Below, piece by piece: positions 1 through 29,373 of a DNA stretch of 29,373 nucleotides (position 1 is the stretch's first letter; each line of letters starts with the position of its first letter). This stretch comes from a virus. The notes beneath the pieces were generated by a model that searched no databases, had not been told where the DNA came from, and saw only the letters and a list, made by a program, of their open reading frames with translations. Where the stretch lies: the IMG/VR virus record IMGVR_UViG_3300025736_000130, positions 1 through 29,373 of that record; one strand, given 5' to 3'. A program made the position numbers and the translations under genes.

Positions 1-32
1 CAATAACGCAGGAATTAAATAAAAAAATATGA
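1..32 (+). CDS. possible 3' end of the gene starting at 29295 (if circular)
   Basis: If base 29373 is joined to base 1, the open frame begun at 29295 reads on for ten codons (TITQELNKKI) and stops at TGA 30-32, which overlaps the ATG at 29-31 of the next gene. Such ATGA overlaps are common elsewhere in this window (5085, 6807, 13755). The assignment holds only if the sequence is circular or circularly permuted. On its own this stretch is a 32-base leader without a near Shine-Dalgarno sequence. Confidence 0.45.
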   Translation, partial: ITQELNKKI

Positions 33-1150
33 GTACCAATATAACAGCCCCAGTAGTCGCCGCCGATGATGACATCCTCGCCTCAGAATGGAATGAAATG
101 AGAGATGATATAATCGTCAATGCAGGAGATTACGAAACAGCAGGAGGAGATGGCAATACAGTCACTCTAGCAATAGACTCGTCAATAGTCGCTTATGCGG
201 CCGGGCAAAAATTTAGATTTCAAGCCAACGCCGCCAACACAGGTGCGGTGACTTTGAATGTGAATAGTATAGGGGCTCAAACAATTAAAAAATATAGTGA
301 CCAAGATTTGGTATTGGGAGATATTGAAAATGGACAAGAAATAGAAGTGGTATATGATGGAACTGATATGCAATTATTAACCCCAGTAGCAAACGGTGTA
401 AAAAATATAGTTTTATACACAGCAGGAGAAACAATCGATGCAACTACAAAAGCGTTGGCTGTATATCTTAAAATTTCAGATGGAAAAGTTTATAAAACAG
501 ATGCTTCGGCATGGGGAGAAGAAATGTTCAGGTTTATTGGTTTTGTTTTAAAAGGAGAAAATGTGTCTGCTGATGATGAAGTGCGTGTTATTCAAGGAGA
601 AGGAGAAGTTGTCTCTGGTTTTTCTGGACTAACAATTAATGATGAACAATTAGAAACTGACACAGCCGGCGGAGTTGATAACACTGGTGGAACAAAAAAA
701 TACAAAGTTGCTCGTGCAATTTCGGCGACAGAAATGGTTATTGAAACTGGTGCAAAAATTGTTGATGGAAGTTATACTACAACATCAGATGTAGATACTT
801 TAACAAATACAGATATAGCAATTACTCTTGGATTTAAACCAAAAAGAGTTACGTGTGTAGGTAATCTATGGGCAGGTAGTAATCCCGTTACAGAATCTTG
901 GAATAATCAACACATTAATGCAGACGTACAAACTTCTGCTTGGTGGGTAAACGGAACAACTTATGGAGTAAACCCAAGAACTGATGCAAATGATACTACA
1001 TATTTAATACAATATACTAATAATACAAACATATCAAAAATTAGTGTAAATGCAGTCGATAATAACAGCTTGACTTTTAGGTGGACACATCAAAGAGATT
1101 TAGCAGGGCAAGAGTCAGTAATAAACTTTAGATATATAATTGAAGGATAA
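29..1150 (+). CDS. tail-fibre / appendage-like structural protein
   Basis: This 373-residue protein is rich in Gly, Thr, Asn and Val with alternating polar and hydrophobic residues, as in beta-structured phage fibre proteins. Residues about 55-90 (AGQKFRFQANAANTGAVTL, then NSIGAQTIKK) match a module I know from phage tail-fibre and collar proteins, where a small beta unit is followed by a variable receptor-facing part. The C-terminal third ends in a strand-rich segment (INFRYIIEG) resembling a fibre tip. There is no signal peptide or membrane segment. If the genome is circular, it closes the run of appendage genes that begins at 22674 and is followed directly by the lysis gene. It could equally be a head fibre. 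The exact family is not recognised. Confidence 0.6.
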   Translation: MSTNITAPVVAADDDILASEWNEMRDDIIVNAGDYETAGGDGNTVTLAIDSSIVAYAAGQKFRFQANAANTGAVTLNVNSIGAQTIKKYSDQDLVLGDIENGQEIEVVYDGTDMQLLTPVANGVKNIVLYTAGETIDATTKALAVYLKISDGKVYKTDASAWGEEMFRFIGFVLKGENVSADDEVRVIQGEGEVVSGFSGLTINDEQLETDTAGGVDNTGGTKKYKVARAISATEMVIETGAKIVDGSYTTTSDVDTLTNTDIAITLGFKPKRVTCVGNLWAGSNPVTESWNNQHINADVQTSAWWVNGTTYGVNPRTDANDTTYLIQYTNNTNISKISVNAVDNNSLTFRWTHQRDLAGQESVINFRYIIEG

Positions 1151-1151
1151 T

Positions 1152-2318
1152 ATGCAAAAATTAAAAAACACAGGAGTAATCCTCGAAGAAATACAACCAA
1201 AAGATTTAGTATTCGGATCCAACGAAAGAGTAAAGCACACGATTATGCTCAAAAGTGGTCTTTGGTTAGAATATTATTCAGCCGGGGAATTGCAGTTTTC
1301 AAATTTAGGAGATACGATGGGGTGTGTGACATTTTCGGCAATAAAAGTATTGTCAGCACATTTCAATAACTTGATCCGCAGTAAAACTTTATCAATAGGA
1401 AATATGCAATGGTTACAAGAAAAAGGATTTTTGAATAAATTTGGTGAGTTTGATTGTAGTGAGAGATTTACTTCGGCAATGTCTGGTACCAGTGCAAAAG
1501 GAAATACTGGCGGAGCAGTTTGGTGGAGCATGAGAAATCATGGCATTGTCCCACAATCAGCCTGTCCGTGGAACGGCGAGAGTGGTGCTTGGTTCAGAGA
1601 TTTGACAAATATAACACAGGAAATGAAAGATGTGGGATTAGAATTTGTAAAGAGATTTGATGTGATGTATGAAAGAGTCTATACAAATGCAGAAGACTTA
1701 AAAGAAGCAATCAAACGATCCCCGATTCAAGTATTCATCCCAACATCCTGCCCATATAACAGAGATAGGGTACAGCAATACTGCGGAGGGACAATAACAC
1801 ACGCTGTGAGCAAGTGTGAGGGGCTTGACAGGGGTTATCACCCACTATTTGACCACTATATCAAACAGCCACAGGAAAAGGGCTTAGAACGCTTTATACG
1901 CAGAGTCGCTGAAAACTACAAACTCTATGGAACTGGATATATTTGTAATGTGGCCGAGAAGCTGGATATAGACAAAGATGGATATGTTGAGATGGAAGAC
2001 CGCAAAGGAAGACTACGAAGATTCCCAGCTTATTTTGTAAAAACAATCACTTACCTCTTAACTAAGAGAGGATTCAAACTCAAAGGCGATATGAAAAAAT
2101 TATTATCAGAACATTGGAAAAGGTATCTAATTAGTTCAATGGTAACTTTTTTTGCTGGATTTTCTATATTTATAATTCCAAACATTGAGGAATTATCTCT
2201 AGAGAATTTTGCAACAGGTGCTTGGGTTGGTGTAGTATTTGCTGGTATTCGTGCTGGTGTAAAAGCAGTTTTGGAAAGTTTTGTTTCTTGGTATAAAAAA
2301 AAGAACGTAAAGGAATAA
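1152..2318 (+). CDS. papain-like cysteine peptidase fused to a holin-like membrane domain
   Basis: This 388-residue protein appears to have three parts. The N-terminal catalytic part has a Cys at residue 58 in GDTMGCVTFSA and a His at 217 in ITHAV, spaced and surrounded as in family C1 (papain-like) peptidases; phages use such peptidases as lysins or virion proteases. Residues 272-283 (DIDKDGYVEMED) form an EF-hand-type calcium loop with acids at positions 1, 3, 5 and 12. The last 75 residues hold two hydrophobic segments (about 326-345 and 355-380) separated by an acidic turn and ending in a Lys-rich tail, like a small holin. I chose ATG 1152 because AAGGA lies four bases upstream; ATG 1140 would add four residues. 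An in-frame ATG at 2091, preceded by AAAGGCGAT, could make the holin part alone. The peptidase substrate (wall peptide or virion protein) is not determined. Confidence 0.65.
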   Translation: MQKLKNTGVILEEIQPKDLVFGSNERVKHTIMLKSGLWLEYYSAGELQFSNLGDTMGCVTFSAIKVLSAHFNNLIRSKTLSIGNMQWLQEKGFLNKFGEFDCSERFTSAMSGTSAKGNTGGAVWWSMRNHGIVPQSACPWNGESGAWFRDLTNITQEMKDVGLEFVKRFDVMYERVYTNAEDLKEAIKRSPIQVFIPTSCPYNRDRVQQYCGGTITHAVSKCEGLDRGYHPLFDHYIKQPQEKGLERFIRRVAENYKLYGTGYICNVAEKLDIDKDGYVEMEDRKGRLRRFPAYFVKTITYLLTKRGFKLKGDMKKLLSEHWKRYLISSMVTFFAGFSIFIIPNIEELSLENFATGAWVGVVFAGIRAGVKAVLESFVSWYKKKNVKE

Positions 2319-2391
2319 GCTAATTCCGTGTGGAATATTCCTCGGGATCGGCTAGACCACGGGTTGCAGAAAATCGTGAAAATCATTAAGA

Positions 2392-2535
2392 GAACTCATC
2401 ACTATTTATAGCGAGTTCCAATAATGGTGAGTAGCGGTTTTCTGTTTATCCACTCTTTATCCACAGGCAACCATTGACAAGCGACCAAATATAGTATATA
2501 ATAAAAACAACAACATAATTTTTATATATAACAAT
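2392..2535 (+). promoter_or_regulatory. candidate replication origin / control region with DnaA-like boxes
   Basis: The gap between the lysis gene and the gene at 2536 holds TTATCCACT (2446-2454) and a perfect TTATCCACA (2457-2465), the bacterial DnaA-box consensus. An almost pure A/T stretch follows to 2535. Just upstream, GAACTC (2392-2397) can pair with GAGTTC (2413-2418), while the overlapping 2394-2406 can instead pair with 2420-2432 over 13 positions (one wobble, one mismatch). The position at the head of the replication block fits an origin, but the same boxes recur at promoters, so they may be operators. Bases 2319-2391 hold only weak hairpins and no gene. Confidence 0.4.
2457..2502 (+). 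promoter_or_regulatory. sigma70 promoter P1 with upstream TTATCCACAG box
   Basis: TTGACA (2474-2479), a 17-base spacer and TATAAT (2497-2502) form a perfect consensus promoter. TTATCCACAG (2457-2466) ends seven bases before the -35. The first ten spacer bases (AGCGACCAAA) are almost identical to those of the promoter at 7708. It would start transcription near 2509, ahead of the membrane-protein gene at 2536 and the replication genes. Confidence 0.8.
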
Positions 2536-2766
2536 ATGAAAACTCGCAGACATGGCACAATAAAACAAGCCATCAAAAAAGAGCTGACAGAAGAAAGGCT
2601 CATGAGAATAGAAAAATACTTACCGCTAATCTTTTTTATATTTTTCTCACTGCTCATGATAGGATGGTGCGAAAAAAACTATTACAAAGCAGATCTACAA
2701 TTTCAATCATACGCACAAGAACAATCAATGAATACAGATTTGTGGAACAGGGTAATGTCAGATTAG
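2536..2766 (+). CDS. small single-pass membrane protein, unknown function
   Basis: This 76-residue protein has a basic, helical N terminus (residues 1-28, many Lys/Arg/Glu), one hydrophobic segment at about 30-46 (LPLIFFIFFSLLMIGW), then a polar tail. That is the layout of a single-pass inner-membrane protein with the basic side in the cytoplasm. It is the first gene after the consensus promoter at 2474-2502, so it is probably expressed early and strongly. I recognise no family. A role in host takeover, superinfection exclusion or membrane anchoring of replication would be a guess. There is no Shine-Dalgarno sequence; the start has an A/T-rich leader with T at -1, like its neighbours. The end abuts the next TTATCCACAG box. 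Confidence 0.6.
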   Translation: MKTRRHGTIKQAIKKELTEERLMRIEKYLPLIFFIFFSLLMIGWCEKNYYKADLQFQSYAQEQSMNTDLWNRVMSD

Positions 2767-2813
2767 TTATCCACAGTAGAGAGGTTGGCAATAGTAGTAA
2801 AAAATGGTATAAT
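2767..2813 (+). promoter_or_regulatory. sigma70 promoter P2 with upstream TTATCCACAG box
   Basis: TTATCCACAG (2767-2776), eight bases, TTGGCA (2785-2790), a 17-base spacer, then TATAAT (2808-2813) preceded by an extended -10 TGG. It is the second of three promoters with the same box. The predicted start near 2820 lies just ahead of a short open frame and a strong terminator-like hairpin. Confidence 0.75.
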
Positions 2814-2833
2814 GAAAATACAAATAAAAAAAT

Positions 2834-2968
2834 ATGCCTAAAAAAGAACAGCAATTTAATACAAGAACCACGGGTTCACAAAACTATTCAGAGTTTAAAC
2901 ACTCTGGCGGTAGCTGTTCAATCACTCCGTTAGGCGATAGTAGCGTGAACTTGTGGTTTTTTTATTAA
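2834..2968 (+). CDS. possible 44-residue peptide overlapping a terminator-like RNA
   Basis: An open frame from ATG 2834 (leader A/T-rich, T at -1, like other starts here) encodes 44 residues, beginning MPKKEQQFNTRTTG and ending NLWFFY. It lies directly behind promoter P2 and stops five bases before the replication gene at 2973. The whole second half coincides with a long potential RNA stem and a seven-T run, so the sequence may be non-coding and the frame accidental. If translated, ribosomes crossing the stem would disrupt the terminator and so act as an attenuation control for the replication operon. Residue composition is unremarkable and no family is recognised. Confidence 0.35.
   Translation: MPKKEQQFNTRTTGSQNYSEFKHSGGSCSITPLGDSSVNLWFFY
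2866..2963 (+). terminator. terminator or attenuator with an internal hairpin (candidate small RNA 3' end)
   Basis: Bases 2866-2879 pair with 2945-2958 over 14 positions (two G-U, no mismatch), followed immediately by T at 2957-2963. Inside, CAGAGT (2889-2894) pairs with ACTCTG (2901-2906). This is an intrinsic terminator shape with a 65-base structured loop. A transcript from P2 would be roughly 140 bases. It sits ahead of the replication gene, so read-through could control that operon. Confidence 0.55.
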
Positions 2969-2972
2969 ACAT

Positions 2973-3767
2973 ATGTCAAAACAAAGATACATCCAAGACA
3001 GTTTCTGGACAGATCCATATGTCGAGGAACTATCCATGCCAGAAAAATTAGTTTTTTTATATCTTTTAACAAACCCATTATGCAACGTGGCTGGTATTTA
3101 TGAAATAACAGAAAGACGCTTATCACTTGAAACCGGAGCAGAAAAAAAAGAAATCAAGAAAATATTAGAAAAATTTACTAAAGACGAAAAGATTATAAGA
3201 CACAAAAGCTGGATTTTAATCATACAATTTGGAAAACATCAGTCAACTAACCCAAATATTGAGATAGGGGTTAGAAGGATTTTAGAGGCTTTACCAGATG
3301 AAATAAAGGCTTTGAAAGGCTTTGAAAGCCTATCCTACTTTACTTTACTTTACTTAACTTATCAGGGCGATAAATCGCCAGATAACAAAAAACCTATGTA
3401 CGAAGAACCAACAATTGAATTAGACGAGAGTGGAGAGGAAATAGAACCAAAGAGCAAATTTAAACTTCCAAGGGGGTTTGTGGTAAAACTTTCAAAATAC
3501 TATATGCAGGTATTTAATATACCGGAAACATCGGGAATATATTTTAACTACAAAAAAACAATAGACGGGATGATAGAACTATCCCAGAAAAAGAACGGCG
3601 ATGATCCAGAGAAGATTAACAAGGAAATCAAAACGAAAATTGATAATGCAAAAAAGAAATGCGACAAGGAAGGGTGGCCAAAAATGAAACTATCAACAAT
3701 ACTTGAAAACTGGAACATACCAGAACAAGAAATTAAATTAGATGTTTCAGAAAGGAGAAAATTATAA
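2973..3767 (+). CDS. replisome organiser / helicase-loader-like replication protein
   Basis: This 264-residue protein begins like phage replication organisers: RYIQDSFWTDPYVEELS, then a winged-helix-like region (about 20-95) with LFLYLLTNPLCNVAGIYEIT-type spacing and a helix of charged residues. An acidic linker (about 140-165) follows, then a Lys-rich helical C terminus. In the family (lambda O, DnaD/DnaT-like phage proteins) the N domain binds origin DNA and the C domain recruits the helicase. The next gene, one base downstream, is a DnaB-type helicase, which supports this role. The coding region contains four tandem TACTT units (3336-3355) that could slip and shift the frame. It lacks a Shine-Dalgarno sequence. 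Exact family membership is inferred from pattern and context. Confidence 0.65.
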   Translation: MSKQRYIQDSFWTDPYVEELSMPEKLVFLYLLTNPLCNVAGIYEITERRLSLETGAEKKEIKKILEKFTKDEKIIRHKSWILIIQFGKHQSTNPNIEIGVRRILEALPDEIKALKGFESLSYFTLLYLTYQGDKSPDNKKPMYEEPTIELDESGEEIEPKSKFKLPRGFVVKLSKYYMQVFNIPETSGIYFNYKKTIDGMIELSQKKNGDDPEKINKEIKTKIDNAKKKCDKEGWPKMKLSTILENWNIPEQEIKLDVSERRKL

Positions 3768-3768
3768 T

Positions 3769-5088
3769 ATGATAGATTTAAACGAACTAGAAAAAATATT
3801 ACCACAAAATCTAGAAGCAGAGATGTGTTTACTCGGATCATTATTATTAGATAAAGAAGCAATCTACCACATTATTGATTTTATTGATCAAGATGATTTT
3901 TATTCAATAAAACACAATGGTATATTTAGTGGTTATTTAGAACTTTTTAATGCTGGGACAAAAATAGACATAGTCACAATGTCTGAAAAGCTAAAAAGCA
4001 AAAAACAACTAGAAGCAATCGGTGGTGTTGGGTATTTAACAAGATTAATAAACAGCGTGGTAACAGTTGGCCACATAAAAGACTATGCAAAAATAGTAAA
4101 AGACAAATCACTTAGAAGACAGATATTATCAGCACAGGAAACAAACACACAAGAAGTTTATGATGACGAAAAAGAAATCAATCAATTACTGGCCGAGGTT
4201 CAAAATAGATTATACGAAGTCAACCCATTAAAAACAAAGAACGATTCAGTGCAATCAATTTTAAAAGACCTAAACACATTACAAGAAGAATATTCAAAGA
4301 AATATGAAGAAGGTAAAAACATAATTGGTTTTAGTTCGGGAAATGGAAAAATAGATAATTTGATTGACGGACTTCGCCCCGGACATCTCTGGGTAATAGG
4401 CGCGTGGCATGGTACAGGTAAAACATCATATGCTTTGAATATAGTTCATAGCCTATTAGAGCAAGAGATACCAGTGAGCATAGTATCAACCGAGATGAGC
4501 CAAACAGATCTGACAGCAAAGCTGATAGGTATTAGACACAGATTATCATCAATGAAAGTGATCAAGGGAATATTAGATAAAGAAACAAAAAATAACATCG
4601 ATGAGGGTAAATTATTTTTAAACCATTCAAATCTTGATATACATACCGACTTTGATTTTGAAAAGATAAAAATGATAATCAGAAAGGATGTATACACAAA
4701 AGGCGTAAAAGTTGTAATGATAGATTATATACAGAAAATTACCCATGGCAAGATATATGAAGAAACTCCGCTGATGTCCAGAATAGCACATGACTTATCA
4801 AATTTAGCACAGGAACTTAAAATAACGATACTGCTATTATCTCAAATAAGCAATGCAGCACAAAAGGGTGGGGGAGCTGGGGCTGGATACAAAGGATCTG
4901 GTGCGATAGAAGCCTCTGCCGACTTTGCACTGGTGCTAAAGAGGGACAAGACCAGAGAAGAACCAGACGCCGAATGGGTAGAAATGAAGATCCAGGTGAG
5001 TAAAAATAAGTTCGGACTAGACGGAACGATTGACATGTGGTTTCATCTAAAAAGCGGACAAGTATCATTAACACCATACGACTTATGA
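3769..5088 (+). CDS. dnaB: DnaB-type replicative helicase
   Basis: This is a 439-residue hexameric replicative DNA helicase. It has an N-terminal helical domain (IDLNELEKILPQNLEAEMCL, a typical DnaB opening), a linker, and a RecA-like domain with Walker A GAWHGTGKTS near 212-221, VSTEMS, Walker B VVMIDYIQ, and LLLSQISNAA, in the order seen in DnaB. The length is close to the family norm. I chose ATG 3769 rather than 3742 because it is one base after the previous stop, has AAAGGAG upstream, and gives the normal DnaB N terminus. It unwinds the fork and would work with a host polymerase and primase, as neither is encoded here. TGA overlaps the ATG of the next gene. Confidence 0.93.
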   Translation: MIDLNELEKILPQNLEAEMCLLGSLLLDKEAIYHIIDFIDQDDFYSIKHNGIFSGYLELFNAGTKIDIVTMSEKLKSKKQLEAIGGVGYLTRLINSVVTVGHIKDYAKIVKDKSLRRQILSAQETNTQEVYDDEKEINQLLAEVQNRLYEVNPLKTKNDSVQSILKDLNTLQEEYSKKYEEGKNIIGFSSGNGKIDNLIDGLRPGHLWVIGAWHGTGKTSYALNIVHSLLEQEIPVSIVSTEMSQTDLTAKLIGIRHRLSSMKVIKGILDKETKNNIDEGKLFLNHSNLDIHTDFDFEKIKMIIRKDVYTKGVKVVMIDYIQKITHGKIYEETPLMSRIAHDLSNLAQELKITILLLSQISNAAQKGGGAGAGYKGSGAIEASADFALVLKRDKTREEPDAEWVEMKIQVSKNKFGLDGTIDMWFHLKSGQVSLTPYDL

Positions 5089-5249
5089 ATAGATTTATAG
5101 AATACAGCCCAAGTAGAAAATGGATAAGAATATTTGATGAGGATAACACCGAATATCTTTCTAACCCTCTTGACTTTGAATTGTTATATTATGGGACAGA
5201 AGATGAATGTGCTGAAATAGCAAACATACTTCGATATGCAATATTATAG
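5085..5249 (+). CDS. unknown small protein
   Basis: This 54-residue protein (starting MNRFIEYSPSRKWIRIF) overlaps the helicase stop by ATGA, so it is probably translationally coupled to it. It is mixed in charge, with a short basic N-terminal half and an acidic C-terminal helix (YGTEDECAEIANILRYAI). The longer frame back to 5037 lies within the helicase gene and is less likely. I recognise no family. Its position at the end of the helicase gene suggests a replication accessory role, but this is only an inference from position. Confidence 0.55.
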   Translation: MNRFIEYSPSRKWIRIFDEDNTEYLSNPLDFELLYYGTEDECAEIANILRYAIL

Positions 5250-5415
5250 ACTACCGTTTTATAAACTAACCCTAATTCATAAAAAGAGCGGTAAAAAATA
5301 TACATTTTACCAATCAATAACTGAATTTTTAGCCTATGACGAATCAAGATTTACAGCACATATCCAAGACACTAAAGAAAAAAAGAGTAATCAGCAAAAG
5401 TTGCATTTGTCCTAG
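5236..5415 (+). CDS. unknown small protein, overlapping both neighbours
   Basis: A 59-residue frame from ATG 5236 overlaps the previous gene by 14 bases and the next by 80. The first 35 residues (RLPFYKLTLIHKKSGKKYTF and on) look like a genuine small beta-hairpin protein and fill what would otherwise be an 86-base gap. The last 25 residues lie over the zinc-ribbon frame and look less natural. Either both genes are real and overlap, or one of the ends is mis-set by a sequence error. No family is recognised. Confidence 0.45.
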   Translation: MQYYRLPFYKLTLIHKKSGKKYTFYQSITEFLAYDESRFTAHIQDTKEKKSNQQKLHLS

Positions 5416-5557
5416 ATGCAAAGAAGATGGTTTATATACCTACTGGGACCAAGACAGCAAGTGCCATAAATTCAGATGTCCTACTTGTAATTTTGGGAAT
5501 TTCTTACACAACTTAAATTATATATCTAAAAAAATAAATAATTTGACAATACTATGA
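5336..5557 (+). CDS. small zinc-ribbon protein
   Basis: This 73-residue protein carries two Cys pairs, CPRC near residue 25 and CPTC near residue 50, spaced by aromatic and basic residues (YTYWDQDSKCHKFR). This is a zinc-ribbon layout, usual in small phage proteins that bind nucleic acid or hold a protein complex. The N terminus is basic. The C terminus is Asn/Ile-rich without further motifs. It lies in a run of small genes after the helicase and ends four bases inside the next ATG. Function beyond metal binding cannot be told. Confidence 0.55.
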   Translation: MTNQDLQHISKTLKKKRVISKSCICPRCKEDGLYTYWDQDSKCHKFRCPTCNFGNFLHNLNYISKKINNLTIL

Positions 5558-5724
5558 AGATTAAAAAAACTAATTTTGAATGGTGGATAACAAATGATAT
5601 GATTTTTGAGATAAATGTTAAGAAAACTTTGTATAATAGATATAAATGGTGGATTTCTACTAAACTATTCTTACCAGGGAAATACAGATGGACAACTTGG
5701 AGCGAAAAACAACCTAAATATTAA
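5554..5724 (+). CDS. unknown small Trp-rich protein
   Basis: This 56-residue frame starts inside the end of the zinc-ribbon gene. It is basic and contains seven Trp (EWWITND, KWWISTK, WTTW), an unusually high number. The repeated WWI segment suggests an ancient internal duplication of a short unit. There is no clear membrane segment. Codon use is like its neighbours and it fills the space between two better-supported genes, which favours it being real. Function is unknown. Confidence 0.5.
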   Translation: MKIKKTNFEWWITNDMIFEINVKKTLYNRYKWWISTKLFLPGKYRWTTWSEKQPKY

Positions 5725-5727
5725 CTA

Positions 5728-5752
5728 ATCCATTAAACAAATAAACGTATGA
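5728..5752 (+). repeat. repeated start region, copy 1
   Basis: This 25-base stretch, from ATCCATTAAAC through the first bases of the gene at 5749, recurs perfectly at 6137-6161 over the start of another gene. The two genes are otherwise unrelated, so the shared part is a leader and start-codon cassette. It holds no Shine-Dalgarno sequence. Confidence 0.9.
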
Positions 5753-6129
5753 AGAAAAAAGAATCAGAGTTTGGTAAAGGTTTCATTTATAACCTTGTCT
5801 TATTCGCAAAACACTATGAAAGAATGCAAGGGTATCTTGAAACAAACAACAAAATGGCAGAATCTAGCCCAGACTTATGGACAAAAGGAGAGATAGATTC
5901 ATGGTTCAGTGGAGCAGGTGACCATTTCTTTGAAATAGAGATACCAAAACAGTTTGAAAATACAGAGATTGATAAAATAGCACTTGAATTACAAGATGAA
6001 GCAATAGAAAGAAGATTAGGCAAAAGCACGATGAAAGACGGTGAGGACTTCTTTAAAAAACTAGAAAAACTTTGTAGAATAATAGATAAAAAACTAGGAG
6101 TAGATTCAATAGAAGCAACGTGGAATTAA
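5749..6129 (+). CDS. conserved phage hypothetical protein
   Basis: This 126-residue protein starts KKKESEFGKGFIYNLVLFAK and contains WFSGAGDHFFEIEIP and a C-terminal ERRLGKSTMKDGEDFF, IIDKKLGV pattern. I have seen this arrangement (ESEFGKG..., a W-F-x-G-A-x-D-H box, a final short acidic-basic helix) in uncharacterised proteins of phages and environmental genomes; no function is known to me. It is predicted cytoplasmic and helical with no signal or membrane segment. Its start lies in a 25-base leader shared with the gene at 6158. It may belong to the early or middle gene set by position. Confidence 0.7.
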   Translation: MKKKESEFGKGFIYNLVLFAKHYERMQGYLETNNKMAESSPDLWTKGEIDSWFSGAGDHFFEIEIPKQFENTEIDKIALELQDEAIERRLGKSTMKDGEDFFKKLEKLCRIIDKKLGVDSIEATWN

Positions 6130-6136
6130 ATAATAC

Positions 6137-6161
6137 ATCCATTAAACAAATAAACGTATGA
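6137..6161 (+). repeat. repeated start region, copy 2
   Basis: Perfect second copy of the 25-base leader plus start codon found at 5728-5752. It covers the ATG at 6158. Confidence 0.9.
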
Positions 6162-6247
6162 GGAAAATTACAATTAGGGCGATTGATATTGCCGTAATAT
6201 TATTGTGCTGGGAAGCAGGACAAGCAGTATACAGATATTTTAACTAA
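6158..6247 (+). CDS. 29-residue hydrophobic peptide
   Basis: A 29-residue open frame whose start is the duplicated leader also used by the gene at 5749, which argues that it is translated. The basic start MRKITIR is followed by AIDIAVILLCWEAGQAV, long enough for one membrane-spanning helix, and a short polar end. It could be a membrane peptide or a remnant. No family is recognised. Confidence 0.5.
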   Translation: MRKITIRAIDIAVILLCWEAGQAVYRYFN

Positions 6248-6267
6248 CAAACCCTTATCTAAACTAT

Positions 6268-6405
6268 ATGAAACAATCACCAGAAGATACCTTGCAAAAA
6301 TTATTAAAAATAATTAATTCCAATCCTAAAATAAATAAAAAGGTCTTGAAAAAGAGATGTAAAAAAATAGGTTTAGATTACAAATTATTATCTTGTTTTA
6401 AATAA
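6268..6405 (+). CDS. unknown small basic protein
   Basis: A 45-residue frame, strongly Lys-rich (NKKVLKKRCKKIG) with a helical N half (EDTLQKLLKIINSN). It starts 20 bases after the previous stop with the usual A/T-rich leader and T at -1. Charge suggests nucleic acid or acidic-protein binding, which is only a guess. Bases 6406-6507 after it hold no convincing gene, though a short open stretch (6437-6511) contains a CVEC motif without a good start codon. Confidence 0.45.
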   Translation: MKQSPEDTLQKLLKIINSNPKINKKVLKKRCKKIGLDYKLLSCFK

Positions 6406-6507
6406 CACATTCATTATAGGAACAGGTTTAATTTAATTAACTATAGTTGTTAGATTTATATGTGTGGAGTGTGATGGTAAACAATTAAGAGCTAAGAATA
6501 AATTAGT

Positions 6508-6810
6508 ATGAGAAAACATCTTCAAAAAAGAAAAAACGCTGGAATTATTGATTTTATTGAGGTGTCTCTTGACTGGGGCAGGTGTCATAAGGAATTTGTA
6601 GTATATGACATTGAACAAGATTATTTTTGTAGAATTTTCTTTGACAATAAGTATAGACAAGATACAGAAAACACACCACAAAAAAGATTAGATTTTCTTG
6701 AACAGAAATATAAAGAACTTGAAAAAGACAAAAGTAAGGGCTTGTATTCAGTTGCAGATGAAAAAAAAGAGGTGAAAGAGCAGATGGAGTTTTATAAAAA
6801 ATATCTATGA
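6508..6810 (+). CDS. unknown protein with C-terminal helix
   Basis: This 100-residue protein has an N-terminal basic segment, then a likely beta region (IIDFIEVSLDWGRCHKEFVV, YFCRIFFDNKY), then a highly charged C-terminal helix (LEQKYKELEKDKSKG, KKEVKEQMEFYKKYL). It overlaps the next gene by an ATGA, so the two are probably co-translated. I recognise no family. The lack of membrane segments and the charged helix suggest a soluble protein with a protein partner, perhaps the next gene product. Confidence 0.6.
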   Translation: MRKHLQKRKNAGIIDFIEVSLDWGRCHKEFVVYDIEQDYFCRIFFDNKYRQDTENTPQKRLDFLEQKYKELEKDKSKGLYSVADEKKEVKEQMEFYKKYL

Positions 6811-7115
6811 AAAGAAAATATAATCACAAGTTGATAAAAGAATACAAACCATACAAAGGATTTTACGATTTAAGAGATTATGATTTGCCAAAAGAAGTTT
6901 TTAAGCAACTCGAAGAAATCCAATATTATCTTTCTTATATGTCAAAAGACCCAGAATATTATAAAAAATGGCTTCCAGTACAATGTCAAAAGGCACAAGA
7001 ATTATCTGCAAAATATCAAATAGCTTTATTCCAATTTAATAGCTTAGACAAAGAATACTACGACCAAGCTATGGAGCGTATTGAAAACCAAACTAGACAA
7101 ATAACTTTAATTTAA
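6807..7115 (+). CDS. unknown helical protein
   Basis: A 102-residue protein starting inside the previous stop (ATGA overlap). It is rich in Tyr and Lys (YKPYKGFYDLRDYDLP) and predicted mostly helical (EVFKQLEEIQYYLSYMSKD, AMERIENQTRQI). No conserved motif is apparent. It lies upstream of two nucleases. It could be an accessory protein of the 6508 gene. Function unknown. Confidence 0.6.
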   Translation: MKRKYNHKLIKEYKPYKGFYDLRDYDLPKEVFKQLEEIQYYLSYMSKDPEYYKKWLPVQCQKAQELSAKYQIALFQFNSLDKEYYDQAMERIENQTRQITLI

Positions 7116-7134
7116 TAACTATAAAGGGTATAGC

Positions 7135-7368
7135 ATGAAAAAATACATTAAAGACTACATGGGCTTCCACGGTATAGGAGAACAGGATATTATTATGTGT
7201 AAATATTGTAATAAAAGACAAGCAGTAGATATTCATCACATAACTTTTAAAAGCCAAGGTGGAAGTGATGAAGTAAAAAATTTAATAAGTTTGTGTAGAT
7301 CGTGTCATGAGGACGCGCATGATAAAAAAATAAGTAAAGAAGAATTATATGCAAAAAACGCCAACTGA
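7135..7368 (+). CDS. HNH endonuclease
   Basis: This 77-residue protein is a compact HNH nuclease. It shows a first Cys pair C22/C25 (CKYC), the catalytic DIHHI at 32-36 with H34 or H35 as the general base, Asn49 in EVKNLISLC, and the second zinc pair C54/C57 with H58 and H62. HNH proteins nick or cut DNA with a metal ion. In phages such small forms act in packaging, homing or DNA processing. It is far from the terminase but overlaps the VRR-NUC gene by 20 bases, suggesting the two nucleases are made together. A weak AAAGGG lies upstream of ATG 7135. Confidence 0.85.
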   Translation: MKKYIKDYMGFHGIGEQDIIMCKYCNKRQAVDIHHITFKSQGGSDEVKNLISLCRSCHEDAHDKKISKEELYAKNAN

Positions 7369-7690
7369 ATACGACGAGTGTGTTGTGCTAGCAGAGTATC
7401 TTGACAAGAGAGGTATAACATATGCACATATTCCTAACGAAACTTTTACAAAAAGCTGGGGAGTTAAGATGAGAAATAAGAAACAAGGAGTAAAGCGTGG
7501 AGTACCTGATTACATGATTATAATTAAGAATTTATTGATTTTTATAGAAATGAAAAGAGTAAAAAATAGTGTGACCAGTAAAGAGCAAAAGGAATGGATT
7601 GCAAAACTTAATAATTGTAATAGTGTACAGGCTTATATTTGTAATGGGTTTGATGAGGCAAAAGAAGTTATAGAAAATACATGTAAATAG
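7349..7690 (+). CDS. VRR-NUC domain nuclease
   Basis: This 113-residue protein has the VRR-NUC (PD-(D/E)XK superfamily) pattern: GVPDYMII with D54, IFIEMKR with E67 and K69, and a following Gln (SKEQ, Q80). These are the expected metal-binding and catalytic residues. Stand-alone phage VRR-NUC proteins are thought to cleave branched DNA (Holliday or flap structures). It is close to the family's minimal length. It overlaps the HNH gene and is the last gene before the second replication-class promoter, whose box begins at the base after its stop. Confidence 0.88.
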   Translation: MQKTPTEYDECVVLAEYLDKRGITYAHIPNETFTKSWGVKMRNKKQGVKRGVPDYMIIIKNLLIFIEMKRVKNSVTSKEQKEWIAKLNNCNSVQAYICNGFDEAKEVIENTCK

Positions 7691-7736
7691 TTATCCACAG
7701 TAATATTTTGACAAGCAACCAAAAGTATGGTATTAT
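7691..7736 (+). promoter_or_regulatory. sigma70 promoter P3 with upstream TTATCCACAG box
   Basis: TTATCCACAG (7691-7700), seven bases, TTGACA (7708-7713), a 17-base spacer and TATTAT (7731-7736) preceded by TGG. The first ten spacer bases (AGCAACCAAA) differ by one base from those in P1, beyond anything the polymerase needs, so a shared regulator site is likely. It drives the recombination block. Confidence 0.78.
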
Positions 7737-7786
7737 AAATACATAAACATAAGATATATCAATATGAATATATCGAAGACTAAACA

Positions 7787-7826
7787 GCAGGGTAGGTATG
7801 GGTCCGCCTGAACCTACTCCTGCGGA
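7787..7826 (+). promoter_or_regulatory. possible pseudoknot in the P3 leader
   Basis: Bases 7787-7797 pair with 7812-7823 (one bulged base), and the loop TCCG (7803-7806) can pair with CGGA (7823-7826), an H-type pseudoknot arrangement. It is preceded by a 15-codon open frame (ATG 7764) that ends inside it and followed by a run of six A before the next start. It may be a translational or transcriptional control element. No known riboswitch class is recognised. Confidence 0.35.
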
Positions 7827-7843
7827 TAGTAACAAAAAAGCCT

Positions 7844-7939
7844 ATGGACAACGACCAAGCACTCGCCCAGTGTGAATGGGAGAGAGAACAAGAGCAAACA
7901 GACATTGACGATGACAATGATCGTGAATGTGATAATTAA
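7844..7939 (+). CDS. possible 31-residue acidic peptide
   Basis: A 31-residue frame, very acidic (WEREQEQTDIDDDNDRECDN), fills the space between the P3 leader and the ATPase gene. It has no Shine-Dalgarno sequence, as usual here. A competing 25-residue frame starts at 7798 (MGPPEPTPADSNKK) and overlaps it, so at most one is likely to be real. Small acidic peptides of phages often inhibit host DNA-binding proteins, but nothing specific supports that here. Confidence 0.35.
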   Translation: MDNDQALAQCEWEREQEQTDIDDDNDRECDN

Positions 7940-7953
7940 TAATCATTAGAACT

Positions 7954-8859
7954 ATGAAAATAGTCAACACAGGAGATCCACAAATAAAACCAAGTATCAT
8001 TGCTATGATATATGGCAACGGTGGAATAGGCAAAACAACTTTTGCGTCAACCGCACCAAAACCACTTTTACTAGATTGTGAGAATGGTGCAAAATACTTC
8101 GGACTTCGTGGAATAGAAATAGACGTAGTGCAGATCCAAACATGGAAAGACTTCGAGGACAGAGAACTAATTGAAACAGTAAAAACAGGGGATTACGAAA
8201 CTATCATCGTGGATCCAATCGGAGAGGCAATGGACAAACTAATCAATGGGTTGGCTGATTTTGGCAACTCCAAACTGGTACAACCAGACGGAAGCCCAAC
8301 AATGGCCGGGTGGGGATATGTAAAAAAGAAAATGAGAAACTTCGTAAAGTTTTTACGAGATAGTGGAAAAAATGTAATCCTAATCGCTCACATAGACGAG
8401 AAGATGGACGACGAGCAGAGAATAGTAAAAAGACCAATGATCGCCACAAAGATAAGCGAGGAACTAATCAACATGGTAGATGTGGTTGGATATATGACAT
8501 CAATTAACCGGGATGGAGAAGATGTGCGAGTAATCGTAGTAGACCCGGGCAACGATAAACAAACCGCCAAAGACAGAACTGGACAACTCGGAAAATACAT
8601 CGAACCAGACTTCGCAAAGATAGTAAAAGCATGCCAAGGATCAAAAACTTATAAATGGTCAAAAAAAGCCGATTTAAGCGATGATAAAAAGGCAGACGAT
8701 AAAGTGTCCACAAAAACCACCAAAACAGCCACAAAGGGCAAAAAACAAGCCACAGAGCAGACCACAGAGGAGTTGTTGGAGGAGTTTGACGAGAAGGTGG
8801 ATAAAAAGATAAAACCAGAGGATGTCAAAGCTAAGTTGGCAAAAGCTAAAAAGAAATAG
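7954..8859 (+). CDS. Sak4-like (AAA_24 / RecA-fold) ATPase
   Basis: This 301-residue protein has a Walker A GNGGIGKTT at 21-29, LLLDCENG after strand 2, and a Walker B ETIIVDPIGE at 81-90, followed by a RecA-core-like region to about residue 215. This is the layout of phage AAA_24/Sak4 proteins, single-strand annealing or RecA-like ATPases that work with an SSB. The last 80 residues are a low-complexity Lys/Thr/Glu tail (TKTTKTATKGKKQAT) ending AKLAKAKKK, likely disordered and DNA- or partner-binding. It is followed immediately by a Cas4/RecB-like nuclease and an SSB-like gene, the typical phage recombination trio. The main uncertainty is the precise biochemical activity. Confidence 0.82.
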   Translation: MKIVNTGDPQIKPSIIAMIYGNGGIGKTTFASTAPKPLLLDCENGAKYFGLRGIEIDVVQIQTWKDFEDRELIETVKTGDYETIIVDPIGEAMDKLINGLADFGNSKLVQPDGSPTMAGWGYVKKKMRNFVKFLRDSGKNVILIAHIDEKMDDEQRIVKRPMIATKISEELINMVDVVGYMTSINRDGEDVRVIVVDPGNDKQTAKDRTGQLGKYIEPDFAKIVKACQGSKTYKWSKKADLSDDKKADDKVSTKTTKTATKGKKQATEQTTEELLEEFDEKVDKKIKPEDVKAKLAKAKKK

Positions 8860-8860
8860 T

Positions 8861-9661
8861 ATGGCAAAAACAGAAACAATAGAAAAAACGCTATACAACG
8901 GCGAAGTGGATATAATATTCTACCCAAACAGCCACCGGTACAAACTGAAAGGCGAGAAAAGCTACATACTTGGTGTGACAACATGCACAGGAATTATTGA
9001 CAAAAGTCGTGCGCTGATTCCTTGGGCAGTAAAACTAACCACCCAATACATCCGGGACGCAATATACAAAGGCAAAACATTTTCAAAGGAAGAGATTGAA
9101 AATATTCTTGTTGACGCAAGCATGCAACATACAATCAAGAAAGAAAAGGCGGGGGACTTTGGAACCGCAATCCATGACTGGGCCGAGCAGTTCGCTCTTG
9201 CCAAAGCAAGTGGAAAAGACATCAGTATCCCAGAAGACGCACCAAAAGAAGTTTTGAACGGAATAAATGCCTTCCTAGACTGGTACAACAACCATGACAT
9301 TGAATTTGTAGAAGCAGAGCGTATGGTGTACTCCAGAAAAAACGGATTTGTAGGAACCCTCGACGCAGTGGCCAAGATAAACGGAAAGCTGTACTTGATA
9401 GATTACAAATCAAGTAAAGGAATTTATGATGAGATGTACTTCCAAGTATCAGCCTACTACAAAGCCTACCAAGAAGAAACTGGGATAGAATTTGACGGAG
9501 CGATGATCATCAGATTTGGAAAAGAAGACGGAGAGTTCGAGGTAAAAGAGATCACAAAAGGTAGTCTAGTAAAAGATTATAAAGCCTTCAAAGCTTGTCT
9601 GACTGTAAAAAACAGACTAAAAGAACGACAAGCTGAATGGCGTAAAAGTAATAAAAAATAA
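8861..9661 (+). CDS. PD-(D/E)XK exonuclease, Cas4/RecB-like
   Basis: This 266-residue protein has the RecB/Cas4-type nuclease motifs in order: a His in GTAIHDW (H105), GFVGTLDAVA (D168), LYLIDYKSSK (D181, K183) and a downstream Gln in FQVSAYYKAY (Q195). These coordinate metal and cleave DNA ends, giving single-stranded tails for annealing. ATG 8861 was chosen because it follows the previous stop by one base; the open frame extends 13 codons upstream into the ATPase gene. The partner genes are the Sak4-like ATPase upstream and the SSB-like gene one base downstream. No Fe-S cysteine cluster like that of true Cas4 is evident, so it resembles the phage lambda-type or RecB-type recombination exonucleases more. 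Confidence 0.85.
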   Translation: MAKTETIEKTLYNGEVDIIFYPNSHRYKLKGEKSYILGVTTCTGIIDKSRALIPWAVKLTTQYIRDAIYKGKTFSKEEIENILVDASMQHTIKKEKAGDFGTAIHDWAEQFALAKASGKDISIPEDAPKEVLNGINAFLDWYNNHDIEFVEAERMVYSRKNGFVGTLDAVAKINGKLYLIDYKSSKGIYDEMYFQVSAYYKAYQEETGIEFDGAMIIRFGKEDGEFEVKEITKGSLVKDYKAFKACLTVKNRLKERQAEWRKSNKK

Positions 9662-9662
9662 T

Positions 9663-9974
9663 ATGTCAGAAGAAAATGTATTTTTAGATGGCTTGATTTT
9701 CAAGCTACCTAGACCGACCGCGCCCGAATTCGTCAAAGGATCAATATCAATCAAAAGAGAAAATCTGATCGCCACACTATCCGGAATGACAGAAGAATGG
9801 ATCAACCTCGACTTATTGGAATCAAAGCAAGGCAAAGGATATGCAAAGATAAACAATTGGAAGAAAGAAGAAGGTTATGCCAAGAGCGAAGAAAATAATG
9901 GTGAGGTGGGGAATTATAATAAACAAGAAAAGTCAGAAACAGACGATATAAATGTCGAAGATATTCCTTTCTAA
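9663..9974 (+). CDS. ssDNA-binding-like protein with SSB-type acidic tip
   Basis: This 103-residue protein has an ordered N half (FLDGLIFKLPRPTAPEFVKG, then EEWINLDLLESKQGKGYAKI), consistent with a small beta barrel. A disordered acidic/Asn-rich tail follows and ends DDINVEDIPF. The final D-x-x-x-x-D-I-P-F is the hallmark tip by which SSB proteins recruit DNA-processing partners. The N domain resembles a family of uncharacterised phage proteins found beside recombination genes rather than classical SSB. It sits between the nuclease and the NinB-like gene, one and three bases from them. I infer that it coats ssDNA for the Sak4-like ATPase. Confidence 0.65.
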   Translation: MSEENVFLDGLIFKLPRPTAPEFVKGSISIKRENLIATLSGMTEEWINLDLLESKQGKGYAKINNWKKEEGYAKSEENNGEVGNYNKQEKSETDDINVEDIPF

Positions 9975-9977
9975 AAT

Positions 9978-10364
9978 ATGAGCAACCCAACCCCAAAATT
10001 CACAGTAGAAATAGACAAAGACCACAGATTACCACTGAAAGAAATGGAGTTATTTCATAAATACATTAGGACACTGTGGCCCGGGAAATATGAGTTGATC
10101 ATAAGAAAGCCAAGCAAGCCAAAGAGCGGACAAATGAGAAAATTCTACTGGTCTGTAATGATGACAACAATAGCTGATGAATTAGGAATGCTCCCCCTTG
10201 AAATACACAGCTTTTGTAAGTCAATGTTTTTACCATATGAAAAAGATAGTTCGGAGGATTTAACGACAACAGAAGATGTGGAATACTGGGAAAAGATAAG
10301 GGTATATTTTGCACAAGAACACGGAATAATAATTGCAGAACCAAATCAAGTAGATTATGAATAA
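9978..10364 (+). CDS. NinB-like recombination protein
   Basis: This 128-residue protein contains KSGQMRKFYWSVMMTTIADE and a following EIHSFCKSMFLP. It resembles the pattern R-S-x-x-Q-x-x-x-Y-W-x(3,4)-x-I-A of phage proteins related to NinB/Orf, which bind single-stranded DNA and replace RecFOR functions in recombination. The N half (FTVEIDKDHRLPL, ELIIRKPSKPK) is a likely beta sheet with basic residues for DNA. It lies at the end of the recombination block and its stop lies within the next gene. Family membership is judged from this motif only. Confidence 0.55.
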   Translation: MSNPTPKFTVEIDKDHRLPLKEMELFHKYIRTLWPGKYELIIRKPSKPKSGQMRKFYWSVMMTTIADELGMLPLEIHSFCKSMFLPYEKDSSEDLTTTEDVEYWEKIRVYFAQEHGIIIAEPNQVDYE

Positions 10365-10614
10365 TAAAAGACGGAAACAACTGAAAAAGATAGCACCTCT
10401 GGGCGGACAAGCTACATTTAAAAAATATGGCAGTAGTCATTTTAGTAGAATAGCAAAGAAACAAACAGAGGAACGCATGGGAGGATTGACAATCAAAGAG
10501 CGATCAGAAATGATGAGCTGTGTTAGAAAATATAAATACGGTTGGAGATGGAATAAAGAAAAAAGGAAATGTTTAGATTTGGGGGTTGCTTTTGGAGATA
10601 ATATAAACAAATAA
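10357..10614 (+). CDS. unknown basic protein
   Basis: An 85-residue, highly basic protein (NNKRRKQLKKIAPLGGQATF, KKYGSSHFSRIAKKQ, CVRKYKYGWRWNKEKRK). The GG-x-A-T-x-K-K-Y-G-x-x-H-F-x-x-I-x-K-K stretch looks like a short DNA-binding helix-turn unit seen in small phage and environmental proteins. It starts inside the NinB-like gene (8-base overlap). The stop codon is part of a 22-base element repeated at 11205. Likely nucleic-acid-binding; function unknown. Confidence 0.55.
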   Translation: MNNKRRKQLKKIAPLGGQATFKKYGSSHFSRIAKKQTEERMGGLTIKERSEMMSCVRKYKYGWRWNKEKRKCLDLGVAFGDNINK

Positions 10615-10633
10615 CACAGGAACTTAATCCTGA
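10612..10633 (+). repeat. 22-base leader repeat with hairpin, copy 1
   Basis: Identical to 11205-11226, each beginning with the stop codon of one gene and lying 13 or 11 bases ahead of the next ATG. CAGGA and TCCTG (loop ACTTAA) form a hairpin that buries the only Shine-Dalgarno-like AGGA of the leader. Confidence 0.9.
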
Positions 10634-10646
10634 ATAAAATATAAAT

Positions 10647-11207
10647 ATGAAGAAAGAATTAACAAAAACAACAAATGTTTTATACCATTACAAAGACAAA
10701 GTAAGGATTGAGGGTAAAAATGAAGAGATGCGTGGTAATTGCACTGGCTTGTGGGGTGATTGCACTGGCTTGTGGGGTGATTGCACTGGCTTGAGTGGTG
10801 ATTGCACTGACTTGCGTGGTAATTGCTCTGGCTTGTGGGGTGATTGCACTGGCTTGATTGGTTATTGCACTGGCTTGAGTGGTAATTGCTCTGGCTTGAT
10901 TGGTTATTGCACTGGCTTGAGTGGTAATTGCACTGGCTTGAGTGGTAATTGCTCTGGCTTGAGTGGTTATTGCACTGGCTTGAGTGGTAATTGCTCTGGC
11001 TTGAGTGGTAATTGCTCTGGCTTGCGTGGTAATTGCTCTGGCTTGAGTGGTAATTGCTCTGGCTTGCGTGGTAATTGCTCTGGCTTGCGTGGTAATTGCT
11101 CTGACTTGAGTGGTAATTGCACTGGCTTGAGTGGTGATTTAGATAATTGTAAAATAACAGACGAAGAAAGAGAAAAAGGTATTGATATAAAAGAGCTTAG
11201 TAAATAA
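10647..11207 (+). CDS. Cys-Gly heptad-repeat protein
   Basis: This 186-residue protein has a 27-residue polar head, 19 tandem seven-residue units of pattern G-[NDY]-C-[TS]-[GD]-L-[SRWI], and a charged end cap (DLDNCKITDEEREKGIDIKE). The repeat is not the five-residue A(D/N)Lxx pentapeptide, although an elongated beta-solenoid is plausible. The cap (D-x-C-x-I-x-D-E-x-R-x-x-G-I-D-I) recurs, from memory, in uncharacterised repeat proteins of phages and bacteria, so the family exists but its job is unknown. The regular Cys ladder could bind metal or form a stack of thiols in the reducing cytoplasm. DNA copies are nearly identical, indicating recent expansion by recombination or slippage, and copy number may vary between isolates. 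Confidence 0.75.
   Translation: MKKELTKTTNVLYHYKDKVRIEGKNEEMRGNCTGLWGDCTGLWGDCTGLSGDCTDLRGNCSGLWGDCTGLIGYCTGLSGNCSGLIGYCTGLSGNCTGLSGNCSGLSGYCTGLSGNCSGLSGNCSGLRGNCSGLSGNCSGLRGNCSGLRGNCSDLSGNCTGLSGDLDNCKITDEEREKGIDIKELSK
10734..11132 (+). repeat. 19 x 21-base tandem repeat encoding heptads
   Basis: The unit is 21 bases, of type GGTAATTGCTCTGGCTTGAG plus one base, running in frame without interruption. Variation is concentrated at codon 2 (N/D/Y), codon 4 (T/S) and codon 7 (S/R/W/I). There are no spacers, so it is not a CRISPR array. Confidence 0.95.
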
Positions 11208-11226
11208 CACAGGAACTTAATCCTGA
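11205..11226 (+). repeat. 22-base leader repeat with hairpin, copy 2
   Basis: Perfect second copy of the element at 10612-10633, beginning with the stop codon of the heptad-repeat gene and leading into ATG 11238. Confidence 0.9.
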
Positions 11227-11237
11227 GTAAAAATAAT

Positions 11238-11423
11238 ATGGAAGAAGAACATTATAACATAATAAAAGCGATGAAAAGACAGGGAGGAAGTTTTGTTGTA
11301 GCATTAGCAGGTGCTTTTGAACAAGCCGATAATATAAATTTTAATAAATTAAAAACAACCTTTGATGTGTATTGGAAAACTTATAAAAAAGTAGCAAAGG
11401 AATATGGTAATTTTGAAGACTAA
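11238..11423 (+). CDS. conserved small phage protein
   Basis: A 61-residue helical protein with RQGGSFVVALAGAFEQADN and KLKTTFDVYWKTYKKVA. The pattern G-G-S-F-V-x-A-L-A-x-A-x-x-x-A-D-x-x-N-x-x-K-L-x-x-x-F-x-x-Y-W-x-x-Y is one I have seen in many short, uncharacterised phage and prophage proteins. It shares its 22-base leader with the heptad-repeat gene and overlaps a possible small gene at 11404. It is cytoplasmic, with no metal or nuclease motif. Function unknown. Confidence 0.65.
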   Translation: MEEEHYNIIKAMKRQGGSFVVALAGAFEQADNINFNKLKTTFDVYWKTYKKVAKEYGNFED

Positions 11424-11507
11424 CACCCCAGTAATTTACTGGATAGAATACGATGATGGTGGTGTGGTAACCAAGACAGGTATAATAATACTATTGTTCC
11501 TAGGGTA
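11404..11507 (+). CDS. possible 34-residue peptide running into a structured RNA
   Basis: Frame from ATG 11404 with AAAGG five bases upstream, one of the few near-consensus ribosome sites here. The peptide includes PVIYWIEYDDGGVVTKTG and then a hydrophobic end (IIILLFLG). The first part looks like a real beta-strand protein. The last part may be untranslated RNA read by chance, or the gene may once have continued. It overlaps the upstream gene by 20 bases and the left arm of a long inverted repeat lies within it, so translation would compete with RNA folding. Confidence 0.4.
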
Positions 11508-11846
11508 GGGGTTAATTGCCCGAGAGTAAGGAAACTATAAAGTCGCAAACCAATTGCCCATCATCTATTCTATTTAGTAAATAACTTAATTAATTACATT
11601 CTATAGAGAAATAGTTTATATCCCCGTTGTGTGAAAACTTTAAAATGGTACTGTGTGGGCAAGCTCCTAAAACTATAGGAGCATAACCGTTAAATAAAAA
11701 ATCATCTATGCCATTGCCGACGGGTAATCCAAGAGTAATCTTGTAAAACTTTATTAGACAAGCAAGACCTGTGTAGTGCAGGGGTATCTAATAAGGGACG
11801 GCAGGCTAGTGTTTGCAACACACCTCTATAGAATATAGTTAATTAA
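11430..11846 (+). ncRNA. candidate large structured RNA of unknown class
   Basis: The 466 bases between genes (11424-11889) hold extended complementarity. Helix 1: 11430-11459 with 11558-11586, with 26 Watson-Crick pairs, two G-U, one mismatch and one bulge. Helix 2: 11587-11608 with 11824-11845, about 20 of 22 positions pairing, including 11 in a row (ATTCTATAGAG with its complement). Inside helix 2 are hairpins 11663-11669/11676-11682, 11749-11758/11787-11796 (enclosing 11768-11771/11779-11782) and 11809-11813/11817-11821. Two closed domains side by side suggest a folded RNA. No tRNA, tmRNA or RNase P signatures are visible. A degenerate group I intron is possible, since GGGGTTAATTG...GAG recalls the start of T4 td. 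No T-run follows. Strand is assumed from the neighbouring genes. Confidence 0.55.
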
Positions 11847-11889
11847 ACACTAGAATAAGAAAATCTAATTCAAAGCTATAAACTAGAAT

Positions 11890-12153
11890 ATGAAAAATAA
11901 ACCAGACCAAGAACAATTTATAAGCTCGTTGTACTATGTTGAATGGAAAACATTAGAAGAAGTAGAGAAATATGTTAAAGATTACCTAGCCGAAGAACGC
12001 TCTAAGGTAATCTCTACTATCGCAGACTTTGCAGAAGAAGAAAGAGATGTGCTTGGTAATTTTAATAAGCTAGATGACGAATACGCAGAGGGCTTTTGGA
12101 TGGGGATGAATACGGTACTAAAGTTTACAGATAAACTTAATCAATCTAAATAA
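11890..12153 (+). CDS. unknown acidic helical protein
   Basis: An 87-residue acidic protein (KTLEEVEKYVKDYLAEERSK, DFAEEERDVLGNFNKLDDEY), predicted nearly all helix, with a final hydrophobic patch (GFWMGMNTVLKFTDKL). No motif recognised. It is the first gene after the structured region; its leader repeats the bases ACTAGAATA also found at 11850-11858. Bases 12154-12219 after it contain TTGTAACCCCC twice, 22 bases apart. Confidence 0.6.
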   Translation: MKNKPDQEQFISSLYYVEWKTLEEVEKYVKDYLAEERSKVISTIADFAEEERDVLGNFNKLDDEYAEGFWMGMNTVLKFTDKLNQSK

Positions 12154-12219
12154 CTATTGTAACCCCCTAAAACGCAACTTGTAACCCCCCCTTCAAAAGA
12201 CAAACTTAAATAATTGAGT

Positions 12220-12453
12220 ATGAACTGGGATAATCTAAAACAAGGCAAGTGTCCAAAATGTGGTGGTCGTATGGTTAATTCCCAGACATTAATAAAGAAA
12301 ACTTGTGAACATTGTGGAGCACCTCTACACTGTATCAACATCTGTGCAAATTGTAAAAAACCCGTTGATCCCATTAAGTTATCTACTCTGTTATGGATGG
12401 CTGGTGGATTAGTTTTAATTGGATATTTACTTGGTTTTTGTACAAAAATGTGA
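12220..12453 (+). CDS. zinc-ribbon membrane protein
   Basis: This 77-residue protein carries three Cys pairs, CPKC (11-14), CEHC (29-32) and CANC (about 42-45), consistent with one or two zinc ribbons. A single hydrophobic segment at the C terminus (LLWMAGGLVLIGYLLGF) then makes it a likely tail-anchored membrane protein with its zinc domain in the cytoplasm. ATG 12220 is preferred; TTG two codons upstream (12214) is also possible. Small proteins of this build are common in bacteria and phages, with no shared function. Promoter P4 overlaps its 3' end. Confidence 0.6.
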   Translation: MNWDNLKQGKCPKCGGRMVNSQTLIKKTCEHCGAPLHCINICANCKKPVDPIKLSTLLWMAGGLVLIGYLLGFCTKM

Positions 12454-12459
12454 TATAAT
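12431..12459 (+). promoter_or_regulatory. promoter P4
   Basis: TTGGTT (12431-12436), a 17-base spacer, then TATAAT (12454-12459) with extended -10 TGA. It overlaps the end of the zinc-ribbon gene and would serve the coiled-coil gene at 12500. It has no TTATCCACAG box. A small hairpin GTCC...GGAC lies in the leader. Confidence 0.6.
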
Positions 12460-12499
12460 AATTAAAGAGTCCGATTAAGGACCATAACCATAAAACACT

Positions 12500-13012
12500 A
12501 TGGAGTTAACCATAAAAGCTATTGGCCTGCTTTCAACCGGCCTACAATACGACGGGACAAAAGAATTTAATCCAAAGACAAAAAAAGAGGAGTTTTCTTC
12601 TCGCCGTCTTAATGGCGAAGAAAGCTCACAAAGACGACATTTTAGCAAAGCAGTAGAATCAGCATTAAAAGAATACCAAGAAAAATGGAAAGAAATCGCT
12701 GACAAACACAATGGCCTTGTTAAAGAAAAAACAGAAGAATTGAAGAAAGAAAATCCAAGAGAAAAAGAGGAAGAAAAAGAGGTATACGACAAAAGAATAG
12801 ATATAATAGTAGCACAGATTAAAGAAATATCAGACAGCCTAAGAGAGGTCCAAGGATCATTCAATGAGTTGGATGCTGTTAAACATACTTTTGAAATTAC
12901 AGAAGAAACTAAAAAAGTATGCAAGAAATATTTTGAAGAATGGGGCGACAAAGTAGGTTTTGAACCAAAGGATGATGATGTACTCGAGGAATTAGAAGAG
13001 GCACTTAAATAA
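12500..13012 (+). CDS. unknown coiled-coil protein
   Basis: This 170-residue protein has an N-terminal beta-like segment (MELTIKAIGLLSTGLQYDG) and a Ser/Arg region. It then has a long charged helical region (about 50-130: KEYQEKWKEIADKHNGLVKE and on) with heptad-like hydrophobic spacing, ending in an acidic tail (DDDVLEELEEALK). It is monocistronic, with its own promoter (12431-12459) and a structured region after it. Coiled-coil proteins at this place could be scaffolds or regulators, but nothing identifies it. No membrane segment or signal peptide. Confidence 0.6.
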   Translation: MELTIKAIGLLSTGLQYDGTKEFNPKTKKEEFSSRRLNGEESSQRRHFSKAVESALKEYQEKWKEIADKHNGLVKEKTEELKKENPREKEEEKEVYDKRIDIIVAQIKEISDSLREVQGSFNELDAVKHTFEITEETKKVCKKYFEEWGDKVGFEPKDDDVLEELEEALK

Positions 13013-13022
13013 ACAAATAAAA

Positions 13023-13091
13023 GGTCGGGGAGAAAATAAGAGGCTAAGGTTTTACTCTTTCCAACTCCCTCGGGGTATTACTTCTCCGGAC
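13023..13091 (+). other. structured intergenic segment
   Basis: GGAGAA (13029-13034) pairs with TTCTCC (13082-13087), extended outside an internal loop by GTC (13024-13026) with GAC (13089-13091). Inside are AAGAG/CTCTT and CCC/GGG pairings. There is no T-run, so it is more likely a leader or 3'-end structure than a terminator. The gap 13013-13197 has no gene; TTGACA at 13096 has only a poor -10. Confidence 0.35.
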
Positions 13092-13146
13092 TGAATTGAC
13101 AGATCCACCTTCGTTCTTTATTTAATAAATGCTTATGGAAAATAGT

Positions 13147-13175
13147 TTGCTATAATAGAGTTAAAATGGTATAAT
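13147..13175 (+). promoter_or_regulatory. promoter P5
   Basis: TTGCTA (13147-13152), a 17-base spacer and TATAAT (13170-13175) with extended -10 TGG. It leads directly to the homing-nuclease gene at 13198 and probably the small genes after it. Confidence 0.65.
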
Positions 13176-13197
13176 ATAAGTATATTTAAAATATATT

Positions 13198-13758
13198 ATG
13201 CCAACAGGAACATACAAAAGAAAACCAATGTCAAAGGAAACAAAGAGAAAAATAGGATTAGCAAATTCTATTGCTTTGAAAGGAAATAAATTAAGTGTTG
13301 AAACCAAGTTAAAAATAGGATTAGCATCTATTGGTAGAAAACATCCACCAAGATCAGATGAATGGAGGAGAAAACAAAGACTTGCTAAAATAGGAAAAAA
13401 ACGCAAACCACTTTCAGAAGAAACCAAGTTAAAAATTAGTCAAGCCCACAAAAAGAGTGGAAACAGACCACCAATTAATAAAGGCAAGAACTGTCATTTT
13501 TGGAAAGGTGGAATATCATCAATTAACGAATTGGAAAGAAAAACTGCAAGATATAAAAAATGGCGTGAAGCAGTGTTTAAACGTGACAATTATACATGTC
13601 AAGAATGTGGAAAAAGAGGTTTGGAATTGAATGCTCATCACATAAAAGAATTTGCTAAATACCCAAAATTAAGATATGTGTTAAAAAATGGCCTAACATT
13701 GTGTCAGAAATGCCACAGAAAAACAGATAATTATGGGAGTAAAGCCACAAAACTATGA
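13198..13758 (+). CDS. NUMOD3-HNH homing endonuclease, free-standing
   Basis: This 186-residue protein has about four NUMOD3-like DNA-binding repeats in the first 85 residues: MSKETKRKIGLANS, LSVETKLKIGLAS, RSDEWRRKQRLAKIG and LSEETKLKISQAHK. An FWKGGIS motif follows (101-107), then an HNH nuclease with C134/C137, the HH at 147-148, N164 and C169/C172/H173. NUMOD repeats are typical of intron- and phage-borne homing endonucleases, which cut a long target and spread by repair. It has its own promoter. No interrupted gene is evident beside it, although the terminase genes lie 1.2 kb downstream. It is likely a mobile selfish gene and is more basic than its neighbours. Confidence 0.85.
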   Translation: MPTGTYKRKPMSKETKRKIGLANSIALKGNKLSVETKLKIGLASIGRKHPPRSDEWRRKQRLAKIGKKRKPLSEETKLKISQAHKKSGNRPPINKGKNCHFWKGGISSINELERKTARYKKWREAVFKRDNYTCQECGKRGLELNAHHIKEFAKYPKLRYVLKNGLTLCQKCHRKTDNYGSKATKL

Positions 13759-13883
13759 CATACGGAGAATTTAAAATAGCCACACGAACATATCCTCTAG
13801 CAATGTTTTTATTCCAGTTATGGTTATCAAATAAAATACCACTCACCCCAGCAATAGAAATGTTTGAACAATATAATAATTAA
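13755..13883 (+). CDS. unknown small protein
   Basis: A 42-residue frame that starts in the stop of the homing nuclease gene (ATGA overlap), so it is probably co-translated. Residues 14-30 (PLAMFLFQLWLSNKIPL) are hydrophobic enough for a membrane or packing helix. The end is acidic (IEMFEQYNN). It may be a small accessory protein of the selfish unit or a resident gene. No family is recognised. Confidence 0.5.
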   Translation: MTYGEFKIATRTYPLAMFLFQLWLSNKIPLTPAIEMFEQYNN

Positions 13884-13900
13884 CTTTATACAAATATTTT

Positions 13901-14164
13901 ATGAACAAACAAAACACATCCACAACAGCCAAAGACGGAGAGATAAGAGATGTCACTCCACATGTCCACCAAGAGAAGTATTATAAAGTAGTTCCACAAC
14001 CATACAGCCACTTTTTATCAGTAATAGGTTTATTTATTCCTATGCCAATTATAATGGAAGACCCAATATTTTCAATCAGAGGATACGGTTTTGGATTTTC
14101 AGTGGCATTTGGTAAATATATGTCACTCGGATGGATAATGATTGGGGTGGCTTTAATTTTTTAG
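13901..14164 (+). CDS. unknown membrane protein
   Basis: This 87-residue protein has a polar N terminus (about 1-35, with HVHQEKYYK) followed by two hydrophobic stretches: FLSVIGLFIPMPII (about 38-52) and a C-terminal SLGWIMIGVALIF (about 75-87), separated by an aromatic-Gly loop (RGYGFGFSVAFGKY). It is a likely two-pass membrane protein with its N terminus inside. Position before the packaging genes and size recall holins or superinfection-exclusion proteins, but there is no specific support. The lysis gene already has a holin-like part. Confidence 0.5.
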   Translation: MNKQNTSTTAKDGEIRDVTPHVHQEKYYKVVPQPYSHFLSVIGLFIPMPIIMEDPIFSIRGYGFGFSVAFGKYMSLGWIMIGVALIF

Positions 14165-14165
14165 T

Positions 14166-14330
14166 ATGAAAATTATTTATTTAGTCACTTGGAATGAGGC
14201 AGGGTACCAACACTTTGATAGATTCTATTCATTGAAAAGAGCCAAAGAACAATATAATGAATTATTAGAATGTAAAGAAAAAAGAAAATATCCAATTAGG
14301 AATTTATATTTGTCAAAGGTAATAATTTAA
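14166..14330 (+). CDS. unknown small basic protein
   Basis: A 54-residue frame one base after the previous stop. It starts MKIIYLVTWNEAGYQHFDRF and then has a basic helix (LKRAKEQYNELLECKEKRK), ending in a strand (NLYLSKVII). The composition and tight packing suggest a real soluble protein. The N-terminal strand followed by a Lys-rich helix is a common small-protein shape and does not identify a function. Confidence 0.55.
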   Translation: MKIIYLVTWNEAGYQHFDRFYSLKRAKEQYNELLECKEKRKYPIRNLYLSKVII

Positions 14331-14334
14331 TTAT

Positions 14335-14721
14335 ATGAATATATTATCAAATTTAATATGGCAAGAACAATTCGAAGATTTAGTATTTGACTTTGAAAAT
14401 GAATGGGAAGAGTTTTTAAACTTTATGCAAGTAGATAAGTTTGATCTTATTATTATGGATGACAAAAAATGTTTCTTGAAAGATATAATTAAAATATTAG
14501 ATAAATATGAATCTATAACTCTCCCATTCGAAACAGAAAATGCAATAGTAGATTTTTTTATTCCAACCAATGAAAATGGACAAAGAAGAGAAAGACAAGC
14601 GAGTAGTGTATGTAAAACAGATAAAGGATTGGGATATTGGAAAAACGAAGCAATAAAAGCAAAAGAAAAGTTTGATAAAACAACCAAAGAAATAGAAAAA
14701 CTTATAGGACATAAATTATAA
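14335..14721 (+). CDS. unknown protein
   Basis: This 128-residue protein has an acidic, aromatic N half (FEDLVFDFENEWEEFLNFMQ) and a short hydrophobic strand (DKFDLIIMDDKK). Its basic helical C half includes RRERQAS and the helix KNEAIKAKEKFDKTTKEIEK. It has no Cys cluster, nuclease signature or membrane segment. It lies just before the packaging genes, separated from its neighbours by four bases on each side. The bipolar charge suggests it contacts both protein and nucleic acid. Function unknown. Confidence 0.55.
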   Translation: MNILSNLIWQEQFEDLVFDFENEWEEFLNFMQVDKFDLIIMDDKKCFLKDIIKILDKYESITLPFETENAIVDFFIPTNENGQRRERQASSVCKTDKGLGYWKNEAIKAKEKFDKTTKEIEKLIGHKL

Positions 14722-14725
14722 ACAT

Positions 14726-14962
14726 ATGGTCAAGAACCAAACAAAAGAAATAAAATACGTCAAAGTCCCTATCCTAAAAGGATTTAACCATAGCGAATGT
14801 ATTGGATGGGTAGAGATAGAAGAACAATACGCCTCGGACTTCCCAAATATGTCATTATCTCCGGGCTGGGTAGCAAAACCAAAACCAGAATTATTACATT
14901 TTGGATTTGTCAGTACAAAGAATTTTATTGAATCATTAAAAGGATATTTTAATATTGAATAA
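14726..14962 (+). CDS. unknown small protein
   Basis: A 78-residue protein, mostly beta by pattern (IKYVKVPILKGFNHSECIGW, VEIEEQYASDFP), with SLSPGWVAKPKPELLHFGF in the second half and a short helical tail. It is one base upstream of the small-terminase ATG, so it belongs to the packaging operon by position. No catalytic motif or metal site is visible. Possibly a small packaging accessory; unproven. Confidence 0.55.
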   Translation: MVKNQTKEIKYVKVPILKGFNHSECIGWVEIEEQYASDFPNMSLSPGWVAKPKPELLHFGFVSTKNFIESLKGYFNIE

Positions 14963-14963
14963 T

Positions 14964-15389
14964 ATGACAAAACCTAAAACAACAAAGGTCAAAAAGAAAG
15001 CAGGTAGACCTACAAAAAGGGATGCAAAGAATAAAAAGATAGGAGAGGGAGTTAGTAAACTCACAGATGATGCTGTCCAAAAGTTAAAGCAGGTTTTTTC
15101 ATTCGATGCAAGTATCGCAGAAGTCTGTTGTTACTTAGAAATATCTAATCAGACATTTTATAATTGGAAAAAAAATAATATAAAACTTTTTGACGAGTTA
15201 GAACTTTTGAGAGAAAGACCAGTTTTAGCTATCCGTCAGAAAGTAGTAGAACACGCCAAAGGAAGCTACAATAACGGAATGGATTATTTGACGAGGAAAA
15301 AGAAAATAGAGTTTGGAGGAAATGCACCCGGGACAATAACAATTAACTTCTCAGAAGAAGCGGATAAACGAGCAAAAGAATGGGACTAA
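14964..15389 (+). CDS. terS: terminase small subunit
   Basis: This 141-residue protein has a Lys-rich start (KPKTTKVKKKAGRPTKRDAK). A helix-turn-helix follows at about 35-75 (SFDASIAEVCCYLEISNQTF, then WKKNNIKLFDELELL), and then an oligomerisation-like helix with RPVLAIRQKVVEHAKG and a linker KKKIEFGG leading to an acidic C terminus. This matches small terminases, which bind phage DNA at the packaging site and stimulate the large subunit. The gene lies ten bases upstream of the large terminase. ATG 14964 is preferred over TTG 14955 because the earlier start would overlap the upstream gene. Confidence 0.8.
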   Translation: MTKPKTTKVKKKAGRPTKRDAKNKKIGEGVSKLTDDAVQKLKQVFSFDASIAEVCCYLEISNQTFYNWKKNNIKLFDELELLRERPVLAIRQKVVEHAKGSYNNGMDYLTRKKKIEFGGNAPGTITINFSEEADKRAKEWD

Positions 15390-15399
15390 TTTTTATCTC

Positions 15400-16971
15400 A
15401 TGGAAGAAAAAAAATTAACATACAATTATTGGAGGAAGAATTTAAAAAAAATACCAAAACAAGAGCAGGCAGATTGGATTAAAAGAACGTTGAAAAACAA
15501 AAAGAATTTACACATATTTGGCAGATACTTCTTCCCACACATTATAAAAGGCACCGAGGATGTCCCCGAGTGCCATTTATCTTTATTAGAGGCAATAAAC
15601 AGCACAGGACATAGTGGCATAATATTTCCACGTGGACACGCCAAGTCAACGTGGATTAAACTCGACACGATCCACGACATAGTTTACGGCACCGAGCCAG
15701 TAATCCTATACATCGGAAATACTCTCACAGACGCAGGTTTTCATTTTGAGGGGATCAAGACAGAGCTAGAAAATAATGATTTATTGCATGCGGTATTTGG
15801 AGATTTAGTACCACCAGAAAATAAGAAAGACAGGAAGTGGACTAACAAGCATTTTGAAACGATAAATGGAATCAATGCGGTCGCTAGGGGGGCGGGCAAG
15901 GGGCGTGGTGTAAATATTAAAAACCAAAGACCAACCAAGATTGTGTGCGATGATATTGAAGATGATGAAGAGGTCAGAAAAGCCGAAAGGCGACAGAAAT
16001 TGCACGAGTGGTTATATAACGTCATATTTAACAGTTTAGACGCTGAGAGGGGCAAAATTAAGCTAATTGGGACAGTCTTACACCAAGAGGCGGAGATATT
16101 ACAGTTTTATAAGAAGTTCGGGGGGATTTTTAGAAAAGCAATAGAGGACAAAAAAAGCATATGGCCTGCTATATTTAGTATGGAAAAGCTAGATCAGATC
16201 CGGGAAGACTCGGGAACGAGATCATTTGCCCAAGAATATATGAACGAACCAACAAACGATGAACTGGCTAATTTCAATCCACTGTGGATAGACGACAACA
16301 ACTTCACAGAATTGCCAGAGATGAAGAACTTTAAAAAGGTTATATTTATGGATCCACAGGCAGGTGAGAGTGCTACAGCTGATGAGTGGTGCATTACAGT
16401 TTTAAAATGGGCGAGGAAAGACCGTCACAGATATGTAATTGAGCAAAAAGCTGGGAGATGTAGTCAGACAGAACAGGCTAAGGAAGTGATCAAGACATGG
16501 ATAGAACATCCCGAAGCCCATGTAGTCGGCGTGGAAAAAGTCATGAATCAGACGGCAGTATTCCAGAATATAATGAGTTGGAAGTCAGGCGAATTAGATT
16601 TAGGATTAAAAGGTAAAGCGATAATTCACGGAAATAAACTATACGGATTTGACAAGAATATTCCAATTAAAGGAACTCGACCAAAAGCAATTAAGGATAA
16701 ATTCGGATCGGACAAACTCGGCAGACTGCAAGCACTCGAGCCGATGTTCGAAAGAGGGGAAGTGCATTTGCGACCAGAGATGAGGAAGACGCGCGATCAG
16801 ATTTTATTTTTGGGGCTGGAAGTTTTAGAGCATGATGATAGAGCAGACAGCCTGATGGGAGCCTTAGAATTGTCATATCAAAACCTTAACTTTTACAAAG
16901 ATGAAGAAATAGTGTATAATAAAGATAGAGCATCCACGATTGCCGGAAATTTATTTAAAAAGAAATTTTAA
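15400..16971 (+). CDS. terL: terminase large subunit
   Basis: The 523-residue packaging motor. The ATPase domain has a Walker A variant FPRGHAKST (76-84) and Walker B KIVCDDIEDDE (180-190). The RNase-H-fold nuclease shows D318 (FMDPQAG), E379 (VVGVEK) and D479-D483 (HDDRAD), the expected metal ligands. It pumps DNA into the prohead and cuts the concatemer. The ordinary length and complete motifs argue that it is functional. It carries no intein or intron signs. Its last bases contain a promoter (16892-16920) for the portal gene. Whether packaging is headful or site-specific cannot be told, but headful packaging would agree with an apparently circular map. Confidence 0.95.
   Translation: MEEKKLTYNYWRKNLKKIPKQEQADWIKRTLKNKKNLHIFGRYFFPHIIKGTEDVPECHLSLLEAINSTGHSGIIFPRGHAKSTWIKLDTIHDIVYGTEPVILYIGNTLTDAGFHFEGIKTELENNDLLHAVFGDLVPPENKKDRKWTNKHFETINGINAVARGAGKGRGVNIKNQRPTKIVCDDIEDDEEVRKAERRQKLHEWLYNVIFNSLDAERGKIKLIGTVLHQEAEILQFYKKFGGIFRKAIEDKKSIWPAIFSMEKLDQIREDSGTRSFAQEYMNEPTNDELANFNPLWIDDNNFTELPEMKNFKKVIFMDPQAGESATADEWCITVLKWARKDRHRYVIEQKAGRCSQTEQAKEVIKTWIEHPEAHVVGVEKVMNQTAVFQNIMSWKSGELDLGLKGKAIIHGNKLYGFDKNIPIKGTRPKAIKDKFGSDKLGRLQALEPMFERGEVHLRPEMRKTRDQILFLGLEVLEHDDRADSLMGALELSYQNLNFYKDEEIVYNKDRASTIAGNLFKKKF
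16892..16920 (+). promoter_or_regulatory. promoter inside the terminase 3' end
   Basis: TTTACA (16892-16897), a 17-base spacer and TATAAT (16915-16920). Both boxes are near consensus at ideal spacing and it lies 55 bases ahead of the portal start. It may be a late promoter, or an accidental match in coding DNA. Confidence 0.45.
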
Positions 16972-16974
16972 AAT

Positions 16975-19293
16975 ATGCCTCTTGAAAGTGAAAAAGATAT
17001 CCAAGGTCAAAATGCACCATATCCAGTGCAAGATTTGACACTAAAACAAATGGGTACAATATTTGGTGATAGCGGAACACAACGCTATGGTGGTTATTTT
17101 TTTGATGAGCAAAATGCAGATTGGCGCGATGAGTCAAGGATTGATTTAGTAGATCAGATGAGGACAGACGGTGTGATAGACGGCGTGCTTCGAGCAATCA
17201 ATGCTCCAATTTTAGCAACAGACTGGTACATCGAATGTGAGGACGAAAAGATAGTTGAGTTTTTAGAAGATAATTTATTCGAGGGGATGGAGAGAAGTTG
17301 GAAAGACTTCGTGCGTGAGTCATTATTGTTTTTAGCATACGGACATTATGCATTTGAGAAGATTTTTAAAATAGAAAAAGGACAGGTGATGTTGAGAGAT
17401 TTATCACCACGTATCCCAAGGTCAATTCAAGACTGGGAAATTGATGTCAGTGGACAAAAACAGTTCGGCATAAAACAATGGATAAGGACAGACGATCCAT
17501 CAGTATCAAAGACTAGTGCAGAAATACCAGCGCGTAAACTTTTGATTTTAACTAATGACAAAGAGGGCGATGATGTGACGGGTAGAAGTATATTGAGAGC
17601 AGCCTATAAACATTATTATTATAAAAATACACTATATAAGATTCAAGGAATATCAGCCGAGAAGAACGGTATGGGTATTCCAACATTATATCTACCAGAG
17701 GGATTTGGTACAGCCGAGAAGTCATCGGCAGAAAATATGTTGGCCAACATCAGGACTAACGAAAAAGGCTTTTTAGTATTCCCATGGAAAAAAGAAGATG
17801 GTGAGTTTGAATTAGTAACACCAAGCGGAAATCCACAGGGCGACGCAATAGACAAATCAGTAGAACATCATAATCGTCAAATACTATTAAGTGTTTTGGC
17901 GATGTTTTTGGGTCTGGGAAGTTCAGAGGTTGGGAGTTTTGCATTGAGCAAAGACCAGTCATCATTTTTCTTGAAGAACGTCGAGGAGAAAATCAAATAC
18001 CTAGAAGAACAGATGGAAAAACAAGTCATTAATGATTTGGTTAAATTTAATTTTGGAGATAACGCGCCAAAGGTCAGACTAAGACACAACCCATTAGGGG
18101 ATATTGATTACAAGGAAATGAGCGAGGTATTGTCATCACTCACTAACTCCGGATTAGTCGACAAAGATCCTAAAATCAAACAGTGGACACGCAATACCTT
18201 TGATTTACCAGAATTAGATGATGAAGAGATGGTAGTATTAGAAAAAGAATATGAGGAGGACAAGGAGATTGATAGAGAGCTGAAGAAAAATCCACCAATG
18301 CCAATGGTCAATCCAAATCAACCGGCAAAGCCTAAAGTTGACGAAAAAAAAAACTTAAAAAAGAATGAGGAGCATATTCACGACCACAAATTGTTGACAG
18401 AAAAACCCTATAAGCCAACGCGCGAATTTACAATCTATGAGGAAAAAGCAGATTTCAAATTCTTGAATGAGAGTTTTAATCAGATCGAGGGGCAACTCGA
18501 AAGAGAGATGATCAGCACAACGAATGATGAGGTGGATAAATATGTGGATAAAGCAGTGAAAAGTGTGGATAAAAAAGACATTGGGGGGCTAAATATGCTT
18601 ATATTTGGTGGACTATTGATCTACAAAAAGTCAATTAATAAATCAATTGCACAGAGTTATGAGGTAGGTAAAAAGACAGCTACCAAAGAAATGGGCGTAA
18701 AACCAACCGCTACACCACGAGAGCAAGAAGCATTGAAGAACTTTGAAAGCCAAGAATACGCCGAGAATTATGTGTTTGAAATGCAAAAAACAGGTAGGGA
18801 TATAGTAAAGAATGGAATAATAGCAGGAGCCTCCGCTGTGGCCATAAAAACAGCCCTTAAGAAGAATTTAAACGATAAAGGGAGCAAATTGATAGCAAAC
18901 ACCTCTGGGACCGTTGTGGGGCAAAATATCAATCGTGGGAGAGGTCTAGTGTTTGAAAGTAATATCAATTTAATATCCTATTTTCAGAGAAGTGAGGTAA
19001 TAGATGGTAAGACTTGCAATACCTGCCTATCACTAGATAAAAGGATAGTAAAACCAAATGATCCAATGAGAAATCTTGATTTAGTTCATAGTTTTTGTCG
19101 GGGAGTGTGGATCCCAGTGTTCAAATCAGAAAAACAACCAAAAGCAAATCCAATCCCAAAAAGTGTTGAAGCAAGATTCGACAAGGTGGGTGGCAAGCCA
19201 GTAATAAACAGTTTTAAGAATGTCAAAAAGCCAACCAACACCAAGCAATCACAAGAGGCCAAAAAAGAAATAGAAAAAAGACTAACAAAATAA
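16975..19293 (+). CDS. portal protein fused to a MuF-like head morphogenesis domain
   Basis: This 772-residue protein. Residues about 1-420 match the Mu gp29/DUF935 type of portal: DESRIDLVDQMRTDGVIDGV near the start, then YGHYAFEKIFKIE, DDVTGRSILRAAYKHYYYKN and SVLAMFLGLGSSEVGSFALS. The portal forms the dodecameric DNA gate at one capsid vertex. The C-terminal region from about 520 resembles MuF/SPP1 gp7 head proteins, with RSEVIDGKTCNTCLSLDKR near 671 and HSFCRGVWIPV. In Mu these are separate genes (gp29, gp30), so this is a fusion. A charged linker (about 415-480) joins them. The total length equals the two proteins together, which supports a real fusion rather than an extended portal. Confidence 0.85.
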   Translation: MPLESEKDIQGQNAPYPVQDLTLKQMGTIFGDSGTQRYGGYFFDEQNADWRDESRIDLVDQMRTDGVIDGVLRAINAPILATDWYIECEDEKIVEFLEDNLFEGMERSWKDFVRESLLFLAYGHYAFEKIFKIEKGQVMLRDLSPRIPRSIQDWEIDVSGQKQFGIKQWIRTDDPSVSKTSAEIPARKLLILTNDKEGDDVTGRSILRAAYKHYYYKNTLYKIQGISAEKNGMGIPTLYLPEGFGTAEKSSAENMLANIRTNEKGFLVFPWKKEDGEFELVTPSGNPQGDAIDKSVEHHNRQILLSVLAMFLGLGSSEVGSFALSKDQSSFFLKNVEEKIKYLEEQMEKQVINDLVKFNFGDNAPKVRLRHNPLGDIDYKEMSEVLSSLTNSGLVDKDPKIKQWTRNTFDLPELDDEEMVVLEKEYEEDKEIDRELKKNPPMPMVNPNQPAKPKVDEKKNLKKNEEHIHDHKLLTEKPYKPTREFTIYEEKADFKFLNESFNQIEGQLEREMISTTNDEVDKYVDKAVKSVDKKDIGGLNMLIFGGLLIYKKSINKSIAQSYEVGKKTATKEMGVKPTATPREQEALKNFESQEYAENYVFEMQKTGRDIVKNGIIAGASAVAIKTALKKNLNDKGSKLIANTSGTVVGQNINRGRGLVFESNINLISYFQRSEVIDGKTCNTCLSLDKRIVKPNDPMRNLDLVHSFCRGVWIPVFKSEKQPKANPIPKSVEARFDKVGGKPVINSFKNVKKPTNTKQSQEAKKEIEKRLTK

Positions 19294-19303
19294 CATCAAT
19301 TAC

Positions 19304-19507
19304 ATGCTTGTAAAATGTTCATGCATCAAATGCAAAAAGACTCTTTTATTTTACGAAATAGAAAAAGGATTAGTAGAAGTTAAGTGTCGTAATAATAAAT
19401 GTGGTGTTATAAATGCTATTTTTTGCGACCATGGAAATTGCAAGGTTGTGGATAAGTTTGATTATCACAAGAAAATGTGTTATAATAATATTACAGTTAA
19501 TAAATAA
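19304..19507 (+). CDS. Com-like zinc-finger protein
   Basis: This 67-residue protein starts MLVKCSCIKCKKTLLFYEIE and has C7/C10 and C28/C33 as a likely zinc ribbon, followed by VINAI and a second Cys/His-rich tail (FCDHGNCK). It resembles Mu Com and its many phage relatives: short proteins with C-x2-C near the N terminus, a middle EVKCxxxxC, and the ending INAI. Mu Com activates translation of mom, but no mom-like DNA modification gene is recognised here, so its target is unknown. It lies between the portal and capsid genes. Promoter P6 lies in its 3' end. Confidence 0.7.
   Translation: MLVKCSCIKCKKTLLFYEIEKGLVEVKCRNNKCGVINAIFCDHGNCKVVDKFDYHKKMCYNNITVNK
19458..19486 (+). promoter_or_regulatory. 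promoter P6
   Basis: TTGATT (19458-19463), a 17-base spacer and TATAAT (19481-19486) with extended -10 TGT, inside the end of the Com-like gene and 32 bases ahead of ATG 19518. TGTGGATAA, the inverse of the DnaA-like box, just precedes the -35, but it also codes for VVDK, so this may be chance. Confidence 0.5.
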
Positions 19508-19517
19508 TATAAAAACT

Positions 19518-19886
19518 ATGTCAGAAGAACTAACTCTCGAACAATTAAAAGAAGAGTTGACAAAGCGTGGTGTTGAATTTCATCACTTTGCTGGACTTCC
19601 AAAACTGTCAGAACTATGGGCTATTCATAGTGAAGATAAAGTAATAGATGAAACAAAAAAATTAGTATCATTAGAAGAACAAGCAGAAGCTAAAAAAACA
19701 GAAGTGGCACAAGAATTACCACCAGTAGCAAAAGTATCAAAGGATCCAGCAGAGCCAAACGCAAAAGGAAAATATAAAGCACTCCGCAATGTAAAACACA
19801 GCGGGGAAACTTACAAGGAAGGTAAGAGATATGATATTAAAGAGGATCACGCAAAGCAATTATTAAAATTAGGATACATCGAATAA
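19518..19886 (+). CDS. small protein with SAP/HeH-like start and a C-terminal beta unit
   Basis: This 122-residue protein has an N-terminal helix-extended loop-helix-like segment (LEQLKEELTKRGVEFHHFAG), an Ala/Glu-rich linker (EEQAEAKKTEVAQE) and a C-terminal unit of about 40 residues (NVKHSGETYKEGKRYDIKED, ending LLKLGYIE). The same C-terminal pattern returns in the gene at 24846. HeH/SAP segments bind DNA in phage and recombination proteins. ATG 19518 is chosen over an upstream extension that lies in the Com-like gene. It sits in the head module and may be a minor head component or connector, but the family is not firmly identified. Confidence 0.6.
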   Translation: MSEELTLEQLKEELTKRGVEFHHFAGLPKLSELWAIHSEDKVIDETKKLVSLEEQAEAKKTEVAQELPPVAKVSKDPAEPNAKGKYKALRNVKHSGETYKEGKRYDIKEDHAKQLLKLGYIE

Positions 19887-19903
19887 TAAAACAATTTAAA
19901 ATC

Positions 19904-19988
19904 CTATCCTCTCACTCTTTGTTTATGGCATGATAAATAAAGATAATGATTATTGCACCTTATGTATTGACATAGGGTAAGAGGATAG
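19904..19988 (+). promoter_or_regulatory. long-range hairpin in the leader of the protease gene
   Basis: CTATCCTCT (19904-19912) pairs exactly with AGAGGATAG (19980-19988), and flanking bases extend the helix with a few G-U pairs. The 67-base loop includes ATAATGATTAT, itself palindromic. Together with the terminator that follows, this forms the 158-base gap between 19886 and 20045, which has no gene. It may be an attenuator, RNA-processing site or protein-binding site for late capsid expression. Confidence 0.45.
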
Positions 19989-20006
19989 AATAGAAGAACT
20001 TCATAG

Positions 20007-20033
20007 AAAGTCGGATAATACCGACTTTTTTAA
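20007..20033 (+). terminator. intrinsic terminator or attenuator ahead of capsid genes
   Basis: AAAGTCGG (20007-20014), loop ATAATA, CCGACTTT (20021-20028), continuing into further T: an eight-pair stem with a U tract. It sits only 12 bases before ATG 20045, so it would limit transcription into the capsid genes unless relieved, as in an attenuator. Confidence 0.75.
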
Positions 20034-20044
20034 TTAAAAAAAAT

Positions 20045-21172
20045 ATGGATAAAAACATTTTGCACTATCTAAGTACAATCGAATTAAAGGACGATGGAAG
20101 CACGTCTGATGTTGAGGTATTGAGATCAGGTATATTACAAGATAGAGATTGGAAGATAGAAATGTCAATGCTTAGAGATTATGTCAAGAATTATGAGGGT
20201 AATGTTTATGGAACTGAGATACAAGTAAACAAAGAACATAGGCGTGGGAGCGAGGCAATGGGATGGGTTAAAAGTTTATTCATTAAAGGTCGAAAATTGA
20301 TGGCTACAGTAGAATGGACAGAGCTAGGTCAAGAGGTAATAAGTAAAAAAATATTCAAATTTGTATCCGCAGAACTTGCAATGGAATACCCACACCATAA
20401 AACAGGCGATATAATAAAAAATGTACTTATAGGATTAGCGTTAACAAACGCACCGGCACTAAAAGCACAGACCCCTCTGGCTTTGTCGGAAGAATTAAAT
20501 AGTTTATTCACTAAACATAATAAAGAAAAACATATGTTTGAGAAATACCTAGCATCCATGAAGTTACGAGAAATTGTATCTTTAGAGGATAAAGAACTTT
20601 TAAAGCAAATGCTTGAAGAACTTCCTGTAGAAGAAAAAACCGAGGAAGTTAAAGCTGATGTCGCAGAAGTTGAAGCAAAACCAGAAGAACCAAAAGTAGA
20701 GGAAAAAACAGACGAGGAAAAAGCAACCGAAGCAAAAGCAGAAGCTGACAAAGTCGAAACAGAAAAAAAGGCTGGTGAGGCAGAAACCTTAGCAGAAAAA
20801 CTTGAAGTAAGCAACGAAAAAATTACTTCTCTAAGTGAAAAAATCGAACGCAAGGAATTGGGTGAAGTAGTGTCAGAAAAAATGGTACTATCTGAAACCA
20901 ATTTGACTGGCGTTGTAGCAGAAAAACAAGACTCAATTGTAGATTTTATGTTAAGTCTAAACGAAGAACAGAGGAATAATTTCAATGAAATTATGTCAGC
21001 TGTCAAAACAGTAGATTTAAGTGAAATCGGATCAACAAAAGTTGAAACAAAAGTAGAAGGTGAAGACTTGGAAGAAAAAGTCGTTAATCGTACAAACGAA
21101 TTAATGGCAGAAGATAAGGAGTTAAATCTTATTGACGCGCAAAAGAAAGCCATGTCAGAACTAGACAAATAA
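20045..21172 (+). CDS. Mu I-like prohead protease with C-terminal scaffold
   Basis: This 375-residue protein. The N-terminal 150 residues show the Mu gpI-like (phage I protein, PF10123) pattern: VNKEHRRGSEAMGWVKSLFI, ELGQEVISKKIFKFVSAELA and IGLALTNAPAL. These proteases cleave scaffold and head proteins during prohead maturation. Residues about 175-375 are a Glu/Lys/Ala-rich, largely coiled-coil, low-complexity scaffold (EEVKADVAEVEAKPEEP and on). In Mu the scaffold is also made separately from an internal start in the same frame. Here ATG 20534 (MFEKYLASMKLREIV) lies exactly at the domain boundary and could serve. The decoration and major capsid genes follow, as in Mu-like head operons. Confidence 0.8.
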   Translation: MDKNILHYLSTIELKDDGSTSDVEVLRSGILQDRDWKIEMSMLRDYVKNYEGNVYGTEIQVNKEHRRGSEAMGWVKSLFIKGRKLMATVEWTELGQEVISKKIFKFVSAELAMEYPHHKTGDIIKNVLIGLALTNAPALKAQTPLALSEELNSLFTKHNKEKHMFEKYLASMKLREIVSLEDKELLKQMLEELPVEEKTEEVKADVAEVEAKPEEPKVEEKTDEEKATEAKAEADKVETEKKAGEAETLAEKLEVSNEKITSLSEKIERKELGEVVSEKMVLSETNLTGVVAEKQDSIVDFMLSLNEEQRNNFNEIMSAVKTVDLSEIGSTKVETKVEGEDLEEKVVNRTNELMAEDKELNLIDAQKKAMSELDK

Positions 21173-21195
21173 TTAATTCATAAACATATAAAGAT

Positions 21196-21624
21196 ATGTC
21201 AGATATAACTCTAGCAACAGAGGAAGGCAAAATAGATTTAAGCCGACCTACTGGAACTGATTTGAGTTCAAGCCAATATTATATTGTTAAGCATGACTCA
21301 AGTGAGGAAGTTGTACTTTCCGGGGCCGCTGATTCTTCTCTAGGTGTATTGCAAAATGCCCCAGATGGATCAACTAACGAGGCAACCGCACAAGTACGTG
21401 TCCAAGGTATTACAAAAGTAAAAGCAGCTGCAACTGTTGCATTTGGTGATTATATTACTCCAGACGCAAGTGGTACAGCAGTAGTAGCAACCGCTGGTCA
21501 AGAATTTATGGCCAAAGCATTAGGTAGTGGTGATAGTGGAGATTTGCTTGCTGTACAATTGATGTTTGGCCAAGTAGACACACCATCTGTACAATTGATG
21601 TTTGGCCAAGTAGACACACCATAG
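21196..21624 (+). CDS. capsid decoration-like protein (DUF2190-like)
   Basis: This 142-residue protein is mostly small and hydrophobic residues (QYYIVKHDSSEEVVLSGAAD, LGVLQNAP, VQGITKVKAAATVAFGDYIT, GSGDSGDLLAVQLM). It resembles DUF2190 and other trimeric head-decoration proteins, which bind the capsid surface and stabilise it; it lies, as these do, between the protease and the major capsid gene. The last 24 codons are two exact copies of a 12-codon unit (VQLMFGQVDTP plus Ser), so the original protein probably ended with one copy. Exact family is moderately certain. Confidence 0.7.
   Translation: MSDITLATEEGKIDLSRPTGTDLSSSQYYIVKHDSSEEVVLSGAADSSLGVLQNAPDGSTNEATAQVRVQGITKVKAAATVAFGDYITPDASGTAVVATAGQEFMAKALGSGDSGDLLAVQLMFGQVDTPSVQLMFGQVDTP
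21551..21622 (+). repeat. perfect 36-base tandem duplication
   Basis: Bases 21551-21586 are repeated exactly at 21587-21622, adding 12 codons to the end of the decoration-like protein. The stop TAG (21622-21624) lies just after. With no base difference it is either very recent or an assembly or library artefact. Confidence 0.95.
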
Positions 21625-21663
21625 TTCGAAGGTAAGAATATAATTCAAATAAATTAAACTTTT

Positions 21664-22602
21664 ATGAAACCTAATCTAGGCGACGCAAAGGTTGATAAGA
21701 TATTGTCACAATTCTCACAAATGTATAGAAATGAGAATTATATCTGTGAAAAAATCTTACCGACTCTTAAAGTCAAAGAAAAATCAGGTAAATACGCACA
21801 GTATGGTAAAGAGAATTTACGTACTTACACAGACCAAATCTTCCGAGCTCCGGGTACACGCGCAATGAGCATGGATTATAGTGTATCACAAGGTGATTAT
21901 CTATGTCGTGAAAGGTCACTAGAAAAGCTAGTACCGGATGAAATGGTAAACAACACTGACGATCCGTATGATCCAAAGAGAGATGCAGTAGAATTTTTGA
22001 TGGATGCTATCTGGATCAACCAAGAGCGTGCATTGGCAACTACAATGTCAGATAATAGTGTAATGACAAGTTACACAACATTATCAGGTACATCACAATG
22101 GAGCGATTATGTAAATTCAGATCCATTGGGAGATATTAGAACTGGTATCAACGCAATGCGTACCGCAGCAGTTCAAAAACCAAACGTAATGGTATTGAGT
22201 TATGCAACTTACATCAAATTGATTGACCATCCAGATGTTCGTGAGCAAGTTAAATACACAAATGGTGGTCAATTAGGTGAAGATGCTTTTACTTCTTTCT
22301 TGAAGAAACATTTTAGACTAGAAGACGTTTATATTGCAGACGCAGTATATAATTCAGCTGACGAAGGTCAAACTGATAGTCTAGCAGATGTATGGGGCAA
22401 ACACGCTTGGTTGATTTACCGAACACCTCGACCAACATTGATGAAGGCAACATTTGGTCTAACTCTATTCGATGTATCAAGAAAAGTAGATACCTATCGT
22501 GAAGAACCAAAATTGTCTGATGTTGTTAGACAGAGATATAGCTATGATCAGAACATGTTTGATGTAAATCTAGCTTACTTTATCGAGAACGCAGTAGCGT
22601 AG
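21664..22602 (+). CDS. major capsid protein
   Basis: This 312-residue protein is built like the Mu gpT/HK97-fold coat group: an N-terminal region (VDKILSQFSQMYRNENYICE, ILPTLKVKEKSGKYAQYGKE), a central helix (NQERALATTMSDNS), the motif PNVMVLSYATYIKLIDHPDV, and a C-terminal domain with WLIYRTPRPTLMKATFGLTL and YSYDQNMFDVNLAYFIENAV. Hundreds of copies form the icosahedral shell. Position after protease and decoration genes supports it. There is no cleavable extension, as expected when a separate scaffold is used. The start lacks a Shine-Dalgarno sequence. Confidence 0.9.
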   Translation: MKPNLGDAKVDKILSQFSQMYRNENYICEKILPTLKVKEKSGKYAQYGKENLRTYTDQIFRAPGTRAMSMDYSVSQGDYLCRERSLEKLVPDEMVNNTDDPYDPKRDAVEFLMDAIWINQERALATTMSDNSVMTSYTTLSGTSQWSDYVNSDPLGDIRTGINAMRTAAVQKPNVMVLSYATYIKLIDHPDVREQVKYTNGGQLGEDAFTSFLKKHFRLEDVYIADAVYNSADEGQTDSLADVWGKHAWLIYRTPRPTLMKATFGLTLFDVSRKVDTYREEPKLSDVVRQRYSYDQNMFDVNLAYFIENAVA

Positions 22603-22623
22603 AATTATCTAAAGTAGCGGTGT

Positions 22624-22660
22624 GGGAGTCCGCCAGTCCGTAGGGCAAAACAAAACTCCC
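22624..22660 (+). promoter_or_regulatory. hairpin between capsid and fibre genes
   Basis: GGGAGT (22624-22629) pairs exactly with ACTCCC (22655-22660) around a 25-base loop; only two T follow, so termination is doubtful. It may be a stability or processing element that lets the capsid message accumulate. Confidence 0.45.
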
Positions 22661-22673
22661 TTGATAAATAAAT

Positions 22674-24797
22674 ATGACTTATAGAAAATATAGAACAAAA
22701 GAAACTGCCAAATTCTTTCAACCAATTGGCAATTCAGAAACACCCGATACAACCGCAGTAACTGTCATTGAAAAAGATAGTTCTGATAATGTTTTGCGTG
22801 CCACTGGTACAACTGTACCGGGGTCCGAAGCAGGTTTTTCTAAAGGGTGTATTTTTATTAAGACCGATGCCGGAGCTGGCACAGAAGGTTTTTATAGAAA
22901 TATTGGTACAACCGCCGCCTCATCTTTTGAGGCACTAGATACAATTACTCCAACTGAAATTGCATTAGCAGAAGGTAGTGTATTATTGGGTAATGCCTCT
23001 AGTAAAGCCGCAGCATTTGACGCTTCTGGTGATACCAAAGTGTTAGTTGGAAATGCAACTACTATAACATCTGTCGCATTGAGTGGCGATGTAACAATGG
23101 CGAATGATGGTGCCACAACTGTCGCCGCTCTTGATTTAGAAACAGCTACTGTGACCAACATTACAGACACAGAGTTGTTAATTGGTACCGGAGCTGGGAC
23201 TGCTAATTTTGCAACATTAAGTGGTGATGTAACTATAGCAAATACTGGCGATGCAACCGTTGCCGCTCTCGACCTTGAAACCGCCACAGTTACTAACATA
23301 GTAGATACCGAAATAATGATCGGTACTGGTGCTGGCACAGCAAACTTTGCTGTCATGAGCGGAGAAATTACAATGACAAATGGTGGTGTAACAACTGTTG
23401 GAGTATTAGCTTCTGGAAAGATTGTAAGAGCAACAAATGATACAGCAGTAGGTGCTTCATTTATTTTGGATCATGTATCGGCAAGCCCAGCGGCACTTGA
23501 TGTTATTGGAACTTTAATTGGTAGAGGACAAAATAGTATTTCTGGTATTGTGGATTATGGTACAATTGGATTTGGAATTGTAAGTGCAACTAGCGGGACA
23601 GAAATTGGTGGATTATCAGTAACATTGCAAAATGGTAGTGGTGCATATCCAACAAACGCACAATTCACAATCAACGGTGGAAGTGGAGGTATTGGTGTGA
23701 CTCGTGAAAATGAAGCTGCAGAAGGTGCAGCAATTACATTGACACAAGTATCTGCAACTGCGGCAGCCAATGATGAAGTTGGTTATGTTAAATTTGTTGG
23801 AAACAACGATGATAGCCCAGTTGATTTAGTAGAATATGCACAAATTGCTGGAATTATAACTGATGTCACTAATGACGCAGAATTTGGTCAAGGTAGATTC
23901 AAAGCTATCAATGGTACAGGAACAACGGAAGTAGCCGGTGGATGGGCAAATAATGGCTCATATGGTCAGCTTATTGCAGGTTCAGGTTCTGGACAAGGTG
24001 AATTTGTTTCTATGGGGGATAACGATGTTATTCTTGCAACAGGTAATGCAGTCACAGGATCACTTACCATTACTGATGGTGCTGACGGAGCAATTACACT
24101 TGCACCAAACGGAGCTGGTACAATTGAATTAGAAGCAGTTACTAATTTTTCATCCACAGTTAATCATGGAACTTTTGCAAGCCCAACTACAATTGTAAAA
24201 GATGTTCCTTTGATTATGATAAGTGGTGATGTAGTTGCAGACCAAACATCTGGAGTTACAAGAGGAGCTTGGTTTAGAACAAAAGTAAGTGCAGCTCAAT
24301 CAACTTGCTCTATTTTAGGGATAGAAGCACAATGTAGAATTAACGATGCAGCAACTTTAGGAGCTGGGCAATTCACAGGAAGTTGGAATTATTTTGAACA
24401 ATCTGGTACAACTGCTTTAAACACAGGATGTCTTGCTTCAGGAGCGTCAAACACTGTGGAAACAGCATCTACCTTCACTATTGATAGTGGAGCAATACTT
24501 GCTGGACAAGTAATTGATTCATCAGTTGATGCAGGCATTATCAATAATGGAACCTTTGTTGCTTTATACATTAAGAAAGGATCTGGTAAACTTGATTTTG
24601 TAAATGGTATTGAATTTACTGATTGTTTGAGTGATAATGTATTCAAATTTGCTGATGATGGAGAAGTCTGTAATGATACTGATACTGGTGCAGCAGCAAG
24701 TTTAGATAAAGATGATATTTCTGGTTACATAACTGTGGAAACAGGTACTGCAACAAGATATATTTATACTTTTGCAGCCAAACCTAGTGCAGTCTAA
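22674..24797 (+). CDS. large repetitive fibre-like structural protein
   Basis: This 707-residue protein is rich in Gly, Ala, Thr and Asp with strong beta-repeat character. Residues about 136-245 hold two and a half copies of a 46-residue unit beginning [LM]SGDVT or [LM]SGEIT and ending GTGAGTANFA. The remainder has further loosely repeated segments with IGTLIGRGQNSISGIVDYGT, GGSGGIGVTRENEAAEGAAI and a C-terminal strand-rich region. This type is typical of trimeric phage fibres and collar or head appendages. It is the first gene after the capsid gene, where connector and tail genes are expected, so it may attach directly to the head or neck. Receptor specificity is unknown. Confidence 0.7.
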   Translation: MTYRKYRTKETAKFFQPIGNSETPDTTAVTVIEKDSSDNVLRATGTTVPGSEAGFSKGCIFIKTDAGAGTEGFYRNIGTTAASSFEALDTITPTEIALAEGSVLLGNASSKAAAFDASGDTKVLVGNATTITSVALSGDVTMANDGATTVAALDLETATVTNITDTELLIGTGAGTANFATLSGDVTIANTGDATVAALDLETATVTNIVDTEIMIGTGAGTANFAVMSGEITMTNGGVTTVGVLASGKIVRATNDTAVGASFILDHVSASPAALDVIGTLIGRGQNSISGIVDYGTIGFGIVSATSGTEIGGLSVTLQNGSGAYPTNAQFTINGGSGGIGVTRENEAAEGAAITLTQVSATAAANDEVGYVKFVGNNDDSPVDLVEYAQIAGIITDVTNDAEFGQGRFKAINGTGTTEVAGGWANNGSYGQLIAGSGSGQGEFVSMGDNDVILATGNAVTGSLTITDGADGAITLAPNGAGTIELEAVTNFSSTVNHGTFASPTTIVKDVPLIMISGDVVADQTSGVTRGAWFRTKVSAAQSTCSILGIEAQCRINDAATLGAGQFTGSWNYFEQSGTTALNTGCLASGASNTVETASTFTIDSGAILAGQVIDSSVDAGIINNGTFVALYIKKGSGKLDFVNGIEFTDCLSDNVFKFADDGEVCNDTDTGAAASLDKDDISGYITVETGTATRYIYTFAAKPSAV
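23079..23402 (+). repeat. 138-base protein-level repeats (two full, one partial)
   Basis: Units start at 23079, 23217 and 23355, period 138 bases (46 codons). The protein copies are nearly identical, but most third codon positions differ: in the V-A-A-L-D-L-E-T-A-T-V-T-N-I block ten of 14 codons differ while all residues are the same. Confidence 0.9.
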
Positions 24798-24807
24798 ATT
24801 GTCGTTT

Positions 24808-24830
24808 AAGCCCCATTTGGGGCTTTATAG
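24808..24830 (+). terminator. intrinsic terminator after the first fibre gene
   Basis: AAGCCCC (24808-24814), loop ATTT, GGGGCTT (24819-24825), then TATAG: a strong GC stem with a weak T tail. Located 11 bases after the stop of the fibre gene, so it likely ends the capsid-fibre transcript. Confidence 0.75.
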
Positions 24831-24845
24831 GGTAATTTAACATAT

Positions 24846-25043
24846 ATGACTAAAACACCTCGTAAAACGCAGAATATCAATGAATTAGGGACTATAAAGA
24901 GAGTTGTAGACCACAAAAAGCACGAATATAGAATGGCAACGTCAGTAAAATATAAAGGGGTGATATATAGAAAAGGCGATGCTGTCATACTTCAAGGAAA
25001 ATTATTAAATATCTTTTTAGATAATAATTATATAATAGGATAA
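24846..25043 (+). CDS. small protein with the same C-terminal unit as the 19518 product
   Basis: This 65-residue protein has a basic N-terminal tail (KTPRKTQNINELGTIKRVVD) and then SVKYKGVIYRKGDAVILQGK with a LNIFLDNNYI ending. This lines up with the C terminus of the product of gene 19518 (hydrophobic, K-x-x-G-x-x-Y-x-x-G then a helix and NYI/GYI), so the two share a small beta-helix unit. It lies between two appendage genes, three bases before the next ATG, and could be an attachment adaptor. That function is inferred only from the sharing and position. Confidence 0.6.
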   Translation: MTKTPRKTQNINELGTIKRVVDHKKHEYRMATSVKYKGVIYRKGDAVILQGKLLNIFLDNNYIIG

Positions 25044-25046
25044 TAT

Positions 25047-26105
25047 ATGAAAAATAACGCAGACGAACTTTCATTGGAAATAAACTCTTCCGCTGAAATA
25101 CAATCAATAACATCGGAAACAATCGCAATTACCGCCGGAGTTGCTGGTGTGGTAGTAGAATCCCAGTTTGGTAGCTTTCCAATAAGAAACAGCCAGGGGG
25201 GAAAATTAGGTGGGTATGGTGATACAAGCATATCACTTACATCGACCGCTTTTGATACAGAAGTAGCCTATGGTACAGCCGATGCTGATTTAGCAAACGG
25301 TGAATTTTGGGTAGATTATTTGAATGGCATTTTAAGAGGTAAAAAGAAAGATGCATCAACGTCAATGACTTCTGATTATAAAATTGTAATGCTTAATATT
25401 TCAGTAGATGAAATAGAAGTTACAGCTAGTCAAAACATAGAAGAATTGGGTGGAAATGCAATTGATTTAGAAGATGGTGCAGTTGATGTTGGCACACAGA
25501 GAATGACTCTTGCAAGCGATGATCCAGCGGTGGCAAGTTTAGATCTTATTGATGATGCAATTTATACAGATGGAGCTGGCACACCATCAAAGGGCATGTT
25601 AATAATGGGAAATGACGGAACTAATCCACAAGCGTTGAGTTGCAACACTGATGGAGAATTAAAAGTTAATTTGGAAACTTCTGATATTGAAATAGGAGCT
25701 GTTGAATTAAAAAATGGAACGACTGATGATAGGGCCATCATAAAAGATGGAAATACAGCAGCAATCGCCGATGATGCTCTTATTGTGGCAGATCCAAATG
25801 TGTTGGCCTCTTTAACAGCAGTTGCAATTCCAACCACCCTAACAGGTGGAGAAAAAACAGTAACAACAGGTGGGACAGCAGAAGCCTTAGGGACAACACT
25901 TGCAACTAAAACAATCTATATTAGAGCAAAGTCAACAAATACTAATGATGTTTTTGTCGGGGATAGCGCGGTGGACAAAGATACAAACAAACAAATTATT
26001 TTGTCAGCAAATGATAGTATTACAATAAATATTGCAAATAGAATGACTGTTTATGTAGATGTGACAACTAACGGAGAAGGCGTAGACTATCTGGTAATGT
26101 CATAA
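25047..26105 (+). CDS. fibre-like structural protein
   Basis: This 352-residue protein is rich in Thr, Asp and Ala. Middle residues (VDVGTQRMTLASDDPAVASL, then IDDAIYTDGAG) match a segment I know from many phage structural proteins, where G-T-Q-R-x-T-L-A-S-D-D-P-A-V is strongly conserved. The C-terminal 100 residues (LTGGEKTVTTGG, TKTIYIRAKSTNTNDVFVGD, SANDSITINIAN, MTVYVDVTTNGEG) form a jelly-roll-like beta domain common in phage head- and tail-surface proteins. It has a short upstream GGATAAT region but no ideal ribosome site. A role in host or surface binding is likely. Confidence 0.7.
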   Translation: MKNNADELSLEINSSAEIQSITSETIAITAGVAGVVVESQFGSFPIRNSQGGKLGGYGDTSISLTSTAFDTEVAYGTADADLANGEFWVDYLNGILRGKKKDASTSMTSDYKIVMLNISVDEIEVTASQNIEELGGNAIDLEDGAVDVGTQRMTLASDDPAVASLDLIDDAIYTDGAGTPSKGMLIMGNDGTNPQALSCNTDGELKVNLETSDIEIGAVELKNGTTDDRAIIKDGNTAAIADDALIVADPNVLASLTAVAIPTTLTGGEKTVTTGGTAEALGTTLATKTIYIRAKSTNTNDVFVGDSAVDKDTNKQIILSANDSITINIANRMTVYVDVTTNGEGVDYLVMS

Positions 26106-26145
26106 TTCATTTATACCGTAATCATCCGGTTTATACAAAATTTAT

Positions 26146-27933
26146 ATGGATAATCTAACAGTAAGACCATGGCCACCTTTCAAAAGACATGGAACAACAA
26201 TTACACAGCGGATTACAGGAGATGATATGTCTATAGTAGACGAATCAGCAAGGATAACTAATCTTATAGAAATTCAGGCTGGTTCTGCTTCCACTCCAGT
26301 AATAACAGATACAATTGGAAGTATCAAGTCAACAATATATTCAACTGGCGATAATGCTGCAATTATTGGTTCTAACATTTCAGCTGGTACTGAAAATTTT
26401 GTAGTGTTAGCAAGTCATTATGGTTTAGTAACTGGTCATCCATCTGATAACGCAAATTCTTTTATAGCAGGTTTTGCCCCATTTTTAACTAATACTCAAG
26501 GTACTGCCACGAAATCTGGAATGTATCTTGGTGATTATGGAGCTGGTGCGATATGGGATTATGTTATACATAGTCAGGTTGGGGCTAATATAGCCTTGTA
26601 CGAAGCAGTTAATGACGCAAATCCTTCGTGGAAATTTGGGGCTTCTACTACAGAAAATTTGAATATACAGACTTATTACGATGCAGGAACGCAATTAATA
26701 GACTTTGTATTATTTCAAACTGATACAGCTGGTGTTGGTGCCAATAAAGGCAAGTTTAAATTTAATGTAGATGGAGCAGATATATTTCAAATTTTAGATA
26801 CTGGAATTTTTGTTACTGGTACAATTTCGAGTGCGGATTTAAGTTTAGCAGGTGGTATTATACAAGAACCTACAGCCCCAGGTGTTCTTTATGAAATGGC
26901 ACTTGAAACAGAATGGACAACTGGCGGTTTGATTGATGCTTCTTTTGGTAGTGCAACTACCTTGTCAGGTGAAATAAATGGTATTTGGTTAGACTTTGGT
27001 AAGAATGTAACTGCTACAGGACAAAGTGTATATGGATTCGGAATTGATATGCCAGCAGTTACTAATACTGGTGCAGGTGTTTATGAATATATTGGATACG
27101 GAGTCTATGGTGATGAAATTATTCAAAATACTGCAGCAGGTGTGAACGATTTTATCGGTTTTGATGTAGAATTACCAGATACTACAGCAACAACAGGTAA
27201 TGTAAATGCTTATGGTCTTAAAGTGACTGGTGGAACTAAAACAAGCGGACTTCAAGTTGGTGTTTATGTTAGTATGAACGCTGCTACTGATACTGCTGTT
27301 CATATAGACCAAGGTATAGCACAGTTTGATAATAACATAGTATTTGGTGATGAAACAGTTGATATAGGAACAACTAGTATTGGATTGAACGATTTACATT
27401 TCGGATCAGGTGGAATTATTAATTTCGATGGCGGTGATGTAACAATCACTCATTCAGCAGCCAAACTAACTTGGGGTGGAGATGGTGCTGTAGAGATTGA
27501 TTTCAATAATCACGAAATGACGAATGTTGATATTGATTCAGGTACTATTGATGTTGTCAATATAGGTGCAGGTACACCAGGTACGGGTGCATTCACAAAC
27601 CTAAGTGCTAATGGTGCAAACTTTAGAGGTCGTATGGCGGTGGGTGCAGCAGATTATAATCCATCAGCTTATACAGATGATTATATCATTGCAGTTGATA
27701 ATACAGCAGCAGCTAGAGCAGTCACGATTAGTACAGAAGATGAGGATTCAGGATCAGCAACTGCACCTAGAATGTTTATTATTAAAGATGAAAAGGGTGC
27801 TTGTGCAACGAATAATATAACCGTATCACTTGAAAGTGGTGGAACAATTGATGGTGGGGCTACTTATGTGATGAAAGCTAAAGACCAAGCAATAACTTTA
27901 TATATTGATGGTACTAATGCTTATATAATTTAA
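26146..27933 (+). CDS. large fibre-like structural protein
   Basis: This 595-residue protein has a polar N terminus (VRPWPPFKRHGTTITQRITG) and long beta-rich segments with Gly/Thr/Asn repeats. Its C-terminal tip of about 90 residues (YNPSAYTDDYIIAVDNTAAA, then PRMFIIKDEKGACATNNITV and TLYIDGTNAYII) is one I recognise as a widespread terminal module of tail-fibre proteins. Tips of this sort are trimerised and contact the host surface. It has one Cys only and no membrane segment. The order N-terminal anchor, shaft, conserved tip supports a fibre. The 40-base gap before it holds only a weak inverted repeat (ACCG/CGGT). Confidence 0.72.
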   Translation: MDNLTVRPWPPFKRHGTTITQRITGDDMSIVDESARITNLIEIQAGSASTPVITDTIGSIKSTIYSTGDNAAIIGSNISAGTENFVVLASHYGLVTGHPSDNANSFIAGFAPFLTNTQGTATKSGMYLGDYGAGAIWDYVIHSQVGANIALYEAVNDANPSWKFGASTTENLNIQTYYDAGTQLIDFVLFQTDTAGVGANKGKFKFNVDGADIFQILDTGIFVTGTISSADLSLAGGIIQEPTAPGVLYEMALETEWTTGGLIDASFGSATTLSGEINGIWLDFGKNVTATGQSVYGFGIDMPAVTNTGAGVYEYIGYGVYGDEIIQNTAAGVNDFIGFDVELPDTTATTGNVNAYGLKVTGGTKTSGLQVGVYVSMNAATDTAVHIDQGIAQFDNNIVFGDETVDIGTTSIGLNDLHFGSGGIINFDGGDVTITHSAAKLTWGGDGAVEIDFNNHEMTNVDIDSGTIDVVNIGAGTPGTGAFTNLSANGANFRGRMAVGAADYNPSAYTDDYIIAVDNTAAARAVTISTEDEDSGSATAPRMFIIKDEKGACATNNITVSLESGGTIDGGATYVMKAKDQAITLYIDGTNAYII

Positions 27934-27934
27934 T

Positions 27935-28040
27935 ATGGCTTATATACCTATTCAACGCAAATACTAGAATAAGTGCAAGTGCATATGGTGGCACAGCAGG
28001 TAAAACTATAAAAGTTTGGTTAGAAATTCAAGAAATTTAA
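27935..28040 (+). pseudogene. frameshifted remnant of a fibre tip or small gene
   Basis: From ATG 27935 the frame ends after ten codons at TAG 27965-27967. The overlapping frame beginning near 27945 continues to TAA 28038-28040 and reads NANTRISASAYGGTAGKTIK and VWLEIQEI, which has the look of a beta-strand tip of a fibre protein. Joining the two by one extra or missing base near 27953 would give a peptide of about 35 residues. It is therefore a decayed gene, a leftover of an exchanged fibre tip, or a sequence error in an A/C-rich spot. Confidence 0.4.
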
Positions 28041-28050
28041 TAATAAAAAT

Positions 28051-28575
28051 ATGTCATACAAATCACAAAAAACAGAGACTGTCCTTATCCCTATTGAATG
28101 GGCTGAAGACGGAACTTCTGCACCAGATGCAGCAGAATTAGTAACAGATACTAACGGTAAAATTAGAGTTAGACAATTCGCTGGTGATTCTAGTCAGGAT
28201 GTTCGTATTCCTTGGCAAGTACCAGCAGATATAGTTGTAGCTGATGGTATTAAGTTTACAGTAAATTGTGTAGTAACAAACGCAACAGGACCAAGTAACG
28301 AGGAGATAGAGTTCAAGATGTCAGGTTACTGTTCAGGTGATAACGATACTTTAACAGGTACGTTCGGAGATGAGATAGCTTCCAACGATACAGCTATCAC
28401 AGCACCACAGGACGATATTCTAATTACACCTCAAAGTACCAAAGTTACTGTTACAGGATTAGCATCTGGTGAGTTAGCTATGCTTTACTTTTATCGTGAT
28501 CACGATGGTAACGATGATTATGCACAGAAGATAGGTGTATCAGGGATAGTAATTGAATATACTAAAACATTATAA
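28051..28575 (+). CDS. structural protein, appendage block
   Basis: This 174-residue protein begins MSYKSQKTETVLIPIEWAED and is composed of alternating strands (IKFTVNCVVTNATGPSNEE, SGELAMLYFYRDHDGNDDYA) with an acidic middle, ending GVSGIVIEYTKTL. Comparable short jelly-roll proteins occur in the tail/appendage blocks of environmental phages; some are assigned as minor capsid or baseplate-surface proteins. It has no Cys-rich site, signal peptide or enzyme motif. It is followed after two bases by the lectin-like gene, so the two are probably a pair. Function not established. Confidence 0.55.
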   Translation: MSYKSQKTETVLIPIEWAEDGTSAPDAAELVTDTNGKIRVRQFAGDSSQDVRIPWQVPADIVVADGIKFTVNCVVTNATGPSNEEIEFKMSGYCSGDNDTLTGTFGDEIASNDTAITAPQDDILITPQSTKVTVTGLASGELAMLYFYRDHDGNDDYAQKIGVSGIVIEYTKTL

Positions 28576-28577
28576 AT

Positions 28578-29264
28578 ATGAATAACTCCTACTTACAAAT
28601 TGCATCAAGGCGAAGAAGTGGTGGAAATTTTCCTTCTACTGGTTTAGTTTCTTATTGGAATATGGATACAGACGGTTCTGTTCCCGATTCTGTTGGAAGT
28701 AATGATGGTACTATAACTGGTGCTACATATACTTCTAGCGGGAAAATAGACGGAGCTTATAGTTTTGATGGGAACGATTATGTAACAGTAACTGATAGCG
28801 TTGACTTTCATACTACTAATTTTTCTATGTCGTTTTGGGTAAAAGCAATTTCTATTCCAGCTTCTGGTTCTAATCACGCCCAATTAATTCAAAAAAGATG
28901 GTCTCCATCTTACGATGTAGATGATTGTTTTGGATTTCAGGTAAAAGATGGTGTATTAGATATATATACTTATGATGGCAGTTACCATTCAGCAGGAACA
29001 GTGACTATTGGTTTTGTTGGTTCTTGGCATCACATCGTAGGTACTTATGACGGAACTAATGTGAGATTTTATTATGATGGTGATTTAAAAAAGACTACTG
29101 CTAGTGGTGTTGATATAGCTAATAATTCAAGAAACTTGGTATTTGGGTACGGTCCAGACAATGCTCTTGATGGAAGCATGGATGAAATTGGTTTTTGGAA
29201 TAGGGCTTTAACCCAAACCGAAATAACAGCATTATATAATTCAGGGGATGGATTAACTTATTAA
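28578..29264 (+). CDS. LamG/concanavalin-like lectin-fold protein
   Basis: This 228-residue protein is a LamG-like jelly roll after a 20-residue polar N terminus. Typical elements appear in order: GLVSYWNMD, DSVGSNDGTITGATYTSSG, YSFDGNDYVTV, FSMSFWVKA, GSWHHIVGTYDGTNVRFYYD and the closing GSMDEIGFWNRALTQTEITA. LamG domains bind glycans or surface polymers and are frequent on phage tail fibres, which agrees with a receptor-binding or capsule-recognition task. The complete domain and normal length suggest it is functional. It lies next to the virtual junction, followed by a small coiled-coil gene. Confidence 0.88.
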   Translation: MNNSYLQIASRRRSGGNFPSTGLVSYWNMDTDGSVPDSVGSNDGTITGATYTSSGKIDGAYSFDGNDYVTVTDSVDFHTTNFSMSFWVKAISIPASGSNHAQLIQKRWSPSYDVDDCFGFQVKDGVLDIYTYDGSYHSAGTVTIGFVGSWHHIVGTYDGTNVRFYYDGDLKKTTASGVDIANNSRNLVFGYGPDNALDGSMDEIGFWNRALTQTEITALYNSGDGLTY

Positions 29265-29294
29265 CAATACCAGATAACGTATAAATCACTAAAT

Positions 29295-29373
29295 ATGCCA
29301 GAACAAACACTAGCCGTTGTAATAGAACGGATAGAAAATTTAAAAGACCATCTGACTGAAAAGTTAGATAGGA
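29295..29373 (+). CDS. small coiled-coil protein, cut by window end
   Basis: The frame from ATG 29295 runs to the window end without a stop (26 codons, MPEQTLAVVIERIENLKDHL and on). It has heptad-like spacing of I/L/V and alternating charge, like the short helical proteins found beside lysis genes (for example XhlA-type). If the genome is circular it ends at base 32 as a 36-residue protein. The identity is tentative because the protein is short. Confidence 0.5.
   Translation, partial: MPEQTLAVVIERIENLKDHLTEKLDR

Follow-up and report, generated by a model that had tools for sequence, protein, structure and literature searches.

Long near-perfect stems in polycistronic mRNAs are ordinary RNase III-type substrates or stability barriers, and RNase III stalks flank rRNA precursors and occur in phage early mRNAs. 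Larger phage RNAs have also been described: ROOL and GOLLD often lie near tRNA islands and have folds supported by covariation (PMC12286853), and in phage ICP1 a gap lacking ORFs gives a transcript of ~800 bases and unknown role, as shown by RNA-seq (PMC7567579).

Here we describe a gap between two small genes of the phage record IMGVR_UViG_3300025736_000130, which is predicted to fold into two domains closed by long stems (Table 1). The window, by which we mean the whole stretch of 29,373 bases that was analysed, is coding almost entirely on the plus strand and encodes a DnaB-like helicase, a Sak4-like protein, an exonuclease, a terminase, a portal and a major capsid protein. Its sister phage, L016 (IMGVR 3300022858_000173), serves as the main comparison below.

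Predicted fold of the gap

A first-pass annotation had proposed that the gap folds into two large adjacent domains, and the predicted fold agrees, with both closing stems falling where they had been placed. Helix 1 comprises 28 pairs (11430-11432/11584-11586, 11434-11450/11566-11582 and 11452-11459/11558-11565), of which 26 are Watson-Crick and 2 are G-U, interrupted by one A-A mismatch (11433/11583) and one bulge (C11451), exactly as had been described; its mean pair probability is 0.98-0.99 in the two main runs and 0.57 in the outer 3 pairs. Helix 2 comprises 21 pairs, 10 at 11587-11596/11836-11845 and the anticipated exact 11-base core at 11598-11608/11824-11834. The two helices abut at 11586/11587, with zero bases between them, and the inverted repeats bound segments of 157 nt and 259 nt with loops of 98 and 215 nt. 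Three hairpins had been placed inside helix 2, where further arms are indeed predicted, although four in number. Comparing domain 1 with domain 2 for self-similarity gave short chance matches only. The predicted 28- and 21-pair helices both provide the at least two helical turns of near-continuous duplex expected of an RNase III stem.

Table 1. Positions of the gap, its predicted structural parts and neighbouring features in the window
Feature	Positions	Strand	Basis	Remarks
Nearest phage-type promoter 5' of gap	7708..7736	+		TTGACA-17-TATTAT; presumed transcript source
61-aa ORF	11238..11423	+		5' neighbour of gap; without family
Possible 34-aa ORF	11404..11508	+	codon usage	across upstream gene end and helix 1 5' arm
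Gap with both domains	11424..11889	+		466 nt; between 61-aa and 87-aa ORFs
Helix 1, 5' arm	11430..11459	+	predicted fold	
Domain 1 interior	11460..11557	+	predicted fold	weak hairpins; z 0.0 vs shuffles
Helix 1, 3' arm	11558..11586	+	predicted fold	
Helix 2, 5' arm	11587..11608	+	predicted fold	
Domain 2 arm a	11623..11724	+	predicted fold	irregular; 7-bp apical hairpin 11663-11682
Domain 2 hairpin b	11730..11743	+	predicted fold	CAAGA/UCUUG; P 0.98
Domain 2 arm c	11749..11796	+	predicted fold	10 bp; P 0.98
Domain 2 hairpin d	11801..11816	+	predicted fold	6 bp; P 0.93
Helix 2, 3' arm	11824..11845	+	predicted fold	
87-aa ORF	11890..12153	+		3' neighbour of gap; without family; mosaic relative of L016 ORF 5440-5721

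For the whole gap the predicted folding energy is -130.8 kcal/mol, whereas dinucleotide shuffles average -97.7 (z -5.4) and 0 of 100 were as stable. By fold energy against shuffles, domain 1 has a z of -5.65 and domain 2 of -4.98; the interiors alone score 0.0, equal to random, and -1.6, weakly better. Because the interiors lie near the shuffle level, the signal lies in the two long inverted repeats and, to a modest degree, in the multi-arm interior of domain 2, and the excess stability of the gap comes nearly all from the two closing stems. As the longest helix found per 466-nt shuffle, helix 1 is rare (p ~0.003), whereas helix 2 alone is not (p ~0.12). The earlier claim of complementarity beyond chance holds for the gap as a whole, though helix 2 alone is unremarkable as a longest helix, and the gap is not unique genome-wide, as it is the rank 3 fold peak among 487 plus-strand windows over 29 kb, with other intergenic sites ranking close. 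The plus strand is more stable than the minus in domain 1 (-51.6 vs -44.4) and in domain 2 (-75.0 vs -68.2).

Relatives and surroundings of the element

The gap is 100% identical in two contigs (IMGVR 3300025661_000077 and IMGVR 3300005936_000034), which match the window at 99.96-99.99% over long stretches and represent the same phage lineage; being identical, these copies are uninformative on covariation. L016 shares ~88% DNA identity with the window in the longest aligned block and 74-89% elsewhere. The flanking neighbours are shared on either side, yet the small genes at the syntenic place of L016 differ and the element is absent, indicating that the element is accessory. It sits in a mosaic cassette region that exchanges gene ends.

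Distant-mode blastn against GenBank phages and plasmids gave no match to the gap, searches with the neighbouring genes returned only the identical contigs and relatives without the element, and six-seed pseudo-translation scans for each domain across 2.9 million viral contigs recovered identical copies only. The sole genomic relative of the terminase (42%) is on a Ca. Uhrbacteria contig, and the host is possibly among uncultured Patescibacteria, one distant terminase relative being a weak guide. Within the phylum of that match, 380 and 287 sampled genomes (searched as DNA and with a single-sequence covariance model) gave chance-level short matches or none, and the single-sequence model R1, which covers domain 1 only, had a best foreign E of 0.23 over 39 sources. 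Such single-sequence searches are weak, so the absence of relatives is no proof of uniqueness. The element is known from one lineage, and a new class is unproven.

At the borders, AACAC (5 bp) flanks the paired region on both outer sides (11422-11426 and 11846-11850). The string ACTAGAATAAGAAAAT (11849-11865), shortly 5' of the 87-aa gene, resembles the start region of that gene, ACTAGAATATGAAAAAT (11884-11900), and this likeness may be a duplication scar. All six read-through frames of the gap were compared with PHROGs and Pfam with no match (best E 0.26), indicating that it is no decayed known gene.

Three clear sigma-70-type promoters were identified in the phage, at 2474, 2785 and 7708. 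Exact copies of TTATCCACA, the DnaA-box consensus, start 17-18 nt 5' of their -35 elements (2457, 2767 and 7691, plus strand), and three further exact copies are in minus orientation (18543, 18564 and 19447); this arrangement suggests DnaA-linked control of phage transcription or replication. A candidate sRNA or attenuator, stronger than the finding at 11424-11889, lies between promoter 2785 and the replication gene (2973): a rod-like, very long stem, CAAGAACCAC...GTGGTTTTTTT, which spans 2855-2966, contains internal hairpins and ends in a T run (z -6.8). A structured intercistronic hairpin at 19901-19991 is retained by both L010 and L016, where two of its pairs have both partners changed, and a conserved intrinsic-terminator-like hairpin follows 3' of it (approximately 20004-20031). 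Upstream of the gap, a repeated leader with the hairpin CAGGAACTTAATCCTG stands 5' of two genes (10609-10654 and 11202-11246) and, with one base changed, also precedes a gene in L016. An ORF of 21-base tandem repeats, GNCSGLSGNCTGL (10647-11207), is strongly structured as RNA (z -8.4) and has fewer repeats in L016. Elsewhere, an in-frame 915-bp intein with a TIGR01443 C-terminal splicing region interrupts the large terminase (L008, ~5729-6648); it is found in both otherwise nearly identical phages, and the terminase of the window has an empty site (16842/16846).

Possible roles of the two stems

Our preferred reading, held tentatively, is that the gap is an accessory structured RNA segment of an early polycistronic transcript in a variable cassette region, with the stems as processing or stability elements. 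A scan of the gap found neither a plus-strand terminator nor a promoter of the type that this phage has, so that its RNA would belong to the operon transcript starting near 7708. We infer that the element would be transcribed from that promoter within the early operon and would fold in cells, and that its two long near-unbroken stems, judged by their length alone, would be double-strand processing elements for RNase III-type cleavage, which might free domain 2 as a small RNA. Alternatively, the stems might protect the message upstream and downstream as stability barriers. The reading is consistent with the z of -5.4 carried by the closing stems, with better folding of the plus strand in both domains alongside flanking genes that are also plus, with the missing promoter and terminator, and with the lack of the element at the syntenic place in L016. 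Other gaps of the phage also hold structured intercistronic elements, one with paired changes in relatives. Against it, no diverged homologue was found in the searches above, and hence no covariation; the domain 1 interior is not structured beyond chance; and the possible 34-aa ORF extends across the 5' arm of helix 1.

The main rival, possible but doubtful in our estimate, is that the stems have no function: they would be inverted repeats that arose by chance or were left over in a cassette region undergoing rapid shuffling, perhaps remnants of small genes, and their fold would not be under selection. Interiors that fold like shuffles, the ordinary length of helix 2, the sister phage lacking the element and conservation limited to identical contigs would all fit this reading, whereas the stability of the whole gap, unequalled among its shuffles, the joining of two long stems without an intervening base and the several high-probability hairpins in domain 2 argue against it.

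The size of the element, its location in a phage, the multi-arm domain 2 and the lack of an Rfam family would suit a stable trans-acting phage ncRNA of an undescribed class, working in a GOLLD/ROOL-like manner or as an anti-defence decoy. We regard this as unlikely, given that neither the six-seed scans of 2.9 million viral contigs nor the sampled genomes of the Uhrbacteria phylum yielded a homologue, that it would lack both a promoter and a terminator of its own, and that at least the sister phage does without it. It is distinctly improbable that the gap belongs to a class of large structured RNAs with two domains that has so far gone undescribed and that phages of uncultured bacteria, possibly Patescibacteria, carry as an accessory module.

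The gap had been called gene-free, which may fail over its first 85 nt. These are covered by an ORF (ATG 11404) whose first 20 nt lie within the upstream gene, short overlaps being frequent among operon genes. Its mean codon log-odds is 0.156, compared with an in-frame mean of 0.167 and off-frame 95th percentiles of at most ~0.09, and it thus scores like the real genes of the phage. Homologue searches with the peptide gave no match, and a pattern scan with its WIEYDDG motif matched unrelated proteins only. By its codon usage the ORF might be a real gene, in which case the 5' arm of helix 1 would be coding. Ribosomes on these 34 codons could then open helix 1 and alter the fold or downstream expression, as in a leader; this we consider very unlikely despite the in-frame-like codon score and the overlap with the arm, since the peptide has no homologue and neither an alternative terminator nor a masked start was identified.

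An element acting as DNA, whether one or more miniature terminal-inverted-repeat insertions or a replication or recombination site, would account for the two segments bounded by inverted repeats, for AACAC on both outer sides and for the patchy presence. Its chances are slight: MITE-like insertions would be expected in multiple copies, and neither domain has a second copy in the phage or any in relatives; the replication gene lies elsewhere, as do the DnaA-type boxes; and loop sizes of 98 and 215 nt speak against cruciforms. A decayed or novel group I intron, raised earlier for the resemblance of GGGTTAATT...GAG to td, is hardly credible, as RF00028 had no match at E<=10 where the controls were detected at 1e-7 to 1e-8 (T4 nrdB E 5.9e-7, T4 td E 2.5e-8), the best td-like local match scores 23 and is equalled in 45 of 500 gap shuffles, the gap lies between two complete ORFs and interrupts no gene, and no P7/P3 core was seen by eye.

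Comparison with known structured RNAs

The first-pass annotation recognised no RNA class, and the Rfam search agrees, with nothing at the gathering threshold or at E<=10, the covariance models of ROOL, GOLLD and OLE included; positive controls were group I introns only. With the T4 td and nrdB introns, the gap has in common a short string resembling the td 5' splice region, but this similarity is insignificant, and the gap lies outside a gene and lacks a group I core. Like ROOL and GOLLD of phages and prophages, it would be a large predicted structured RNA in a phage intergenic gap (PMC12286853). The proposed likeness does not extend further: unlike them, the gap has no covariance-model match, no conserved family of homologues and no tRNA island (a tRNA/tmRNA search of the window found no tRNA, such proximity being frequent, not obligatory), it is closed by simple long stems, and it is shorter than typical GOLLD RNAs, many of which exceed 800 nt (PMC12286853).

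In shape, the two domains resemble RNase III stalks, as long near-perfect stems are predicted to close large loops within a polycistronic transcript. They differ from such stalks in that their interiors match no known RNAs, and their processing is a conjecture from stem length. The ICP1 gap is a closer parallel in kind than ROOL or GOLLD: both are phage gaps that lack ORFs, lie away from tRNAs and may encode a large RNA outside the known families, although the ICP1 RNA (~800 nt) was shown by RNA-seq (PMC7567579) and the RNA here is predicted from sequence. If transcribed and folded, the element would add one more orphan structured RNA to the intergenic RNAs of phages, and would indicate that phage operon cassettes can gain and lose structured RNAs by exchange.
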